Source: Rhodanobacter humi
Lineage (GTDB): Bacteria > Pseudomonadota > Gammaproteobacteria > Xanthomonadales > Rhodanobacteraceae
Length of the DNA: 64,000 nucleotides
Assembly (NCBI RefSeq): GCF_041107455.1
Contig: NZ_JBGBPY010000001.1
Span: forward strand, 2,046,001-2,110,000
Reading direction: 5' to 3'
This document shows positions 1-64,000 of this stretch, piece after piece. The stretch's first letter is position 1, and each line of letters starts with the position of its first letter. Both the position numbers and the translations under genes were made by a program. The notes beneath the pieces were generated by a model. That model ran no database searches. It had not been told where the DNA came from and saw nothing but the letters and a program-made list of their open reading frames with translations.

Positions 1-2108
<2,108 letters not shown>

Positions 2109-2415
2109 GCGACGACGCGGCAGGGTTCCGACTCTGCCGCGCGGCCGCCTGCGCCGGCGACCATCCATGCATCCATGCATCAGTGCGCAATGCTTCACGC
2201 GTGCGGTGTGACCGCGGTTCCGGTGCGATTCGCTTGCGGCACAGGCCGGAAATGTCGGTCAATTCGCCGGCGTATGGGTTGCTTTCACGCAAGTCATTGA
2301 TCTGACAAGAGCTTTCTTGCCGCAATGCAACTTGTCACGCACGCACCGCACAAGGTAGTCTCAGCGATCCCCTGCGCACCATGCATTGCGTAAAACCCGG
2401 ACACCGAGGATCGTC
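2109..2415. other. intergenic region gyrB to TPR gene
   Basis: About 300 bp without a supportable gene. It holds a hairpin just after gyrB (listed separately), a short direct repeat (CATCCATGCATCCATGCATC, 2162-2181) and a relatively AT-rich stretch around 2240-2360 that probably carries the promoter of the following gene. No confident -35/-10 pair could be chosen by eye. Confidence 0.4.
2116..2141 (+). terminator. hairpin after gyrB, possible terminator
   Basis: Perfect 8-bp stem (CGCGGCAG / CTGCCGCG) with a 10-nt loop, starting 7 bases after the gyrB stop codon. No T-run follows, so it may be a weak or Rho-assisted terminator or an mRNA-stabilising hairpin. Confidence 0.4.
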
Positions 2416-3702
2416 ATGAAGCACACGCCCCTGTTCACGATGCTGGCTGGCGCCGCGCTCGCGTTCACCTTCGCCACCGCTCCCGTCCATGCGGACAAGG
2501 CATCGAAAGACAAGCCGGCGGTGCAGTATCCGAACACCGCGCGTGTCGCGCCGAAGCTCGACCTGACCAGCGAGAAGGAACAGAAGGCGCTGAACGAGGG
2601 CCTGGACGCGGTGAACGCCGGCGACAAGGCCAAGGCCGAGCAGATCCTCCAGCCCATCGTCGACGGCAGCAAGAGCAAGTACGCGCAGGCGATCGCGTTG
2701 CAGGGTCTCGCCAACGTCACCTACAACGCGGGTGACGTGAAGGCTGCGATTCCGCTGCTGAAGCGCTCGATCGACAACGGCGTGATGCCGAACGACACCT
2801 ACTTCCAGCTGATGTACGAACTGGCCCAGCTGTACGCCGCCGACCAGCAGTACCAGGCTTCGCTGGACACCGTCGCGAAGTGGCGCGCCGATGGCAAGAA
2901 GGAAACCGCCGACTCCTACGGCCTGGAAGGCATGGACTACTACCGCCTCGAGAAGTACCCCGAGGCGATCGCGGCCATCCAGAAGGCCAAGACGCTCACC
3001 GACAAGCCGCAGGATTCCTGGAACCAGATCCTGATGGCCAGCTACGCCGAATCCGGCAAGGGTGGCGATGCGGCGAAGATGGCCGTCGACGAATACCAGA
3101 AGAACCCCACCGACAGCGGCATGCTGCACAACGCCAGTGCGATCCTGCTGCAGCAGCAGGACTACGCCGGCGCGATCAAGGTGCTGGAGCAGGGCCGCGC
3201 GAACGGCGCGCTGAAGGACGAGGGCGACTGGATCAACCTGGTCAAGGCCTATCTGCTGCAGGCACAGAACGGCGGCGATCCCAAGAGCGGCAGCGCCAAG
3301 GCGCTGGCCGCCTTCGACGACGGCGTGGCCAAGGGCGCGATCAAGCCCAGCGCTGCGAACTACAAGCTGGCCGGCGATGCCTCGGTGATCGGCGAGAACG
3401 ATCCCAAGGCGATCAGCTACTACCAGAAGGGCGCGGCGCTGGCCAGCGACGGCGAGCTCGATGTCGCGCTGGGTCGCGTCTACTTCCAGGACCAGAAGTT
3501 CTCCGACGCGCGCAAGTACCTGAAGCAAGGCCTCGCCAAGGGCGTCCAGCACAAGGGACAGGCCTACATGGTGCTCGCGGAATCGGAGCGTCAGCTGAAG
3601 GACAAGCCCGCCGCGGTCACCGCCATGATGGAAGCTGCCAAGGACCCGGATACCGCCGCCAAGGCCAAGGACTGGCTGCGCAAGGCCGGCGTGGGCAAGT
3701 GA
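2416..3702 (+). CDS. exported tetratricopeptide-repeat protein
   Basis: Predicted periplasmic TPR protein of 428 residues; molecular function unknown. The ATG at 2416 is preferred over an upstream TTG because GAGGA lies 5 bases before it and translation then starts with a good signal peptide (MKHTPLFTMLAGAALAFTFA, likely cleaved after VHA). The mature protein begins with a Lys-rich stretch and then consists of repeating helix pairs, for example ALNEGLDAVNAGDKAKAEQI, ALQGLANVTYNAGDVKAAIP and ALGRVYFQDQKFSDARKYL, the A/G/Y/A spacing typical of TPR units, up to the C-terminus. It sits directly upstream of tonB in the same direction, a placement seen in related genomes, which suggests but does not show a link with TonB-dependent uptake or envelope assembly. 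Confidence 0.85.
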   Translation: MKHTPLFTMLAGAALAFTFATAPVHADKASKDKPAVQYPNTARVAPKLDLTSEKEQKALNEGLDAVNAGDKAKAEQILQPIVDGSKSKYAQAIALQGLANVTYNAGDVKAAIPLLKRSIDNGVMPNDTYFQLMYELAQLYAADQQYQASLDTVAKWRADGKKETADSYGLEGMDYYRLEKYPEAIAAIQKAKTLTDKPQDSWNQILMASYAESGKGGDAAKMAVDEYQKNPTDSGMLHNASAILLQQQDYAGAIKVLEQGRANGALKDEGDWINLVKAYLLQAQNGGDPKSGSAKALAAFDDGVAKGAIKPSAANYKLAGDASVIGENDPKAISYYQKGAALASDGELDVALGRVYFQDQKFSDARKYLKQGLAKGVQHKGQAYMVLAESERQLKDKPAAVTAMMEAAKDPDTAAKAKDWLRKAGVGK

Positions 3703-3724
3703 CTGCCAGGCAAGGAAACGTGGG

Positions 3725-3744
3725 GCGGATGGACGTCCATCTGC
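3725..3744. other. palindrome between TPR gene and tonB
   Basis: A 14-bp perfect palindrome, GATGGACGTCCATC (3728-3741), extends to about 20 bp with one mismatch, 23 bp after the TPR stop and 153 bp before tonB. It could be a hairpin ending the TPR transcript or an operator for the tonB operon. It does not resemble an AT-rich Fur box, and no U-tract follows. Confidence 0.35.
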
Positions 3745-3896
3745 GTGCCCCGCGAGCGCTATACAAAAGCCAGATGCTGTTGTACCGTTGAAACCTTCCC
3801 TGCGTAACCCCAGCGGCGCGCCCCGTCCATATGCCGGACGGGACTTGCCGGATCGGCGGCGACGCTTTCTCCGTTCCCAGCTCCAGATAGTGACAG

Positions 3897-4559
<663 letters not shown>

Positions 4560-4610
4560 ATCCCCGTTACGACCTCTACAGTTCACGCTTGACTTCCCAA
4601 GGGTAGCGTT

Positions 4611-5360
4611 ATGTTCCTACAGACTCCTGCACCGACCGATGCCGCCGCCCAGGTGGCGGGCAATTCCAACGCCGAAGCCATGAAGCAGATGGGCTTCGCC
4701 AACCTCGCCCAGGGTTTCGACTGGCTGGGTTGGGTGGTGTTCATCACCCTGGTGGTGATGTCCTTCCTGTCCTGGTACTTCATCATCGCCAACACCATCC
4801 GTAACGGCCTGGTGAAGTCGCGCGCCGATGGCGTGATCAACGGCTTCTGGAACAACCCGTCCACCCAGGACGCGATCCGCGAGCTGGAAGGCCAGCCCAA
4901 GGGCGAACCGTTCTCGAAGATCGCGCTGGAAGCCGCCTCGGCGGTGGCCCATCACCAGCAGGCCAACAAGGGTGGCCTGGCCGAGTCGCTGAGCCGTTCC
5001 GAGTTCGTCGACCGCGCGCTGCGCCAGGCCGTGGCCCGCGAGAGCCTGCGCCTCGAAGGCGGCCAGACCCTGCTCGCCACCGTCGGTTCGTCGGCGCCGT
5101 TCGTCGGTCTGCTCGGTACCGTGTGGGGCATCTACCACGCCCTGATCGGCATCGCCGCCAGCGGCAACGCCTCGATGACCGCCGTGGCCGGCCCGGTGGG
5201 CGAGGCGCTGATCATGACCGCGATCGGTCTGTTCACCGCGATCCCGGCGCTGCTCGCGTTCAACTTCTTCAACCGGTCGAACCGCGTCATCTTTGCCCGT
5301 TTCGACGAGTTCGCGCACGACCTGCACGACTTCTTCGCGACCGGTTCGCGCGTCGAGTGA
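4611..5360 (+). CDS. exbB: biopolymer transport protein ExbB (MotA/TolQ/ExbB proton channel)
   Basis: Inner-membrane proton-channel subunit of the ExbB5-ExbD2 motor that energises TonB. The 249 residues show a first hydrophobic segment at about 43-63 (WLGWVVFITLVVMSFLSWYF) and two more in the C-terminal half containing the family hallmark TVGSSAPFVGLLGTVWGIYH and GPVGEALIMTAIGLFTAIPA. It starts 51 bp after tonB and is followed 11 bp later by exbD1. ExbB rather than TolQ is chosen because of linkage to tonB and two ExbD genes. Confidence 0.96.
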   Translation: MFLQTPAPTDAAAQVAGNSNAEAMKQMGFANLAQGFDWLGWVVFITLVVMSFLSWYFIIANTIRNGLVKSRADGVINGFWNNPSTQDAIRELEGQPKGEPFSKIALEAASAVAHHQQANKGGLAESLSRSEFVDRALRQAVARESLRLEGGQTLLATVGSSAPFVGLLGTVWGIYHALIGIAASGNASMTAVAGPVGEALIMTAIGLFTAIPALLAFNFFNRSNRVIFARFDEFAHDLHDFFATGSRVE

Positions 5361-5371
5361 GGGATTGACCC

Positions 5372-5797
5372 ATGGCAATGAGCGTCGGAGGCAATACCGG
5401 CGGTCCGGTTTCGGAGATCAACGTCACGCCGCTGGCGGACGTGATGCTGGTGCTGCTGATCATCTTCATGATCACGGCACCGCTGATGTCCCATCCGATC
5501 ACCGTCACGGTGCCGATCGCGAATCCCAAGAGCGCCGAACCCAAGGCGCCGGATACCCCGCCGTTGGACCTGGCGATCAAGGAAGACGGTTCGATGTACT
5601 TCCAGGATCAGCAGATCACCGAGGCCAGCCTGAAGCAACAGCTGGCGGTGGCGGCGCAGAAGACGCCACAGCCGGAGCTGCAGATCCGCGCCGAGAAGGC
5701 GATCGAGTGGAAGATCGTGCGCAAGGTCATCAGTGATGCCAAGGGCCAGGGCATGGTGCACGTCGGCTTCATGACCACCGCGCCGGCGAAGGAGTAA
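5372..5797 (+). CDS. exbD1: biopolymer transport protein ExbD, first copy
   Basis: ExbD subunit of the TonB motor: one transmembrane helix inside the ExbB channel and a periplasmic domain. The 141-residue protein begins GGPVSEINVTPLADVMLVLL, where the Asp of PLADVML is the conserved protonatable residue at the start of the helix (about residues 20-42). The periplasmic part ends with KVISDAKGQGMVHVGFMTT. It lies 11 bp after exbB and 6 bp before a second exbD. In Xanthomonas campestris the two copies are not equivalent, only one being needed for iron uptake; whether that holds here is not visible. Confidence 0.95.
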   Translation: MAMSVGGNTGGPVSEINVTPLADVMLVLLIIFMITAPLMSHPITVTVPIANPKSAEPKAPDTPPLDLAIKEDGSMYFQDQQITEASLKQQLAVAAQKTPQPELQIRAEKAIEWKIVRKVISDAKGQGMVHVGFMTTAPAKE

Positions 5798-5803
5798 GCA
5801 GTC

Positions 5804-6214
<411 letters not shown>

Positions 6215-6244
6215 AGCCGCGACGTCGGACAACAGCGTTACCCG

Positions 6245-6275
6245 CGCCAACCCCCGCCCCGTGCGGGGGTTGGCG
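6245..6275 (+). terminator. intrinsic terminator of the tonB-exbBD operon
   Basis: Perfect 13-bp GC-rich stem (CGCCAACCCCCGC / GCGGGGGTTGGCG) with loop CCCGT, followed by TTTGT. It lies 31 bp after the exbD2 stop, where operon transcription should end. Confidence 0.9.
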
Positions 6276-6320
6276 TTTGTGGGATCAAGAGCGGTTACCG
6301 GAGCGACCGCAGGAGCGGTC

Positions 6321-6375
6321 GTAGGAGCGGCTTCAGCCGCGATTCCCCGCCGGTAGCGGCTGAAGCCGCTCCTAC
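6321..6375. repeat. REP-like inverted doublet, copy 1
   Basis: GTAGGAGCGGCTTCAGCCGC (6321-6340) and its exact reverse complement (6356-6375) flank a 15-bp spacer, between the convergent exbD2 and pdxJ. The same 20-mer pair recurs at 13.5 kb and 19.1 kb. A degenerate copy (GGAGCGACCGCAGGAGCGG) precedes it. Confidence 0.9.
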
Positions 6376-6386
6376 ACGCGCAGGAT

Positions 6387-7130
6387 TCAGCGCAGGATCT
6401 GCAGGTAGTTGCGCACCGTGGTGGCCAGGCCCTCGTACAGCGCCTCGCCGATCAGCGCGTGGCCGATCGACACTTCGGCCAGTCCGGGGATCGCGGCCTT
6501 GAACGTGCCGAGGTTCGCCTGGCTGAGGTCGTGGCCCGCGTTCACCGCCAGCCCTGCCTGTTGCGCCAGACGCGCGGTGGCGGCGCAACTCGCGAGCACG
6601 GCGTCGGGCTCGCCTTCGGCGAAGGCCTCGGCGTAGGGACCGGTGTAGAGCTCGATGCGCCGCACGCCGATTGCCTTCGCCGCCGCGAAATCCTGGTTGC
6701 CGGCATCCACGAACAGGCTGACCCGGCAATCGAGCGCGTTGAGCTCGTCCACCAGCGGGCGCAGCCGATCGAGGTCGCGCGACAGGTCGAAGCCGTGGTC
6801 GGAGGTGATCTGGCCGTCGCTGTCGGGCACCAGGGTCACCTGGGTGGGACGTACCTCGCGTGCCAGCGCGAGCAGGCCGGGATAATCGCCGCGCGGCGCG
6901 GCGAACGGATTGCCCTCGATGTTGTATTCCACCCGGCCGCGCAGCATCGCGGCCAGTGCGCGCACGTCGTCGGGGCGCACGTGGCGCAGGTCGGGCCGCG
7001 GATGCACGGTGATGCCGCCGCAACCGTGCTCGATGCAGGTCTGCGCCGCGCGGCAGATGTCGGGCTCGTGGCCGCCGCGCGAGTTGCGCAGCACGGCGAT
7101 CTTGTTGAGGTTGACGCTGAGCAGGGTCAT
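6387..7130 (-). CDS. pdxJ: pyridoxine 5'-phosphate synthase
   Basis: Condenses 1-deoxyxylulose 5-phosphate with 3-amino-2-oxopropyl phosphate to give pyridoxine 5'-phosphate, the last step of the DXP-dependent vitamin B6 pathway. The 247-residue TIM-barrel protein has the conserved start [18 protein letters not shown], the active-site strand [16 protein letters not shown], the segment [28 protein letters not shown] and the phosphate-binding end [12 protein letters not shown]...VSIGHALI. Length is normal for the family. pdxJ downstream of exbD is typical of Xanthomonadales. The REP doublet and the tonB terminator separate it from the convergent operon. Confidence 0.97.
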
Positions 7131-7170
7131 GGCGGTGGTCCGTCACGAGGGAAAGAACGCCACACTGCCG

Positions 7171-7818
7171 CTATCGGGTCGCGTCGGCAAGCGCGAATCG
7201 GCGGATGCGTCGCGGCGCACCGCGCCAGGCCAGCGCGGCGCATGCGTCGTCGCCCACGTCCAGCGGCTGCAGTTGCCACGCGGCGGGGTCCTCGCCGTCC
7301 AGCCACTGCAGCACCAACCCTGCCGCCTCGCGCCGGAACGCCAGCCGGTCCAGCCCGAACGCGAGGCCGCGGCCCAGCGCCTTCAGCACCGCCTCGCGCG
7401 CGGTCCACAGCTCGAGGAAGGCCGTGCGCCGTTCGGCCTCGTCCAGCGTGCCCAGCCAGCCGGCTTCCTCGGCCGTGAAGAAACGCTGCGCAATCTCCAG
7501 CGCATTCGCGCGCGTGCGGCGCTGTTCCAGGTCGATGCCTGGTGCGAGGCCGCGCGCCAGCGCCACCAGTGCCTGCTCGCCGCTGTGCGACCAGTTGAAG
7601 TCGAGCACACCGCCATGGAGTGGATCCAGCGCAGGCCGGCCGTGTTCGTTAGCCACCAGTCGCACCTCGTCCGACGCGATGCCGAGGTAGCCCGCGAGCA
7701 GGGCCAGCAGCGGTTCGCGCCCCGCTCCCTTCGGCCGCCGCAACCGCCAGACATGAATCTCGTCAGCGTGCAGGGGCTCTGCTACTTTCGCGGGCAGGAA
7801 TCCGTCGATGGCGTGCAT
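7171..7818 (-). CDS. 4'-phosphopantetheinyl transferase, Sfp type
   Basis: Transfers 4'-phosphopantetheine from CoA to a serine of a carrier protein; the Sfp/AcpT-like superfamily is suggested by two motifs, FNWSHSGEQALVAL...GIDLEQRR (the Asp-containing Mg/CoA site) and FLELWTAREAVLKALGRGL (the W-x-x-K/R-E-A motif). With the ATG at 7818 the product is 215 residues. A GTG at 7890 would add 24 residues, but those look unlike a folded N-terminus. It is 40 bp from pdxJ in the same direction and may share its transcript. The substrate cannot be told from the sequence; no polyketide or peptide synthase lies nearby, so acyl carrier protein is a reasonable guess. Confidence 0.85.
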   Translation of the reverse strand: MHAIDGFLPAKVAEPLHADEIHVWRLRRPKGAGREPLLALLAGYLGIASDEVRLVANEHGRPALDPLHGGVLDFNWSHSGEQALVALARGLAPGIDLEQRRTRANALEIAQRFFTAEEAGWLGTLDEAERRTAFLELWTAREAVLKALGRGLAFGLDRLAFRREAAGLVLQWLDGEDPAAWQLQPLDVGDDACAALAWRGAPRRIRRFALADATR

Positions 7819-7880
7819 GCGCGCATGCTGATGGACAGGCGCCGCCGCGCACAAGCAGGCGGCGCGCAACGTCGATTTCC

Positions 7881-7887
7881 GGGGAGG
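7881..7887 (+). promoter_or_regulatory. ribosome binding site selecting a TTG start
   Basis: GGGGAGG with a 5-base spacer to TTG at 7893. This strong Shine-Dalgarno sequence supports the unusual TTG start of the symporter-kinase gene; no ATG or GTG in frame is as well placed. Confidence 0.7.
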
Positions 7888-7892
7888 CACGC

Positions 7893-10800
7893 TTGATCGC
7901 CGGCTGGCTGCTGCTGCTCGTTGCGCTGCTCTACGTGGGCCTGCTCTACGGCGTGGCCTGGGCGGGCGACCGGCGTCCGCTGTACCCGCGCCAGCCGCGC
8001 CTGCGGCCGATCGTCTACAGCCTCGCGCTCGCGGTGTACTGCTCGTCGTGGACGTTCTACGGCGCGGTGGGCACGGCCGCGCGCGAGGGCCTGGGCTACC
8101 TGCCGATCTACCTGGGGCCGGTGCTGCTGTTCGTGTTCGGCTTCGGCCTGCTGCGCCGGCTGGTGGAGGTGGCGCAACAGCGCAACATCACCTCGATCGC
8201 CGACTTCATCGGCGCGCGCTACGGCAAGTCGCACTGGCTGGCCGCCGTGGTGGCGGTGATCGCGGTGGTGGCGGTGCTGCCGTACATCGCGCTGCAGCTG
8301 AAGGCGGTGGCGATGTCGTTCGCGGTGCTGGGCGGCAGCGCGCCGGGATTGCGCGGCGCGGTCGCGACGGATCCCGCGCTGTGGTGCGCCGGCCTGCTCG
8401 CGGTGTTCGCGATACTGTTCGGCACGCGCAGCATCGATGCCACCGAGCACCACCATGGCCTGATGCTGGCGGTGGCGCTGGAGTCGCTGATCAAGCTGGT
8501 GGCCTTCGTCGCGCTGGCGTGGTTCGCCCTGCGCCACGGGCCGGGGCTGGCCGCCACCGCGAGCCTGCCGCTGCGGCATCCCGGCGACGGCCTCTCGGCT
8601 GGCTTCCTCGCGCAGACGCTGCTCGCGTTCTTCGCGATGTTCTGCCTGCCGCGGCAGTTCCAGATCGGCGTCGTGGAATGCGAGGACCCGCGCGACCTGC
8701 ATCGCGCGCGCTGGATGTTCCCGCTGTACATGCTGGCGATCATGCTGGCGGTGTTGCCGATCGTGGTTACCGGCACGCAGCTGCCGGCGGTGCGCGATGG
8801 CCTCGCCGACGCCTGGGTGCTGAACCTGCCGCTGGCGCTGGGCAACGGCGGCATGGCGATGCTGGCCTTCGTGGGCGGCTTCTCGGCGGCCACCGGCATG
8901 GTGATCGTGGCGGCGGTGGCGCTGTCCACCATGATCAGCAACGACCTGGTGATGCCGGCGCTGCTGCGCGTGCGCCGCCTGCGGCTGGAACACCGCAGCG
9001 ACCTCTCGCGGCTGGTGCTGCGCGTGCGCCGCGTGGCGATCGTGGCGTTGGCCGCGCTGGCCTACGGCTACTACCGGGTGGTGGCCGACACCGAGAACCT
9101 CGCCGCCACCGGCCTGCTCGCGTTCGCCGCGGTGGCGCAGCTGGCGCCGGCCATCGTGGCGGCGCTGTACTGGCGCGGCGCGAGCCGGCGCGGCGTGGCG
9201 ATCGGCCTCGTCGCCGGCTTCGCGGTGTGGGCCTACACCTTGCTGCTGCCGGCGATGCTGCACGTCGGCAGCTGGCAGCAGGACGGTCCGCTGGGCCTGG
9301 GCTGGCTGCGGCCGCAGGCGCTGTTCCATCTCGGCGGCAGCGATCCCTTGCTGCACGGCACGCTGTGGTCGCTGCTGGTCAACGTGGCCTGCCTGGTGTT
9401 CATCTCGTTGCGCTGGCGGCCGAACCTGGAGGAACGCCTGCATGCGGCGCTGTTCGTCGCGCCGCATGCGGCCAGCCGTGGCGGCGCGGGCGACTGGCGC
9501 GGGCGTGTGGCGGTGGCCGACCTGCGTACCATCGCCACGCGCATCGTGGGCCGCCGCGGCACCGAACGCGCGTTCGCCGAGCACGAACAGCGACGCGGCA
9601 AGCCGCTGCAGGCCGGCGAAGCGGCCGACCGCGCGCTGATCCAGCATACCGAGCGCCTGCTCGCCGGCGCGGTCGGCGCGGCCAGCGCGCGGCGCATCCT
9701 GATGGGCATGCTGTCCGGCTCGGGCCTGGACATCGCCGAGGCGATGGCGCTGATGGACGAGGCCTCGCAGGAGCTGCGCTTCAATCGCGAGCTGCTGTCC
9801 TCCACGCTGGAGAACGTCTCGCAAGGCATCAGCGTGGTCGATGCCGAGATGCGCGTGGTGGCGTGGAACCGGCGCTATCTGGAACTCTTCGGCTACCCCG
9901 ACGGCATGGTCTACGTGGGCGTGCCGGTGACCGACCTGATCCGCTGGAATGCCGAACACGGCGAATGCGGCCCCGGCGAAGTGGCGGCGCACGTGGCCAA
10001 GCGGCTCGGCCACCTGCGCGCGGGCACCCCGCACGTGTTCCAGCGCGTGCGCGCCGACGGCAGCACCATCGAGATGCGCGGACGTGCGCTGCCCGGCGGC
10101 GGCTACGTCACCACCTACACCGACGTCACCGCATACAAGCGCGCCGAGCAGGCGCTGATCGAGGCGAACGAGACGCTGGAGCAGCGCGTGGACCAGCGCA
10201 CCGCCGAGCTCAGCGAGGCGCTGGCCGCCACCGCGCAGGCGCAGCGCACCGCGGAGGCGGCGAACGCGTCCAAGACCCGTTTCCTCGCCGCCGCCAGCCA
10301 CGACCTGCTGCAGCCCTTGAACGCCGCGCGGCTGTTCACCTCCGCGCTGCGCCAGCAATCGGCGCTGGATGCGGAATCGCGGCAACTTGCCGAGCGCATC
10401 GACGCCGCGTTCCGTGCCGCCGAGGACCTGCTTGATGCGCTGCTCGATACTTCGCGCCTGGACACCGGAAGCACCCAGCCGGAGATCGGCGACTTCGCGC
10501 TGGCCGAACTGTTCGACTCGCTGCAGAGCCAGTTCGCAGTGCTCGCCGAGCAGCGCGGCCTGCGCCTGCGCGTGGCGCCCACGGGGCTCGCCGTGCGCAG
10601 CGACCCGCAGCTGCTGCGTCGCGTACTGCAGAACTTCCTCTCCAACGCGCTGCGCTATACCCGCCACGGCAGCGTGCTGCTGGGCGCGCGCCGCGCCGGC
10701 GACGAAGTACGCATCGAAGTGTGGGACACCGGCCCCGGCATCGCCGCCGAACAGCGTGCGCGCGTCTTCGGCGAGTTCCAGCGGCTGGAGCAGCCTTCGC

Positions 10801-11378
10801 CGTGGGGCGAGAAGGGACTGGGCCTGGGCCTGTCGATCTGCGACCGCATCGCCGCCATGCTCGACCACCGGCTAGCCTTGCATTCGCGCCCCGGCCACGG
10901 CAGCTGCTTCGCGATCGTGGTGCCGCGCGCCGCCGCCGCGCCGCCGCGTCGCCAGGCGGTGCATCGCGGCGGCAGCGACGAGCAGTTGCCGCTCACCGTG
11001 CTGTGCCTCGACGACGACGCGGCCATCCTCGACGGCATGCGCGCCCTGCTCGGCCGCTGGGGAGTGGACTGCCGCACCGCGCACGACGTGGCCGCCGCTG
11101 CCGCCGAACTGCGTCGCGGCCCGGTGGATCTCATCCTCGCCGACTACCACCTCGCCGACGACGTGGATGGCCTGCAGGCGCTGCAGCAGCTGCGCGCCGC
11201 CCGCGACCCGCTGCCTCCCGCCGCCCTGATCACCGCCGACGGCAGCAGCGAACTCAAGCAGCGCGCCCGCGCGCTGGGCTATCCGCTGCTACACAAGCCG
11301 GTGAAGCCGGCGGCGTTAAGAGCGTTGTTGACGGCGTTGGTGAGGAAACAGGGAGAGCTTGCGAGTTCGCAGGATTAG
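7893..11378 (+). CDS. crbS: hybrid sensor kinase with sodium:solute-symporter domain (CrbS/CbrA type)
   Basis: Membrane histidine kinase of 1161 residues. Residues 1 to about 520 form a multi-helix SSF (SLC5-like) module. A PAS domain (about 640-750, ENVSQGISVVDAEMRVVAWN) leads through a coiled coil (ANETLEQRVDQRTAELSEAL) to HisKA with the phospho-acceptor in AASHDLLQPL (His803). The HATPase_c domain has QNFLSNALRY, DTGPGI and GLGLGLSIC, and a C-terminal receiver has the phospho-acceptor in LILADYHLADDV (Asp1084). CrbS-type kinases control acetate use through a LuxR-type partner. Such a regulator and acs follow at 12.8-15.5 kb, which supports that role over the histidine/carbon role of CbrA. 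The start is TTG with a strong Shine-Dalgarno. The stop lies in tail-to-tail contact (11 bp) with an opposite-strand accessory gene. Confidence 0.9.
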   Translation: MIAGWLLLLVALLYVGLLYGVAWAGDRRPLYPRQPRLRPIVYSLALAVYCSSWTFYGAVGTAAREGLGYLPIYLGPVLLFVFGFGLLRRLVEVAQQRNITSIADFIGARYGKSHWLAAVVAVIAVVAVLPYIALQLKAVAMSFAVLGGSAPGLRGAVATDPALWCAGLLAVFAILFGTRSIDATEHHHGLMLAVALESLIKLVAFVALAWFALRHGPGLAATASLPLRHPGDGLSAGFLAQTLLAFFAMFCLPRQFQIGVVECEDPRDLHRARWMFPLYMLAIMLAVLPIVVTGTQLPAVRDGLADAWVLNLPLALGNGGMAMLAFVGGFSAATGMVIVAAVALSTMISNDLVMPALLRVRRLRLEHRSDLSRLVLRVRRVAIVALAALAYGYYRVVADTENLAATGLLAFAAVAQLAPAIVAALYWRGASRRGVAIGLVAGFAVWAYTLLLPAMLHVGSWQQDGPLGLGWLRPQALFHLGGSDPLLHGTLWSLLVNVACLVFISLRWRPNLEERLHAALFVAPHAASRGGAGDWRGRVAVADLRTIATRIVGRRGTERAFAEHEQRRGKPLQAGEAADRALIQHTERLLAGAVGAASARRILMGMLSGSGLDIAEAMALMDEASQELRFNRELLSSTLENVSQGISVVDAEMRVVAWNRRYLELFGYPDGMVYVGVPVTDLIRWNAEHGECGPGEVAAHVAKRLGHLRAGTPHVFQRVRADGSTIEMRGRALPGGGYVTTYTDVTAYKRAEQALIEANETLEQRVDQRTAELSEALAATAQAQRTAEAANASKTRFLAAASHDLLQPLNAARLFTSALRQQSALDAESRQLAERIDAAFRAAEDLLDALLDTSRLDTGSTQPEIGDFALAELFDSLQSQFAVLAEQRGLRLRVAPTGLAVRSDPQLLRRVLQNFLSNALRYTRHGSVLLGARRAGDEVRIEVWDTGPGIAAEQRARVFGEFQRLEQPSPWGEKGLGLGLSICDRIAAMLDHRLALHSRPGHGSCFAIVVPRAAAAPPRRQAVHRGGSDEQLPLTVLCLDDDAAILDGMRALLGRWGVDCRTAHDVAAAAAELRRGPVDLILADYHLADDVDGLQALQQLRAARDPLPPAALITADGSSELKQRARALGYPLLHKPVKPAALRALLTALVRKQGELASSQD

Positions 11379-11389
11379 TGGGCCTGGCC

Positions 11390-12391
11390 CTACTTTGTAA
11401 TTGATACGCTCGCTAGAACCTCGTTCGCGCAAGACCGAATGTTATTGAGATTAGTGGGGTTACTGGTTTTCTTGGAAGCGAAAATAAGTTGCAGTTGCCA
11501 AATGGTGTTCGATTGCGAATCAGCAACCACAAGAATCTCTCCGTCAATGACACCGTCCCAACGATCTGCTTTATAGGACACGCGCCTTGCTGGGTATCCT
11601 GAAACAGTCGTAGAGAAAATGGAGCTTTCTGGATTGGTAATGCCTTCCAAAGTGGAAATCTGTTTCGTTGAACCAGCCGCAGCACCATCAATATTTACTT
11701 GAACCTCTGGAGCGTACATCCCCACCAAAAGCCCTACTTCACTAAGCCCACAAGTGGGTTGGCTGCTATAGACGGACAATGAACGCACTTGGTTTCTCAT
11801 ATTTTCGGGAAGAGCGGACATCAATCTTCTTGATTTTGGTTCGTTTGGCAAAAACGGGGAGGTATACTTGATCTCCAATTGTCCGATGTGTTGAATAGGC
11901 ATATGTTCCACAGGAACGGACGAGATTGTAGAAGTCTCTCCAAGAGTATTATTCACAGAAGCTGTTGCGGCAAATCTAGCTATTGCTGTGATGATAAGAG
12001 ATAGGCCTAATCCAACAACCAATCTTAGGGCGATTGTCTGCCACCTCATTGCTTTTGCGCTTGGCGAGGGTTGGCGTGGTGCTTTAGATCGACCTTGAGG
12101 GTATAGAGGCGGAGGTGATCGCGGCGGCGGCGGCGGCGGACCTTGCATTGAGCCGCTCGTGGTTCCAAGTTGCTGCTGTATCCACTCGTCATGCTCTTTG
12201 CGCTTTACAGGATCCGAAAGGACGGCATAGGCCTGATTTATGATCTTGAGTACTCTCTCGGCCTCCATCCTATTATTTGGATTTTTGTCTGGATGCCATT
12301 TCTGAGATAAATATTTGTAAGCCCCCCTAATGACCTCGTCACCCGCGTTTTGCTTAACCTGTAAATTGTCGTAGTGAGTTTTTATCGACAC
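11390..12391 (-). CDS. J-domain membrane protein with proline-rich linker
   Basis: Uncharacterised 333-residue protein. Residues 1-70 are a DnaJ-like J domain with the HPD motif at 33-35 (YLSQKWHPDKNPNN) and the helix IINQAYAVLSDPVKRKEHD. A Pro-rich linker (about 81-110, PPPPPPRSPPPLYPQ) and one transmembrane helix (about 119-140, ALRLVVGLGLSLIITAIARF) follow, then a roughly 190-residue C-terminal domain that I do not recognise. The topology predicts a cytosolic J domain, recruiting DnaK at the inner membrane, and an external C-terminal domain. GTG start with GGGGAG upstream. Base and codon use are visibly more AT-rich than in its neighbours, and it separates crbS from its presumed partner, so recent acquisition is likely. 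Confidence 0.75.
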   Translation of the reverse strand: MSIKTHYDNLQVKQNAGDEVIRGAYKYLSQKWHPDKNPNNRMEAERVLKIINQAYAVLSDPVKRKEHDEWIQQQLGTTSGSMQGPPPPPPRSPPPLYPQGRSKAPRQPSPSAKAMRWQTIALRLVVGLGLSLIITAIARFAATASVNNTLGETSTISSVPVEHMPIQHIGQLEIKYTSPFLPNEPKSRRLMSALPENMRNQVRSLSVYSSQPTCGLSEVGLLVGMYAPEVQVNIDGAAAGSTKQISTLEGITNPESSIFSTTVSGYPARRVSYKADRWDGVIDGEILVVADSQSNTIWQLQLIFASKKTSNPTNLNNIRSCANEVLASVSITK

Positions 12392-12467
12392 CGCACTTCT
12401 CCCCGTTCTTGCTCACCTAGTGCCTGACTTGATTCACGCTGTGAGTCAGAGTTGTCTCAAACCATGG

Positions 12468-12725
12468 TCAGGCTTCGGAGGCACTTGGCGGCCAATCACG
12501 CGGAAGCAATCCTGACGAATTGCGTGGCGGAGGCTTAATCTCTCTCTCCTGTAGGTACCTGAGTATTTTTTCATCGTGATCGGGCGCCCAGCCATCCCAA
12601 TTTCCCTTGTAGCAACTGCGGCAAACCATGATGTCGTAGCCGTGAACCCGCTGACCATGATAAGCATGTGGCCCAAACTGGAACTTACTCTCGCAGCAGA
12701 AGCATTGGATCATATATAGATTCAT
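12468..12725 (-). CDS. small Cys-rich hypothetical protein
   Basis: An 85-residue protein with a CFCC pair near the N-terminus and a CRSC pair about 25 residues later, spacing that suggests one zinc ribbon or knuckle, with His residues between (FGPHAYHGQRVHG). The C-terminal third is polar. The start is supported by GAGGA 7 bases upstream of the ATG. It precedes the J-domain gene by 76 bp on the same strand and shares its lower GC content, so the two probably arrived together. Function unknown; homology searches for a zinc-binding phage or mobile-element protein would be the first test. Confidence 0.55.
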   Translation of the reverse strand: MNLYMIQCFCCESKFQFGPHAYHGQRVHGYDIMVCRSCYKGNWDGWAPDHDEKILRYLQEREIKPPPRNSSGLLPRDWPPSASEA

Positions 12726-12833
12726 CGGAGTTCCTCTATGAGACCTGACGCATAGTAGGTCTCGGACCTGAGCGCTTTTCCTATGCTCGAAAAAGGTGCT
12801 AGAGGCAAATCCTAACGGATGAACCCTGTAACC

Positions 12834-13511
12834 TCACTCATTCTCTCCCTCATCCGGCAACGGCTGCATCGCCCCCGGCTCCACGGCCAGCTGGCTGGCG
12901 GCCAGCGCAACTTGCGTCCGGTTGTTGACGCCGAGCTTGCGCATGATCGCGGTCATGTGCGCCTTCACGGTGGCTTCGGAGACGCCGAGTTCCCAGGCGA
13001 TCTGCTTGTTGAGCAGGCCTTCGGCGATCATGGTGAGCACGCGGAACTGCTGCGGGGTGAGCGCGGCGATGCGGGCGGCGATGTCGGCTTCGGCGGGCTT
13101 GAGTTCGGCGCGGCCGCCGACCAGTTGCGGCGGCAGCCACACGTCGCCGTCGAGCACGGCGCGGATCGCGTGGACGATGTCGTCGCCGGCGGTGGACTTG
13201 GGGATGTAGGCGGCGGCGCCGTGGGCCAGCGCGCGGCGCGCGACCTGGGCTTCCTCGTGGCCGGAGACCACGATGATCGGCAGGCCGGGGTATTGGCCGC
13301 GGATGTGCACCAGCGCGGAGTAGCCGCGCGCGCCAGGCATGTGCAGGTCGAGCAGCAGCAGGTCGGCGTCCGGGTACTGCTCGATCAGCGCGTACAGGCC
13401 GTGCACGCTCTCGGCGCTGCGCACCTGCGCCTGCGGCAGCGCGGCGAGCACCGCGCGCTGCAGGGCGTCGCGGAACAGCGGGTGGTCGTCGGCGATCAGG
13501 ATGTCGGGCAT
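12834..13511 (-). CDS. crbR: LuxR-family response regulator (CrbR type)
   Basis: DNA-binding response regulator of 225 residues: N-terminal receiver (about 1-120) with DD at 8-9, phospho-acceptor Asp55 in LLLLDLHMPGARG and Lys in YIPKSTAG, then a C-terminal LuxR helix-turn-helix (about 148-210, ALTPQQFRVLTMIAEGLLNK and VSEATVKAHMTAIMRKLGVN). Lying between the symporter-kinase gene and acs, it matches CrbR, which activates acs in Vibrio and Pseudomonas. The pairing is inferred from position and family. A REP doublet fills the 93 bp to acs, which is transcribed toward crbR, so a partial read-through operon is possible. Confidence 0.85.
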   Translation of the reverse strand: MPDILIADDHPLFRDALQRAVLAALPQAQVRSAESVHGLYALIEQYPDADLLLLDLHMPGARGYSALVHIRGQYPGLPIIVVSGHEEAQVARRALAHGAAAYIPKSTAGDDIVHAIRAVLDGDVWLPPQLVGGRAELKPAEADIAARIAALTPQQFRVLTMIAEGLLNKQIAWELGVSEATVKAHMTAIMRKLGVNNRTQVALAASQLAVEPGAMQPLPDEGENE

Positions 13512-13532
13512 GGGGGGGCTTCAATCAACCCG

Positions 13533-13602
13533 GTAGGAGCGGCTTCAGCCGCGATGGCTCTTTCTTGATGAGCAAGAGCATCGCGGCTGAAGCCGCTCCT
13601 AC
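13533..13602. repeat. REP-like inverted doublet, copy 2
   Basis: The same 20-mer as at 6.3 kb (13533-13552) and its exact reverse complement (13583-13602), with a 30-bp spacer, lying between acs and the LuxR regulator. As a hairpin in the acs message it could dampen read-through or stabilise the upstream transcript. Confidence 0.9.
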
Positions 13603-13604
13603 GC

Positions 13605-15545
<1,941 letters not shown>

Positions 15546-15746
15546 GCGGGACTCCTGCTGGCGAGAGTGGGGGCGGGCGCGGGGCCTGCTGCGAAGGGCA
15601 TGCAGAGGCTTTCGAGTGTAGCGGCGTCGCCGGGGCGTCGAGGAGCCCAGCCCATCGACTTTGGTCGAGGTACGACCATCGGCGAATAGTCATGCGTGCG
15701 GGGGCATGAGCATGCTCGCCCCACGATCACCTTGGGGAAGCCCCGC

Positions 15747-17174
15747 ATGAGCCCGACACTCCTCCGTCGTTGCCGCGCGCCGCTGGCGCTGGGCATCGCC
15801 TGCGCACTGGCGCTGCCGTGGGCGGCACAGGCGCAGACCACTCCGTCAACCGCGACCACCGGCAACGTCAGCGCCCGCGAGCAGCAGCTGGAGCAGCGCG
15901 TGGACCAGCTGGAGCAGCAGCTGGCGCAGCTGAAGGCGATGATCCAGGCGCAGAAGCAGCCGCAGAAGCAGCCGCCGGCACAACCCGCCCCCGCCGCACC
16001 GGCGCAGAACGTCGCCGCCGCACCGTCCGCTGAAGCCAAGCCGGTGTTCACCACCGCGCCGGGCGTGTCGGTGGCCTTGCACGGTTTCGTCAGCGCCAGC
16101 GCCTTCAGCCAGAACAAGAGCTTCACCTTCGGCAACGGCACGAACGCGGAATTCCCGGTGCCGGGCTCGCGAGGCTCGCTCTCCGGCATGGACGTGCGCA
16201 ACTCGCGCTTCTGGCTTGACTTCAGCGGCGCGAAGTTCGCCGGCGACTGGGTCGGCGGCGGCCGCATCGAGATGGACTTCTACGGCGGTTTCAACGGCAC
16301 CGGGCCGTACAGCCAGCAGCAGCCCACGCCGCGCCTGCGCCAAGCCTACATGGACCTCACCAACCCGGTCACCGGCACCACGGTGCGCGTGGGCCAGCAG
16401 TGGGAGTTGATGTTCCCGATCGACAACATCCCGGATTCGCTCTCGCACATCGCCTTCCCGCTGGGCTTCGGCACCGGCATGGTGGGCTGGCGCTTCCCTG
16501 GCGTGGTGGTGATGCAGGACCTCAACCACGGCAGCGACGGCGCCAAGTGGCGGCTCGACCTGGGCGCGTTCGAAGGCCAGTGGAACGGCCCCGGCGACAA
16601 CGTGAACTACCTCACCGCGGGCAACGCGGGCTTCCGCCCGCAGCTGGAGGCGCGCCTGCGCGTGGCCGACAAGACCTGGGTGGCCTACGCCGCCGCCCAC
16701 TACAGCGAAGTGAACCTCAAGGGCGTGGGCAACACCGTGGCCGCGCCGATCAAGGACAAGGTCAAGAGCGTGGGCTACGAGGTGGCTGGCGCCTGGATGC
16801 CGGGACCGTGGGTGTTCAAGGGCCTGGCCTACACCGGCAAGGGGCTGGGCGAGATCTTCGGCGCGCTGTCGCAGTTCGGCGACATCTCCGAGAGCGGCGG
16901 CTACGTGCAGGCCGGCTACAAGTTCACCCCGAACTGGAGCGCGTATGCGTTCTACGGCATCGCCAAGCCGGACCGCGCCGACGTGCTGCGCTGGATCGGC
17001 GCCGCCGGCCGCCTGAAGAACCAGCAGTCGGCACTGAGCGTGCAGTACGCCACCGGCGCCTACGCACTGAGCGTGGAGTGGTTGCACGACAAGCTCGACT
17101 CGGCCAACGGCGCGACGGCGACCCGCACCACCACGGGCAACCAGGTCAGCCTCAACGGGATGTACAAGTTCTAG
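15747..17174 (+). CDS. outer-membrane porin with N-terminal coiled coil (DcaP-like)
   Basis: Predicted trimeric beta-barrel porin of 475 residues. The ATG at 15747 (GGGGAAG upstream) gives a signal peptide (LALGIACALALPWAAQAQ) followed by a coiled coil (about 40-70, REQQLEQRVDQLEQQLAQLK), a Pro/Ala/Gln-rich linker and a barrel with alternating strands ending in the C-terminal Phe (NGMYKF) used for BAM recognition. The coiled coil plus barrel resembles DcaP/OprO-type porins. It is divergent from acs and upstream of an MHS transporter, so uptake of a small organic acid is plausible but unproven. Confidence 0.8.
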   Translation: MSPTLLRRCRAPLALGIACALALPWAAQAQTTPSTATTGNVSAREQQLEQRVDQLEQQLAQLKAMIQAQKQPQKQPPAQPAPAAPAQNVAAAPSAEAKPVFTTAPGVSVALHGFVSASAFSQNKSFTFGNGTNAEFPVPGSRGSLSGMDVRNSRFWLDFSGAKFAGDWVGGGRIEMDFYGGFNGTGPYSQQQPTPRLRQAYMDLTNPVTGTTVRVGQQWELMFPIDNIPDSLSHIAFPLGFGTGMVGWRFPGVVVMQDLNHGSDGAKWRLDLGAFEGQWNGPGDNVNYLTAGNAGFRPQLEARLRVADKTWVAYAAAHYSEVNLKGVGNTVAAPIKDKVKSVGYEVAGAWMPGPWVFKGLAYTGKGLGEIFGALSQFGDISESGGYVQAGYKFTPNWSAYAFYGIAKPDRADVLRWIGAAGRLKNQQSALSVQYATGAYALSVEWLHDKLDSANGATATRTTTGNQVSLNGMYKF

Positions 17175-17340
17175 GCGTGATCGGTGGCGGTGCGAGTCGC
17201 CGCCAGTTCGACGCAGCTGCGTGAGCAGGTGCTGGCAGGGCCGGCGGCGCGTGTCGCCGGCATCGGCAAGACAGCAGCAAACGACCGATGCAGCCGATGC
17301 GGGGAAGGGGTTCCCTGCCCGGAGGCTGCGGTGTCCTTGT

Positions 17341-17359
17341 CCTCCCGCATGGCGGGAGG
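17341..17359. other. stem-loop upstream of the MHS transporter
   Basis: CCTCCCGC ATG GCGGGAGG, a perfect 8-bp stem with a 3-nt loop in the 273-bp gap between the porin and the transporter. No T-run follows; it could attenuate expression between the two genes. Confidence 0.35.
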
Positions 17360-17447
17360 GCGCCGCGCGATCCGCCAGTCGGCGGGCCGCATTGCACGAA
17401 GGCCTCCCCCACGGGATGCCGCCATCACCCTCGGGAGGGGAACGCAC

Positions 17448-19115
17448 ATGGCCAGCAACGCCATCGACGCCGTCGGCAAGCACGCCGCCGGACTGGATAC
17501 CAGCCACAAGCGGGTGATCCTGGCATCCAGCCTGGGCACCGTGTTCGAGTGGTACGACTTCTATCTGTACGGCTCGCTGGCCGTGATCATCGGCCACCAG
17601 TTCTTCTCGGGATTGAACGAGGCCAGCCAGCTGGTGTTCGCGCTGCTCGCGTTCGCCGCCGGCTTCGCGGTGCGTCCGTTCGGCGCGATCGTGTTCGGCA
17701 GGGTGGGCGACCTGGTGGGGCGCAAGTACACCTTCCTCATCACCATCGTCATCATGGGCTTGTCCACGTTCTTCGTGGGCCTGCTGCCAAGCTACGGTTC
17801 GATCGGCGTGGCCGCGCCGGTGATCCTGATCGCGCTGCGCATGCTGCAGGGCCTGGCGCTGGGCGGCGAGTACGGCGGCGCGGCCACCTACGTGGCCGAA
17901 CATGCACCGCCGGGCAAGCGTGGCCTGTACACCAGCTTCATCCAGATCACCGCCACCTTCGGCCTGTTCCTGTCGCTGCTGGTGATCCTGGGCTGCAAGT
18001 GGATGCTTGGCGGCAAGTTCGACGACTGGGGCTGGCGCGTGCCGTTCCTGCTGTCCTCGCTGCTGCTGGCGGTGTCGGTGTACATCCGCATGCAGCTGGC
18101 CGAGTCGCCGGTGTTCAAGCAGATGAAGGCCGAGGGCAAGACCTCGAAGGCGCCGCTCACCGAGTCGTTCGCGCGCTGGGGCAACCTCAAGCTGGTGATC
18201 CTGGCCCTGCTCGGCGCCACCGCCGGCCAGGCCGTGGTGTGGTACTGCGGCCAGTTCTACGCGATGTACTTCCTCGGCAGCACGCTGAAGATCGACGCCA
18301 CCACCACCCAGCTGCTGATCGCCGGCGCGCTCCTGATCGGCACCCCGTTCTTCGTGGTGTTCGGCTGGCTGTCGGACAAGATCGGGCGCAAGCCGGTGGT
18401 GCTGGCCGGTTGCCTGCTCGCCGCGCTGACCTACTTCCCGATCTTCAAGGCGATCACCCACTACGGCAATCCGGGCATCGAGGCGGCCCGCAACAGTGCG
18501 CCGGTCATCGTGCAGGCCGATCCGGCCCGCTGCCATCTGCAGATCAACCTCACCGGCACCTCGACCTTCACCAGCTCCTGCGACATCGCCAAGAGCACGC
18601 TGGCCAAGCGTGGCGTGCCGTATGACAACCAGGCGGCGCCGGCGGGTTTGGTGGCGAAAGTGATGGTGGGCAACGCGAGCATCGATGCGTTCGAGGGCGG
18701 CGCGCTGGCCAAGGCCGACTTCACCGCGCAGGACAAGGCGTTTGCGGCGCGCCTCGGCGCGGCGCTGGACCAGGCCGGCTACCCGGCCAAGGCCGACCCG
18801 GCGCGCAGCAATTACCCGATGCTGGTGTTCCTGCTGTTCTTGCTGGTGCTCTACGTGACCATGGTCTACGGCCCGATCGCGGCGTGGCTGGTGGAAATGT
18901 TCCCGACCAGGATCCGCTACACCTCGATGAGCCTGCCGTACCACATCGGCAACGGCTGGTTCGGCGGCTTCCTGCCCTCGGTGTCGTTCGGCATCGTGGC
19001 GCTCACCGGCAACATCTACGCAGGCCTGTGGTATCCGGTGGTGATTGCGTTGATGACGTTCGTGGTCGGCCTGCTGTTCGTGCGCGAGACGAAGGACGTG
19101 GACATCACCGCCTGA
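17448..19115 (+). CDS. MFS transporter, metabolite:H+ symporter (MHS) family
   Basis: Inner-membrane secondary transporter of 555 residues. The ATG at 17448 has GGAGGGG upstream. The start SSLGTVFEWYDFYLYGSLAV and the loop motif FGRVGDLVGRKYTFLITI are typical of the ProP/ShiA/KgtP group, with the second-half counterpart FGWLSDKIGRKPVVLAG. A periplasmic insertion of about 120 residues (around 340-455) with two Cys splits the late helices and makes it longer than the usual 430-residue members. The last helices resume at YPMLVFLLFLLVLYVTMVYG. Substrate unknown; proximity to acs and the porin suggests a monocarboxylate or dicarboxylate. Confidence 0.88.
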   Translation: MASNAIDAVGKHAAGLDTSHKRVILASSLGTVFEWYDFYLYGSLAVIIGHQFFSGLNEASQLVFALLAFAAGFAVRPFGAIVFGRVGDLVGRKYTFLITIVIMGLSTFFVGLLPSYGSIGVAAPVILIALRMLQGLALGGEYGGAATYVAEHAPPGKRGLYTSFIQITATFGLFLSLLVILGCKWMLGGKFDDWGWRVPFLLSSLLLAVSVYIRMQLAESPVFKQMKAEGKTSKAPLTESFARWGNLKLVILALLGATAGQAVVWYCGQFYAMYFLGSTLKIDATTTQLLIAGALLIGTPFFVVFGWLSDKIGRKPVVLAGCLLAALTYFPIFKAITHYGNPGIEAARNSAPVIVQADPARCHLQINLTGTSTFTSSCDIAKSTLAKRGVPYDNQAAPAGLVAKVMVGNASIDAFEGGALAKADFTAQDKAFAARLGAALDQAGYPAKADPARSNYPMLVFLLFLLVLYVTMVYGPIAAWLVEMFPTRIRYTSMSLPYHIGNGWFGGFLPSVSFGIVALTGNIYAGLWYPVVIALMTFVVGLLFVRETKDVDITA

Positions 19116-19123
19116 CAAGAACC

Positions 19124-19182
19124 GTAGGAGCGACTTCAGCCGCGATTCGTCACCCGGTTATCGCGGCTGAAGCCGCTCCTAC
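19124..19182. repeat. REP-like inverted doublet, copy 3
   Basis: GTAGGAGCGACTTCAGCCGC (one change from the other copies) paired with its complement ending at 19182, 8 bp after the transporter stop codon. The position suggests it serves as the 3' hairpin of that transcript. Confidence 0.88.
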
Positions 19183-19227
19183 GAACGTGTCGCGCCGGTT
19201 GAGATGCCCGCGCGCCACACTGCGCCG

Positions 19228-20319
19228 ATGAACGACTCTGTCTTTCCACCGCAGGCGATCAAGGGCCGCGGCGCCGCCTCCAACCCGGAGGGGCGCTTCG
19301 AGTCCATCCGTCACCACGCCGAGGACGACGGCTGGCAAAGCCTGCTGCTGGACGAGACCGCGCCGCGCCCGCGCACCGAGGTCACCGAGGAGCGCGCGCG
19401 CAGCGTCATCACCCGCAACGACTCGCCCGACATCGCCTTCGACCAGGCGATGAACCCGTATCGCGGGTGCGAGCATGGATGTGTTTATTGCTTTGCCCGG
19501 CCCAGCCACAGCTACCTCAACCTCTCGCCGGGGTTGGACTTCGAAACGAAGATCCGCGCCAAGACCAACCTCGCCGAAGTACTGCGCGCCGAACTGGCGA
19601 AACCCGGCTACAAGGTCAGCCCGATCAACATCGGCAGCAACACCGATCCTTACCAGCCCGTCGAGAAAAAATGGCGGCTCACCCGCGCCGCGCTGGAGGT
19701 GCTGGCCGAGTGCCATCATCCCTGCACCATCGTCACCAAGAACGCGCTGGTCGAACGCGACCTCGACCTGCTTGCCGCGATGGCGCGCGAACACCTGGTG
19801 CAGGTCTTCGTCTCGGTGAACTCGCTGGACAACCACCTCGCCGCGAAACTCGAACCACGCGCCAGCGCGCCGCATCGTCGCTTGAAGGCCATCGCCGCGC
19901 TGGCCGAAGCCGGCGTGCCGGTGGGTGTGCTGGTGGCGCCGATCATCCCCGCGCTCAACGACAAGGACATGGAGGCCGTGCTCGAGCGCGCACACGCCGC
20001 CGGCGCCCGTTGCGCCGGCTACACGGTGCTGCGCCTGCCGTGGGAGCTGAAGCAACTGTTCCGCGAATGGCTGGCCCTGCACGCGCCGCAGCGCGCCGAG
20101 CACGTGATGAGCCTGGTGCAGCAGATGAACGGCGGCCGCGACTACGACAGCGACTTCCGCACCCGCATGCGCGGCCAGGGCGTGTTCGCCGAACTGCTGC
20201 GCAAGCGCTTTGAAGTGGCTTGCCGCAAGCACGGCTTCGGCCGGGCTCGCGAACTTCGGCTCGACGGCACGCGCTTCGCGCCGCCGCGCAAGCCGTCGCC
20301 GCAAGGAGAATTGTTCTGA
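19228..20319 (+). CDS. PA0069-family radical SAM protein (SPL-like)
   Basis: Radical S-adenosylmethionine enzyme of 363 residues, related to the spore-photoproduct-lyase-like group; reaction unknown. The [4Fe-4S] motif is CEHGCVYCFARPSH (C-x3-C-x2-C), following the family start KGRGAASNPEGRFESI and the region AMNPYRGCEHG. SAM-binding strands follow (INIGSNTDPYQPVEKKWRLT). The ATG at 19228 is preferred because family members begin just before the GRGA motif; an ATG at 19204 would add 8 residues. It ends 10 bp from a convergent HAD gene. Confidence 0.88.
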   Translation: MNDSVFPPQAIKGRGAASNPEGRFESIRHHAEDDGWQSLLLDETAPRPRTEVTEERARSVITRNDSPDIAFDQAMNPYRGCEHGCVYCFARPSHSYLNLSPGLDFETKIRAKTNLAEVLRAELAKPGYKVSPINIGSNTDPYQPVEKKWRLTRAALEVLAECHHPCTIVTKNALVERDLDLLAAMAREHLVQVFVSVNSLDNHLAAKLEPRASAPHRRLKAIAALAEAGVPVGVLVAPIIPALNDKDMEAVLERAHAAGARCAGYTVLRLPWELKQLFREWLALHAPQRAEHVMSLVQQMNGGRDYDSDFRTRMRGQGVFAELLRKRFEVACRKHGFGRARELRLDGTRFAPPRKPSPQGELF

Positions 20320-20329
20320 TGCTTGCTGG

Positions 20330-20923
20330 TCAGGCGATCTCGACACCGCGGTAGTAGCGCTTGTGTGCCAGCGCCAGCATGGCTTCGTCCTCGTGCGTGT
20401 CGCCGTAGGCGTAGCACGTACCGTAGGCGGCGAGGTCGTGGCTTTCGCGCACGCGGCGGGCCTTTTCCTCCCCCACACATTGCGCACCATGGTAGCGGCC
20501 GGTGAGGCGTTCGCCGCGTGTTTCCATGCGCGAGCAGATCAACTCCAGGCCGTGTTGCCGGCACCACGGTGCGAGGTAGAAGTCGAGGCCGCCGGAGACC
20601 AGCACGACCTTGTCGCCTCGCGACTGGTGCCAGGCGAGGCGTTGCATGGCATCGGGACGCAGCAGGCCAGGCAGGACTTCGGCGGCGAAGCGTTCGCCGG
20701 CCGCGTGGACATGCGTGGCTCGTACGCCACGGAAGCCGAAGGCGGCGACGTGGTGACGAATGCGATTGCCGGAGACGAGGCCCAGCTTGTAGCCGGCCAG
20801 CATCGGCGCGAACAACGGCACGCCCAGCGCGCGACGCCGCGGCGTCACCGCGTGACGCATGAAGTCGCCGAAGGTTTCACGCGTGGTGAGGGTTCCGTCG
20901 AAGTCGAACAGGGCGAGGTTCAT
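20330..20923 (-). CDS. HAD-IB family phosphatase
   Basis: Haloacid-dehalogenase phosphatase of 197 residues with motif I FDFDGTLTTRETFGDF (nucleophile and acid-base Asp pair), motif II KVVLVSGGLDFYL (Ser), motif III lysine in GEEKARRVRES and motif IV YGDTHEDEAMLA. The long cap and the overall pattern match subfamily IB (PSP/SerB-like small phosphatases, often acting on phosphoserine or lysophospholipids). Its ATG overlaps the stop of the upstream HipA-like kinase by ATGA, so they are translationally coupled; a phosphatase opposing a kinase is an attractive but untested idea. Confidence 0.85.
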   Translation of the reverse strand: MNLALFDFDGTLTTRETFGDFMRHAVTPRRRALGVPLFAPMLAGYKLGLVSGNRIRHHVAAFGFRGVRATHVHAAGERFAAEVLPGLLRPDAMQRLAWHQSRGDKVVLVSGGLDFYLAPWCRQHGLELICSRMETRGERLTGRYHGAQCVGEEKARRVRESHDLAAYGTCYAYGDTHEDEAMLALAHKRYYRGVEIA

Positions 20924-22305
20924 GCGGCGTCCGTGTCGAAGCGCCGGCGCAGGCGGCCGAGCACGGTGTGGTTGGCGTCGGCGATGCGGCGGAACTCGTC
21001 GCCGATGTCGGGGTGTTGCGCCGCGCGTTGCCAATAGAGCTCGGCCCAGGCCGCGGCCTGCCGCCAAGTGGGCAGCGCGGCGGGCGTGGGCGGCGGTGGC
21101 TCGAACGCGCGTGCCACCACCGCGCCGTTGGCGGCGGGGCGGTAGAGCATGGGCAGCATGTCGTAGCTGGGTGCGAGTGGCAGCGGCAGCGCATCGCCGA
21201 GGAAGAAGCCGAGGTTGCCGAAGTGCATGTCGGTGTTGCCGATCAGACGGCCGAACCACCAGCGCAGGCGCACCTGTTCCAGTGCCGCATCGCTGATCCA
21301 GCCGGCTTGCCGCATGCGCTGCGCGGCGCCGGCCCAGTCGTCGCGCTCGCCGTCGTGGGCGTCGCTCCAGGCGGCGAGGGTGACGAAGCCGCGCCGGCCG
21401 TGCGTGCCGATGCGGTCGAAGCGGCTGGCCTCCAGGCACAGTCGGCCTTGCGACCACAGCAGTTCGGTGCGTGCGCTGGCATGGCCGTGTTCGGCCAGCA
21501 ACTCGCCGGCCAGGTGTTCGCAGACCAGCAAGTCCGCCCAGCGGCGGGCGCCGGCATGGCTACTCACCGGCTCGCTGAACTTCACGATGACGTGGCGCAG
21601 CGCGCCGTCGGCATCTTCCACGCAGGCGGTGAACTTGGGCTGCTCGCCGGCAGCCGAGGAACCGGCCAGTTCGCCGGCCAGTGCGGCTTGCGCCAGTTCC
21701 GCATAGCGTTGCTCGCGTGTCGCGCCGGGGATCGCCACCGGGTCGGCGCGCAGCGCATGTTCCAGCGCCGTGTCGCCCAGCACGAAATCGCCGGGGCCGT
21801 CGTCGCCGTGCAACAGCAGGGCGGCGAGCACGGCATCCGCGTTCCAGCGCAGGATGTCGGCGGGCAGACCCAGTTCGCGCGCCCAGCGCTGGCCGAACTG
21901 GCGGCCGAGGAAGCCTTGCGGGCGCTGGTCGTCGAGGAACCAGGGCAGGCCGGGGAACAGGCCGTCGGCGAATTCGCCTTGCAGCCAGTCGGGTGGTGTC
22001 GTTGCGGCGACGAGGGAGCCGTCGCCGTGCAAGGCGGTCAGTTGGCCGAATGCTTGCGGTCGGCCCTGTTCGTCGATGCGGTACAGCGGCCAGTGCGTGC
22101 CCAATCCGCGCACGTCACGCACCGCGGCGTAGCGGCTGCGTCGCGCCTGGCCGATGCGCACCACCCGCGAACCGGCCGCTGCCAGCGTGCGCGAGATACT
22201 GGGTTGGCTGGCGCCCAGCGCCTCGCCCAGTTCACGCGCGCTGGCCACCCGGCGCAGGCGCAGGGTGGCCAGCAGGCGCTCGGTCAGGGCGGCTGGGTTG
22301 CTCAT
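20920..22305 (-). CDS. yjjJ: HipA-family kinase with N-terminal HTH (YjjJ type)
   Basis: Single-protein member of the HipA serine/threonine-kinase toxin family, 461 residues. Residues 1 to about 60 form a winged helix (SARELGEALGASQPSISRTL) in place of a separate HipB antitoxin. The kinase part shows GEQPKFTA (the G-x-Q-P-K loop), HVIVKFS, the catalytic segment GRLIGNTDMHFGNLGFF (D-x4-N) and PSYDMLPMLY. E. coli YjjJ has the same architecture. Three 12-bp repeats sit immediately upstream of the start, suggesting autoregulation by the HTH. Its stop overlaps the HAD phosphatase start. The phosphorylation target (a tRNA synthetase in HipA) is unknown for YjjJ. Confidence 0.88.
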   Translation of the reverse strand: MSNPAALTERLLATLRLRRVASARELGEALGASQPSISRTLAAAGSRVVRIGQARRSRYAAVRDVRGLGTHWPLYRIDEQGRPQAFGQLTALHGDGSLVAATTPPDWLQGEFADGLFPGLPWFLDDQRPQGFLGRQFGQRWARELGLPADILRWNADAVLAALLLHGDDGPGDFVLGDTALEHALRADPVAIPGATREQRYAELAQAALAGELAGSSAAGEQPKFTACVEDADGALRHVIVKFSEPVSSHAGARRWADLLVCEHLAGELLAEHGHASARTELLWSQGRLCLEASRFDRIGTHGRRGFVTLAAWSDAHDGERDDWAGAAQRMRQAGWISDAALEQVRLRWWFGRLIGNTDMHFGNLGFFLGDALPLPLAPSYDMLPMLYRPAANGAVVARAFEPPPPTPAALPTWRQAAAWAELYWQRAAQHPDIGDEFRRIADANHTVLGRLRRRFDTDAA

Positions 22306-22308
22306 ATA

Positions 22309-22397
22309 TGAATAGATACTTGAATAGATACTTCAAGTCAAATGGCCTGACAGTCAATGACTTGCATGCGAAGCATCATTCAGAATGAATAGATTCT
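22309..22397 (-). promoter_or_regulatory. three 12-bp repeats at the yjjJ-like gene start
   Basis: TGAATAGATACT occurs in tandem at 22309-22320 and 22321-22332, and with one change (TGAATAGATTCT) at 22386-22397. The first copy ends 3 bp from the start codon of the HipA-like gene, in an AT-rich patch that lacks a Shine-Dalgarno sequence. The likeliest reading is an operator for the gene's own HTH domain. Confidence 0.65.
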
Positions 22398-22403
22398 CTG
22401 AGT

Positions 22404-22438
22404 CATGACCGGCCCCCGCACAGGGAGGGCCGGTCATG
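22404..22438. terminator. hairpin downstream of the S9 peptidase
   Basis: Perfect 12-bp stem (CATGACCGGCCC / GGGCCGGTCATG) with an 11-nt loop, 7 bp beyond the S9 peptidase stop. No T-run on either strand, so termination may be Rho-dependent or the hairpin may protect the 3' end. Confidence 0.55.
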
Positions 22439-22444
22439 TTGCCG

Positions 22445-24496
22445 CTACTTCGACGCCGGCAGGTACTTCGCGAACCAGTCCAGCGAGCGCTGCTGCATGT
22501 CGCGCACGTGCTTGGGGTCGACGAAGTGGTGGCCTTCGTTGGGGTAGACCACCAGTTGGACGGGCACGCCTAGCGTCTTCAGCGCATGCCAGAACTCGAA
22601 GGACTGCGGTGCGGGGCATTCCTCGTCGCGGTCGCCCACGATGATGAGGGTGGGCGTCTTCGCCTGCTTGATGAAGCTGATCGCCGAGCTCTTCGCGTAC
22701 ACCGCGGGGTCGTCGTACAGGCTGGCGCCGAAGTAGGGGATCATCCACTGGTCGATCTGGTTCTCGCCGTAGTAGCTCTGCCAGTCGGAGATGCCGGCGC
22801 CGGCGACCACGGCGCGGAAGCGCTGGGTCTGGGTGGGCGCGAACATGCTCATGAAGCCGCCGTAGCTCCAGCCGGTGAGGCCGAGGCGGTGGTCGTCCAC
22901 CGGCACCAGCTTCTCCACCGCGTCGACGCCGGCGAGGATGTCGCGCAGGTCGCCGTAGCCGAAATCCTTGCGGTTGGCCTGCACGAAGGCTTCGCCCTGG
23001 CCGTAGCTGCCGCGCGGGTTGGGCATGAACTGGAAGTAGCCGGAGGCCGCGTACATCGCGCCCATGCCGGGCCAGCTCGACATCACGCCCCATGCCGGGC
23101 CGCCATGCACCTGCACGATCATCGGGTAGGTCTTGTGCGGGTCGTAGTTCGCCGGATACAGCAGCCAGCCCTGCACGTCGCGTCCTTCGTTCTTCCACTC
23201 CACTGACACCGCCTTGCCCCAGGCGGGCTTGAGCGCGGCGTTGAGCGTGGTGACGGCGGGCGGCGGCGTGCTGCCGAGCTTGCCGGCGTGCACTTCCGGC
23301 GCCTGCTCGTAGGAAGTCTGCACGTAGGCCACGCGCTGGTGGTCGGCCGACAGCGACACCGAGAGCACCGCGCCGCCGGCGCCGATCATCGCGGGCAGGG
23401 TGAAGTACGGCGCCTGCGCCGTGGCGCGGTCGCCGCGCAGGTCATAGGTGGCGAGCTGCGCCTTGCCCTTGGCGTTCTGGCTGACCAGCAAAGCGTCGTT
23501 GCCGGTCCAGGTGAACCACTGCGGCGTCACGGTGATGCCGGGGGTGAGGTCGCTCAACGCGCCGCCGGTCGAGGGGACGCTGTAGAGGTCGCCGCCGGTG
23601 GCGCCCTGGTCGCTCATCAGGCCGCCGATGAAGGCGATCCGCGATCCATCCGGCGACCAGCGCGGCAACGCCATCTGCAGGCCGTGCAGCGAGCCGGTGA
23701 CGGTGGCGGGATCGACGATCGCGCGCGGCGCGGCGCTGGCGCTTGTTTCCTGCACGTAGAGCTTCGCCACCCACCAGTTGTTGTCGCCCGGCGGCGGCGC
23801 GGCGGTGTAGGCGATGCGCGTGCCGTCCGGCGAGAAATCGAATTCGTAGGCGTACAGCGTGGCGGGCGTCAGCGTGTGCAGCGCGCCGCTGCTCGCGTCG
23901 AGGCGGGCCACGCGCTGCACTTCCTCATGCGCGTCTTCGCCGATCACGCCCACCTGCGGCTTGCCCGCGGCGGTGGCGCTGGCGTGGCGGGTGGCGCCGG
24001 GCACGTAGAGGAAGCCCAGCGCCTTGCCGTCCTGGGTCCACGCCAGCGCGCGGGCATAGCCGGCGAGTTTCGCCAGTTCGTGCGGCGCGGCGGTGCCGGC
24101 CACGTCGGCGAGGTAGACGTCGTTGTGCATCGCCTCGGTGTTGGTGAGGTCCTTGCCGCAGTTCGCGATGAAGGCGAGCCGGCGCGAATCCGGCGACCAG
24201 GCGATGTCGCGCTTGTCGCAGCCGGCCAGCGCCTTGCCCACGTCCAGCGCGTGCGCGCCGTGGCCGTCGGCATCGGCCAGCTCGATCGCGGGTTGCTTGC
24301 CTTCGCGCACCCAGGCCAGCCGCGTGCCGTCGGGCGAAACCGCCACGGCGCCGAGGCGCTGGACCCGGTCGAGCCGGGTCTGCAGCTGCTCGATGTGCGA
24401 GGCGGCTTGGGCGGCGGGCGTGTCCGGTGCCGCCTGCACGGCCCAGGGTGCGGCGAGCAGGGCGAGTGAAACCAGCAGGGGCGAGGATTTCGGCAT
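22445..24496 (-). CDS. S9 family prolyl-oligopeptidase-type peptidase, exported
   Basis: Serine peptidase of 683 residues, predicted periplasmic: signal peptide from the ATG at 24496 (SPLLVSLALLAAPWAVQAAP). The N-terminal two thirds form a WD40-like/PD40 beta-propeller (repeats such as VSPDGTRLAWVREG, WSPDSRRLAFIANC and FSPDGTRIAYTAAP) that gates the active site. The C-terminal alpha/beta-hydrolase domain carries the nucleophile in TGWSYGGFMSMF, the acid in IIVGDRDEECPAP and the His in PNEGHHFVDP. Family members cleave short peptides after Pro or Ala (DPP/AAP type). It stands alone, 93 bp from the patatin lipoprotein gene upstream. Confidence 0.93.
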   Translation of the reverse strand: MPKSSPLLVSLALLAAPWAVQAAPDTPAAQAASHIEQLQTRLDRVQRLGAVAVSPDGTRLAWVREGKQPAIELADADGHGAHALDVGKALAGCDKRDIAWSPDSRRLAFIANCGKDLTNTEAMHNDVYLADVAGTAAPHELAKLAGYARALAWTQDGKALGFLYVPGATRHASATAAGKPQVGVIGEDAHEEVQRVARLDASSGALHTLTPATLYAYEFDFSPDGTRIAYTAAPPPGDNNWWVAKLYVQETSASAAPRAIVDPATVTGSLHGLQMALPRWSPDGSRIAFIGGLMSDQGATGGDLYSVPSTGGALSDLTPGITVTPQWFTWTGNDALLVSQNAKGKAQLATYDLRGDRATAQAPYFTLPAMIGAGGAVLSVSLSADHQRVAYVQTSYEQAPEVHAGKLGSTPPPAVTTLNAALKPAWGKAVSVEWKNEGRDVQGWLLYPANYDPHKTYPMIVQVHGGPAWGVMSSWPGMGAMYAASGYFQFMPNPRGSYGQGEAFVQANRKDFGYGDLRDILAGVDAVEKLVPVDDHRLGLTGWSYGGFMSMFAPTQTQRFRAVVAGAGISDWQSYYGENQIDQWMIPYFGASLYDDPAVYAKSSAISFIKQAKTPTLIIVGDRDEECPAPQSFEFWHALKTLGVPVQLVVYPNEGHHFVDPKHVRDMQQRSLDWFAKYLPASK

Positions 24497-24589
24497 GGCA
24501 CGGACCCGGGGCAGAGGAACGTCCACGCTACAACCGCGGGTGGCGACGCACCATGTGCGGGTAGTCACCCCGGCGAGGCGACGGACAGC

Positions 24590-25495
24590 TCAGTGACTGG
24601 CGACCTGCGTGGCCTCGCGCGCGGCGGCGAGCCGGGCGCGGATCTCCGGGATCGCCGCCAATGCGGCCTTCTCGCCGGCGAGGATGGCCAGGTTCTTCTG
24701 CTCGAAGTCGGTGGGGCCGATGCCGCTCAGGTCGGGGCGGATCACCACGTCGGCGCGGGCGATTTCCTGCTTGGCCAGCTGCCGGCCCATGATGGTGATG
24801 GACTGGCCCATGATGTTGAACATGCCCTGCGGATTCGTGCCGTCGGGCTTGGCCGAGATATCCACCGCGATCACGAAATCGGCGCCGAGCTGGCGCGCGG
24901 CATCCACCGGGATCGGGCTGACCACGCCGCCGTCCACGTAGTGCTTGCCGTTGATCGCCACCGGCTCGAACACGCCGGGGATGCTGCTGGAGGCGCGCAC
25001 GGCCTGGCCGGTGTTGCCGCTGATGAACACCGCGCGCTGGCCGGTTTCCAGTTGCGTGGCGACGGCGGCGAACGGCATCTTCAGCTTCTGGATTGGCTGG
25101 TTGTGCACCAGCTGGTTGACGTAGTTCTCCAGTGCGCGACCGCGCACCAGCCCGTCGCCGAACAGCTGCACGTCGCGGATCTTCGCCTCGTCCAGGCCGA
25201 ACGCGACCTGCTGCATCTGGAACGCGTCCATGCCGCTGGCGTACAGCGCGCCCACCACGCTGCCCGCGCTGGTGCCGGCCACCACGTCGGGATGGATGCC
25301 GCTGGCCTCCAGCATCTTGATCACGCCGATGTGCGCGAAACCCTTGGCCGCGCCGCCACCCAGCGCGAGGCCGATCTTCAGCTTCGGTGGCGGTGGTGGC
25401 GGGGCGAGCGGTGGCGGCACGGGCTTGGCCGCGTGGGTGCAGGCACCGAGCGCGAGCGTGGCGAGCAGCGGCAGGAGCAGGCGGCGGAGGTGCAT
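24590..25495 (-). CDS. patatin-like phospholipase lipoprotein (RssA-like)
   Basis: Predicted lipoprotein esterase of 301 residues. The signal peptide ends in a lipobox (LATLALGAC, Cys at about residue 19), followed by a Pro-rich spacer. The patatin domain shows the oxyanion loop ALGGGAAKGFAHIGV, the nucleophile elbow AGTSAGSVVGAL and the catalytic Asp in YVDGGVVSPIPV, so the Ser-Asp dyad is complete. The mature protein probably acts on lipids at the outer-membrane inner face. A REP pair lies in the 208 bp between it and fbp. Confidence 0.9.
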   Translation of the reverse strand: MHLRRLLLPLLATLALGACTHAAKPVPPPLAPPPPPPKLKIGLALGGGAAKGFAHIGVIKMLEASGIHPDVVAGTSAGSVVGALYASGMDAFQMQQVAFGLDEAKIRDVQLFGDGLVRGRALENYVNQLVHNQPIQKLKMPFAAVATQLETGQRAVFISGNTGQAVRASSSIPGVFEPVAINGKHYVDGGVVSPIPVDAARQLGADFVIAVDISAKPDGTNPQGMFNIMGQSITIMGRQLAKQEIARADVVIRPDLSGIGPTDFEQKNLAILAGEKAALAAIPEIRARLAAAREATQVASH

Positions 25496-25574
25496 GGGAG
25501 AAGTTCAGGAATGAAGGTTGCGGATGGGGCTGCTTGCCCCTGGATGCTTGCGATGATGCAACCAACTTTTCGAC

Positions 25575-25657
25575 GACGTCATGCTCGCGAAAGCGGGCAT
25601 CCATGTCGATCTTCGGTGAGTCGGAAGATGGATTCCCGCTTTCGCGGGAATGACGTC
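25575..25657. repeat. REP-like inverted pair of a second family
   Basis: GGATTCCCGCTTTCGCGGGA with AATGACGTC after it (25630-25657) pairs with a diverged inverted copy around 25575-25602 (GACGTCATGCTCGCGAAAGC...). This is the common proteobacterial type CGTCATTCCCGCGAAAGCGG. It lies between fbp and the patatin lipoprotein gene. Confidence 0.8.
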
Positions 25658-25703
25658 CTGGAGAGAACGATGTTCACCGCAAACTGGCGATGAGGAAAAC
25701 GCA

Positions 25704-26735
25704 TCAGCTCTGCGCGCCGTCGGCCTCGCGGTGATAGTGCGTGGCCAGTTCGACTTCCTGCTTCGAGCCCAGGAACACCGGCACGCGTTGGTGCAGGCCG
25801 GTGGGCTGCACTTCCATGATGCGCTCGCGGCCGGTGGTGGCCGCGCCGCCGGCCTGTTCGACGATGAAGGCCATCGGGTTGGCCTCGTACATGATGCGCA
25901 ACTTGCCGCCCTGCTTCGCGATCTTGGCGTCCAGCGGGTAATAGAACACGCCGCCGCGGGTCACGATGCGATGCACGTCGGCCACCATCGAGGCCACCCA
26001 GCGCATGTTGAAGTCGCGCCCGCGCGGACCTTCCTTGCCGGCCAGCAGCTCGCCGATGTAGCGCTGCATCGGCGCTTCCCAATGGCGTTGGTTGGACATG
26101 TTGATCGCGAACTCGCCGGTGGCTTCCGGAATGCGGATGTCGCGGCGGCTCAAGATGAAGCTGCCGATCTCGCGGTCCAGGGTGAACTCGTGGCTGCCGT
26201 GGCCGAAGGTGAGCACCAGCAGGGTGGACGGGCCGTAGACCACGTAGCCGGCGGCGAGCTGGGTGGTGCCCGGCTGCAGGAAGTGCTCGGCCTTCGGCTC
26301 GGTGATGCCGTCAGGGCAGCGCAGCACCGAGAAGATCGTGCCCACCGAGATGTTCACGTCGATGTTCGAGCTGCCGTCCAGCGGGTCGAACAGCAGCAGG
26401 TGCTGGCCCTTCGGATAGCCGTCCGGGATCTGCTGCGGGTCTTCCATCTCCTCCGAGGCGCAGGCGGCGAGGTGGCCGCCCCAGGCGTTCGCCTCCAGCA
26501 GGATCTCGTTGGAGATCACGTCCAGCTTCTTCTGCGCCTCGCCCTGGATATTCATGCTGATGGAATCAGCCGTGCCGGCCATGCCCAGCACACCGCCGAG
26601 CGCGCCCTTGCCGGTGGCCACGCCGATGCGCTTGCAGGCGCGCGCCACCACTTCGATCAGCAGGGAGAGTTCGGCATTGATATGGCCGGCGCGGCGTTCC
26701 TCGATCAGGAACTGGATCAGCGAGACGGGCTTCAT
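25704..26735 (-). CDS. fbp: fructose-1,6-bisphosphatase class I
   Basis: Hydrolyses fructose 1,6-bisphosphate to fructose 6-phosphate, the committed step of gluconeogenesis. With the ATG at 26735 the protein has 343 residues, normal for class I. Visible are the metal site [20 protein letters not shown], the substrate region [20 protein letters not shown] and [20 protein letters not shown] near the C-terminus. Class I, not the GlpX-like class II, is clear from these. It would be needed for growth on acetate, which fits the acs locus at 13.6-15.5 kb, but no direct linkage exists. Confidence 0.97.
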
Positions 26736-26816
26736 GGCGGGTCCGTGGCAAGGTGGCAGACAGAGTGGAACGCGCATTGTCCCGGCTTCCGCTGAACCGC
26801 GCCATGCCTGAGCCGT

Positions 26817-26840
26817 CTGCTGACACAAGGGTGTCAGCAG
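26817..26840. promoter_or_regulatory. perfect inverted repeat between fbp and the DJ-1/PfpI gene
   Basis: CTGCTGACAC / GTGTCAGCAG, a 10-bp perfect inverted repeat around AAGG, in the 144 bp separating the divergent genes. It could be a regulator-binding site for either gene. No protein can be assigned. Confidence 0.45.
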
Positions 26841-26879
26841 CACCCGCGCATCCTGTACCTCCAACAAGGAGGGAACGGC

Positions 26880-27491
26880 ATGCGCGACACGGTTTATTTC
26901 CTCGTTTTCGACGGCTACGCCGACTGGCAGGCCGCGCTGGCGCTGTGCGAGATCCGTCGCCCCGGCGACTGGCGGGTGCAGGCGGTGGGTTTCTCGACGG
27001 CGCCGGTGACCTCGATGGGCGGCCTGGTGGTGCAGCCCGAGCTGAGCCTGGCCCAGCTCGATCTCAACCGCGCGGCGCTGCTGATCCTGCCCGGCGGCCA
27101 CCTGTGGACGCGCGGCGAAGGCCTGGCCGCGGTGGCCGCCGCGCGCCGCGTGCACGTGGCCGGCGCGCCGGTGGCCGGCATCGATGGCGGCGTGCTGGCG
27201 CTGGCCCGCGCCGGTCTGCTCGACCATTGCCGGCACACCGGCAACCACGCCGGCCACATCGACATGCACGTGCCCGGCTACCGCGGCGGCGAACAGTACG
27301 ACGCCGGCGTGCTCGCGGTCAGCGACGGCGGCACGCTCACCGCCAGCGAGCTCGGCAGCGTGGAGTTTGCGCGCGAGGTGATCCGCACGCTGGACCTCTA
27401 CAACGCCAGCGACCGCGAGCACTGGTTCCGCCTGTACAAGCACGCCCTGCCGCCGCCGTGGCTGGCGGGCGCCGTGGCAGCGGCGGCATGA
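26880..27491 (+). CDS. DJ-1/PfpI family protein lacking the catalytic cysteine
   Basis: Class I glutamine-amidotransferase-like fold, 203 residues. Conserved parts include [34 protein letters not shown] and [20 protein letters not shown]. The nucleophile elbow, normally A-I-C-x-G in protease/glyoxalase-like members, reads [15 protein letters not shown], so Asp replaces the Cys. The protein is therefore probably not an active Cys hydrolase; it may bind a ligand or have changed chemistry. AAGGAGGGAACGGC precedes the ATG. It is followed by a stem-loop and a small gene in the same direction. Confidence 0.85.
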
Positions 27492-27565
27492 ATGCGCTCG
27501 TCCGTGAGCGCGGCTTCGATCAAGTTTTCATTGTGGGAAAGCAGCCCGATTCTGGGAGTCCAACC

Positions 27566-27583
27566 GCGGCCATCCATGGCCGC
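27566..27583. other. stem-loop after the DJ-1/PfpI gene
   Basis: GCGGCCAT CC ATGGCCGC, a perfect 8-bp stem 74 bp after the stop of the DJ-1/PfpI gene and 23 bp before the next small gene. Possible terminator without a clear T-run. Confidence 0.35.
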
Positions 27584-27605
27584 ACTTTCAAACAGAGCCC
27601 GCACC

Positions 27606-27812
27606 ATGACAAAGAAATCCGCAATCGACAGGGTGTTGATGGCCTACCGGCCGCTGTACCTGCAAGGCCTGCTGCTGGACGGCCAGTACCGCCTGCCGAC
27701 GAAGCCTGCACGGGAAGGCGAGCAGGATCGCCCTGCGGATCGTCGCCGCCTCACCCTGGTGGCGTTGACCGGCCTGCATCACCTCGTGTCATCCATCCGG
27801 GGTCGCAAATGA
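27606..27812 (+). CDS. small hypothetical protein coupled to the GFA gene
   Basis: A 68-residue basic protein ([20 protein letters not shown]...). No motif recognised. Its stop overlaps the start of the GFA-family gene in an ATGA, the main support for its being translated. The hydrophobic segment [14 protein letters not shown] is too short and polar to call a membrane helix. It could be a leader ORF rather than a functional protein. Confidence 0.45.
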
Positions 27813-28213
27813 AGAAGACCTATCACGGCAGCTGCCACTGCGGCGCGGTGCGCTACGAGGCCGATCTCGATCTCGCCGCCGGCACCGGGCGCTGCAACTG
27901 CTCGATCTGCACCAAGACGCGCAGCTGGGGCATCACCATCAAGCCGCAGGACTTCCGTCTGCTGGCGGGCGAGGACGCGTTGTCCGACTACCAGTTCGGC
28001 ACGCGGAGCGCGCACCACCTGTTCTGCAAACACTGCGGCGTGCGCCCGTTCGGACGCGGTTATGTCGAGCAGATCGGTGGCGACTACGTGTCGGTCAACC
28101 TCGCCTGTCTCGACGACGTCGAACCGCGGGAGCTGATCGATGCACCCGTGCGCTGGTGCGACGGCCGCGCGAACAACCGGATGAACCCGCCCGCCGAGAC
28201 GCGGCACCTGTGA
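27809..28213 (+). CDS. GFA-family zinc protein (glutathione-dependent formaldehyde-activating fold)
   Basis: A 134-residue protein with the three Cys clusters of the GFA/CENP-V fold: [25 protein letters not shown] and [12 protein letters not shown], which bind two zinc ions. The original member, Gfa of Paracoccus, promotes S-hydroxymethylglutathione formation, but most relatives are uncharacterised, so only the fold is certain. A GST gene follows 16 bp later, keeping a glutathione-related theme. Confidence 0.88.
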
Positions 28214-28229
28214 ACCCGGAGACCTTGCC

Positions 28230-28856
28230 ATGACTGCCGACCTCACCTTCTTCCACGCCCCGAACAGCCGCTCCGGCGGCACTCGCGCCCTGCTCGAAGA
28301 ACTGGGCGCGGACTACGAGTTGCACGTGCTGAACCTCAAGGCCGGCACCCAGCGCCAGCCCGAATACCTCGCGGTCAATCCGATGGGCAAGGTGCCGGCG
28401 ATCCTGCATCGCGGTGCGCTGGTCACCGAACAGCCGGCGGTGTTCCTCTACCTTGCCGACCTGTTCCCGGAAAAGGGCCTGGCGCCGGCCATCGGCGATC
28501 CGCTGCGCGGCCCCTATCTGCGCTGGATGGTGTACTACGGTTCCTGCTTCGAGCCGGCGCTGGTCGACAAGTCGATGCAGCGCGAGGCGCCGGCACCCTC
28601 GACCTGTCCCTACGGCGACTTCGACACCATGCTGAAGACGCTCACCGACCAGCTGGCACAGGGTCCGTATCTGCTCGGCGAACGCTTCACCGCCGCCGAC
28701 GTGTTGTGGGGCGGCGCGCTCAACTGGACCACCATGTTCAAGCTGGTGCCGGAGACGCCGGTGATCCGCGCCTACATCGACCGCGTGATCTCGCGTCCGG
28801 CGATGCAGCGCGCAGCCGCGGCCGACGCGGCATTGGCTGCCGCACAGCAGGCTTGA
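28230..28856 (+). CDS. glutathione S-transferase family protein
   Basis: Soluble GST of 208 residues. The N-terminal thioredoxin-like domain (1 to about 80) has the start FFHAPNSRSGGTRALLEELG, the cis-Pro region NPMGKVPAIL and the glutathione gamma-Glu contact TEQPAVFLYLADL. The all-helical C-terminal domain includes GPYLLGERFTAADVLWGGAL, the N-capping box. Ser in NSRSGG could be the activating residue. Co-directional with the GFA gene 16 bp upstream, so probably one operon for handling electrophiles. Substrate unknown. Confidence 0.9.
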   Translation: MTADLTFFHAPNSRSGGTRALLEELGADYELHVLNLKAGTQRQPEYLAVNPMGKVPAILHRGALVTEQPAVFLYLADLFPEKGLAPAIGDPLRGPYLRWMVYYGSCFEPALVDKSMQREAPAPSTCPYGDFDTMLKTLTDQLAQGPYLLGERFTAADVLWGGALNWTTMFKLVPETPVIRAYIDRVISRPAMQRAAAADAALAAAQQA

Positions 28857-28957
28857 GCGATGGACGGCCGGCGCCAGCGGCTTGCGGCGGCGCGTCGGTC
28901 GCATCGCGGTGACTTGTGGCGCAGGCGCTGCGACACGGTTCGCGGCATCATGCACGC

Positions 28958-29662
28958 ATGCGTCGCGCCGACCGCCTGTTCCTCATCATCCACGCCTTGC
29001 GCGGTCGCCGCACCGCGCTGCCCGCGCGCAACCTCGCCGAGACGCTGGGCGTGTCTCTGCGCACGGTCTACCGCGACGTGGCCGACCTGCAGCTCTCCGG
29101 CGTGCCGATCGAGGGCGAGGCGGGCGTGGGCTACGTGCTGCGCAAGGGTTCGGACATCCCGCCGCTGATGTTCAACGCTGACGAACTCGAATCGCTGGTG
29201 GTGGGCACGCGCTTCGTGCGCGCGTTCGCGGGCGACCGGCTGGCCGAAGGCGCCAAGACCGCACTGCTGAAGATCGAGGCGGTGTTGCCGCCCGAACTGC
29301 GCGAGCGCGCGGCGCGCACGCGCATCTACGCGCCGGTGTGGCGTGATCGGGGCAAGGCCGATTTCGCCGCGCGGATCGACCTGTTGCACGCGGCGATCGA
29401 GGCGCGCCACGTGCTGCGGATGGAATACAGCGACGAGGCCGGCAACGCCAGCACGCGCGAGGTCGAACCCTTGTGCCTGGCGTTCTGGGGCGGCAAGTGG
29501 ACGCTGGGCGCGTGGTGCCGGCTGCGCGACGGGTTCCGCAACTTCCGCCCGGACCGCATCGCGCTCTGCACCGTGTCCGGCGAGTGCTTCGCCGACCGGC
29601 CGGGCCGCAACCTTGATGCCTACCTGCAGTCGGTGGGCGGCGACTACGCCGGCATGGAATAG
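28958..29662 (+). CDS. YafY-like transcriptional regulator (HTH_11 plus WYL)
   Basis: DNA-binding regulator of 234 residues: an N-terminal HTH_11 domain (RADRLFLIIHALRG, then PARNLAETLGVSLRTVYRDV) and a WYL-type C-terminal ligand-binding domain (about 135-200, VLRMEYSDEAGNASTREVEP and FWGGKWTLGAWCRLRDGFRN). The ATG at 28958 is chosen because family members start with R-R-A-D-R-L. It lies 101 bp after the GST gene and could regulate the GFA-GST operon, but the ligand and targets are unknown. Confidence 0.87.
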   Translation: MRRADRLFLIIHALRGRRTALPARNLAETLGVSLRTVYRDVADLQLSGVPIEGEAGVGYVLRKGSDIPPLMFNADELESLVVGTRFVRAFAGDRLAEGAKTALLKIEAVLPPELRERAARTRIYAPVWRDRGKADFAARIDLLHAAIEARHVLRMEYSDEAGNASTREVEPLCLAFWGGKWTLGAWCRLRDGFRNFRPDRIALCTVSGECFADRPGRNLDAYLQSVGGDYAGME

Positions 29663-29756
29663 CCTGCCGCCGCAGGAAATTTCGCGCGACGCACGTGCCC
29701 GTCATCTGCCCGCTCGGCTACGCTCGCAACACCGCGTCAGCCCGAGGAGGCGAGCC

Positions 29757-30371
29757 ATGTCATCGACCGTGCGTCATCCCCTGTTGTCGATCGCTCCGGC
29801 CAAGCTGCGCCCGACCCAGTTGACCGTGGGCAAGGCCGAGGTTGCGGCCAAGCGTGCGCAATGGAAGGAGCTCGGCAGGAAGAAGCGCAAGGAACTGCTC
29901 GCCTCGCACTGGTTTCCCGGCGTGCTGGGGCCGAAGCAGCACGTCTACATCGTCGACCACCACCACCTCGGCCTCGCCTTGCTGGAGGAGGGCGTGAAGA
30001 GCGTGCCGGTGATGATCCAGCGCGATTTCTCCTGGCTGGTTCCTGAGGTGTTCTGGCGCACGATGGAGTTCAGCCGCTGGGCCCACCCCTACGACCAGCG
30101 CGGCAGCCGCGTCGACTACGTCGCGATCCCGACCGGCCTGGTCGGCCTGGCCGACGATCCCTACCGCACGCTTGCCGCGCGGGTGCGCATGGCCGGTGGT
30201 TGCGCCAAGGATGCGGAGCCTTATGCGGAATTCCTGTGGGCGGACTTCTACCGTCGACACCTGAAGCTGCCGGGCGGCAGGATCGGCGCGAAAGCGATGG
30301 AGCAGGCGCTGCTGCTCGCACACAGCCACGAGACGGCTTATCTGCCGGGCTGGAGCGGCACGATCGCATGA
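29757..30371 (+). CDS. ParB-like nuclease-domain protein
   Basis: A 204-residue protein of the ParB/Srx-fold group. Residues 10-80 give the pattern (LRPTQLTVGKAEVAAKR... QHVYIVDHHHLGLALLEEGV, with a His-rich D-H-H-H where ParB has its G-E-R-R box). An excellent Shine-Dalgarno (GAGGAGG) precedes the ATG at 29757. It lacks the ParB DNA-binding helix-turn-helix, so a role in plasmid or chromosome partition is unlikely. Its stop overlaps the SulP gene start by ATGA. Function unknown. Confidence 0.75.
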   Translation: MSSTVRHPLLSIAPAKLRPTQLTVGKAEVAAKRAQWKELGRKKRKELLASHWFPGVLGPKQHVYIVDHHHLGLALLEEGVKSVPVMIQRDFSWLVPEVFWRTMEFSRWAHPYDQRGSRVDYVAIPTGLVGLADDPYRTLAARVRMAGGCAKDAEPYAEFLWADFYRRHLKLPGGRIGAKAMEQALLLAHSHETAYLPGWSGTIA

Positions 30372-32035
30372 ACGCGGCGCCGCCGGCCGCCCCTGCCACA
30401 GGGGGCGCGCATGGCGCCGACGTGCTGGCCGGCTTGTCGATCGCCGGCCTGCTGCTGCCCGAGGCGGTGGCGTACTCGGGGATTGCCGGCCTGCCGCCGC
30501 AGGCCGGCGTGATCGCGCTGTTCGTCGGCCTGGTCTGCTACGGCCTGCTCGGCCGTAGCCGCCACGCGATCGTCTCGGCCACTTCGTCCTCGGCGGCGGT
30601 GCTCGCCGCCGGCACGTTGGCGCTGGCCGGTCCGGAAGGTGCCGCGCGCGCCGCGGTGGCGGCCACCCTGGTGCTGCTCACCGGCGGCTGTTTCCTGGTC
30701 GCCGGCGTGGCCCGGCTCGGCGGGCTGTCGCACCTGATCGCGCGGCCGGTGCTGCGTGGCTTCACGTTCGGCCTGGCCTGCGTGATCGCGCTGAAGCAGC
30801 TGCCGAATCTCGGCGGCCTGCCGGGCCTGCACGGCGACTTCGTGCCGCTCTTGCTGGTGGACCTGCTGCGCTCGGCCGGCGGCGCCAATCCGGCTGCGCT
30901 GGGTGCCGGCGCGGTCGCGCTGCTGCTGCTGTTCCTTTCCGAGCGCGTGCGGCGCTTGCCGGGCAGCCTGCTGGTGATCGTGCTGGGCGTGGCCGCGTCC
31001 GGCTGGCTGGCACGGCACGGCGTGGCGTTGACCGGCGCGATCGATCTCGTCCCCGCCTGGACGCTCCCGGCGTGGCCCCGGCCCGACCAGTGGCTGCCCA
31101 GCGTGGAGCTGGCCGCGGCGGTGCTGCTGGTGCTGTATGCCGAATCCTACGGCTCGATCCGCGCGTTCGCCTTGAAGCATGGCGATCCGGTGCAACCCAA
31201 TCGCGACCTGTTGGTGCTGGGCGTGGCGAACGCGCTGTCCGGGCTGCTGCACGGCATGCCGGTGGGTGCGGGCTATTCGGGCACCTCGGCGAACGACGCG
31301 GCCGGGGCGCGCTCGCGGCTGGCCGGGTTGGTGGCGGCGGCGACCGTGCTGCTGCTGGTGCTGTTGCTGCTGCACTGGATCGAGCGGATTCCCGAGCCGG
31401 TGCTGGCGGCGATCGTGATCCACGCGGTCAGCAAGTCGTGGCGGCTGTCGGTGTTCAAGCCCTACCTGCAGTGGCGGCGCGACCGTCTGGTGGCGCTGGC
31501 GGCGGTGATCGCGGTGCTGGCGCTGGGTATCCTCGACGGCCTGCTGGCGGCGATCGCCTTCAGCCTGGTGATGCTGATCCGCCAGCTGGCCACGCCGCGA
31601 CTCAGCGAATTGGGGCGCTTGCCCGGCAGCCACGATTTCGTGGCCCTCGCCGAACATCCCGACGCGCGGTCGCCGGTCGGCCTGCTGATCCTGCGCCCGG
31701 AAGAGCCGTTGTTCTTCGCGAACGCGGAGAGCGTGCTGGCGCTGGCCCGGCAGCGGGTGGAACGCCGCGCGGATTGCCGCATCGTGGTGCTCAGCCTGGA
31801 GGAATCGCCGGACCTGGACGGCACGGCGCTGGAGGCGCTGGCGGATTTCGCGGCGTGGCTGGGCGGCCGGAACACGCCGCTGCGCGTGGCGCGGCTGAAG
31901 GATGGCGTGCGCGGGCTGCTGCTGCGCGCGGCGCTGCCCCAGCTTCCGCCACAGGCGCTGGACTACTGGAGCGTGGAAGATGCCGCCGGAGCGGCGGTTT
32001 CCGCGCCGCCATCGATGGAGACACCGCAACAGTGA
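30368..32035 (+). CDS. SulP/SLC26 family anion permease
   Basis: Inner-membrane transporter of 555 residues with the SulP core: ADVLAGLSIAGLLLPEAVAY near the N-terminus, about 10-12 hydrophobic helices, and the sequence MPVGAGYSGTSANDAAGARS (the S-x-x-N substrate region). The C-terminal cytosolic STAS domain (about 440-545) includes LLILRPEEPLFFANAESV and LSLEESPDLDGTALEAL. Substrate may be sulfate, bicarbonate or a dicarboxylate. Coupled by ATGA to the ParB-like gene upstream and by GTGA to the DUF885 gene downstream. Confidence 0.93.
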   Translation: MNAAPPAAPATGGAHGADVLAGLSIAGLLLPEAVAYSGIAGLPPQAGVIALFVGLVCYGLLGRSRHAIVSATSSSAAVLAAGTLALAGPEGAARAAVAATLVLLTGGCFLVAGVARLGGLSHLIARPVLRGFTFGLACVIALKQLPNLGGLPGLHGDFVPLLLVDLLRSAGGANPAALGAGAVALLLLFLSERVRRLPGSLLVIVLGVAASGWLARHGVALTGAIDLVPAWTLPAWPRPDQWLPSVELAAAVLLVLYAESYGSIRAFALKHGDPVQPNRDLLVLGVANALSGLLHGMPVGAGYSGTSANDAAGARSRLAGLVAAATVLLLVLLLLHWIERIPEPVLAAIVIHAVSKSWRLSVFKPYLQWRRDRLVALAAVIAVLALGILDGLLAAIAFSLVMLIRQLATPRLSELGRLPGSHDFVALAEHPDARSPVGLLILRPEEPLFFANAESVLALARQRVERRADCRIVVLSLEESPDLDGTALEALADFAAWLGGRNTPLRVARLKDGVRGLLLRAALPQLPPQALDYWSVEDAAGAAVSAPPSMETPQQ

Positions 32036-33825
32036 AGATCACCAAGGGCATGCAGTGGCTGGTTTGGGGCGCGTTGTGCGTGGCCGTTCCGGCCTGGGCG
32101 GCGCAGGACGCCGATGCGCGGTTCCAGCAGATCTACGGCAGCGAATGGGCGTGGCGCACCGGCCAGTCCGGCATCAGCGCCTCGGGCGAATCGCAGCCGA
32201 ACAACGGCCGCCTCGACGACGTGGACGCCGCCAGCCAGCAGCAGCGCCTCGACTACTGGCAGAAGGTGATGACCCGGCTCGACGCGATCGACGTCGGGCA
32301 GCTCACGCCGGAAAACCGGGTGAACTACGCGGTGTACCGCGAGCAGATCCGCAACTTCATCGCCGACCAGCAGTTCAAGCAGTGGCAGATGCCGTTCAAC
32401 AGCGACTCCGCGTTCTGGAGCGACGTGGGCTACGAGCTGGGCGGCGACCGCCTGCGCACGCTGGCCGACTACCGCAAGTACCTCGACCGCCTCGGCCAGA
32501 TCCCGCACTACTTCGAACAGCAGATAGCCAACATGCGGCTGGGCCTGCAGCGCGGCTTCAGCGTGCCACGCGAGGTGCTCAAGGGCCGCGACCGCTCGAT
32601 TGCCGCAGTGGCGGATCTCACCGATCCCACGGCGTCGGGTTTCTACGCGCCGTTCAAGCAGATGTCCGCGACGATCCCCGCCGACCAGCAGCAGGCGCTG
32701 CGCGGCGAGGCGCAGCAGCGCATCCGCGACCAGGTGATCCCCGCCTATGCGAAGCTGCTGAAGTTCTTCGACGACGAATACGTGCCGCAGGCGCGCACCA
32801 CACTGGCCGCCGAGGCGCTGCCCGACGGCAAGGCGTACTACCGCCAGCAGATCCGCGAATACACCACGCTGGACCTCTCGCCCGACCGGATCCACCAGAT
32901 CGGCCTGGAGCAGGTGGCGAAGATCCACGCCGAGATGCTGGCCGTGATGAAAGAGACCGGCTTCAAGGGCAGTTTCGCCGACTTCCTGCACTACCTGCGC
33001 ACCGACCCCCAGTTCTACGCGAAGACGCCGCAGGAGTTGCTGGACAAGACCGCCTGGGTGGCCAAGGAAGTGGACGGCAAGATGGGCAGGTTCTTCGGCC
33101 ACCTGCCGCGCTCGCGCTTCACCATCGTCCCGGTGCCGGCCGATATCGCGCCGTACTACACCTCCGGCCGCGGCGGCGCGGACGCGTACCTGGTCAACAC
33201 CTACGACCTGAAATCGCGCGCGCTGTACAACATGCCGGCGCTGACCCTGCACGAAAGCTATCCCGGCCATTCGCTGCAGCTGGAGCTGGCCGAGGAACAG
33301 CACAACCTGCCCGCGTTCCGCCGCAACGGCTACATCTCCGCCTACGGCGAAGGCTGGGGCCTGTACTCCGAATACCTCGGCAACGAGATGGGCATCTACC
33401 AGACGCCCTGGCAGCAGTTCGGCTACCTCACCTACCAGATGTGGCGTGCCTGCCGCCTGGTGGTCGACACCGGCATCCACCATCTCGGCTGGACGCGCCA
33501 GCAGGCGATCGACTACCTCACCGACAACACCGCGTTGAGCCCGCTGGAGATCGCCAACGAGGTGGACCGCTACATCAGCTGGCCCGGCCAGGCCGACAGC
33601 TACGAGCTGGGCTACCTCAAGATCCTCGAACTGCGCGCCAGGGCCGAAAAGGCGCTGGGCGAGAAATTCGACATCCGTGCCTTCCACGACACCGTGCTCT
33701 CCACCGGCTCGGTGCCGTTGCCGGTGCTGGAGGCGCGCATCGACAAGTTCATCAAGGAGGGCGGGCCGGAGCCGGATTACGGCTGCGATTGCGCGAAGGG
33801 CAAGAGTGCGCCGAACGCCCCCTGA
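32032..33825 (+). CDS. DUF885 family exported metallopeptidase-like protein
   Basis: Exported protein of 597 residues. GTG at 32032 overlaps the SulP stop (GTGA) and gives a basic signal peptide (MKITKGMQWLVWGALCVAVP, cleavage near AWA-AQ); an ATG six codons later is the alternative. The all-helical DUF885 fold carries the family motif ALTLHESYPGHSLQLELAEE, an H-E-x-x-x-G-H zinc-like signature, and a downstream Glu-rich helix YGEGWGLYSEYLGNEMG. Likely a periplasmic peptidase. DUF885 members are numerous in Xanthomonadales. The end CDCAKGKSAPNAP is a Cys-containing tail of unknown use. Confidence 0.88.
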   Translation: MKITKGMQWLVWGALCVAVPAWAAQDADARFQQIYGSEWAWRTGQSGISASGESQPNNGRLDDVDAASQQQRLDYWQKVMTRLDAIDVGQLTPENRVNYAVYREQIRNFIADQQFKQWQMPFNSDSAFWSDVGYELGGDRLRTLADYRKYLDRLGQIPHYFEQQIANMRLGLQRGFSVPREVLKGRDRSIAAVADLTDPTASGFYAPFKQMSATIPADQQQALRGEAQQRIRDQVIPAYAKLLKFFDDEYVPQARTTLAAEALPDGKAYYRQQIREYTTLDLSPDRIHQIGLEQVAKIHAEMLAVMKETGFKGSFADFLHYLRTDPQFYAKTPQELLDKTAWVAKEVDGKMGRFFGHLPRSRFTIVPVPADIAPYYTSGRGGADAYLVNTYDLKSRALYNMPALTLHESYPGHSLQLELAEEQHNLPAFRRNGYISAYGEGWGLYSEYLGNEMGIYQTPWQQFGYLTYQMWRACRLVVDTGIHHLGWTRQQAIDYLTDNTALSPLEIANEVDRYISWPGQADSYELGYLKILELRARAEKALGEKFDIRAFHDTVLSTGSVPLPVLEARIDKFIKEGGPEPDYGCDCAKGKSAPNAP

Positions 33826-33843
33826 AGCTGGCGCTGGCGATTT

Positions 33844-33891
33844 TGGACAAAACTGCCACTTTGCAGTAAATTGTCCATGTGCTTCACATGG
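33844..33891 (+). promoter_or_regulatory. two palindromes upstream of the Xre-RES operon
   Basis: An imperfect palindrome (33844-33877) has arms TGGACAA / TTGTCCA with inner ACTGC / GCAGT. It overlaps a second, perfect one (CCATGTG CTT CACATGG, 33875-33891) ending 11 bp before the antitoxin ATG. This is where an autoregulatory antitoxin would bind. The Shine-Dalgarno GGAGAG lies at the edge of the second repeat. Confidence 0.6.
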
Positions 33892-33902
33892 AGAGTTTCG
33901 AC

Positions 33903-34316
33903 ATGAACGCACATGCCAGCCGCATCGCCGAAGCCGCATCACGCTACCCGCCCACTGACGCGGCGCTGACGGCGCCCGCGTTGCGCAGCTTCTTCCGCCT
34001 CGCCGAGCACTGGGACCTGCGCGTGGCCGAACAGCGCAAGCTGCTCGGCGATCCGCCCGAGTCCACGTTCTACAAGTGGAAGCGCGAGCAGGACGGCAGC
34101 CTGGGGCGCGACACGCTGGAGCGCATCAGCTACCTGCTCGGCATCTGGAAGGATCTGCAGATCCTGTTTCCCGATCCCGCGCAGGCGGATGCATGGCTGC
34201 GCAAGCCGAACACGGCGCCGCTGTTCGGCGGGCATTCGGCGCTGGAACGCATGCTGTCGGGCAACGTGGCCGACTTGTTCGTGGTGCGCCAGTACCTGGA
34301 TGCTCAGCGCGGCTGA
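33903..34316 (+). CDS. Xre/MbcA/ParS-type antitoxin
   Basis: Antitoxin of a RES-type toxin pair, 137 residues. N-terminal Xre-like helix-turn-helix region (ALRSFFRLAEHWDLRVAEQR, STFYKWKREQDGSLGRDTLE) and C-terminal DUF2384 toxin-binding domain (about 90-135: WLRKPNTAPLFGGHSALERM, LSGNVADLFVVRQYLDAQ). The ATG at 33903 has GGAGAG upstream; an ATG at 33879 is possible but would overlap the palindrome. Strong palindromes in the promoter suggest autorepression. The toxin starts 94 bp later. Confidence 0.9.
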   Translation: MNAHASRIAEAASRYPPTDAALTAPALRSFFRLAEHWDLRVAEQRKLLGDPPESTFYKWKREQDGSLGRDTLERISYLLGIWKDLQILFPDPAQADAWLRKPNTAPLFGGHSALERMLSGNVADLFVVRQYLDAQRG

Positions 34317-34410
34317 GGCGTTTCACACCGATCGTCGCAGCCGCCGATACCGCATGCGATGACGATGCCGGGCACATGCAGCAGCGGCCCCAGCCGCGAC
34401 GGGAGCCCCG

Positions 34411-35115
34411 ATGTCGACCGATCTTCCCCCACTCAAGCGCATCCGCTGGAACCAGGCCTTTCGCATCGTGCCCAGCCGCTTCCCGCCGGTGGGCGTATAC
34501 GACCGCATCGCCGATCCGGCCGATCTCGACGCGGTATTCGCGATCGAAGCGCTGACCAACCCGCGCCTGCGCGAGGAAGCCGGTGCCTTGAAGCTGGTGC
34601 CGAAGGAACACCGCATCAGCGGTCCGGGCTCGACGCCGGTGATGGCTGCCTTCACACATTTGAATCCGGACGGCAGCCGCTTTTCGGATGGCACCTGGGG
34701 CGTGTTCTACGCCGCGCACACGGTGGCCACCGCGGTGGAAGAAACCGTCTATCACCGCGAGCATTTCCTCGCCGCCACCGCCGAACCGGCCTGCGACATC
34801 CAGATGCGCTGCTACCGCACGCGCATCGACAGCCGTCTGCACGACATTCGCGGTGGCTGGAGGAAGGAGCACGATCCGGACAGCTATGTGGCCAGCGTGA
34901 AACTGGCGCGCGTGTTGCGCGCCGCCGGTTCCAACGGCATCGTGTACGACAGCGTGCGCGATCCGTCCGGCGAATGCGTGGCCGCGTTCCATCCGGATGT
35001 CGTCGCACCCTGCGTGCAGGCGCAGCACCTGGTCTATCGCTGGGACGGCAAGCGCATCGCCAAAGTGCTGGAAGTGTCGGAACTCGCACGAAACACCCCA
35101 CGGGAGGCGCGATGA
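34411..35115 (+). CDS. RES-domain toxin
   Basis: Toxin of the MbcT/ParT group, which depletes NAD+ or ADP-ribosylates a target. The 234 residues contain the three marks of the RES domain: Arg in FRIVPSRFPPVGVYDRI, Glu in HTVATAVEETVYHREHF and Ser in NGIVYDSVRDPSGECVAAF. Length and position directly after the Xre-type antitoxin fit the family. The stop overlaps the start of an SGNH hydrolase gene by ATGA, an unusual third gene for this system. Confidence 0.92.
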   Translation: MSTDLPPLKRIRWNQAFRIVPSRFPPVGVYDRIADPADLDAVFAIEALTNPRLREEAGALKLVPKEHRISGPGSTPVMAAFTHLNPDGSRFSDGTWGVFYAAHTVATAVEETVYHREHFLAATAEPACDIQMRCYRTRIDSRLHDIRGGWRKEHDPDSYVASVKLARVLRAAGSNGIVYDSVRDPSGECVAAFHPDVVAPCVQAQHLVYRWDGKRIAKVLEVSELARNTPREAR

Positions 35116-35780
35116 AACGCTGGCTGATCCTGCTGTTCGCCCTGCTGCCGCTGTGCGCGTCTGCGCGCACGACCAGCGACCATGCGCAGTGGAATGCCGA
35201 CATCGCGGCGTTCGAGCAGGCCGACCGCGTGCAACCGCCGCCTGCCGGCGCGGTGCTGTTCATCGGCAGCTCGTCGATCCGTTTCTGGAAGACGCTGGCG
35301 TCGGATTTCCCGGAAGTGCACACGATCAACCGCGGCTTCGGCGGCTCGGAGATTGCCGACAGCACGTACTTCGCCGATCGCATCGTGGCGCCGTATCACC
35401 CCCGCGCCATCGTGATGTACGCGGGCGACAACGACATCGAGGCCGGCAACAGCCCGCGGCAGGTGCGCGACGATTTCGCGGCCTTCGTGCGCAAGGCGCG
35501 CGCCGTCGACCCCGGCGTGCCGATCGCCTTCATCGCGATCAAGCCCAGCATGGCGCGCAAGGCGTTGCTGCCGAAGATCCGCGAGGCGAACGACCTGGTG
35601 CGCGACTACGCGGCGACGCAGAAACAGGTGGCGTACCTGGACGTGTTCACGCCGATGCTGGGCAAGGATGGCCAACCGCAGGCCCAGTGGTTCATCCAGG
35701 ACGGCTTGCACATGAATCGCATGGGCTACGAGCTGTGGATCGGCATCGTGCGGCCGTGGGTGGATGCGCACGGGCGTTGA
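35112..35780 (+). CDS. exported SGNH/GDSL hydrolase
   Basis: Secreted esterase-fold protein of 222 residues, signal peptide LILLFALLPLCASA. Block I LFIGSSSIRFWKTL (Ser), block II INRGFGGSEIADSTY (Gly), block III VMYAGDNDIEAGNSP (Asn) and block V IQDGLHMNRMGYELW (Asp-x-x-His) are all present, so the catalytic set is complete. Related proteins include platelet-activating-factor acetylhydrolase-like enzymes and carbohydrate esterases. GGGAGG precedes the ATG, which overlaps the RES toxin stop. Confidence 0.9.
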   Translation: MKRWLILLFALLPLCASARTTSDHAQWNADIAAFEQADRVQPPPAGAVLFIGSSSIRFWKTLASDFPEVHTINRGFGGSEIADSTYFADRIVAPYHPRAIVMYAGDNDIEAGNSPRQVRDDFAAFVRKARAVDPGVPIAFIAIKPSMARKALLPKIREANDLVRDYAATQKQVAYLDVFTPMLGKDGQPQAQWFIQDGLHMNRMGYELWIGIVRPWVDAHGR

Positions 35781-35964
35781 TGTCGGGACTGCGTGGAGTC
35801 AGGCTGCGATTCCGCTTGGCAGGAAACGGGTTTCGAAGCGCGCATTCGCCCGAGGGAGACAGGCGACGATCCGTGCTCGCCGTGTGTCCGATCATTTGCC
35901 GGGCAAACGCGGGTGCCTGCTTCTTCATGGTGATGGATGCAGGCATCCGGCGTTTCGCGGTCCT

Positions 35965-36483
35965 TTAGTCGATCTTCCGCCAGACCGAGATCGGTACGTC
36001 GCCATTGGGGCGTGCTGTCACGCGATAGCTCAGCACGCCATCGCCGAGCTGATACTGCCGACGCTGCTCCTGTCCCTCCCAATTGGGGAAGGAAGCCCCC
36101 TGGATGTGGAAAACGAGGACACCGCGGTCCGGCTCGATGCGGAGCGTGCCGTAATGGGTGCTTGAACCCATCACGGCGGCCTTGTACTCGTCGGGCGTTC
36201 CCTTCGCCTTGTCACCGGCATGGAAGGCTTGCCGCTCGGTCTTGAAGATCTGCAACGAGTAGTGTCCCTGGCTGTCGATCATCAGCAGGCCCTTGGGCTG
36301 GGCACCGTAGTCGGATGCGCGCGAACCATCGGGGTGCTGGACGTCGGCCGCCACTAGGGTCCAGGTGCCGGCAAGCGACGAGGCTCCGTGCGCCGAGCCG
36401 GCGAAGGCGGCGGACGTCCAGAGCAGGCATGCCGAGAGGAGTGCAGCCATGGCGTGGCGGATGGCGGCTGTATGGACGTTCAT
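35965..36483 (-). CDS. exported lipocalin-like protein
   Basis: A 172-residue exported protein. The ATG at 36483 gives a signal peptide (AMAALLSACLLWTSAAFAGS). The mature part has the lipocalin-like start SSLAGTWTLVAADVQHPDGS, then GLLMIDSQGHYSLQIF and THYGTLRIEPDRGVLVFHIQ, resembling the lipocalin-like domain family (PF13924 type). Ligand unknown. It is divergent from a LysR regulator, a classic arrangement for a regulator and its target. Confidence 0.75.
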   Translation of the reverse strand: MNVHTAAIRHAMAALLSACLLWTSAAFAGSAHGASSLAGTWTLVAADVQHPDGSRASDYGAQPKGLLMIDSQGHYSLQIFKTERQAFHAGDKAKGTPDEYKAAVMGSSTHYGTLRIEPDRGVLVFHIQGASFPNWEGQEQRRQYQLGDGVLSYRVTARPNGDVPISVWRKID

Positions 36484-36607
36484 GCGGTAAGTCCCCGGGA
36501 TTGGAGTGGTGCACGCGCATGGCTGCACGGGTCACCGAATGCTAGGCTCGGGATACGCTGAAGAAAATCCGATAATTCAGAATCATTCCATCGGAAAAAC
36601 GAAAGCA

Positions 36608-37483
36608 ATGTCCTTGCCGAACCTGGATATGGACGCCTTGCGGACCCTGGTGGCGATCCTGCAACTGGGAAGCCTGGGGCGTGCGGCGGAGAAGATAGGC
36701 CGCTCGCAATCGGCGGCGAGCCAGCAGATCAAGAAGCTGGAAAGCCAGCTCGGCCAGCCCCTGTTTCGCAAGCGGGGGCGCAGCATGGTGCTGACGGAAA
36801 CCGGCGAGCTGGTGCACTCCTATGCGCGCCGCATGCTTGAGCTCAATGACGAAGCTGTCCGCAGCGTGGCCGGCATGTCGGTGGAAGGCGTCGTGCGTTT
36901 CGGCCTGCCGGGCGATTTTGCGGAGACTTGGCTGCCCGCGGCCTTGGGCCAGTTCAAGCGGGCCCACCCGGCGGTGCGGGTGGATGTCGAAGTGGAGCGC
37001 AATGGGGTCTTGCTGGAACGCCTCGATCGCGGTGAATTCGACCTCGTGCTTGCGATGGGCCATGGCAGCCGCGCGGATGCCAGGCGTGTGGCCACGCTGC
37101 CCATGACGTGGATAGGGCCCGCGGGCACGGATGCGGTCGTGAAAGCCGGCGTCCCGCTCGATCTCGCGCTCTACAACCCGCCCTGTTTCTTCCGTCGCGC
37201 AGGCATCGAGGCGCTCGACCATGCCTCGATGCCCTGGCGGCTGGCCTACGCCACGGCAAGCCTGCAGAGCCTGTGGGCGGGCGTGGCGGCAGGCCTCGGC
37301 ATCACGCTGCGCACGACGGCCGGCATACCGCCCTCGCTCGTGCGGCTCGACGAGAGGCATGGCTTGCCGCCGCTTCCCGTCGTCGAACTCTGCCTGCACG
37401 CAGCGCAGCACACGGCGAATCCCGCGTCAGGCCAGCTCGAGCGTGTGGTGATCGACCACGCCATCGGCAACCTGGGGCTGTAG
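36608..37483 (+). CDS. LysR-family transcriptional regulator
   Basis: A 291-residue LTTR: N-terminal winged helix (MDALRTLVAILQLGSLGRAA, SQSAASQQIKKLESQLGQPL) and a C-terminal co-inducer domain beginning VRFGLPGDFAETWLPAALG, with the dimer part VAAGLGITLRTTAG. The 124-bp divergent gap to the lipocalin-like gene contains CCGAT-N16-ATCGG (36569-36594) with AT-rich interior, a plausible LysR site. The likely target is the divergent gene. Inducer unknown. Confidence 0.92.
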   Translation: MSLPNLDMDALRTLVAILQLGSLGRAAEKIGRSQSAASQQIKKLESQLGQPLFRKRGRSMVLTETGELVHSYARRMLELNDEAVRSVAGMSVEGVVRFGLPGDFAETWLPAALGQFKRAHPAVRVDVEVERNGVLLERLDRGEFDLVLAMGHGSRADARRVATLPMTWIGPAGTDAVVKAGVPLDLALYNPPCFFRRAGIEALDHASMPWRLAYATASLQSLWAGVAAGLGITLRTTAGIPPSLVRLDERHGLPPLPVVELCLHAAQHTANPASGQLERVVIDHAIGNLGL

Positions 37484-37520
37484 GAAGGTTCTGGCGTCAT
37501 CACGGCTACGCGATGACGCC

Positions 37521-38408
37521 TCACGCGATATGCAGCCCACCGCTTGCGAGTGCTTCCTGCGCGTTGTGCTCCCCCAGCGCCCAAGCGTCGAGCACGGTGG
37601 CGCGAGCGGTGCAGTCGAGCATGCTCACCGGGATACGTGTGCTGGGTTGCCAGTAGTTGCGTCCGTTGGCACGGAATATGGCAGGCAACTTCGGATAGTG
37701 GCGGGTCAACAATACAAGCGTGCGCGCTTTCTCGCTGTCGGTTTGCGATGGCAACGGCGCGTTGTCCGTGTAGCCGCCATCGAAGGCGTATTCGCCGTCG
37801 ATGCGTCGCGCTGGGATGAACGGCAGCGCAGCACCCGCCGCGGCCAGCAGTATGCGCGCCTCGTCGAGACTGGTGCAGTCGCGCAGCTCGCGGAATTCCT
37901 GTCGCAGGCCAAGTCGGCGCGGCAGCTCGGGATGCAGCGGCCCACGCAGGAACTTGTCCACGAAATAGGCCAGCGTGGCGATGCCGATGGAGCCGCGCAG
38001 TCCCAGCCGGCGCGCCGGTCGGGTAATCGCCACCTGCAGGCGATGCTTCGACTGCCGCAGCGCCTGAAAATGTTCGGCATCGACGAAACTGGCCAGCCAT
38101 GCCGGGTAGATGTGGCGGTGCGCGTAGTGCAGTCGCCCGCGCAACAGGCTGCGCCATTCGAACATGCGGGTACGGTCGGCATACAAACGCTGGCAAGCCG
38201 CAAGCGCGGCTTGTGGCCCGGCAGTAAGGAAGGCCGCGGCCACGGCGGCGCCGCCGCTGGTGCCCACCAGTTGCATGGGTAATCGCCAGTGCTGCGCCAA
38301 CAGGTGCGAGATCGCGCCGGCTTGCCACCAGCAGCGGTTGCCGCCGCCGGCGAAGATCAGGGTATCGATGCCGGCAAGATCGAGGCTGGCGAGCGATTCG
38401 ATGAGCAT
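37521..38408 (-). CDS. patatin-like phospholipase family protein (cytosolic)
   Basis: Patatin-type hydrolase of 295 residues without a signal peptide. Oxyanion loop FAGGGNRCWWQAGAISHLL (unusual, with NRCWW in place of the usual G-x-R/K-G), nucleophile LVGTSGGAAVAAAF and catalytic Asp in YAFDGGYTDNAPL. The AAGGAAG Shine-Dalgarno precedes the ATG at 38408. Related only distantly to the lipoprotein patatin at 24.6-25.5 kb. Substrate unknown; some members of this group are injected or are lipid-storage enzymes, but nothing here points to either. Confidence 0.87.
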   Translation of the reverse strand: MLIESLASLDLAGIDTLIFAGGGNRCWWQAGAISHLLAQHWRLPMQLVGTSGGAAVAAAFLTAGPQAALAACQRLYADRTRMFEWRSLLRGRLHYAHRHIYPAWLASFVDAEHFQALRQSKHRLQVAITRPARRLGLRGSIGIATLAYFVDKFLRGPLHPELPRRLGLRQEFRELRDCTSLDEARILLAAAGAALPFIPARRIDGEYAFDGGYTDNAPLPSQTDSEKARTLVLLTRHYPKLPAIFRANGRNYWQPSTRIPVSMLDCTARATVLDAWALGEHNAQEALASGGLHIA

Positions 38409-38480
38409 GGCTTCCTTGCGTGCTGAGTGGGATGAATCCACGCATGGAGGCGACTGCAGCTCGACGCAAGACCGTGACAC

Positions 38481-38505
38481 GAAAAAGCCGGCGCGAGGCC
38501 GGCTT
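38481..38505 (-). terminator. intrinsic terminator of phhA
   Basis: Stem AAGCCGGC / GCCGGCTT with 5-nt loop, followed on the minus strand by TTTC, 25 bp beyond the phhA stop codon and before the next minus-strand gene. Confidence 0.85.
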
Positions 38506-38529
38506 GATTCGTATCGGGCGTGGTAGCGC

Positions 38530-39423
38530 TCAGGTATCCGCGCCGCCGGCAAACCCTTCGCGCGTACCACGATGGAACACGCGGTCCCCCTCCAGCACAT
38601 CGGCCGCCGCATGCGCGGGCTCGGCCTTGAGCTTCGCGTAGATCGGCGTGAAGTCCGGATGCGTCGCCTCGAACAGCTGCTCGAAGCTGTCGATCACGAA
38701 GTAGGTCTGCTGGTAGGTGTCGATGCGGTAGCGCGTGCTCATCACGCGTTCGAGGCCGAAGCCGATGCGGTTCGGCGCGGGCGAATCGAGGCAGTAGATC
38801 GACTCACCCTTGGAACTGACGATGCCGGCGCCGTAGATGCGCATGCCTTCACCGGTGTGGATCAGGCCGAACTCCACCGTGTACCAGTACAGGCGCGTGA
38901 GGTTCATCAGCGCTTCGGGGCCGATGCCGAACGCCTTCATGCCGCCGCGGCCGTAGGCCTGCATGTAGTCGGCGAACACCGGGTTGAGCAGCAGCGGCAC
39001 GTGGCCGAACAGGTCGTGGAACAGGTCCGGCTCGCTCAAGTAGTCGAGCTGCTCGGGCTTGCGGATCCACCAGCTCACCGGGAAGCGGCGGTTGGCGAGG
39101 TGGTCGAAGAACACCTCGTCCGGCAGCAGGCCTTCCACCGCCACCAGCTCCCAGCCGGTGGCCTTGGCCAGCACCTTGTTCAAGTCGGCGAACTTCGGAA
39201 TGCCGCCGTCGCCGAGGCCGAAGCGTTCCACGCCGGCCATGAACTCCTCGCAGGCGCGCCCGGGCAGCAGCTCGCGCTGGCGCTTGTACAAGGTGTCCCA
39301 CACCTCGTGGTCGGTGCGGCTGTAGCCGGACCACGGTTGCTCGACCACGCCCGTCGCGTAGACCGGGATGTAGCCGCGGTCGGTCTGCTGGTGTTCGACC
39401 TTGCGGGGCGTGGTGTTTTCCAT
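38530..39423 (-). CDS. phhA: phenylalanine-4-hydroxylase
   Basis: Pterin- and iron-dependent monooxygenase that converts phenylalanine to tyrosine. The 297-residue monomeric bacterial form has the iron ligands in DLFHDLFGHVPLLLNPVFAD (two His) and YWYTVEFGLIHTGEGMRIYG (Glu), preceded by RRFPVSWWIRKPEQLDYLSE. The start ENTTPRKVEHQQTDRG is normal. A divergent Lrp-type regulator lies 156 bp away and probably controls it. No pterin carbinolamine dehydratase (phhB) is seen nearby. Confidence 0.97.
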   Translation of the reverse strand: MENTTPRKVEHQQTDRGYIPVYATGVVEQPWSGYSRTDHEVWDTLYKRQRELLPGRACEEFMAGVERFGLGDGGIPKFADLNKVLAKATGWELVAVEGLLPDEVFFDHLANRRFPVSWWIRKPEQLDYLSEPDLFHDLFGHVPLLLNPVFADYMQAYGRGGMKAFGIGPEALMNLTRLYWYTVEFGLIHTGEGMRIYGAGIVSSKGESIYCLDSPAPNRIGFGLERVMSTRYRIDTYQQTYFVIDSFEQLFEATHPDFTPIYAKLKAEPAHAAADVLEGDRVFHRGTREGFAGGADT

Positions 39424-39579
39424 GGCGGGCTCCGGGGCTGGACGGGGTTCCGGCCGGCGCCGGAATGACCAACCAGAGCATACGGCAAACCCGCCGCACG
39501 AAGCTTGCAATGTTGCGCGCGCCCAGGGTTTGGACGCAATATTCGTGCTTGGATTGGATGATATGTCGAGGTATCGTGC

Positions 39580-40095
39580 ATGACCGCGCTGGACCGCATC
39601 GACCTGCACCTGCTCGCCGTGCTGCAGACCGAGGGCCGCATCACCAATGCCGAGCTGGCCGAACGGGTGAACCTGTCGCCCTCGGCCTGCCTGCGCCGGC
39701 TGCAACGGCTGGAGGCGGATCAGGTGGTTACCGGCTACGCCGCCCAGGTCGACCCGCTGGCGGTGGGCCTGGGCCTGCAGGCTTTCGTGCGCGTGCAGCT
39801 GGTGAAGCACGAGGCCGAGGTGATCGAGCGCTTCGTGGAGCGCGTCAACGGCTGGGACGAGGTGGTGGCCTGCCACGCGCTCACCGGCGACATGGACTAC
39901 CTGCTGCACGTCTACGTGGCCGACCTCGCGGATTTCTCGCGCTTCCTGCTCGACCGCCTGCTCAATGCCGCCGGCGTGGCCGACGTCAACTCCAGCTTCG
40001 TGCTGCGCACGGTAAAGCGTTCGCCTTCGCTGCCGCTGCCGCGCGCGGAAAATCCGCCGTCGTCGCCCAAGAGCCTGTTCAATGTCTCCACGTAG
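39580..40095 (+). CDS. Lrp/AsnC-family regulator, likely phhA regulator, with repeat-derived C-terminus
   Basis: Feast/famine regulator of 171 residues: HTH (LDRIDLHLLAVLQTEGRITN, VNLSPSACLRRLQRLEADQV) and the ligand-sensing RAM domain (about 70-145, AFVRVQLVKHEAEVIERFVE, VVACHALTGDMDYLLHVYVA). It is divergent from phhA, as aromatic-amino-acid Lrp regulators often are. The last codons (reading SLFNVST) and the stop lie inside the left arm of a 268-bp inverted-repeat element. Insertion of that element appears to have replaced the original end of the gene, though the folded domain is complete. Confidence 0.92.
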   Translation: MTALDRIDLHLLAVLQTEGRITNAELAERVNLSPSACLRRLQRLEADQVVTGYAAQVDPLAVGLGLQAFVRVQLVKHEAEVIERFVERVNGWDEVVACHALTGDMDYLLHVYVADLADFSRFLLDRLLNAAGVADVNSSFVLRTVKRSPSLPLPRAENPPSSPKSLFNVST

Positions 40096-40337
40096 CCCGC
40101 GTTGCCTTGCCGTGGCCGTCAGGTGGTGGCGCGTGGCGCAGCGCCTGCCTGGCTGGCAGGTCAAGCCGCGCGCTGCCGCCTGGCGGCCACGGCAAGGCAA
40201 CCCGAAGGGCCGGGTCTGTTTGCCCCCATGCCGGCGTCATCACTCGGTCGTGGACGGACGTCCACTTCCTCGTTCTTCCTTGGCCTGCGCGCAAACAGCT
40301 CCCGGCGCGGGCTACGCGGAGACTTTGAACAGGCTCT
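40070..40337. mobile_element. MITE-like element with nested inverted repeats
   Basis: A 268-bp element. Terminal arms 40070-40101 and 40306-40337 are inverted copies, 30 of 32 bases identical (outer end AGAGCCTGTTCAA, inner end CGTAGCCCGCG). A second inverted pair, 40101-40120 and 40182-40201 (GTTGCCTTGCCGTGGCC core, 1 mismatch in 20), forms an internal hairpin about 100 bp long. No transposase and no clear target-site duplication. It lies between the Lrp and PlsC genes and contributes the Lrp stop codon. Confidence 0.75.
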
Positions 40338-40373
40338 AACGTTGCGGGCAACAGACGCTAGACTAACGGGCTG

Positions 40374-41189
40374 ATGGACACCGCCACCGCCTCCCCGCCG
40401 ATCCGCGACCACCTGCGTCCGCTGCGCTACCTGTGGCGCGTGCCGCTGCTGCTGCTGCATGCCGTGCTCGCGATCATGCTGGCCGCGTTCGTGATGAGCT
40501 GGAACCGCAACCGCGTGATGCGCGACGGTCGCGAACCGTTTTCGCATCGGCTGGTGCGTTGGTGGTCGGTTGCGCTGATGCGCATCTTCGGTCTGCGCGC
40601 GGTGCGCGTCGGCGAGCCGCTGGCCGATCCGGTGCTGTTCGTGGCGAACCACACCTCGTGGATCGACATCGAGCTGCTGCACTCGCAGCGCGCGGCCTGC
40701 TTCGTGGCCAAGGCGGAGATCGCGCACTGGCCGCTGGTGGGCTGGCTGGCGGCCAGCGGCGGCACGATCTTCCATCGCCGTGGCAGCAACCACTCGCTCG
40801 CCGCGGTGATGCAGGTGATGGTGGAGCGCCTGCGCGCCGGCCGTTCGGTGGCGGTGTTCCCCGAGGGCGGCACCGGCCATGATGGTGTGCTCAAGGTGTT
40901 CCACGCGCGCATCTTCCAGGCTGCGCTGGACGCCGAGGTCGCCGTGCAGCCGGTGGCGCTGCGCTTCGTGCGCGACGGCCGTCGCGTGGTCGACGCCGGT
41001 TTCCGCGAGCACGAGAACTTCCTGCAGAACTTCCTGCGCCTGCTCGGCGGCCCGTCGATGGATGCCGAGGTGCATTTCCTGCAGCCGGTGCCGGCCAGTC
41101 CCGACGCGCGTCGCCGCATGGCCGAGCTGTCGCGCGAGCGCATCGCCGCGGCCCTGGAAAATGCCGCGCAGGAGCCGTGCGTCGCATGA
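40374..41189 (+). CDS. lysophospholipid acyltransferase (PlsC family)
   Basis: Acyl-CoA/ACP-dependent 1-acyl-glycerol-3-phosphate acyltransferase-like membrane enzyme of 271 residues. One or two N-terminal helices (PLLLLHAVLAIMLAAFVMSW), the catalytic box FVANHTSWIDIELLHS (H-x4-D), the glycerol-phosphate site TIFHRRGSNHS and FPEGGTGHDG. Its stop overlaps the ATG of the downstream hydrolase (ATGA). It might act in phosphatidate synthesis or in acylation of another lipid such as ornithine lipids. Confidence 0.92.
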   Translation: MDTATASPPIRDHLRPLRYLWRVPLLLLHAVLAIMLAAFVMSWNRNRVMRDGREPFSHRLVRWWSVALMRIFGLRAVRVGEPLADPVLFVANHTSWIDIELLHSQRAACFVAKAEIAHWPLVGWLAASGGTIFHRRGSNHSLAAVMQVMVERLRAGRSVAVFPEGGTGHDGVLKVFHARIFQAALDAEVAVQPVALRFVRDGRRVVDAGFREHENFLQNFLRLLGGPSMDAEVHFLQPVPASPDARRRMAELSRERIAAALENAAQEPCVA

Positions 41190-42202
41190 GCCTGCCGTGC
41201 GGAAAGGATTTCCGTCCGTCCTGGCCGCTCACCAGCGGGCATCTGCAGACCATGCTCTCCTCCAGCGGAGTGCGCCGCCTGCTGCTGCCGCGCGCCGCGC
41301 GCATGGTGCAGGAAGGCGCCGAGCCGGTGATGGTGGACGGCGGCGGCGGCGTGCGCCTCACCGGCGCATTCACCGCGCAGAAGACGCGCCCGCAGCCGCG
41401 CGGCCTCGCCGTGCTGTTCCACGGCTGGGAAGGCAGCGTCGATTCCACCTACGTGCTGCAGACCGGCAGCCGCCTGCTCGCCGACGGCTGGGACATCTTC
41501 CGCCTCAACTTCCGCGACCACGGCGACAGCCACGGCCTCAACGAGGCGCTGTTCCACTCCTGCCGCATCGACGAGGTGGTACACGCGCTGGGCGACATCG
41601 CCGCGCGCTGGCCGGCGCGTCCGCTGGCGCTGGCCGGCTTCTCGCTGGGCGGCAACTTCGCGCTGCGCGCGGCGTTGCAGACCTCGCGCGTGGGCATCCC
41701 GCTCGCCTACGCGCTGGCGGTGTGCCCGATCATCGATCCCGCCGAAGGCCTGTTCTCGCTGGAGGAAGCGGCGCCCTGGTTCTACCAGGCCTATTTCATG
41801 CACAAGTGGCGGCACTCGCTGCTGGCCAAGCAGAAGGCGTTCCCGCAGCACCGGTACTTCGAGATGTCGGAGCTGAAGCAGGATCTGCGCGGGCTCACCG
41901 AATCGCTGGTGCGGCGGCATACCGACTTCGGTTCGCTGCAGCAGTACCTGGACGGCTATTCGGTGGCCGCCGACGCGCTGATGGCGATGCAGGTCCCCGC
42001 CACCATCCTCACTGCGCGCGACGATCCGGTGATCCCGGTGGGCGCGTTCGAGCAGCTGCGCCTGCCGCCGAACGTGGAACTGGACATCGCCGAGCACGGC
42101 GGCCACTGCGGCTTCATCCGCGGCCGCGACATGACCAGCTTCACCGACGACTACATCGCGGCGCGCTTCAACGCGCTGGCGGACGAAACCCCGGGCGGAT
42201 GA
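41186..42202 (+). CDS. yheT: YheT-family alpha/beta hydrolase
   Basis: Alpha/beta-hydrolase of 338 residues. Start at the ATG overlapping the PlsC stop. Family features: FRPSWPLTSGHLQTML near the N-terminus, oxyanion region LAVLFHGWEGSVDSTYV, LNFRDHGDSHGLNEAL, nucleophile ALAGFSLGGNFALRAAL, acid in ILTARDDPVIPV and His in AEHGGHCGFIRG. E. coli YheT is an uncharacterised carboxylesterase-like enzyme. Coupling with PlsC suggests a role in acyl-lipid turnover. Confidence 0.92.
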   Translation: MSLPCGKDFRPSWPLTSGHLQTMLSSSGVRRLLLPRAARMVQEGAEPVMVDGGGGVRLTGAFTAQKTRPQPRGLAVLFHGWEGSVDSTYVLQTGSRLLADGWDIFRLNFRDHGDSHGLNEALFHSCRIDEVVHALGDIAARWPARPLALAGFSLGGNFALRAALQTSRVGIPLAYALAVCPIIDPAEGLFSLEEAAPWFYQAYFMHKWRHSLLAKQKAFPQHRYFEMSELKQDLRGLTESLVRRHTDFGSLQQYLDGYSVAADALMAMQVPATILTARDDPVIPVGAFEQLRLPPNVELDIAEHGGHCGFIRGRDMTSFTDDYIAARFNALADETPGG

Positions 42203-42211
42203 CGCCGGATT

Positions 42212-42448
42212 TCAGCGCTCGCGCAACGGATCGAGCAGGCGCTTCAGTCCGTTGTGGTCGATCTCCAGCATCAACGCGAGCAGGCGGCCGAGTTCGCCGG
42301 GCGGAAAACCCTGGCGCGCGAACCACGCGAGGTAGGCGCCGGGCAGGTCCGCGATCAGGTGGCCCTGGTATTTGCCGAACGGCATGCGCACGGTCACCAG
42401 GCGCCGGAGGATCTCGGGTTCCGTCGATGATCCCGCGAGTTCAACCAC
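42212..42448 (-). CDS. DUF3820 small protein
   Basis: A 78-residue protein: RMPFGKYQGHLIADLPGAYL, then WFARQGFPPGELGRLLALML, a recognisable DUF3820 family core. The GTG start at 42448 lies within the last codons of hepT (8-bp overlap, GTGGTTGA), giving normal family length. Cytosolic, function unknown; sometimes described as putative quorum-sensing-regulated virulence factors, without evidence of mechanism. Confidence 0.75.
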   Translation of the reverse strand: MVELAGSSTEPEILRRLVTVRMPFGKYQGHLIADLPGAYLAWFARQGFPPGELGRLLALMLEIDHNGLKRLLDPLRER

Positions 42449-42788
42449 TGTCTGAGGTGTCCGGAGAAAGCATGCCGCGGACGACCGCTTCGAGCGGTGG
42501 CAGCTGATCCCGTACCACGGCCTGCACCGTCTTTGCGTCGATGTTGCCCAGATAGTTGTGCACGAGAATGTTGCGGAAGCCGCCGATCTGCGTCCACGGG
42601 ATATTCCGGTGGGGAGCCTTGAGTTCGTCGGGCAGCCGCTGGGTGGCTTCGGACAGGGTCTGCAGGTTGCGCAAGGTCGCGTCGTAGAGCACCTCATCCC
42701 GTGTCAGGTCGCCGCGTTGCTGGATGCGCCGAATCTTCTCGATGGCGTCGAGGATGTGATGCGCGTAAGCCCGCCAGTCCCGACTCAC
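42441..42788 (-). CDS. hepT: HepT-family RNase toxin
   Basis: HEPN-domain toxin of 115 residues, partner of the MntA-type nucleotidyltransferase. Catalytic motif R-x4-H-x-Y is present as FRNILVHNYLGNID. Helices DWRAYAHHILDAIEKIRRIQ and DEVLYDATLRNLQTLSEATQ match the fold. The GTG at 42788 overlaps the mntA stop (GTGA). In characterised pairs the antitoxin AMPylates the Tyr next to the His, blocking the RNase. Confidence 0.93.
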   Translation of the reverse strand: MSRDWRAYAHHILDAIEKIRRIQQRGDLTRDEVLYDATLRNLQTLSEATQRLPDELKAPHRNIPWTQIGGFRNILVHNYLGNIDAKTVQAVVRDQLPPLEAVVRGMLSPDTSDSG

Positions 42789-43081
42789 AGCTCCACCGCT
42801 TCGTTCAGCACGGTGGCGCGGATGTGGCGGTTGAGTTCGTGCTCGGGAACGAGGTCGAGCGAACGACCGGTGATCTCCGACAGGCGTTCGGCAAGCGGCA
42901 GGCGCTGCGCGAACAGGTCGTAGCCACGAGGAAAGTCCACCAGGAAATCGATGTCGCTGTCCGGCCGTTCCTCGCCGCGGGCCACTGAGCCGAACACGCG
43001 GATGCGCTGCGCGCCGTACTGGTGGCACGCGGCAAGGATGGCGTCCTTTTGTCCGCGCAGATCGTCGAGCAACTTGCTCAT
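42785..43081 (-). CDS. mntA: MntA-family nucleotidyltransferase antitoxin
   Basis: Minimal nucleotidyltransferase of 98 residues with the signature FGSVARGEERPDSDIDFLVD (G-S-x10-D-x-D), which binds Mg-ATP to transfer AMP to HepT. Regular fold otherwise: ILAACHQYGAQRIRVFG and SLDLVPEHELNRHIRATV. It is first in the operon mntA-hepT-DUF3820, all overlapping. The 164 bp upstream to the divergent sorbosone-dehydrogenase gene holds the promoter. Confidence 0.93.
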   Translation of the reverse strand: MSKLLDDLRGQKDAILAACHQYGAQRIRVFGSVARGEERPDSDIDFLVDFPRGYDLFAQRLPLAERLSEITGRSLDLVPEHELNRHIRATVLNEAVEL

Positions 43082-43245
43082 GGCTACATCGCGAATGCTT
43101 GGGTGGTCGTTGCGGTACTCGACTGCAGTTTAGTCCGAAGCATTCTCGTGGGTAAGCGCATCGTGCCGATGGCAGCCGGTCTGGCCTGTGCATCGGCTCC
43201 GTGATCAGTATAGGCTTGACCCTTTCGTCGATCTGGAGCTTGAGC

Positions 43246-44346
43246 ATGCGCTTCGTATCGTCTCTGTTGCCGAGCATCTTGCTGATGCTGCTTGCCGCGC
43301 CCGCGTTCGGCGCGGTCCATCTGGACCGGCTGACGCTGCCGAAAGGCTTCCACATCGCGGTGTATTCCGACCAGGTGCCGAATGCGCGCGAGATCGCGCT
43401 GGGCGCGAAGGGCACGGTGTTCGTGGGCTCGATGGACGCGGGCAAGGTCTACGCGCTCACCGACACGAAACACGACGGCCATGCCGACAAGGTGCGCGTG
43501 CTCGCCAGCGGGCTGGAGATGCCGGTGGGCGTGGCCTTCCGCGACGGCAACCTCTACATCTCGGCGGTGAGCCGCATCGTCGTGCTGCGCGACATCGAGA
43601 ACCACCTCGACGATCCGCCCAAGCCGGAACTCGTCACCGACAAGCTGCCCAGCGAAAGGCACCACGGCTGGCGCTTTATCGCGTTCGGCCCGGACGGCAA
43701 GCTCTACGTGCCGATCGGCGCACCCTGCAACGTGTGCGACAAGGGCAACGCGTTCGCCAAGCTCACTCGCATGAATGCCGACGGCAGCGATGCGCAGGAC
43801 GTGGCCTACGGCATCCGCAACACCGTGGGCTTCGACTGGCGCCCCGGCTCGCACCAGCTGTGGTTCACCGACAACGGCCGCGACATGCTGGGCGACGACA
43901 TCCCCAGCGACGAGTTGAACCGGCTCTCGCGTGTCGGCGAACACTTCGGGTTTCCCTATTGCCACGAAGGCGACATCCTCGACCCCGAATTCGGCAAGGG
44001 CCACCGCTGCAAGGACTACACGCCGCCGGTGCTGAAGCTGGGCGCGCACGTGGCCTCGCTGGGCATGCGTTTCTACGCGGGCCGCATGTTCCCGGCCGGC
44101 TACCGGGGCGCAATCCTGGTCGCCGAGCACGGCTCGTGGAACCGCACGAAGAAATCCGGCTACCGCGTGATGACGGTGCGGCTCGACGGCAACAAGGTGG
44201 CCAGCTACCAGCCGCTGATCACCGGCTTCGAGCAGGACGAGAAGGCCTGGGGCCGCCCGGTCGACGTGCAGCCGTTGCCGGATGGCAGCGTGCTGGTGAG
44301 CGACGATCTGGCGGGGGCGGTGTATCGGGTGACGTACCAACCGTAA
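43246..44346 (+). CDS. exported PQQ-dependent sugar dehydrogenase-like protein (sorbosone/aldose type)
   Basis: Predicted periplasmic beta-propeller oxidoreductase of 366 residues. Signal peptide after the ATG at 43246 (SLLPSILLMLLAAPAFGAV). Propeller motifs include EIALGAKGTVFVGSMDAGKV, HHGWRFIAFGPDGKLYVPIG, RNTVGFDWRPGSHQLWFTDN and the conserved ILVAEHGSWNRTKKSGYRV. These are the GSDH/sorbosone dehydrogenase pattern, whose soluble members bind PQQ and Ca. No PQQ biosynthesis genes are in the window. The substrate could be an aldose or aldehyde. Confidence 0.85.
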   Translation: MRFVSSLLPSILLMLLAAPAFGAVHLDRLTLPKGFHIAVYSDQVPNAREIALGAKGTVFVGSMDAGKVYALTDTKHDGHADKVRVLASGLEMPVGVAFRDGNLYISAVSRIVVLRDIENHLDDPPKPELVTDKLPSERHHGWRFIAFGPDGKLYVPIGAPCNVCDKGNAFAKLTRMNADGSDAQDVAYGIRNTVGFDWRPGSHQLWFTDNGRDMLGDDIPSDELNRLSRVGEHFGFPYCHEGDILDPEFGKGHRCKDYTPPVLKLGAHVASLGMRFYAGRMFPAGYRGAILVAEHGSWNRTKKSGYRVMTVRLDGNKVASYQPLITGFEQDEKAWGRPVDVQPLPDGSVLVSDDLAGAVYRVTYQP

Positions 44347-44382
44347 TAGCCCGTCATCCCCATCGGATCAGAGGAACGCCCC

Positions 44383-45006
44383 ATGCAACTGCGCAGCGAC
44401 AACTTCGCCGACGGCCAGCCCATCCCCGCCGCCAACGCCTTCGGCAAGCCCGGCGCCCCGGTGGCGCTGTCGGACAATCGCAGCCCGCATCTGGCGTGGC
44501 GCGATGCGCCGGAAGGCACGCGTTCCTTCGTGCTCACCTGCATCGACGTCGACGTGCCCAGTCGTGGCGACGACGTGAACAAGGAAGGGCGCGTCGTGCC
44601 CGCGGACCTGCCGCGGGTGGAGTTCGTGCACTGGCTGATGGCGAACATTCCCGCCGAATGCGGCGAGTTCGACGAGGGCGCGTGCTGCGACGGCATCACG
44701 CCGCGCGGCAAGCGCGATCCGCTGGGGCCGCCGGGCAGCGTGCAGGGGTTGAACGACTACACCGGCTGGTTCGCGGGCGACGCCGGGATGGGCGGCGACT
44801 ACCTTGGTTACGACGGCCCGTGCCCGCCGTGGAACGACAGCCTCGTGCACCATTACCACTTCCGCATCCACGCGCTGGACGCGGCTAAGCTGGAACTGTC
44901 GCGCGGCTTCACGCTGGCCGAACTGCGCACGGCGATGCGCGGCCATGTGCTGGCGGAAGCGGAACTGGTGGGCACCTACGCGATCCGTCCCGCTTCCGCG
45001 ACGTGA
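44383..45006 (+). CDS. YbhB/YbcL-type phosphatidylethanolamine-binding protein
   Basis: PEBP/Raf-kinase-inhibitor-like protein of 207 residues, cytosolic. Motifs: [38 protein letters not shown] (the D-x-D-x-P element, here with an extra loop), [14 protein letters not shown] and [20 protein letters not shown] (G-P-x-P). The insertions make it longer than E. coli YbhB. Ligand unknown. It lies 36 bp after the sorbosone-dehydrogenase gene and may be cotranscribed. Confidence 0.88.
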
Positions 45007-45131
45007 CGGCGAATGTGCAGGTGGCGTGCACGCACGCGCGCCCCTTCACGCGCAGATGGCGGCCAATGTGGATGAATGACTGCACGCGGCCACGCACGTC
45101 GTGGTCGGCATTCGTTCAAGAGGGCAACGCC

Positions 45132-45287
45132 ATGCTTCACTACGCACTGGTATTCCTGATCGTCGCCATCATCGCCGCGGTGCTCGGCTTCGGCGGCATT
45201 GCAGGCGCGGCGGCCGGGATGGCGAAGATCCTGTTCGTCGTGTTCCTGGTCCTGGCGATCATCTCGTTCCTGCGCCGCGCGAAGTGA
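45132..45287 (+). CDS. DUF1328 (UPF0391) small membrane protein
   Basis: A 51-residue protein of two transmembrane helices ([20 protein letters not shown] and [20 protein letters not shown]) with the family glycine turn [14 protein letters not shown]. YtjA-like members are often stress-induced. It heads a run of small envelope-stress genes. AAGAGGGCAACGCC precedes the ATG. Confidence 0.92.
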
Positions 45288-45345
45288 GGCGTGGCGCAGC
45301 GCCCGGCGAACCGGCATTCTTCCGCATGAGCTACATGGAGACAGC

Positions 45346-45708
45346 ATGAACAAGCAGGCAGCAACGACCGAAAACGACACGCCCAGTCGCATCGACGAAG
45401 GCGCCGAGCGCGTCAAGCAGGCCACCTCCAGCGCGGTCGCCGGCACCAAGGAGGCGGTGGGGCGCGCCGCGGACCACGTCGAGGAAAGCCTGCACCGCGC
45501 CACCGACAAGGTCGCCGCCGGTGCGCATCGTGCCAGCGACAAGCTCGACGAGGCAGGCGAACGCGGCCGTGCCGCCTACGACGCCACGATGGATCGCGCC
45601 GACGAGTGGCTGGAGCAGGTGCGCGACTACGTGCGCGAGAAGCCGGTGCAGTCGATGGCGATCGCGCTGGGCGCGGGCTGGCTGCTCGGCCGCCTGCTCA
45701 GGCGCTGA
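45346..45708 (+). CDS. YqjD/ElaB-like (DUF883-type) membrane-anchored protein
   Basis: A 120-residue protein: polar, Ala/Glu/Arg-rich helical N-terminal 90 residues (RVKQATSSAVAGTKEAVGRA, ESLHRATDKVAAGAHRASDK), then REKPVQSMAIALGAGWLLGRL, a single C-terminal tail anchor. In E. coli, YqjD and ElaB bind stationary-phase ribosomes to the membrane. Same function is only inferred. Followed 6 bp later by a YqjE-like gene, as in yqjD-yqjE. Confidence 0.85.
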   Translation: MNKQAATTENDTPSRIDEGAERVKQATSSAVAGTKEAVGRAADHVEESLHRATDKVAAGAHRASDKLDEAGERGRAAYDATMDRADEWLEQVRDYVREKPVQSMAIALGAGWLLGRLLRR

Positions 45709-45714
45709 TCGCGC

Positions 45715-46185
45715 ATGCAGGAAGAACCCGCGCGCGAACAGGATCACGCGACGGCGCCGGAAGCTCCGGCGCCGTCCTCGTCTCTGCTGGACGAACTGGG
45801 CCGGCTGGCCGGTGCGGTGCGCCGGCTGTTCGGCGCGCAGCTGCAGCTGCTGGCCGCCGAGCTGGGGCTGGCGCGCAGCGCGGTGTCGTGGCTGCTGGTG
45901 GCTGCGCTGCTCGCCACCGTGGCCGGCGTGGCGCTGGGCCTGACCCTGCTCGGCCTGGTCGGCGTGCTGCTGGCCACCTGGTTCCACTCGTGGATCTGGG
46001 CGCTGCTGGTGCTGGCGCTGCTGCAGGCATTGCTGCTGGCGGGCGCGATCGGGCTGTTCCGCCGCTGCATGCACTGGATGAGCCTGCCCGCCACGCGCCA
46101 CGAATGGGGTGCGATGATGCGCGAGACGCTGCATCGCGCCGAGCGCGAGGTCGACGGCGAATCCGCGGGGGAGCACAAGCCATGA
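45715..46185 (+). CDS. YqjE-like phage-holin-family (DUF1469) membrane protein
   Basis: A 156-residue membrane protein: cytosolic helix LLDELGRLAGAVRRLFGAQL, then a helical hairpin of two hydrophobic segments (VSWLLVAALLATVAGVALGL and WIWALLVLALLQALLLAGAI) and a charged tail. The pattern is the Actinobacterial/proteobacterial holin superfamily III, where YqjE belongs; real holin activity is unproven. Its stop overlaps the next gene by ATGA. Confidence 0.88.
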   Translation: MQEEPAREQDHATAPEAPAPSSSLLDELGRLAGAVRRLFGAQLQLLAAELGLARSAVSWLLVAALLATVAGVALGLTLLGLVGVLLATWFHSWIWALLVLALLQALLLAGAIGLFRRCMHWMSLPATRHEWGAMMRETLHRAEREVDGESAGEHKP

Positions 46186-46478
46186 GTCTGTTCAGCCATC
46201 TCGACAAGGTGCGTGCGGCACAGGCGCGGGTGGCCGCGCATCGCGCGGAACTGGCCGAGCCGGCCGCGGCCCTGCTGGCGCGCGGGGAGCGGCATCCGCT
46301 GCTCGCGCTGGGCGCGGCGGGCGGCGCGGGCTTCGTGCTCGGCAGTCTCGACGTGCATCCCCTGCGCGTGCCGGGCGTGGGGCCGCTGTTGCGCGGTGGC
46401 CTTGCCGAAGTGGTGGCGCAGGGCGTGCGCATGGTCGTCGAGCTGGGTGCCGGCGCCTTCGACGACGCTTCCGCATGA
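46182..46478 (+). CDS. hypothetical protein of the yqjDE-like operon (YqjK-like position)
   Basis: A 98-residue protein, Ala/Arg-rich, amphipathic first half (SHLDKVRAAQARVAAHRAEL) and a central Gly/Ala-rich hydrophobic stretch (LLALGAAGGAGFVLGSLDVH). In E. coli the third gene of the corresponding operon is yqjK, but sequence similarity is not clear. Both ends overlap its neighbours by ATGA, firm support for its being a gene. Function unknown. Confidence 0.7.
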   Translation: MSLFSHLDKVRAAQARVAAHRAELAEPAAALLARGERHPLLALGAAGGAGFVLGSLDVHPLRVPGVGPLLRGGLAEVVAQGVRMVVELGAGAFDDASA

Positions 46479-47632
46479 ACGATCCGCTGCCGCTGTCCGG
46501 TGCCGCCGCCGCGTGCGAAGCCGCGCCGCCGGTGCCGCCGCCGCGTGCATCGATCCTGTCGCGCGGCCGCTTCGCGCGGCGCAGCGCACGCGGCATGCGT
46601 CGCCACCTGCGCGCGATCCGCGTGCTGCTCAACGCGCTGCTGCTGCTGGCGCTGCTGTACACGGTGACGCTGTGCAAGGCGCTGCTGATCCCGCTGGTGC
46701 TGGCCGCCTTCATCGGCCTGGCGCTGAACCCGGTCGTCGCTGGCGCCGCCCGCTGGGGCGTGCCGCGCTGGCTGGGTGCCAGCGTGCTGATGCTGGCGTT
46801 GATCGGCGGCATCGGCACCGGCATCGGCCTGCTCACGCCGCCGGCACTGGACTGGATCCACGAGGCGCCGAGCACGATCCGCCGCTTCGTGCCGAAGCTT
46901 GAGCACATCACCCAGCCGCTGGAAGCCGCCAACCGTGCCACCCAGACCCTGGTCAACGGCCGCCCGACCTACGCACGGCCGCAGCCGGCCGATGTGGCGG
47001 TGAGCGCATGGGACGTGGTGTCGGCGGCGCCGAAGGTGCTGGCGGCGGTGCTCACCGTGGTGCTGCTGGTGTTCTTCTTTCTCGTCTACGGCGACCTGCT
47101 GCTGCGCCGGCTGGTCGAGATCGGGCCGGGCTTCAGCTACAAGCGCCAGGCGGTGTCGGTGGTGCGCGGCATCCAGCACGAGGTGTCGCGCTACATCCTC
47201 ACCACCTTGCTGATCAACTTCGCGCTGGGCGCGCTCACCGCGGGCATCCTGTGGCAGCTGCGCATGCCCGATCCGCTGCTGTGGGGCGCGGTGGCGATGT
47301 TCGCGAACTTCATCCCCTACGTGGGCGCGATCTTCACCACCAGCGTGCTGCTGCTGGTGGGCCTGGTGCATTTCGACCAGCTCGGCCACGCGCTGCTGCC
47401 CGCGCTGTGCTTCGCCGGGCTGACCGTGTTCGAGGGCAACCTGGTGACGCCGCTGATCCTGGGCCGGCGCATGCGCCTGTCGCCGATCGCGATCCTGGTC
47501 TGGCTCCTGGTCTGGGGCTGGCTGTGGGGCATCCCCGGCGCGCTGCTCGCGGTGCCCATGCTGACCAGCGTCAAGCTGATCGCCGAGCACGTGCGCGGCT
47601 GGGCGTGGTTCGGGCACATGGTGCAGCGCTAG
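46475..47632 (+). CDS. AI-2E family transporter (PerM-like)
   Basis: Polytopic membrane protein of 385 residues of the AI-2 exporter superfamily. N-terminal helices at about 50-85 and 95-120, the extramembrane region PSTIRRFVPKLEHITQPLEA, and the family core LGALTAGILWQLRMPDPLLW, AMFANFIPYVGAIFTTSVLL and GNLVTPLILGRRMRLSPIAI. Family functions range from autoinducer export to Na+/H+ antiport; none can be chosen. Start overlaps the preceding gene. Confidence 0.9.
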   Translation: MNDPLPLSGAAAACEAAPPVPPPRASILSRGRFARRSARGMRRHLRAIRVLLNALLLLALLYTVTLCKALLIPLVLAAFIGLALNPVVAGAARWGVPRWLGASVLMLALIGGIGTGIGLLTPPALDWIHEAPSTIRRFVPKLEHITQPLEAANRATQTLVNGRPTYARPQPADVAVSAWDVVSAAPKVLAAVLTVVLLVFFFLVYGDLLLRRLVEIGPGFSYKRQAVSVVRGIQHEVSRYILTTLLINFALGALTAGILWQLRMPDPLLWGAVAMFANFIPYVGAIFTTSVLLLVGLVHFDQLGHALLPALCFAGLTVFEGNLVTPLILGRRMRLSPIAILVWLLVWGWLWGIPGALLAVPMLTSVKLIAEHVRGWAWFGHMVQR

Positions 47633-47665
47633 GGCAACGCGAGCGGTGCCGATCGGTCGCCGCCG

Positions 47666-48355
47666 TCAGTCCCCGTGCGGCGACGGACGGCCCGCGGCAG
47701 CGGGGCGATCGTGCAGCACATGCGCCACGAGCAGGGCGACCGCCGTTCCGGCCAGCTGGGCCAGCACGAAACCCGGCACGTCGACGGGCCGGATGCCGGC
47801 GAACGTGCGGGTCAGTGCACGCGCCACGGTGACCGCGGGGTTCGCGAACGACGTGCTGGCGGTGAACCAGTACGCGGCGAAGATGTAGCTGGCGACCAGC
47901 GCAGGCATCGCCGCGGGCCGGGCGCGTGCACCGAGCAGGATGGTGAGCAGCAGGCCCGCGGTGGCCACACCCTCGCTCAGCCATTGCGCGGCGCCGCTGC
48001 GCGCATGGATGCCCGGTTGCAGCAGCGGCTGGCCGAACATGGCATGGGCCAGCAGCACGCCGCCGACTGCCGCGACGAGCTGTACGGCGACGTAGGCGAG
48101 GGTTTCGCGCGTGTCGAGTTCGCCGCGCATGCGCAGCGCGAGGGTCACGGCGGGATTGAAGTGCGCGCCGGAGACCGGGCCGAGCACGGCGATCAGCACG
48201 TACAGGATGCCCGCGGTCGCCGTCGCGTTCGCCAGCAGCGCGATGCCGTCGTTGCCGCCGGACATCGCCACGCCCATGATCCCGGAGCCCACCACCGTGG
48301 CGAGCAGCACGCCCGTACCGAGGAATTCGGCGACCAGTCTGCGCGGCAGCGACAT
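47666..48355 (-). CDS. aqpS: aquaglyceroporin of the ars operon (AqpS-like)
   Basis: MIP channel of 229 residues with six helices and two NPA motifs: GAHFNPAVTLALRM and STSFANPAVTVARAL. After the second NPA, Val stands where GlpF and AqpZ have the selectivity-filter Arg, so the pore is likely wider or more hydrophobic. Position as last gene of arsR-arsI-arsC (1-bp overlap with arsC) matches AqpS of Sinorhizobium, where the channel lets arsenite or methylarsenicals flow out instead of an ArsB pump. Confidence 0.9.
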   Translation of the reverse strand: MSLPRRLVAEFLGTGVLLATVVGSGIMGVAMSGGNDGIALLANATATAGILYVLIAVLGPVSGAHFNPAVTLALRMRGELDTRETLAYVAVQLVAAVGGVLLAHAMFGQPLLQPGIHARSGAAQWLSEGVATAGLLLTILLGARARPAAMPALVASYIFAAYWFTASTSFANPAVTVARALTRTFAGIRPVDVPGFVLAQLAGTAVALLVAHVLHDRPAAAGRPSPHGD

Positions 48356-48738
48356 CACAGCTCCGCCAGCAAGTGCTTCACGCGCGCGGCGATCTCGTCG
48401 CGTACCGCGCGATAGCCGGCGTCGTCCATGTTCTTCGGGTCGGGCAGGTTCCAGTCCTCGCGCCGTTTCGCCGGCACCCATGGGCAGCTGTCGCCGCAGC
48501 CCATGGTGACGACGGCGTCGAACTCGCCGCCGACGTCGGCGAGCGACTTCGAGGCATGCACGGTCAAGTCATAACCGAGCTCGGCCATGAAGCGCACCGC
48601 CTTCGGATGGATCCGGCCGGACGGAGCCGAGCCGGCACTCAAGGCTTCGACCGCACCGCCGCCATGGATGCGCGCGAAGGCTTCGGCCATCTGGCTGCGG
48701 TTGGCGTTTTCCACGCAGACGAACAGGACGCGTTTCAT
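48355..48738 (-). CDS. arsC: arsenate reductase, low-molecular-weight phosphatase type
   Basis: Reduces arsenate to arsenite using thiols. The 127 residues have the P-loop LFVCVENANRSQMAEAFA (C-x5-R, like LMW protein-tyrosine phosphatase), a redox Cys pair region TMGCGDSCPWVPAKRREDW and the acid WNLPDPKNMDD. This is the thioredoxin-coupled class rather than the glutaredoxin class. Between arsI (64-bp gap) and aqpS (TGATG overlap). Confidence 0.94.
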   Translation of the reverse strand: MKRVLFVCVENANRSQMAEAFARIHGGGAVEALSAGSAPSGRIHPKAVRFMAELGYDLTVHASKSLADVGGEFDAVVTMGCGDSCPWVPAKRREDWNLPDPKNMDDAGYRAVRDEIAARVKHLLAEL

Positions 48739-48802
48739 CGGATCGGGCTCATGGCACGGGGACTTGGGAACGGCAAGCTGCGAATCGCCGCTTGTGGGCC
48801 GC

Positions 48803-49291
48803 TCAGCAACAGCCGGAATTCGGCGCGCAGCAGGCGGCGCCCTTGTCGACCTTCGGCTTCGCCGTGCGCGCATCCGGAGCGCAGGCCGCGCCACCGGCCG
48901 CGCAGGCCGCATCGGCGGCGTAGTAGCTGGTAGCGTCGCCGACGGTGTGGAAGGTTTCCCAGCGCGTGCCCTGCGGGTCTTCGGTCCACAGCTTGTCCGA
49001 GTGCGCATAGCAGCAGACGGCGCCGTCTTCCGGCACCACGCTGCCGCCCGCGGCGTCCAGGCGCGGGCCGAGTGCGGCGAGTTCGTCGGCGCTGTCGACC
49101 TGCAGGCCGAGATGGTCGATGCCCGGCGCGCGGCCGGTGCTGGAGATCGCGAAGTTGATGCGCGGGTCTTCCAGCATCCACTTGGCGTAGTCGTGCTTGA
49201 CCACGCTGGGCTCCGCGGCGAACAGCTGCGTGTAGAAGCGGATGCTGCCGGCGAGGTCGGCGACGTTGAGGTGCACGTGGAAGCGGTTCAT
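48803..49291 (-). CDS. arsI: ArsI/CadI family organoarsenical lyase-like VOC metalloenzyme
   Basis: VOC-fold Fe(II) dioxygenase-like protein of 162 residues. ArsI breaks the C-As bond of trivalent methylarsenicals or roxarsone. Metal-ligand candidates His7 (RFHVHLNVAD), His60 (GIDHLGLQVD) and Glu104 (LWTEDPQG) are present, and so is the vicinal Cys93-Cys94 (GAVCCYAHSDK) that binds the arsenical in ArsI. A Cys-rich tail (ACCAPNSGCC) is as in other members. Its ATG overlaps the arsR stop. The Cys pair favours ArsI over CadI. Confidence 0.92.
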   Translation of the reverse strand: MNRFHVHLNVADLAGSIRFYTQLFAAEPSVVKHDYAKWMLEDPRINFAISSTGRAPGIDHLGLQVDSADELAALGPRLDAAGGSVVPEDGAVCCYAHSDKLWTEDPQGTRWETFHTVGDATSYYAADAACAAGGAACAPDARTAKPKVDKGAACCAPNSGCC

Positions 49292-49629
49292 CGCTTGGCT
49301 CCGGTCTTGCGTGGCTTGCAGGGAGACGCCGGCCCGCAGTCGGCGGTGCCGGTGCAGCAGTTCTCGGTGAGGTAGGCCAGCAGCGCGTTCATCTGCCCGT
49401 AGTTGGCGCGGACGCGGATCACCCGCCCCTCGCGCTGGTCCTCGACCAGTCCGGCGGCGCGCAACACGTTGAGATGCGCGCTCAGCGTGGCGGGCGGCAG
49501 GTCGAGGTGTTCGCGCAACTCGCCGACCGGCAATCCTTCCGGACCAATCTGCACCAGCCGGCGGAAGGCGGCGAGGCGGGAATCGTGGCTGAGCGCGCCG
49601 AGGGCGGCGAGGGCGTCTGGCGTTTCCAT
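49288..49629 (-). CDS. arsR: ArsR-family arsenic-responsive repressor
   Basis: Winged-helix metalloid sensor of 113 residues. HTH at about 35-65 (GLPVGELREHLDLPPATLSA) and wing VEDQREGRVIRVRANYGQM. The likely metalloid site is C-terminal (TENCCTGTADCGPASPCKP), as in proteobacterial type II/III ArsR, not in the alpha3 C-V-C site of E. coli ArsR. First gene of arsR-arsI-arsC-aqpS; should repress its own operon through the palindrome upstream. Confidence 0.94.
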   Translation of the reverse strand: METPDALAALGALSHDSRLAAFRRLVQIGPEGLPVGELREHLDLPPATLSAHLNVLRAAGLVEDQREGRVIRVRANYGQMNALLAYLTENCCTGTADCGPASPCKPRKTGAKR

Positions 49630-49632
49630 GAT

Positions 49633-49655
49633 TTCATATTTCCGGAATCATGGAA
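49633..49655 (-). promoter_or_regulatory. probable ArsR operator
   Basis: Imperfect AT-rich palindrome TTCATATTTCCGGAATCATG followed by GAA, centred on TCCGGA, 4 bases before the arsR start. Location and dyad are as expected for ArsR autoregulation. Confidence 0.6.
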
Positions 49656-49710
49656 TAATGTCAACACGTGGCGATTCCCCGCACCGCCGGGTCCGGCGGC
49701 CGTTCCCCCG

Positions 49711-50616
49711 TTACCGCGCCGCCGCGAGCGCCGCCTGCTGCCGCAGCCACGGCTGCAGGTCGAGCTTCCAGATGCCGGATTGCCCGGTGAAGTAGACGCT
49801 GTGACCGTCCGGCGCGATGTGCGAGCCCCACGGCACGTCCTTGTTCGCGACCGCGCCGAGATCGATCGGCTTGCCCCAGTGGTCGCCCTCGCGGAACGCG
49901 ATGCACAGGCGGCCCAGGCCGCCCTTGGTCTTGCCGTAGTCGAACACGATGAAGGACTGGTCTGGCGCGACCGCGGGATCGTGGGTGGAGACGGCGGAAT
50001 TGCCCAGTCCCGCGCGCACCGGCGGCAGGTAATGGCCGTCGCGATACGTCGCATGCCAGGTATGCATCGCCTTCGTCTCGCGATCGAAGCGGAGGAAGTA
50101 CAGGCTGCCGTCCGCGGCGATGCTGGCGAAGTCGACGAACGCATCGCTGTTGACGACGGAGCCCAGCCAGACGGGTTGGCCCCAGTCCTTGCCCTCGCGA
50201 TCCACCCGCCACAGGTTGGAGCCCGGCCAGCTGCCGGCCGCGAAGTAGTCCTGCGTCAGCGGCTGGCCGCCCGGCGTCGGCGGGCGATCCGAACCGAACA
50301 GCAGGTAGCTGCCGTCGGGCGCCATCACCGGATCCTGGTCGTACCAGCGGCCGGAGAAGCCTGCGACCGCGGGCGGCGACCAGCGGCCATCGATCTTGTG
50401 CGACACCATGATGCTCTTGCGCTTGCCCGCGCTGCGGTCGAAGAACACCGTGTTGCCGTCGGGCGTGAAGGCCAGCGTGTCGTCGCTGTCGGGATGGAGG
50501 ATGCCGTCCAGCGTGACGGGCTGTGGCGTCGCGGTGGTGGTGTCGGCGGCATGCGTTGTGGCGGCAGCGAGCAGCAAGCCGGCGATGAGCAGGCAACGAG
50601 CCTTGGTGTGCTTCAT
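49711..50616 (-). CDS. exported PD40 beta-propeller protein, paralogue 1
   Basis: A 301-residue exported TolB-like propeller protein of unknown function. Signal peptide CLLIAGLLLAAATTHAADTT. Blades show the shared family motif QDPVMAPDGSYLLFGSDRPP, with others such as TLAFTPDGNTVFFDRSAG and THDPAVAPDQSFIVFDYGKT. The end IWKLDLQPWLRQQAALAAAR corresponds to the conserved C-terminal W-x-L-x-L-x-PWL of this cluster. Last gene of a four-gene operon; overlaps the preceding gene by ATGA. Confidence 0.85.
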   Translation of the reverse strand: MKHTKARCLLIAGLLLAAATTHAADTTTATPQPVTLDGILHPDSDDTLAFTPDGNTVFFDRSAGKRKSIMVSHKIDGRWSPPAVAGFSGRWYDQDPVMAPDGSYLLFGSDRPPTPGGQPLTQDYFAAGSWPGSNLWRVDREGKDWGQPVWLGSVVNSDAFVDFASIAADGSLYFLRFDRETKAMHTWHATYRDGHYLPPVRAGLGNSAVSTHDPAVAPDQSFIVFDYGKTKGGLGRLCIAFREGDHWGKPIDLGAVANKDVPWGSHIAPDGHSVYFTGQSGIWKLDLQPWLRQQAALAAAR

Positions 50617-51395
50617 CGTGCGTCCTCCACCGGCATCGCGTTGAGCAGGATGTACTGGCGCTCCGTGGCCTCGACGCGGCCGCACTGGGCGGAAGTCAGC
50701 GTTGCCGGTCGCGTGCTGACCAGTTCGTCGCTGAGCACGATGCCGTCGCGGAAGGTGGTCCAGCCGCGCCAGTGCGTGCGACCGGCTTGCCGCGCCAGCA
50801 CGCAGGGCTGGCCGTTGCGGGTCAGCGTGAGCGTCGGCTTGTCGTCTAGCCAGGCGCCGTCACCTTGGCCTTCGCGTTCCAGTGTGACGGTGCGGGTGGC
50901 GGGATCGAATGCCGTCACGGTCACCGTTTGTCGTCCGGCCGGCCCCAGCTCCCACGGCGCGGCGATATCCACTGTCCAGTGCTGGCCCACTTGCAGCGTG
51001 GCCGGCGCCGGGCCCCACAGGCGCGGGTTGTAGGCCAGCCCGCTGGCGTCGGTGTTCGGCACGCACTTGCCGTCGTAGCAGTTGCTGGCGCCAGCGTCGG
51101 GCAGCGCCACCGCGCCGCTGCCGGCGGGCCGGCCGTCGTAGCGGTAATCGATGTGCAGCTGCGGCGGCACGGATGCGGCGTCGGTCACGCGGTAGGTCGC
51201 GGTGCCGCTGATCCGGTGCACCAGTTCGGCGAAACCGGGCGCCCGGACCGCGATGGCGCGCGAGAACACGTTGGCGAAGCTGGCGCCGGCGCGGTAGGCG
51301 GGCGTCAGCGCCGGTGCCGTGGCGGGAGCCGCGGCGGCCGCGGTGGACAACAACAGCGCGGCCAGCAAGGACGACAGCATGCGGGTAGTGGACAC
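50613..51395 (-). CDS. exported protein of unknown function in the PD40 operon
   Basis: Secreted protein of 260 residues. The GTG at 51395 has GGAGGC 4 bases upstream; an ATG 5 codons later is the alternative. Signal peptide MLSSLLAALLLSTAAAAAPA. The mature part is beta-rich (VHRISGTATYRVTDAASVPP, TLQVGQHWTVDIAAPWELGP, RTVTLEREGQGDGAWLDDKP) with two Cys in SNCYDGKCVPN probably forming a disulfide. Not recognised as PD40. Its place between two PD40 genes with an ATGA overlap suggests it works with the propeller proteins. Confidence 0.75.
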   Translation of the reverse strand: MSTTRMLSSLLAALLLSTAAAAAPATAPALTPAYRAGASFANVFSRAIAVRAPGFAELVHRISGTATYRVTDAASVPPQLHIDYRYDGRPAGSGAVALPDAGASNCYDGKCVPNTDASGLAYNPRLWGPAPATLQVGQHWTVDIAAPWELGPAGRQTVTVTAFDPATRTVTLEREGQGDGAWLDDKPTLTLTRNGQPCVLARQAGRTHWRGWTTFRDGIVLSDELVSTRPATLTSAQCGRVEATERQYILLNAMPVEDAR

Positions 51396-51412
51396 AGGGC
51401 CTCCGCGGCGGA

Positions 51413-52402
51413 TCAGTGGTCGATGCCGTGCGCGCGCAGCACGTCGGCGATGTCGAAGCGCCACAGGTTGCGCGAGCCGTTCAGCGGTTGCTGCAGGCGC
51501 TGCTGCAAGGTGGCGGTGTTGTCGCGCGGCTTGGGGAAAGACACCTCGTCGCGCCGGTTGCTGGAAACGTACAGCTCGCCGAAGCGCGGCCCCAGCGCAG
51601 GCGCGTTCTCCAGCGACGGGCTGTTGACGTCGCCCGGCAGGTGCAGCGGCTTGCCCCAGCGGCCGTCCGGCTGGCGGAACACGATGTAGAGGTCGGCGCT
51701 GCCCAGCGAATCGCCCTCGTTGCCGGCGTAGACGAGGAAGCGTTGCCGCGGGTCGATCGCCGGATCCATGCGGTTGCGCGCGACGTCACCGAGCTCCACG
51801 CGCTGCGGCGCCGCGTAGCCTTGCGCGGTGCGCCGCGCCACGTAGATCTGGTAGGCGGCACCGGAGTCTGGCCGGTGCGCGGAGAAGTAGATGTCGCCGT
51901 TCGCCGCGACGGACGGGTTGTAGATCATCGCGCCGTCGTTGAGCGCGCCGTCCACGTGCACCGGCGCGCCCCAGCTTCCGTCAGGCTGGCGCTGCACGAA
52001 CCAGAGGTTGGTGCCGGCGAAGCGATGGCCGCCCATTTCCGTCGTCAGCGGTGCACCGCCCGGCTGCACGGGACGGTTGGAGACGAAGTACAGCCATCGG
52101 CCGTCCGGCGCCAGCGCGGGTTCGGAGTCGTGCCACTCGCCGGAGAATGCGGCCACCTGCGGCGTGCCCCAGTGCCCGCCAGTCCGATGCGAGACCATGA
52201 TGGTGTCGTCGCGTTCGGCGAAGTCGGAGCGCATGAAGTACAGCGTGTCGCCGTCCGGCGTCACGGCGGCCGAGGTTTCCTGCAGGCCAGTGGAGATCGT
52301 GCCGGGGCCGACCAGTTCGCCGTGCGTCTGTGCGCGCGCTGCGATGGGTGCGGCAAGTGCGACAGCGATGCCGGCGGCGAGGATGAGTGCACGTGGGGAC
52401 AT
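51413..52402 (-). CDS. exported PD40 beta-propeller protein, paralogue 2
   Basis: A 329-residue member with signal peptide ALILAAGIAVALAAPIAARA. Blades: TSAAVTPDGDTLYFMRSDFA, DSEPALAPDGRWLYFVSNRP, VAANGDIYFSAHRPD, and MDPAIDPRQRFLVYAGNEGD. The end LWRFDIADVLRAHGIDH is the most diverged version of the shared tail. A long insertion (SSNRRDEVSFPKPRDNTATL) precedes it. Second gene of the operon, 20 bp after paralogue 3 and 17 bp before the unknown exported protein. Confidence 0.84.
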   Translation of the reverse strand: MSPRALILAAGIAVALAAPIAARAQTHGELVGPGTISTGLQETSAAVTPDGDTLYFMRSDFAERDDTIMVSHRTGGHWGTPQVAAFSGEWHDSEPALAPDGRWLYFVSNRPVQPGGAPLTTEMGGHRFAGTNLWFVQRQPDGSWGAPVHVDGALNDGAMIYNPSVAANGDIYFSAHRPDSGAAYQIYVARRTAQGYAAPQRVELGDVARNRMDPAIDPRQRFLVYAGNEGDSLGSADLYIVFRQPDGRWGKPLHLPGDVNSPSLENAPALGPRFGELYVSSNRRDEVSFPKPRDNTATLQQRLQQPLNGSRNLWRFDIADVLRAHGIDH

Positions 52403-52422
52403 GGGGACTCCGATGGGCGAAT

Positions 52423-52860
52423 TCAGGCGGCGTAATGCGCCGCCAGCCAGGGCGCCAGCGACAGGCGCCAGATGTGGTTGTTGCCGTTGTCCCACGCGCG
52501 CATGCGCGCCAGGTCGGCGCGGTTCGAAGTGAACACCAGGTAGGAGCCGTCCGGCGCCATCGCCGGATCGTGGTCCTGCCACTGCCCGGAGAACGACGCG
52601 ATCCGCGGCGCGGACCAGCCGTCGCGCGTGCGGTGCGATTCCATGATGAAGCCGCTCGCACCCGCCTGCTGGTCGAAGTACACGATGGCGCCATCGGGCG
52701 CGAAGGTGAGGCAGTCCACACCGACAGGGCCGGAGATCGCGCCGGGCGCGAAGATCTCCGGCTGCGGCGAGGTCGCTTCGGCGGCGCGCAGGCCGACGGC
52801 GGCGAACGCGCCGATCAAGGCGAGCGCACCGGCCAGCAAGGCGAACAGGCGATGGAGCAT
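52423..52860 (-). CDS. exported PD40-type protein, paralogue 3 (internally shortened)
   Basis: Only 145 residues. N-terminal part (EIFAPGAISGPVGVDCLTFA, then DHDPAMAPDGSYLVFTSNRA) matches paralogue 6 closely; the sequence then passes straight to ARMRAWDNGNNHIWRLSLAPWL, the normal C-terminus. About 180 residues of propeller are missing in frame. Signal peptide LFALLAGALALIGAFAAVGL. First gene of its operon, with three AlgR-like boxes upstream. It may be a folded fragment or a decaying gene; the intact frame and signal argue for expression. Confidence 0.75.
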   Translation of the reverse strand: MLHRLFALLAGALALIGAFAAVGLRAAEATSPQPEIFAPGAISGPVGVDCLTFAPDGAIVYFDQQAGASGFIMESHRTRDGWSAPRIASFSGQWQDHDPAMAPDGSYLVFTSNRADLARMRAWDNGNNHIWRLSLAPWLAAHYAA

Positions 52861-52930
52861 GCGGGTGCCCCGGCATGATGACGATGACCAGGAGTCTGCG
52901 CAGCGGCATCGGCGTGCCGCCGCGGGTTTG

Positions 52931-52983
52931 TGACGAGCGGAGTGAAGGCGCGTGACCAGCGGTTGCTCGCGCGGGGCGAGCGG
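52931..52983 (-). promoter_or_regulatory. three AlgR/LytTR-like boxes, PD40 operon A
   Basis: Plus-strand copies TGACGAGCGG (52931), TGACCAGCGG (52953) and GGGCGAGCGG (52974), 22 and 21 bp apart; read on the gene strand they are near ACCGCTCGTC. They lie 71-123 bp upstream of the first start codon of the operon. Published AlgR sites read ACCGTTCGTC and LytTR proteins bind direct repeats with this phasing. The rest of the 394-bp gap (52861-53254) shows no gene. Confidence 0.65.
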
Positions 52984-53254
52984 TTCGATCGCATCGGGAT
53001 GTCAGGTGCCTCGATGCATCGCGCGCTGCTCTTGCTTGTCGCGGTGTTCGGCACGCCAAACGTGCAGAGCAAGAGGCTTCGTCTGTTTGCTGTCGGCCGA
53101 TACCTGACATTGCCGAACCGCAAAGCCAACCCCGGACCCGCCGGGAAGCATTGCTCGAAGCCGGCAACCGGGCGGATGGTGCCTGCCGGCTAGCACATCG
53201 CAACCATCCCCACCCATGGGCCATCACGTGTCCGCGGTGGCATGTCGCGGGCTC

Positions 53255-54139
53255 CTAGCCTGCTGCCTTCGATGCAGCTCCGAGGAAGCGTTCGACGATC
53301 TCCGGCAGCATCGGCTCGACGGGGAGCGTGTAGTGGGTGGTGTTCGGCAGGATGGCGAACTCGTTTGCGGGCCGCAGGGAGCCATCGATGCCGGCATCGC
53401 GCTGACCGCCGCCCAACGCCTTCCAGAACTCGACCATGTGTTCGGGCCGGATGGCGTCAGCGTCGGCATAGACCAGCAGTGTGCGTGCCTTGAGCCTGGC
53501 GACGTCGGCGCTCCAGTCCCAAGGGCGTTTGGTCAGGTCACCGACCTTCCTGAAGAGCTTGGTCCAATCGACATCGGGATAGGTCTTCCCCAATGGCGAT
53601 GCCTTGACGGCAGGGCCGAGCGTGGCAGCGTTGGCCTCCAGCTGTTTGAAGGCCACCACCCCCTCCGGATAAAAGCTGTCCTGCCTCATCGCCGCGGACA
53701 CGAGCACGAGCCGGTCGACCACATGCGGATGGCGAATGGCGGTCTCCAGCGCGACGCCGGAACCCAGCGAGTAACCCATGACGTCGGCCTTGCCGAGGTT
53801 CAGGTGACCGATCAAAGCGGCGATGTCGTCGCCCATCGTTTCACTGCGCAGCGGCCTGTCGGTGTCTGGCGTACGCCCATGTGCCTGCAGATGGGGGGCG
53901 ATCACCCGCCGGCCCCTGGCCAGTTCCGCCAGATTGCTCCCGAAGCTGTCCGGGTCGATGCTACCGTGGAGAAGAATGAGCGGCTTGCCGGCGCCGTGCA
54001 CGCTGTAAAAGAGATGCTGGCCATTGACGTCGGCAAAGTTTCCGTTCGGGACGGCGAGGGTCTTCTTGGCTTGAATGGGAAGAGCGGCTGTCAGCACGGC
54101 GGTCGCCATGGCCGTCTTCAGGAAATCGCGTCTGAGCAT
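53255..54139 (-). CDS. Tat-exported alpha/beta hydrolase
   Basis: A 294-residue alpha/beta hydrolase. The ATG at 54139 is chosen for its GAGGA Shine-Dalgarno and the twin-arginine signal MLRRDFLKTAMATAVLTAAL. Core motifs: LILLHGSIDPDSFGSNLAEL (oxyanion loop), VMGYSLGSGVALETAI (nucleophile elbow G-Y-S-L-G), LLVYADADAIRPEHMVEFWK (acid) and NTTHYTLP (His). Tat use suggests folding in the cytoplasm before export. Role unknown; it lies between the two PD40 operons, 90 bp after the SRPBCC gene and co-directional. Confidence 0.88.
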   Translation of the reverse strand: MLRRDFLKTAMATAVLTAALPIQAKKTLAVPNGNFADVNGQHLFYSVHGAGKPLILLHGSIDPDSFGSNLAELARGRRVIAPHLQAHGRTPDTDRPLRSETMGDDIAALIGHLNLGKADVMGYSLGSGVALETAIRHPHVVDRLVLVSAAMRQDSFYPEGVVAFKQLEANAATLGPAVKASPLGKTYPDVDWTKLFRKVGDLTKRPWDWSADVARLKARTLLVYADADAIRPEHMVEFWKALGGGQRDAGIDGSLRPANEFAILPNTTHYTLPVEPMLPEIVERFLGAASKAAG

Positions 54140-54229
54140 ATCGTCCTCACGTGGCGCCGGACTGGCCGGCGCGGCGGTGATCGTGCGTTTCATCGGCATC
54201 CCTTCCATGCGCCGGTGGCCGCGGTGTGG

Positions 54230-54730
54230 TCACGATCTGTCTGCGAGCAACTCATCCAGCTGCGCGAACTGTTCGGGCAGGCCTTCCGCCGAGCCGGCGA
54301 GGGCTTCGTCGAGGGCCGCTTCCGTGGGGTAGCGTTCGTGGAAGGTGACCCGCGTCTTGCCGGCATTTTCCTCGAACGTCACCGTGGTCACGGCGCCCTC
54401 GTCGCTTTCCTCGTTCGTCCATGCGATGCGCTTGTTCGGCGTCACTTCCCGGTACGTGCCGAAGAACGCCATCGGCTGGTCGAAGGCCGGATGGCTGAAC
54501 ACGAGGCGATACGCGCCCCCGGTGCGAACGTCCATGTCGCACGAGACCAGCGACATGCCCGCCGACTTCGGAACCCACCAAAGCTTGAACCATTCGGGAT
54601 TGCTCCACGCCTCGAAGACGATGTGCGCCGGGGCATCGAACGTTCGCGTCACGACGAGTTCGTGGTCGGACTTGCGCTCCACAACGGTGCGGTTGGTGGC
54701 GGCGGAACTACCTTCTTTTGCTTTGGGCAT
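54230..54730 (-). CDS. SRPBCC/AHSA1-family protein
   Basis: START-like lipid-binding fold protein of 166 residues: ELVVTRTFDAPAHIVFEAWS, KLWWVPKSAGMSLVSCDMDV, RTGGAYRLVFSHPAFDQPMA and VTFEENAGKTRVTFHERYPT are typical AHSA1 pieces. Overlaps the end of the upstream ArsR-type gene by 23 bp, the standard pairing in which the ArsR protein regulates the SRPBCC gene. Ligand unknown. Confidence 0.92.
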   Translation of the reverse strand: MPKAKEGSSAATNRTVVERKSDHELVVTRTFDAPAHIVFEAWSNPEWFKLWWVPKSAGMSLVSCDMDVRTGGAYRLVFSHPAFDQPMAFFGTYREVTPNKRIAWTNEESDEGAVTTVTFEENAGKTRVTFHERYPTEAALDEALAGSAEGLPEQFAQLDELLADRS

Positions 54731-55070
54731 CTGCCTTCTCCTTGCGTTTCAAGTGATCGACAAGCTTGTCCAGCGCGTCGAAGCGCGCGCTCCAGAGTTC
54801 GCGGTGCCGCTCGATCCAGGCGGCCTCTTCTTCCAGCCGGCGTCGTCCGAGCGTGCAGGTTCGTACGCGCCCGACTTTCTCCGTGGTCACGAGCCCCGCC
54901 TGCTCCAGGATGCTGACGTGCTTCTTCATGCCCGTGAGGGTCATGCGAAACCGTTGGGCAAGGTCGGTGATCGAGGCGTCTGAGTCCCCGAGCTGCTCCA
55001 GCACGCCGCGCCGGGTGACATCGGAGAGCGCGGCGAACGTTGCGTCGAGGCGGGCTTGATAGTGAACCAT
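54708..55070 (-). CDS. ArsR-family winged-helix regulator of the SRPBCC pair
   Basis: A 120-residue regulator: LDATFAALSDVTRRGVLEQL, SITDLAQRFRMTLTGMKKHV (recognition helix) and LVTTEKVGRVRTCTLGRRRL (wing). No metal-binding Cys set, so it senses something else, as usual for ArsR-SRPBCC pairs. The start codon is inside a perfect 20-bp palindrome that probably serves as its own operator. Confidence 0.92.
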   Translation of the reverse strand: MVHYQARLDATFAALSDVTRRGVLEQLGDSDASITDLAQRFRMTLTGMKKHVSILEQAGLVTTEKVGRVRTCTLGRRRLEEEAAWIERHRELWSARFDALDKLVDHLKRKEKADAQSKRR

Positions 55071-55080
55071 ATGGTTCACT
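55061..55080 (-). promoter_or_regulatory. perfect 20-bp palindrome over the ArsR-type start codon
   Basis: AGTGAACCATATGGTTCACT, perfect dyad. It contains the start codon of the regulator (55068-55070). Binding here would block both transcription start and translation initiation. AT-rich compared with surroundings. Confidence 0.7.
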
Positions 55081-55355
55081 GTAAGGCGAGCATGGGTGAT
55101 TTGCAAGCGAATGACCCCGCGGGCGCAAATCGCACGTGGCTCCTCTGCCGTTCCGAACCCGGAGTGCGCATGCCGAGCATGGGCAAAGTTCCGGCCGGCG
55201 GCTTTGGGGCAGCCGGATCAAGACGCCGGACGATTCCTCAGGGTCGCAAGCTGCCGCCCACGTTCTCGGGAATCCGACCCTATTCGCCGATATGTCCAAT
55301 CATCGAAGGCCGCATCAGCTGATGCATGCGTCTTGATGGGTCGGCACCTGGACCG

Positions 55356-56099
55356 TCAAGGCAGCCCCAGCACCGCCCGCGCCCCAGCGCGGAAGCGCCG
55401 GCTCAAATCCAGCCGCGTGCCGTCGTGCAGCACGATCTCGGCGTTGCCGTTGAACAGCGGATGCACTTCGCGGATGCGCTCCACGTTGACGACCGTGCCG
55501 CGGTGGATGCGCAGGAAGCGCGCGGGGGCCAGCGTTTCCAGCAGGTGGCTCAGCGTCTCGCGGTGCAGGTAGTGCGCGCCGTCGGCGTGGATCTGCACGT
55601 AGTTGCCGTCGGCACGGATCCAGTCGATGGCGTCCACCGCGATCACCCGGATGTGCTCGCCCACGCGCACGCTGATGCGCTGCAGGTGGCTCGCGTGCGT
55701 CGTCGCCGCCGCGGGCGATTGCAGGCCTTGCCAGTGCCGGCGCACGCGCGCCAGCGCCTGGTCGAAGCGCGCCTGGTCGATGGGTTTCAGCACGTAGTCC
55801 AGCGCGCCGGCGTCGAACGCGCGCAGCGCGTGCTGGCCGTAGGCGGTGGTGAACACCACCATCGGCAGCGCATCCGGTTTCAGCTGGTGCAGCAGCTTGA
55901 AGCCGTCCATGCCGGGCATGCGGATGTCGAGGAAGATCAGGTCGGGCGTGAGCGCGGCGATCGCCTGCAAGGCCTCGGTGGCGTTGCCGCATTCGCCCAC
56001 GATGGCCACGTCCCCATGCGCGGCCAGCGCCTGGCGCAGCGCGAGTCGCGCCAGCACCTCGTCGTCCACCAGCAGGGCGCGGATCGTTGCGGCGCTCAT
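55356..56099 (-). CDS. LytTR response regulator (AlgR-like)
   Basis: Response regulator of 247 residues: receiver with DDE at 12-14, phospho-acceptor Asp58 (LIFLDIRMPGMDGF) and Lys in DYVLKPID; C-terminal LytTR DNA-binding domain (about 140-245, IDWIRADGNYVQIHADGAHY, FLRIHRGTVVNVERIREVHP). The ATG overlaps the kinase stop. The LytTR family binds direct repeats such as AlgR boxes, and these occur at both PD40 operons here, making it their likely regulator. Confidence 0.93.
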   Translation of the reverse strand: MSAATIRALLVDDEVLARLALRQALAAHGDVAIVGECGNATEALQAIAALTPDLIFLDIRMPGMDGFKLLHQLKPDALPMVVFTTAYGQHALRAFDAGALDYVLKPIDQARFDQALARVRRHWQGLQSPAAATTHASHLQRISVRVGEHIRVIAVDAIDWIRADGNYVQIHADGAHYLHRETLSHLLETLAPARFLRIHRGTVVNVERIREVHPLFNGNAEIVLHDGTRLDLSRRFRAGARAVLGLP

Positions 56100-57187
56100 G
56101 CGGCATGCTCGCGGAACGGCAGGCGCAGCTCCACCCGCGTGCCGCCGCTGTCGCGGCGCTGCAGCTCCAGACTGGCGTCGCCGCCGAACAGCATCGCCAG
56201 CCGTGCGCGGGTGTTGGTGAGGCCGATGCCCTCGTTGGCGCCATCGGGCGGCAGGCCCAGGCCGTCGTCGTCCACGCGCAACACCAGCTCGTCGCCGTCG
56301 CGTTGGCCGAGCACCTGCAGGCTGCCGGGTTCGGCCTTGGCCAGCAGGCCGTGGCGCAGCGCGTTTTCCACCAGCGGTTGCAGGATCAGGTTCGGCACGG
56401 CGGCGCGCAGCGCGTCGTCGGCCACGTCCAGCCGCGTGCTGAGCCGGTCCTGGAAGCGCACCTGCTGGATGTCGAGATAGCAGCGCAGGAATTCCAGCTC
56501 GCGCGCCAGCGGCACCTGCGGCGCGTGGCGTTCCTCCAGCGTGAGGCGCAGGAAGTCGCTGAGCCGCGCGATCATCAGCCGCGCCTGCAGCGGGTCGGCC
56601 AGCGCCAGCGCGGAGATCGCGTTGAGCGTATTGAACAGGAAGTGCGGTTGCAGCTGCATGCGCAGCGCCTGCAGCTGCGCCTGCGCCAGCTGCGATTCCA
56701 GCAACGCGCTGCGCAACTGCTCGTCGCGCAGCCGGCGGCGCGAATCCATCCCGCGCAGCACCGCCAGCACGACCCAGTAGGTGAGCAAGGCCAGGTGGAA
56801 GCTGTAGGCGAACTCCATGCGCACGTACTGGCCCAGCGTGTGCACGTTCGGCATGCGGCCGGGGCCGCACAGATACCAGAACACCACCAGGTGCGCCGTC
56901 ATCTGCGCCAGCGCCACCGCCAGCGAAGCGGGCACGTGCACGGCGAAGAAGCGTCGCCAGCCGTGTCCCGCGCTTTGCCGTCCCAGCCAGCCCACCAGCG
57001 GCGCCAGCGCCATCCACAGCCAGAAGTTGACCAGGTTCCAGGCCAGGTTGCGCAGCCAGCCCGGCGGATAGCCCTCGCTGATCGCGGCCAGTCCGCCGCT
57101 GAGCGCGTAGGACAGCGCCAGCAGCGTCCAGAAGCCGAAGATCAGTCCCCAGGTTTTCAGTCGCTGCGTTGCGCTGCGGTCAGACAC
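56096..57187 (-). CDS. LytS/AlgZ-family sensor histidine kinase
   Basis: Membrane histidine kinase of 363 residues with four helices in the first 165 residues (FGFWTLLALSYALSGG, NLAWNLVNFWLWMALAPLVG, AVHVPASLAVALAQMTAHLV, SFHLALLTYWVVLAVLRGMD), then the His_kinase motif MQLQPHFLFNTLNAIS (phospho-acceptor His) and HATPase_c with ILQPLVENALRHGLL and DDDGLGLPP. Start chosen as GTG at 57187 (GAGG upstream); an ATG at 57265 would add 26 residues. No external sensor domain, so the signal is likely sensed in the membrane. Confidence 0.9.
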   Translation of the reverse strand: MSDRSATQRLKTWGLIFGFWTLLALSYALSGGLAAISEGYPPGWLRNLAWNLVNFWLWMALAPLVGWLGRQSAGHGWRRFFAVHVPASLAVALAQMTAHLVVFWYLCGPGRMPNVHTLGQYVRMEFAYSFHLALLTYWVVLAVLRGMDSRRRLRDEQLRSALLESQLAQAQLQALRMQLQPHFLFNTLNAISALALADPLQARLMIARLSDFLRLTLEERHAPQVPLARELEFLRCYLDIQQVRFQDRLSTRLDVADDALRAAVPNLILQPLVENALRHGLLAKAEPGSLQVLGQRDGDELVLRVDDDGLGLPPDGANEGIGLTNTRARLAMLFGGDASLELQRRDSGGTRVELRLPFREHAA

Positions 57188-57279
57188 GGGAACCTCGCCG
57201 ACGTACCACCCGATGGCGGGCCAGTGTGCGCGGCGATGGCCGTCCGGGACAGTGCCTGAAGGCATTGCCGGCGTCGGGC

Positions 57280-57855
57280 CTAGGCTCGTGGCGCCTGCGC
57301 GTCGCGCGTGCATGACTGCTCGTCGCCCAGCTGCCATGCGCCGCTGCGGTTCCGGTAGGTGTAGGTCACCCGGTAGGCGTCGTCGCCGTGACGCTGGAAC
57401 ACGAACCGGTCGAGATAGCCGCTGGTCGCGACGTTCTCCAGCGTCAGCGTGTCGCCCACCCAGCCGGACGAGGTGTAGCGCCGCTCGCCGCCGAAGTTGT
57501 CGAACACCGTCGCGGTGAAACGCCTGGCGGCCTTGTCGTAGCCCCACCACGCATCCGCGAGGTAGCGGTTCGGCGCACCGTCCACGTGCCGCATGTGCAG
57601 CCATTGGCCGCCGAGTTCGATGCCGAACGTCTCGCGGGAAGTGATCGGCTTGCCGTTCGCGAAGCGGCCCGCGCAGCGCCAGTGGCCGGCGAACCCGGCC
57701 AGCGGTGCGAGCGCCGGCGTGGCGTCGGCCTGCACCGGCGCGGGGGCGGCGAGCAAGCCGGATGCAGCCGCCAGCACGGCGAAGGCGAGGGATGCTGCGC
57801 GTGGCGCGCGTGACGAGCGGCTCATCGATGGGGTCCCGAGGCGTGCGCGATTCAT
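57280..57855 (-). CDS. exported DUF1579-like protein
   Basis: Exported protein of 191 residues; signal region ASLAFAVLAAASGLLAAPAP. The mature part, LAGFAGHWRCAGRFANGKPI, WLHMRHVDGAPNRYLADAWW and FDNFGGERRYTSSGWVGDTL, resembles DUF1579/lipocalin-like calycin proteins. Its ATG overlaps the stop of PD40 paralogue 4. The kinase gene begins 92 bp later (or 14 bp with its longer start), so all are probably one transcript. Confidence 0.72.
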   Translation of the reverse strand: MNRARLGTPSMSRSSRAPRAASLAFAVLAAASGLLAAPAPVQADATPALAPLAGFAGHWRCAGRFANGKPITSRETFGIELGGQWLHMRHVDGAPNRYLADAWWGYDKAARRFTATVFDNFGGERRYTSSGWVGDTLTLENVATSGYLDRFVFQRHGDDAYRVTYTYRNRSGAWQLGDEQSCTRDAQAPRA

Positions 57856-58745
57856 GGCTTCACCGTCGCGTGTTGCGCCAACCACGGGCCGAGCGCGAGG
57901 CGGTGGATGCGATGGTCGGCGGCGCTGAAGTACAGTGTCTTGCGATCCGGGCCCAGGCGCGCCTCGTCGCCGGCGACGCCGAGGTCGACCGGCGCGCTCC
58001 AGCTGTCACGCGTGGCGAAGGCGATGAACAGGTCGCCGCCGTTGGACGGCGCCGGCGGGCGATCCGAGCTGAAGACGAGGAAGGAGCCGTCGGGCGCCAC
58101 CGCCGGATCGTAGTCGGAGTGCGCGTCGCCGCCGCCGAGCGCCAGCGCTTGCGTCGCCTGATAGCGGCCGTGGACGTAGCGGCTGCGGTAGAGCCGGAAT
58201 GCGCCGTTCGCCGGGTCCACGCGCACGAAGCGGAGGCTGCCGTCCTTCGTCACCGTCGGCGAAAAGATCGACGTGCCGGCGTTCACGACATCAGGCAGGC
58301 GTTGGGGCGTGCCCCAGCCGTCGCCGACGCGATCCACCCGCCACAGGTTGCCGCCGCGGCCGGGATACGCCTTGCCGCCCCAGTCGCCGTCCAGCGGATG
58401 GCCGATGCCGTTCGCCGGCCGGTTGGAGACGAACACCAGGTAGGAACCGTCCGGCGCCATCGTCGGCTCGAAGTCCATCCAGCGGTCCGAGAACGGCGCC
58501 TGCATCGGCGCCGACCATGTGCCGTCGTGGCGCCGGGCGATGTAGAGGCGTCGCGCCGTGCCGCTGCCGCGGGTGAACACCACCGTGCCGCCGTCCGGCG
58601 CGAAGGCAGGCGAGGCGTCGCGCGCCTCCGTCCACGGGCCAGCGGCTGGCGGCGCCGCGATGTTCGCGGCGGCGCGCACGGCGGGCGCGGAGACGGCGGT
58701 GCCCAGAGCCAGGGCGAGGATAGGAACCAGGTGTGGGCAACGCAT
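57852..58745 (-). CDS. exported PD40 beta-propeller protein, paralogue 4
   Basis: A 297-residue member, signal peptide HLVPILALALGTAVSAPAVR. Blades: DASPAFAPDGGTVVFTRGSG, FEPTMAPDGSYLVFVSNRPA, VTKDGSLRFVRVDPANG and YDPAVAPDGSFLVFSSDRPP. C-terminus IHRLALGPWLAQHATVKP. ATG at 58745 preferred because GAGGA lies 8 bases upstream; an ATG at 58760 would add 5 residues. Third gene of operon B. Confidence 0.84.
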   Translation of the reverse strand: MRCPHLVPILALALGTAVSAPAVRAAANIAAPPAAGPWTEARDASPAFAPDGGTVVFTRGSGTARRLYIARRHDGTWSAPMQAPFSDRWMDFEPTMAPDGSYLVFVSNRPANGIGHPLDGDWGGKAYPGRGGNLWRVDRVGDGWGTPQRLPDVVNAGTSIFSPTVTKDGSLRFVRVDPANGAFRLYRSRYVHGRYQATQALALGGGDAHSDYDPAVAPDGSFLVFSSDRPPAPSNGGDLFIAFATRDSWSAPVDLGVAGDEARLGPDRKTLYFSAADHRIHRLALGPWLAQHATVKP

Positions 58746-58783
58746 CGAGCTGTTCCTCATGGGGAAGGAAAGGTAGTCAGGAC

Positions 58784-59725
58784 TCAAGGGCCGCGCCCGG
58801 CATGCGCGTCAAGCCATGGCGCCAGCGACAGCTGCCAGATGTGGTCGTGGCCGTTGTTCCACACCGCGTCCGCTTGCGCGCCGGCGGCGCGTCGGTCGCT
58901 GTAGAAGTACAGCGTGCGGTGGTCGGGACCGAGCTGGGCGCCCATGCTTTCCTTGCCGCCGTTGACCGCGTCGCCGAGATCCTGCGGCGCGCTCCAGCCT
59001 TCCGGTGTGCGGAACGCGATGGCGAGGCGGTACGGCGCCTGCGGTGCGTGCTTGATGCTGACCACGATGAACGAGCCGTCCGGTGCGATCGCGGGATCGC
59101 GTATCGTCGCGCCCGCATCGCCCAATGCCACCACCCGAGGCGTTTCGTACTGGCCGTCGCGATACGCGGAGCGCAGCAGCGCGAAGTCGCCGCGCGGCCC
59201 GGCGCAACCGATGAAATAGAGGCTGCCATCGGCGGCGATGCTCGGCGAGGCGATCAGCGAGCAGCGGTTGACGACGTCTGGCAGGCGCACCGGCGCGCCC
59301 CAGTGGTCGCCCTGCCAGTCCACCCGCCACAGGTTCATGCCCTGCGCGACGTGGCGCTTGCCGCCATGCACCGCGTCGAGCGGTGGATCGCCCGGCGTGG
59401 CCGGGCGGTTGGAGGCAAACAGCAGGAACGATCCGTCCGGCGCCATCGCCGGATCGAGGTCGTGCCAGTGCCCGGAGAATGGCGCCACCGTCGGCGTCGA
59501 CCAGTGGCCGTCACGGCGGCGCGATTCCATCAGCGTCGAGCCGTCGCCGGTGGCGCGCATGAAGTAGACCGTGGCGCCGTCCGGCGTGAATGCGGCGGCG
59601 CCATCGTCGGAGGCTCCGGGGATGGTGTTCGAAGCGAAGACCGCGGGCACCGCGCTCGCTGACCTCGCCGCATGGGCGGTGGATGCGAGAATGAACAGGG
59701 TTGAGAAGACGATGGACAGGCGCAT
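58784..59725 (-). CDS. exported PD40 beta-propeller protein, paralogue 5
   Basis: A 313-residue member, signal peptide LSIVFSTLFILASTAHAARS, AGGAAG Shine-Dalgarno. Blades: GAAAFTPDGATVYFMRATGD, LDPAMAPDGSFLLFASNRPA, SIAADGSLYFIGCAG and IRDPAIAPDGSFIVVSIKHA. End DHIWQLSLAPWLDAHAGRGP. Second gene of operon B, 98 bp after paralogue 6 and 38 bp before paralogue 4. Confidence 0.85.
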   Translation of the reverse strand: MRLSIVFSTLFILASTAHAARSASAVPAVFASNTIPGASDDGAAAFTPDGATVYFMRATGDGSTLMESRRRDGHWSTPTVAPFSGHWHDLDPAMAPDGSFLLFASNRPATPGDPPLDAVHGGKRHVAQGMNLWRVDWQGDHWGAPVRLPDVVNRCSLIASPSIAADGSLYFIGCAGPRGDFALLRSAYRDGQYETPRVVALGDAGATIRDPAIAPDGSFIVVSIKHAPQAPYRLAIAFRTPEGWSAPQDLGDAVNGGKESMGAQLGPDHRTLYFYSDRRAAGAQADAVWNNGHDHIWQLSLAPWLDAHAGRGP

Positions 59726-59823
59726 GCTGACGCTTCCTTTGCGTGGGATTCCGCCGCCGCGGCGATGGGTCGAGCATCGATGGGCGGAGTGGGATTGACC
59801 GCCGGCTGGAGGTGCGATGCGCA

Positions 59824-60840
59824 TCACGGAAGGCCGCCACCGGAGGCGCGATGCGCGTCCAGCCATGGCGCCAGCGACACGCGCCACAGGTGATCGACGT
59901 CGTGGTCCCACGCCAGCGTGCGCGCGACATCGCGCAGAGCCTGCGCGCGTGCGCGCGGATAACGCACTGGGTCCGCATGCCGGCCGGCAAAATACAGGGT
60001 GCGGCCGTCCGGGCCGAGGTGCGCGCTGGACGGCTGGTAGCGGTTCAGGGCGTCGCCCATGTCCACTGGCTGGCTCCAGTGATCGCCTTCGCGGAACGCG
60101 ATGTGCAACCGGGGGCTGGCGCCACCGCCGTCGGCGACGTCGTACACGATGAACGACTGGTCGGGCGCGATCGCGGTGTCGTATTCGTGGCTGGTGGCGT
60201 CGCCCAGCGACAGCCGGGTCGGCGCGAGGTAGTGGCCGTCGCGGCAAGTGGCGCGATACAGGTGCGTCGCGCCGCCGCGGCGCGGGCCGGGCGAGTCGAA
60301 ATACAGCGTGCCGTCGGCGGCGATGCTGGCGCCGTACATTTGCATGCTGATGTTGACGACGTCCGGCAACGGCGTCGGCGTACCCCAACCGTGCGCGTCG
60401 CGATCGACGCGCCACAGATGCATGTCGCCGCTGGGCACGAGTTTTCCGGTGCGCGACGACACCGTGGCAAGCGGTTTGCCATCGGCGGTCGCTGGCCGGT
60501 TCGAGCTATAGATCAGGTACGAGCCATCGGGCGCCATCGCCGGATCGTGGTCTTCCCATTGCCCCGAGAACGGCGCGAGGCGCGGCGTGGACCATGCGCC
60601 GTTCACCCGCTGCGAGATCATGATCGCGTGATCATGGGCAGGCCAATTGGACAGGTCGAACACCAGCGTGTCGCCATCGGGCGTGAAGGCTGCCGAATCC
60701 ACACTGGCCGGTCCGGAGATCACGCCCGGCGCGAGGATTTCGGGCACGGCGCCGGGACGGGTTCGTGCGGCGCCGGGTGCTGCCGCACCAGCGCTCGCGT
60801 ATGCGACCAGCAGAGTCGCGAACAAAGTCGACGATCGCAT
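59824..60840 (-). CDS. exported PD40 beta-propeller protein, paralogue 6
   Basis: A 338-residue member, the longest; signal peptide SSTLFATLLVAYASAGAAAP. Blades: SAAFTPDGDTLVFDLSNWPA, DHDPAMAPDGSYLIYSSNRP, SIAADGTLYFDSPGP and YDTAIAPDQSFIVYDVADGG. End DHLWRVSLAPWLDAHRASGG. Closest to paralogue 3 in the first 130 residues and in promoter layout. GAGGGG precedes the ATG. First gene of operon B, with three AlgR-like boxes upstream. Confidence 0.85.
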   Translation of the reverse strand: MRSSTLFATLLVAYASAGAAAPGAARTRPGAVPEILAPGVISGPASVDSAAFTPDGDTLVFDLSNWPAHDHAIMISQRVNGAWSTPRLAPFSGQWEDHDPAMAPDGSYLIYSSNRPATADGKPLATVSSRTGKLVPSGDMHLWRVDRDAHGWGTPTPLPDVVNISMQMYGASIAADGTLYFDSPGPRRGGATHLYRATCRDGHYLAPTRLSLGDATSHEYDTAIAPDQSFIVYDVADGGGASPRLHIAFREGDHWSQPVDMGDALNRYQPSSAHLGPDGRTLYFAGRHADPVRYPRARAQALRDVARTLAWDHDVDHLWRVSLAPWLDAHRASGGGLP

Positions 60841-60916
60841 GCACGCTGCCCCTCGTTCGGTTACAGGTGGTGTTCGAGCAAGTTAGCGTCGGGGTCGACG
60901 TGCGTCGCTCGTCCGG

Positions 60917-60968
60917 TGACCGCCGGTTTGATCGCCATGACGAGCGGTGTGCATGCGCGGACAAGCGG
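60917..60968 (-). promoter_or_regulatory. three AlgR/LytTR-like boxes, PD40 operon B
   Basis: Plus-strand copies TGACCGCCGG (60917), TGACGAGCGG (60938) and GGACAAGCGG (60959), each 21 bp apart; on the gene strand the middle one reads ACCGCTCGTC. They lie 77-128 bp upstream of the operon's first ATG, almost exactly as at operon A. The gap 60841-61175 (335 bp) also holds the promoter of the divergent DUF4440 gene and no other gene. Confidence 0.65.
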
Positions 60969-61175
60969 TGGGGCGCACGACACCGAAGAAGAGCCGCTTC
61001 GTTACGGACACGGTGAAGCAATAGTCGTCGCCGCAGCGTTGCGCGAGCCGTCGGGCACGGCATTAGCGCCGTTGATCACGCCCGGGTGGGTGATCGTCAC
61101 GAAGCCGCGGTCATTCGCGGCGACGCCGCGCAGGCTGTTCCCGCGGCACTGTCGCCGCATCAACGGGACAACGTC

Positions 61176-61688
61176 ATGTCTTGCCGTACTTTCCGTCGTG
61201 TTCCTGCACGTCTTGCCTGCTTCGGCTTGTGGCTGGGCGCCGCCGCGATCGCTGTGCCAGCCGTGGCCGCGTCGCAGGACAGCACTCCCGCCGCGGAGGA
61301 AACCGCACACACCGCCGCCGCGGTGAAGGCGGTGGACCAGCACTGGCTGGAGGCCGAGGAGAGCGGCGATGCCGCTTGGCTGGACGGCATGTTGATGCCG
61401 GACTACCGCTCGGTCGGTGTCGCGGGCACGTTTGCCACGAAGGCCGGCATCGTGGCGCATGCCGCAAAGAACCGTGGCTCGGATGCGATGAAGCAGCAAG
61501 TGGCCGCGTGGCAAGCAGCGCATCCGGTGGACCAACAGGTGACGCTGCAGGGCGACACCGCGATCCTCAGCTTCGTCAGCGCCGCGCCCGCGACCAAGGG
61601 CAAGCTGTATTCCTCGGACGTGTTCGTCTACGTCGACGGTCGCTGGCGCGCGCTGTATTCGGCGCATACCGGACTCGGCAAGGACTGA
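61176..61688 (+). CDS. exported DUF4440/SnoaL-like protein
   Basis: Exported protein of 170 residues with an NTF2-like fold. Signal peptide LACFGLWLGAAAIAVPAVAA. The mature part, AVDQHWLEAEESGDAAWLDG, MLMPDYRSVGVAGTFATKAG and DTAILSFVSAAPATKGKLYS, then VYVDGRWRALYSAHT, is typical DUF4440. Ligand or enzyme role unknown. Divergent from PD40 operon B with a shared 335-bp region, so it may be under the same regulator. Confidence 0.83.
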   Translation: MSCRTFRRVPARLACFGLWLGAAAIAVPAVAASQDSTPAAEETAHTAAAVKAVDQHWLEAEESGDAAWLDGMLMPDYRSVGVAGTFATKAGIVAHAAKNRGSDAMKQQVAAWQAAHPVDQQVTLQGDTAILSFVSAAPATKGKLYSSDVFVYVDGRWRALYSAHTGLGKD

Positions 61689-61739
61689 ACGTAGCCTGGT
61701 TCCTCCAGCATGCGGGCAGGCTCACTGGCGCAGCCAGCA

Positions 61740-62465
61740 TCACCACGCGATGCGCTGGCCGTCGCGCAGCAGCGCGCCGTTGATGCCGGGTTCGGGCAGG
61801 CAGGCGGCGGCCACGATGCCGGCGGCGCCGCGTTCCACCGGGCCGCCGCCGGGGCCGCCGAGGCCGGTGGCAAGCCAGCCGGGGCAGACCGCGTTGACCA
61901 GGATGCCGCTGCCGGCGAGTTCGGCCGCGAGCGCGCGGGTGTAGGCGTTGAGCGCGGCCTTGGACACGCGGTAGGCGGGGTAGCCGATCGCGTCGGGCGC
62001 CATGTTGGCGGCGCAGCCGCTGGTGACGTTGACGATGCGGCCGTAGCGGTGGCGGCGCATCAGCGGCAGCAGCGCGCTGGTCAATTGCCAGGCGCCGAGC
62101 AGGTTTGTTTCCAGCGCGGCGCGCACGCTGCCGGGCGTGGCGGTTTCGGCGTGCGCCTCGCGGTCAGCGTGGCCGCCGGCGTTGTTCACCAGCACATCGA
62201 GGCGGCCGTGCTCGCGCGCGATCCAGGCGGCGAGTTCGGCGATCTGCGGCGCGTCGGTGACGTCGAGCGGCACCGCGACCACGTCGCCTTCGATCTGCTT
62301 CGCCGCTTGCCGGCCCTTGGCGAGATCGCGCGTGCCCAGCAGCACGCTGTAGCCGCGCGTGGCGAGCTGGCGCGCCACCTCGAAACCCAGCCCGCGGTTC
62401 GCGCCGGTGACCAGGGCCACGCGATGCAGCGGCGCCGGCACTACCCGCTTGCGCGCCGTGCTCAT
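61740..62465 (-). CDS. short-chain dehydrogenase/reductase
   Basis: NAD(P)-dependent SDR of 241 residues: cofactor motif ALVTGANRGLGFEVARQL (T-G-x3-G-x-G), NNAG (LVNNAGGHAD), catalytic Ser (VNVTSGCAAN) and Y-x3-K (YPAYRVSKAALN), and CPGWLATGL. All catalytic residues present. Resembles plant-type carbonyl reductases. Start overlaps the stop of the efflux lipoprotein gene (ATGA). Substrate unknown. Confidence 0.93.
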   Translation of the reverse strand: MSTARKRVVPAPLHRVALVTGANRGLGFEVARQLATRGYSVLLGTRDLAKGRQAAKQIEGDVVAVPLDVTDAPQIAELAAWIAREHGRLDVLVNNAGGHADREAHAETATPGSVRAALETNLLGAWQLTSALLPLMRRHRYGRIVNVTSGCAANMAPDAIGYPAYRVSKAALNAYTRALAAELAGSGILVNAVCPGWLATGLGGPGGGPVERGAAGIVAAACLPEPGINGALLRDGQRIAW

Positions 62466-63910
62466 GGCACGGCGGCTACCGGAGTGGCGACCGGCGCGCA
62501 AGTCGTGTCGTCGCCGCAGGCTTGCCAGCCGCCGCCCAGCGCCTTGTACAGCGCCACCGCGCGGGTGTCGATCGCGGCCTGCGCCTGGGCCAGCGCGTCG
62601 TCCGCGGCGAGCTGCACGCGTTCGGCGTCGAGCAGTTCGAGATAGCCGGTGGCGCCCTGTTCGTAGCGCACCTTGGCCAGTTCGGCGGCGCGGCGGCTCT
62701 GCTGCACCTGCGCCATCAGTTTCTCGACGCGATCGTGCTGCAGGTTGTAACCGACCACCGCGTTGTCCACGTCCTCGATCGCCTCCAGCACGGTGCGCTG
62801 GTAGTTCGCCTGCGCCGCGTCGGCGCGCGCCTCGGCGGCGTGCAGTTCGCTGCGCACGCGCTGCACGTTGAGGCCGTTCCAGGTGATGCTGGGCGTGATC
62901 GACCAGGCGCGCGTGGACGGGCTGCCGAAGTCGTTGCTGCGCCCGGCGAGGAAGCCGAGGAAGCCGCCCAGCGAGAGGTGCGGGAAGAAATCCGCCTTGG
63001 CCACGCCGATGCGCGCGGTGGCGGCGGCGTATTCGCGTTCGGCGATGCGCACGTCGGGGCGGCGCGCCAGCACGTCGCCGGCGGCGCCGATCGGCAGCAC
63101 CGCGTCGATCGGCTTGAACGTCTGCGGCGACACGTCGACGTCCAGCGCGCCGGGCTGCTCGCCCAGCAGCACGGCGAGGCGGTAGCCGTCGGCGTGCGCC
63201 TGCATGTCGAGCAGCGGCAGCTGCGCTTCCGTGGCGCTCAACTGCGCCGCGGCGCTGGCCACGTCCTGGTCGGAGGCGGTGCCCACCTCGGCGCGGGTGC
63301 GGATCAGCTTCAGCGTGTCCTGCTGGTTGGCGATGTCGCGGCGGGCGATGTCCTGCCGCTGCTGGGTGCCGCGCAGGTCGAAGTAGTTGCGCGCCACCTC
63401 GGCGAACAGGCTTACCTGCGCGTCGGCCAGCGCGGCCTCGCTGGCGCCGAGGTCGGCGTGCGCCGCCTCGACGGAACGCCGCACGCCACCGAACACGTCG
63501 ATCTCCCAGCTGGCGTCGAAGCCGGCCTGGTAGGCGGTCACCGTGTTGCGCTGCGGGCCGAGGCCGGGCGTCTGTTCGCGACTGCGGGTGTAGCTGGCGC
63601 CGGCCTGGATATCCGGCAGGTACTGCGACTTCGCGCCGCCGAGCAGGGCGCGTGATTCGGCGAGGCGCGCCACCGCAATGCGCAGGTCGAGGTTGTTCGC
63701 CGCCGCGCGCTGGATCAGCGCGTCGAGCGTGGGATCGCCGAACTGCTTCCACCATTGCGCCTGGAATTGCGCGCTGCTTTCGCGCGCCGTTTCGAGGCCT
63801 TGCAGCTGCGGCGTGGGCGTGGCCGGCTTGTGGTAGTTCGGACCCACGCTGACGCAACCGGCGAGTGCGAGGGCGGCGAACAGGGCGGTACTACGGAGCA
63901 GGTGTTTCAT
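62462..63910 (-). CDS. efflux RND outer-membrane lipoprotein (NodT/OprM family)
   Basis: Outer-membrane channel subunit of a tripartite RND pump, 482 residues. Signal peptide with lipobox LALAGC (Cys about residue 19), then PATPTPQLQGL. The TolC-fold duplicated repeats show FDASWEIDVFGGVRRSVEAA, ARNYFDLRGTQQRQDIARRD, VLARRPDVRIAEREYAAATA and YEQGATGYLELLDAERVQL. It follows the RND pump gene by 3 bp on the same strand and is coupled with the SDR. Confidence 0.95.
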   Translation of the reverse strand: MKHLLRSTALFAALALAGCVSVGPNYHKPATPTPQLQGLETARESSAQFQAQWWKQFGDPTLDALIQRAAANNLDLRIAVARLAESRALLGGAKSQYLPDIQAGASYTRSREQTPGLGPQRNTVTAYQAGFDASWEIDVFGGVRRSVEAAHADLGASEAALADAQVSLFAEVARNYFDLRGTQQRQDIARRDIANQQDTLKLIRTRAEVGTASDQDVASAAAQLSATEAQLPLLDMQAHADGYRLAVLLGEQPGALDVDVSPQTFKPIDAVLPIGAAGDVLARRPDVRIAEREYAAATARIGVAKADFFPHLSLGGFLGFLAGRSNDFGSPSTRAWSITPSITWNGLNVQRVRSELHAAEARADAAQANYQRTVLEAIEDVDNAVVGYNLQHDRVEKLMAQVQQSRRAAELAKVRYEQGATGYLELLDAERVQLAADDALAQAQAAIDTRAVALYKALGGGWQACGDDTTCAPVATPVAAVP

Positions 63911-63913
63911 CTC

Positions 63914-64000
63914 AATGGCCCTCCAGCGCCGGCACGGCGTTCGCCTGCGCGTGCTTGCGCGCTTCGCGACGCTCCACCAGGGCGCGGATCACGACATAGA
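63914..64000 (-). CDS. RND efflux pump inner-membrane subunit, C-terminal end only
   Basis: The last 28 codons of a minus-strand gene cut by the window edge, reading YVVIRALVERREARKHAQAN then AVPALEGH and stop. FYVVIRxL followed by a basic stretch is the usual end of the AcrB/MexF-type permeases after the final helix. The position just before the OprM-type gene supports this. Its identity within the family cannot be judged. Confidence 0.75.

Follow-up and report, generated by a model that had tools for sequence, protein, structure and literature searches.

In the window analysed here, a 64,000-nucleotide stretch of the Rhodanobacter humi genome, two operons for exported proteins lie close to genes for a LytS-type histidine kinase and a LytTR response regulator, which raises the question of whether this sensor-regulator pair controls them. 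Both operons begin with the same three evenly spaced boxes, whose distance to the promoter is constant; therefore, the pair very probably regulates these gene sets, activating both its own operon and the genes for a group of exported proteins.

Operon B, on the minus strand, begins with genes for three secreted PD40 propellers, B1 (59824..60840, 338 aa), B2 (58784..59725, 313 aa) and B3 (57852..58760, 302 aa). These are followed by B4 (57280..57855), encoding a secreted DUF1579-like protein (21.3 bits, under the Pfam cut-off of 25.2), the kinase gene (56096..57265, with an alternative GTG start at 57187) and the gene of the LytTR regulator (55356..56099), the presumed binder of the boxes; the earlier note had correctly placed this pair at the 3' end of operon B. 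Operon A, on the same strand, consists of A1 (52423..52860), A2 (51413..52402, 329 aa, a secreted PD40 protein with a predicted beta-propeller fold), A3 (50613..51380, secreted and predicted all-beta) and A4 (49711..50616, a secreted PD40-like propeller of 301 aa, 20.0 bits against a Pfam cut-off of 20.9). Genes within the operons overlap by ATGA or are separated by gaps of at most 98 bp. A2 is conserved near the regulator gene in other genera. Divergent from operon B, a plus-strand gene (61176..61688) encodes a secreted DUF4440 (NTF2-like) protein.

Three features had gone unremarked in the earlier note. A1 is a propeller that has lost a large internal portion in frame, leaving 145 aa compared with 318 aa for its counterpart in a close relative (L038). 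A3 gave no match in the Pfam search, PD40 included. An ArsR/AHSA1/hydrolase stretch (53255-55106) separates the regulator gene from operon A; it is not exclusive to the R. humi genome, since close homologues of ArsR and AHSA1 are also encoded downstream of the regulator in L042. In L038, the regulator gene and the boxes are separated by about 1.5 kb of different DNA.

The propellers are PD40/TolB-like. They reached at most 35 bits against the TolB equivalog model (cut-off 343), and at most 80 bits against the T9SS PorE and CHU_0125 OmpA models (600), which were matched in part only. Because no secretion machinery was seen in operons A and B, the 'secretion regulon' of the earlier note is better called a regulon of secreted proteins; its regulon part gained support beyond the window, from the 137 genomes described below.

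The regulator matched PF00072 and PF04397, both above cut-off, and residues D12, D13, D58, T85 and K105 were invariant across 15 sequences; judged from its sequence, it is a LytTR response regulator with an intact receiver. In the adjoining kinase, only His_kinase (PF06580) and HATPase_c were found, together with about four hydrophobic helices, and the domain search recognised no sensor domain. Of the 15 loci selected for their regulator, all had a kinase homologue and 12 had a PD40 gene; three of the 14 regulator-bearing relatives (L042, L050 and L051) had no PD40 gene within the 20-kb locus.

Each operon is headed by three 10-bp boxes on the gene (minus) strand, with the consensus RCCGCTCGTCAC. 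Those of operon A are ACCGCTCGCC (52975..52984), ACCGCTGGTC (52954..52963) and TCCGCTCGTC (52932..52941), with steps of 21 and 22 bp from the first box to the third. Those of operon B are ACCGCTTGTC (60960..60969), ACCGCTCGTC (60939..60948) and ACCGGCGGTC (60918..60927), with steps of 21 and 21 bp; the last has three mismatches to the consensus and is followed by AC, matching the family consensus. The nearest box lies 71 bp from the first ATG of operon A (52860) and 77 bp from that of operon B (60840). Tandem boxes, phasing and distances had all been read correctly in the earlier note.

The best triplets in the window scored 27/30 and 26/30 against the consensus, a level reached by none of 2000 dinucleotide shuffles per upstream region (largest shuffled score, 22), and they ranked first and second among 728 overlapping 350-bp windows covering both strands of the 64 kb. 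A loose triple pattern, drawn up post hoc, matched the whole genome exactly twice, at operons A and B; since the reversed pattern also matched twice, this result on its own is weak evidence. Stronger evidence came from a model, R1, for which 18 sites from relatives were used and the window was left out. In the R1 search of the genome, the two window sites ranked first and second, with 28.6 and 28.0 bits (E-values 6.6e-6 and 1.0e-5), and they were the only matches within the 64 kb at E<=0.02. Such triplets are thus not frequent elsewhere in the genome; a site at an M23 peptidase gene, at 527.5 kb, is a further candidate for the regulon. The DUF4440 gene of the window had no R1 match upstream, and a propeller gene outside the cluster (C1:395157-396101, same genome) had no triplet of at least 20/30 in the surrounding stretch examined; a dispersed propeller in genome G006 does have one (L086).

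Looked for in orthologous promoters, the triplets proved conserved in the corresponding promoters across genera; with this result and that of the genome search, neither of the two refuting conditions in the earlier note that can be computed came true. A search of 17 loci, each about 20 kb long (14 regulator-bearing relatives, two paralogue loci and 20 kb of the window), gave 29 rows of triplets of at least 23/30, at 21 distinct sites, compared with three rows in the reversed sequence. In relatives, triplets also occur upstream of counterparts of the divergent secreted DUF4440 gene and of some dispersed genes. A survey of 137 genomes from the family, with the regulator orthologue called at E<=1e-70 and the site at E<=0.002 with stricter filters, found the regulator in 47 and the triple-box site in 43; both were present in 37, the site alone in 6 and the regulator alone, with no site at the cut-off, in 10 (Fisher p 4e-18). 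With the 10 model-building genomes removed, the site was found in 27/37 genomes with the regulator and in 6/90 without it (p 7e-14). Because the genomes are related, these p-values are not those of independent trials. Fifty-seven of the 72 sites are no more than 10 kb away from the regulator gene, and 22 follow it by at most 500 bp on the same strand. Among genomes with a site and no regulator orthologue, G072 has its site upstream of an acyltransferase gene, as in one regulator-bearing genome. One genome that does not belong to the family, G049, also carries a site (E 2.2e-4); it precedes a gene for an exported hydrolase, and the LytTR gene nearby is only 42% identical.

Some R1 matches were dropped as regulon members by eye: L085, L087, L091, L093 and L095 fall inside conserved coding DNA, and L092, L094, L096, L205, L207, L208 and L209 have no convincing exported gene after the site. 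About 220 bp past the site of L090, a gene begins for a small protein whose start looks like a signal sequence.

The boxes also stand at a fixed distance from a shared core promoter, an arrangement that points to the geometry of an activator. Sixty-nine of the 72 R1 matches, those reaching model position 46 or beyond, were aligned, and columns outside the model were counted. G occupied +21, the third base of the putative -35, in 65/69 sites, A occupied +43 in 54/69 and T occupied +47 in 53/69; a -10-like hexamer with its first base at +41 to +44 was present in 48/69 sites, compared with 1-7/69 in eight control windows. A hand-picked set of 49/72 sites, which left out 16 matches of at most 21.0 bits, four that did not extend to the model end, and three scoring 21.9-28.0 bits (two being close to kept sites), gave an unchanged result; when it was thinned to 38 sites less than 60% alike, the core-promoter columns exceeded every control column. 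In the aligned sites, 7 bp separate the end of the 12-bp box 3 from the putative -35, which is very degenerate, and a simple promoter scan of the region found no promoter. For operon B, the candidate -35 is GCGACG (60903..60908, minus strand), with the conserved third-base G, and the candidate -10 is TAACTT (60880..60885), 17 bp after it; for operon A, the candidate -10 is CAGACT (52893..52898, minus strand), one base farther out than at most sites.

These results bear on three other explanations of the boxes. That they arose by chance, or as an artefact of the composition or coding of GC-rich DNA, might be suggested by the two forward and two reversed matches of the loose pattern and by the R1 matches in conserved coding DNA; this explanation is hardly credible, given the shuffles, the reversed controls and the held-out model, on which chance was rejected for the two window sites, together with the conserved triplets upstream of corresponding genes and the constant position of the core promoter. 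A different LytTR protein might bind the boxes, the neighbouring pair being a passenger, because the genome encodes four others besides the regulator, and the site outside the family lies near a different LytTR gene. We consider this very improbable: across the 137 genomes, the sites go together with the orthologue of the neighbouring regulator and cluster close to its gene, and the locus of the most similar LytTR paralogue in the genome (L053, 43% identity), the one of the four covered with wide flanks, has no triplet.

The boxes could also be operators for repression, with the regulator, or its unphosphorylated form, keeping the operons off in the manner of CoxC, which is described as a repressor binding three LytTR repeats (PMC11347149). 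The CoxC repeats, however, overlap the -35 according to the same description, whereas box 3 here stops short of it, and the degenerate -35 is what would be expected of an activated promoter; repression is thus improbable, although less so than a different binder.

Activation by the neighbouring regulator is also in line with known LytTR systems, most of which are described as binding upstream of the -35 and activating (PMC11347149). LytTR sites are described as repeats 9-11 nt long, separated by 11-13 nt (PMC4847170), and the direct repeats found here, in steps of about 21 bp, fit this rule. The best NCBIfam match of the regulator was BtsR (YehT), at 198.5 bits, below the equivalog cut-off of 246, and E. 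coli BtsR is 37% identical to it over nearly the full length. The btsT (yjiY) operator oligonucleotide given in PMC4847170 contains GCCGCTCA, ACCGCTTA and ACCACTCA in steps of 20 and 21 bp; these resemble the first eight bases of the R. humi box, but agree with the consensus at only 6-7 of its 10 bases. BtsS (YehU) has a 5TM-5TMR_LYT sensor, unlike the R. humi kinase; PF07694 was absent from the genome search and was found in the E. coli control. The target of BtsS/BtsR is a pyruvate transporter, whereas the targets here are exported proteins. As for the AlgR likeness proposed in the earlier note, the AlgR core CCGTTCGTC (PMC4064291) is indeed one base off the consensus, and some relatives have exactly this sequence (e.g. 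L041), but the best named model is BtsR; the comparison with AlgR covered its binding core, its sites as described in PMC4064291 do not require repeats 12 bp apart, and its targets described there differ from those here. RcoM1 and CoxC, of CO oxidation, are described as having operators in which three direct repeats are spaced by about two helical turns, as here, RcoM1 being an activator that binds upstream of the -35 (PMC11347149). The RcoM1 repeat, TTCNNGCA, is not the same sequence as our consensus, CoxC has its sensor and LytTR domain fused in one protein, and the targets of both differ from those here. The regulon itself, which the earlier note could not match to a described system, is new, whereas the regulatory type, including three-repeat LytTR operators, is already known.

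We put the probability of the whole reading, activation of both operons by the kinase-phosphorylated regulator bound to the triple boxes, at about 85%. The membrane-bound LytS-type kinase would phosphorylate the LytTR regulator, which would then bind the three direct repeats, one box per two helical turns, just upstream of the weak -35 and activate sigma-70 promoters. One target would be its own operon, with the propellers, the DUF1579-like protein, the kinase and the regulator; such positive autoregulation fits because the kinase and regulator genes are the last of operon B. The other would be the neighbouring operon A, likewise under direct control. Further targets would vary by species, including the divergently placed DUF4440 gene and a small number of dispersed genes, most of them encoding exported proteins.

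As to the role of the propellers, our best guess is an envelope response in which their part is to bind a periplasmic ligand or partner. A more speculative and rather unlikely extension is that they form a periplasmic sensing or feedback arm reporting to the kinase: because the kinase seems almost without a periplasmic domain, the co-encoded and expanding PD40 family, with the DUF4440, DUF1579-like and all-beta proteins, would sense the ligand. If true, this would be a new kind of envelope-sensing circuit, and the PD40-LytS-LytTR gene row of a Bacteroidota MAG (L129) would then be a second, independent example. With the regulon, what was a row of unnamed genes becomes a defined unit with a mapped operator, a core promoter and a likely regulator, in many members of the family. 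It offers a well-sampled set of three-repeat LytTR operators, with dozens of natural promoters in which to compare spacing and order, and a direct handle on the function of exported PD40, DUF4440 and DUF1579-like proteins.

Operons A and B both lie on the minus strand, each preceded by three tandem 10-bp boxes. Operon B encodes three exported PD40 propellers, a DUF1579-like protein (21.3 bits against a Pfam cut-off of 25.2), a LytS-type kinase (56096-57265) and a LytTR response regulator (55356-56099), with ATGA overlaps and no gap longer than 98 bp. About four hydrophobic helices were seen in the kinase, which has no recognised sensor domain. Operon A encodes an internally deleted propeller, a full propeller, a protein without a Pfam match and a PD40-like propeller just below the cut-off. 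Its first gene (52423-52860; 145 aa) carries a large in-frame internal deletion, and a 318-aa version occupies the corresponding place in a close relative (locus L038). Signal-like N-termini, judged by eye, were present in all eight non-regulatory proteins. Genes for an ArsR-type regulator, an AHSA1-domain protein and an alpha/beta hydrolase (53255-55106) lie between the regulator and operon A, and an exported DUF4440 protein is encoded divergently (61176-61688). In most of the relatives compared, the regulator is followed at a short distance by operon A; in L038 about 1.5 kb of other DNA separates the two, and in L042, which has no operon A, close homologues of the ArsR and AHSA1 genes stand downstream of the regulator. 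At L047 (8908-9495), the DUF1579-like gene opens with an apparent propeller N-terminus, as if a deletion had fused both.

The boxes, all on the minus strand, start at 52984, 52963 and 52941 before operon A (steps of 21/22 bp) and at 60969, 60948 and 60927 before operon B (21/21 bp), with box 3 located 71 and 77 bp, respectively, from the first ATG. Rechecking of the coordinates bore out the positions, phasing and ATG distances that the earlier note had given for both triplets. The best triplets matched ACCGCTCGTC at 27/30 and 26/30. These scores were reached by 0 of 2000 dinucleotide shuffles per upstream region (largest shuffle value, 22), and of 728 overlapping windows on both strands of the 64 kb, those with the triplets ranked highest. 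A loose triple pattern had exactly two matches in the 4.15-Mb genome, both of them the window triplets; its backwards control also had two, so the loose pattern alone carries no weight. Stronger evidence came from model R1, a sequence-only profile of the triple-box site built from 18 sites of 10 relatives with the window sites left out. In the whole-genome search that the earlier note had proposed, the window sites ranked first and second under R1 (28.6 and 28.0 bits), and they were the only matches in the whole window at E<=0.02. The third match in this genome (C1:527553, 26.6 bits) lies before an exported M23-type peptidase. A further match, at C1:3549733 inside conserved coding sequence, is probably spurious.

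Of the 60 relatives first searched, 14 carry a regulator orthologue (61-91% identity); all 14 belong to the same family and six to the same genus. Among the full-length matches listed for the 24 genomes from elsewhere in the order, identity was at most 45%. Across the 15 loci of about 20 kb each (the 14 relatives and the window), the kinase was present in 15, PD40 proteins in 12, DUF4440 in 12 (one weak), the DUF1579-like protein in nine and A3 (50613-51380) in seven. With two paralogue loci, L052 and L053, added, the 17 loci yielded 29 rows of triplets at >=23/30, representing 21 distinct sites, versus 3 rows from the reversed sequences. In the related genomes, which the earlier note had proposed to search, at least one such triplet was present in 11 of the 14 regulator-bearing relatives. 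At this threshold none was found in L042, L045, L051 or the two paralogue loci, and model R1 picked up the sites missed in L042 and L045. Triplets occur immediately downstream of the regulator gene, ahead of the operon's first gene and ahead of the divergent DUF4440 gene; back-to-back sites occur in ten loci (R1, E<=0.02). The consensus of 63 pooled boxes is RCCGCTCGTCAC.

We surveyed 137 family genomes for the regulator (E<=1e-70) and the site (E<=0.002, filtered more strictly at the cost of weak matches), which were present in 47 and 43 genomes, respectively. Both occurred in 37 genomes, the site only in 6, the regulator only in 10 and neither in 84 (Fisher p 4e-18). After removal of the 10 training genomes, the site was found in 27/37 genomes with the regulator versus 6/90 without it (p 7e-14); because the genomes are related to one another, the trials behind these p-values are not independent. 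Among the 72 sites of this survey, 57 are no more than 10 kb away from the regulator, and 22 of these stand downstream of it on the same strand, at most 500 bp away; 9 lie elsewhere in regulator-bearing genomes and 6 in genomes without the regulator. Outside the family, one of 14 genomes searched (G049) had an R1 match below E 1e-3 (2.2e-4); this site (L089 7997-8046) lies in front of the gene for an exported alpha/beta hydrolase, and a LytTR gene with 42% identity to the regulator is about 2 kb away.

The E<=0.02 search with R1 gave 72 matches, of which the 69 reaching model position 46 or beyond were aligned at box 3. Conserved columns appeared outside the model: 65 sequences have G at +21, 54 have A at +43 and 53 have T at +47. 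A [CT]A[GAC]NNT hexamer started at +41 to +44 in 48/69, and in eight control windows the count was 1-7. An initial set of 49, picked by hand, gave 48, 40 and 37 for the three columns and 36 for the hexamer (controls, 1-5); when it was thinned to 38 members with less than 60% likeness, each of these columns stood above every control column. We read these elements as a putative sigma-70 promoter with a poor -35 (+19 to +24), a 17-bp spacer and a -10 (+42 to +47), the predicted -10 hexamers being TAACTT (60885-60880) for operon B and CAGACT (52898-52893) for operon A. A generic consensus promoter scan found none in this region. If transcription starts 7 nt after the -10, the boxes would be centred near -48, -69 and -90 and would share one helical face, which is activator geometry.

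The putative dispersed targets differ between species, and exported or membrane proteins are frequent among them. The triple boxes before the exported M23-type peptidase gene in this genome (G000; L084 6054-6105, minus strand; the C1:527553 site) are shared by its close relative G007 (L088 6039-6090). Convincing sites also precede a PD40 propeller outside the cluster (G006, L086), berberine-type FAD oxidases (G144, G125), a DUF4440 protein assigned by eye (G115) and a protein that lacks a Pfam match but begins in a signal-like way (G127). Acyltransferase-3 proteins follow sites in G072 (by Pfam) and G155 (by eye). No regulator orthologue was found in G072 at E<=1e-70, and its good site (L210 3039-3087), before the acyltransferase gene, is possibly an orphan target. 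In a Bacteroidota MAG (L129 8002-10756), genes for a PD40 protein, a LytS kinase and a LytTR regulator are adjacent in a row, so this association may also occur outside the family.

LytTR sites are described in PMC4847170 as 9-11 nt repeats with 11-13 nt between them; PMC4064291 gives the AlgR core as CCGTTCGTC and states that AlgR sites need not be repeats 12 bp apart. The best NCBIfam model for the regulator is BtsR (198.5 bits, under the cut-off of 246), and E. coli BtsR is 37% identical to it; a search of this genome for the BtsS sensor domain found none. The btsT operator oligonucleotide, as it appears in PMC4847170, contains three BtsR-like boxes at steps of 20 and 21 bp, and the E. coli boxes, which lie upstream of btsT and share its orientation, match 6-7 of 10 bases of the consensus found here. 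The third, GCCGCTCA, lies 20 bp upstream of the next and is a candidate by sequence match; the 58-base operator stretch (L179 2501-2558) was matched in 4006/5426 E. coli genomes. Established three-repeat operators, according to PMC11347149, are those of RcoM1, an activator bound upstream of the -35, and CoxC, a repressor overlapping it. Since such LytTR operators are already established, the mechanism proposed here is, by this comparison, of a known kind. Judging from the literature searched, the new part seems to be the proposed regulon, its targets and the conserved promoter plan.
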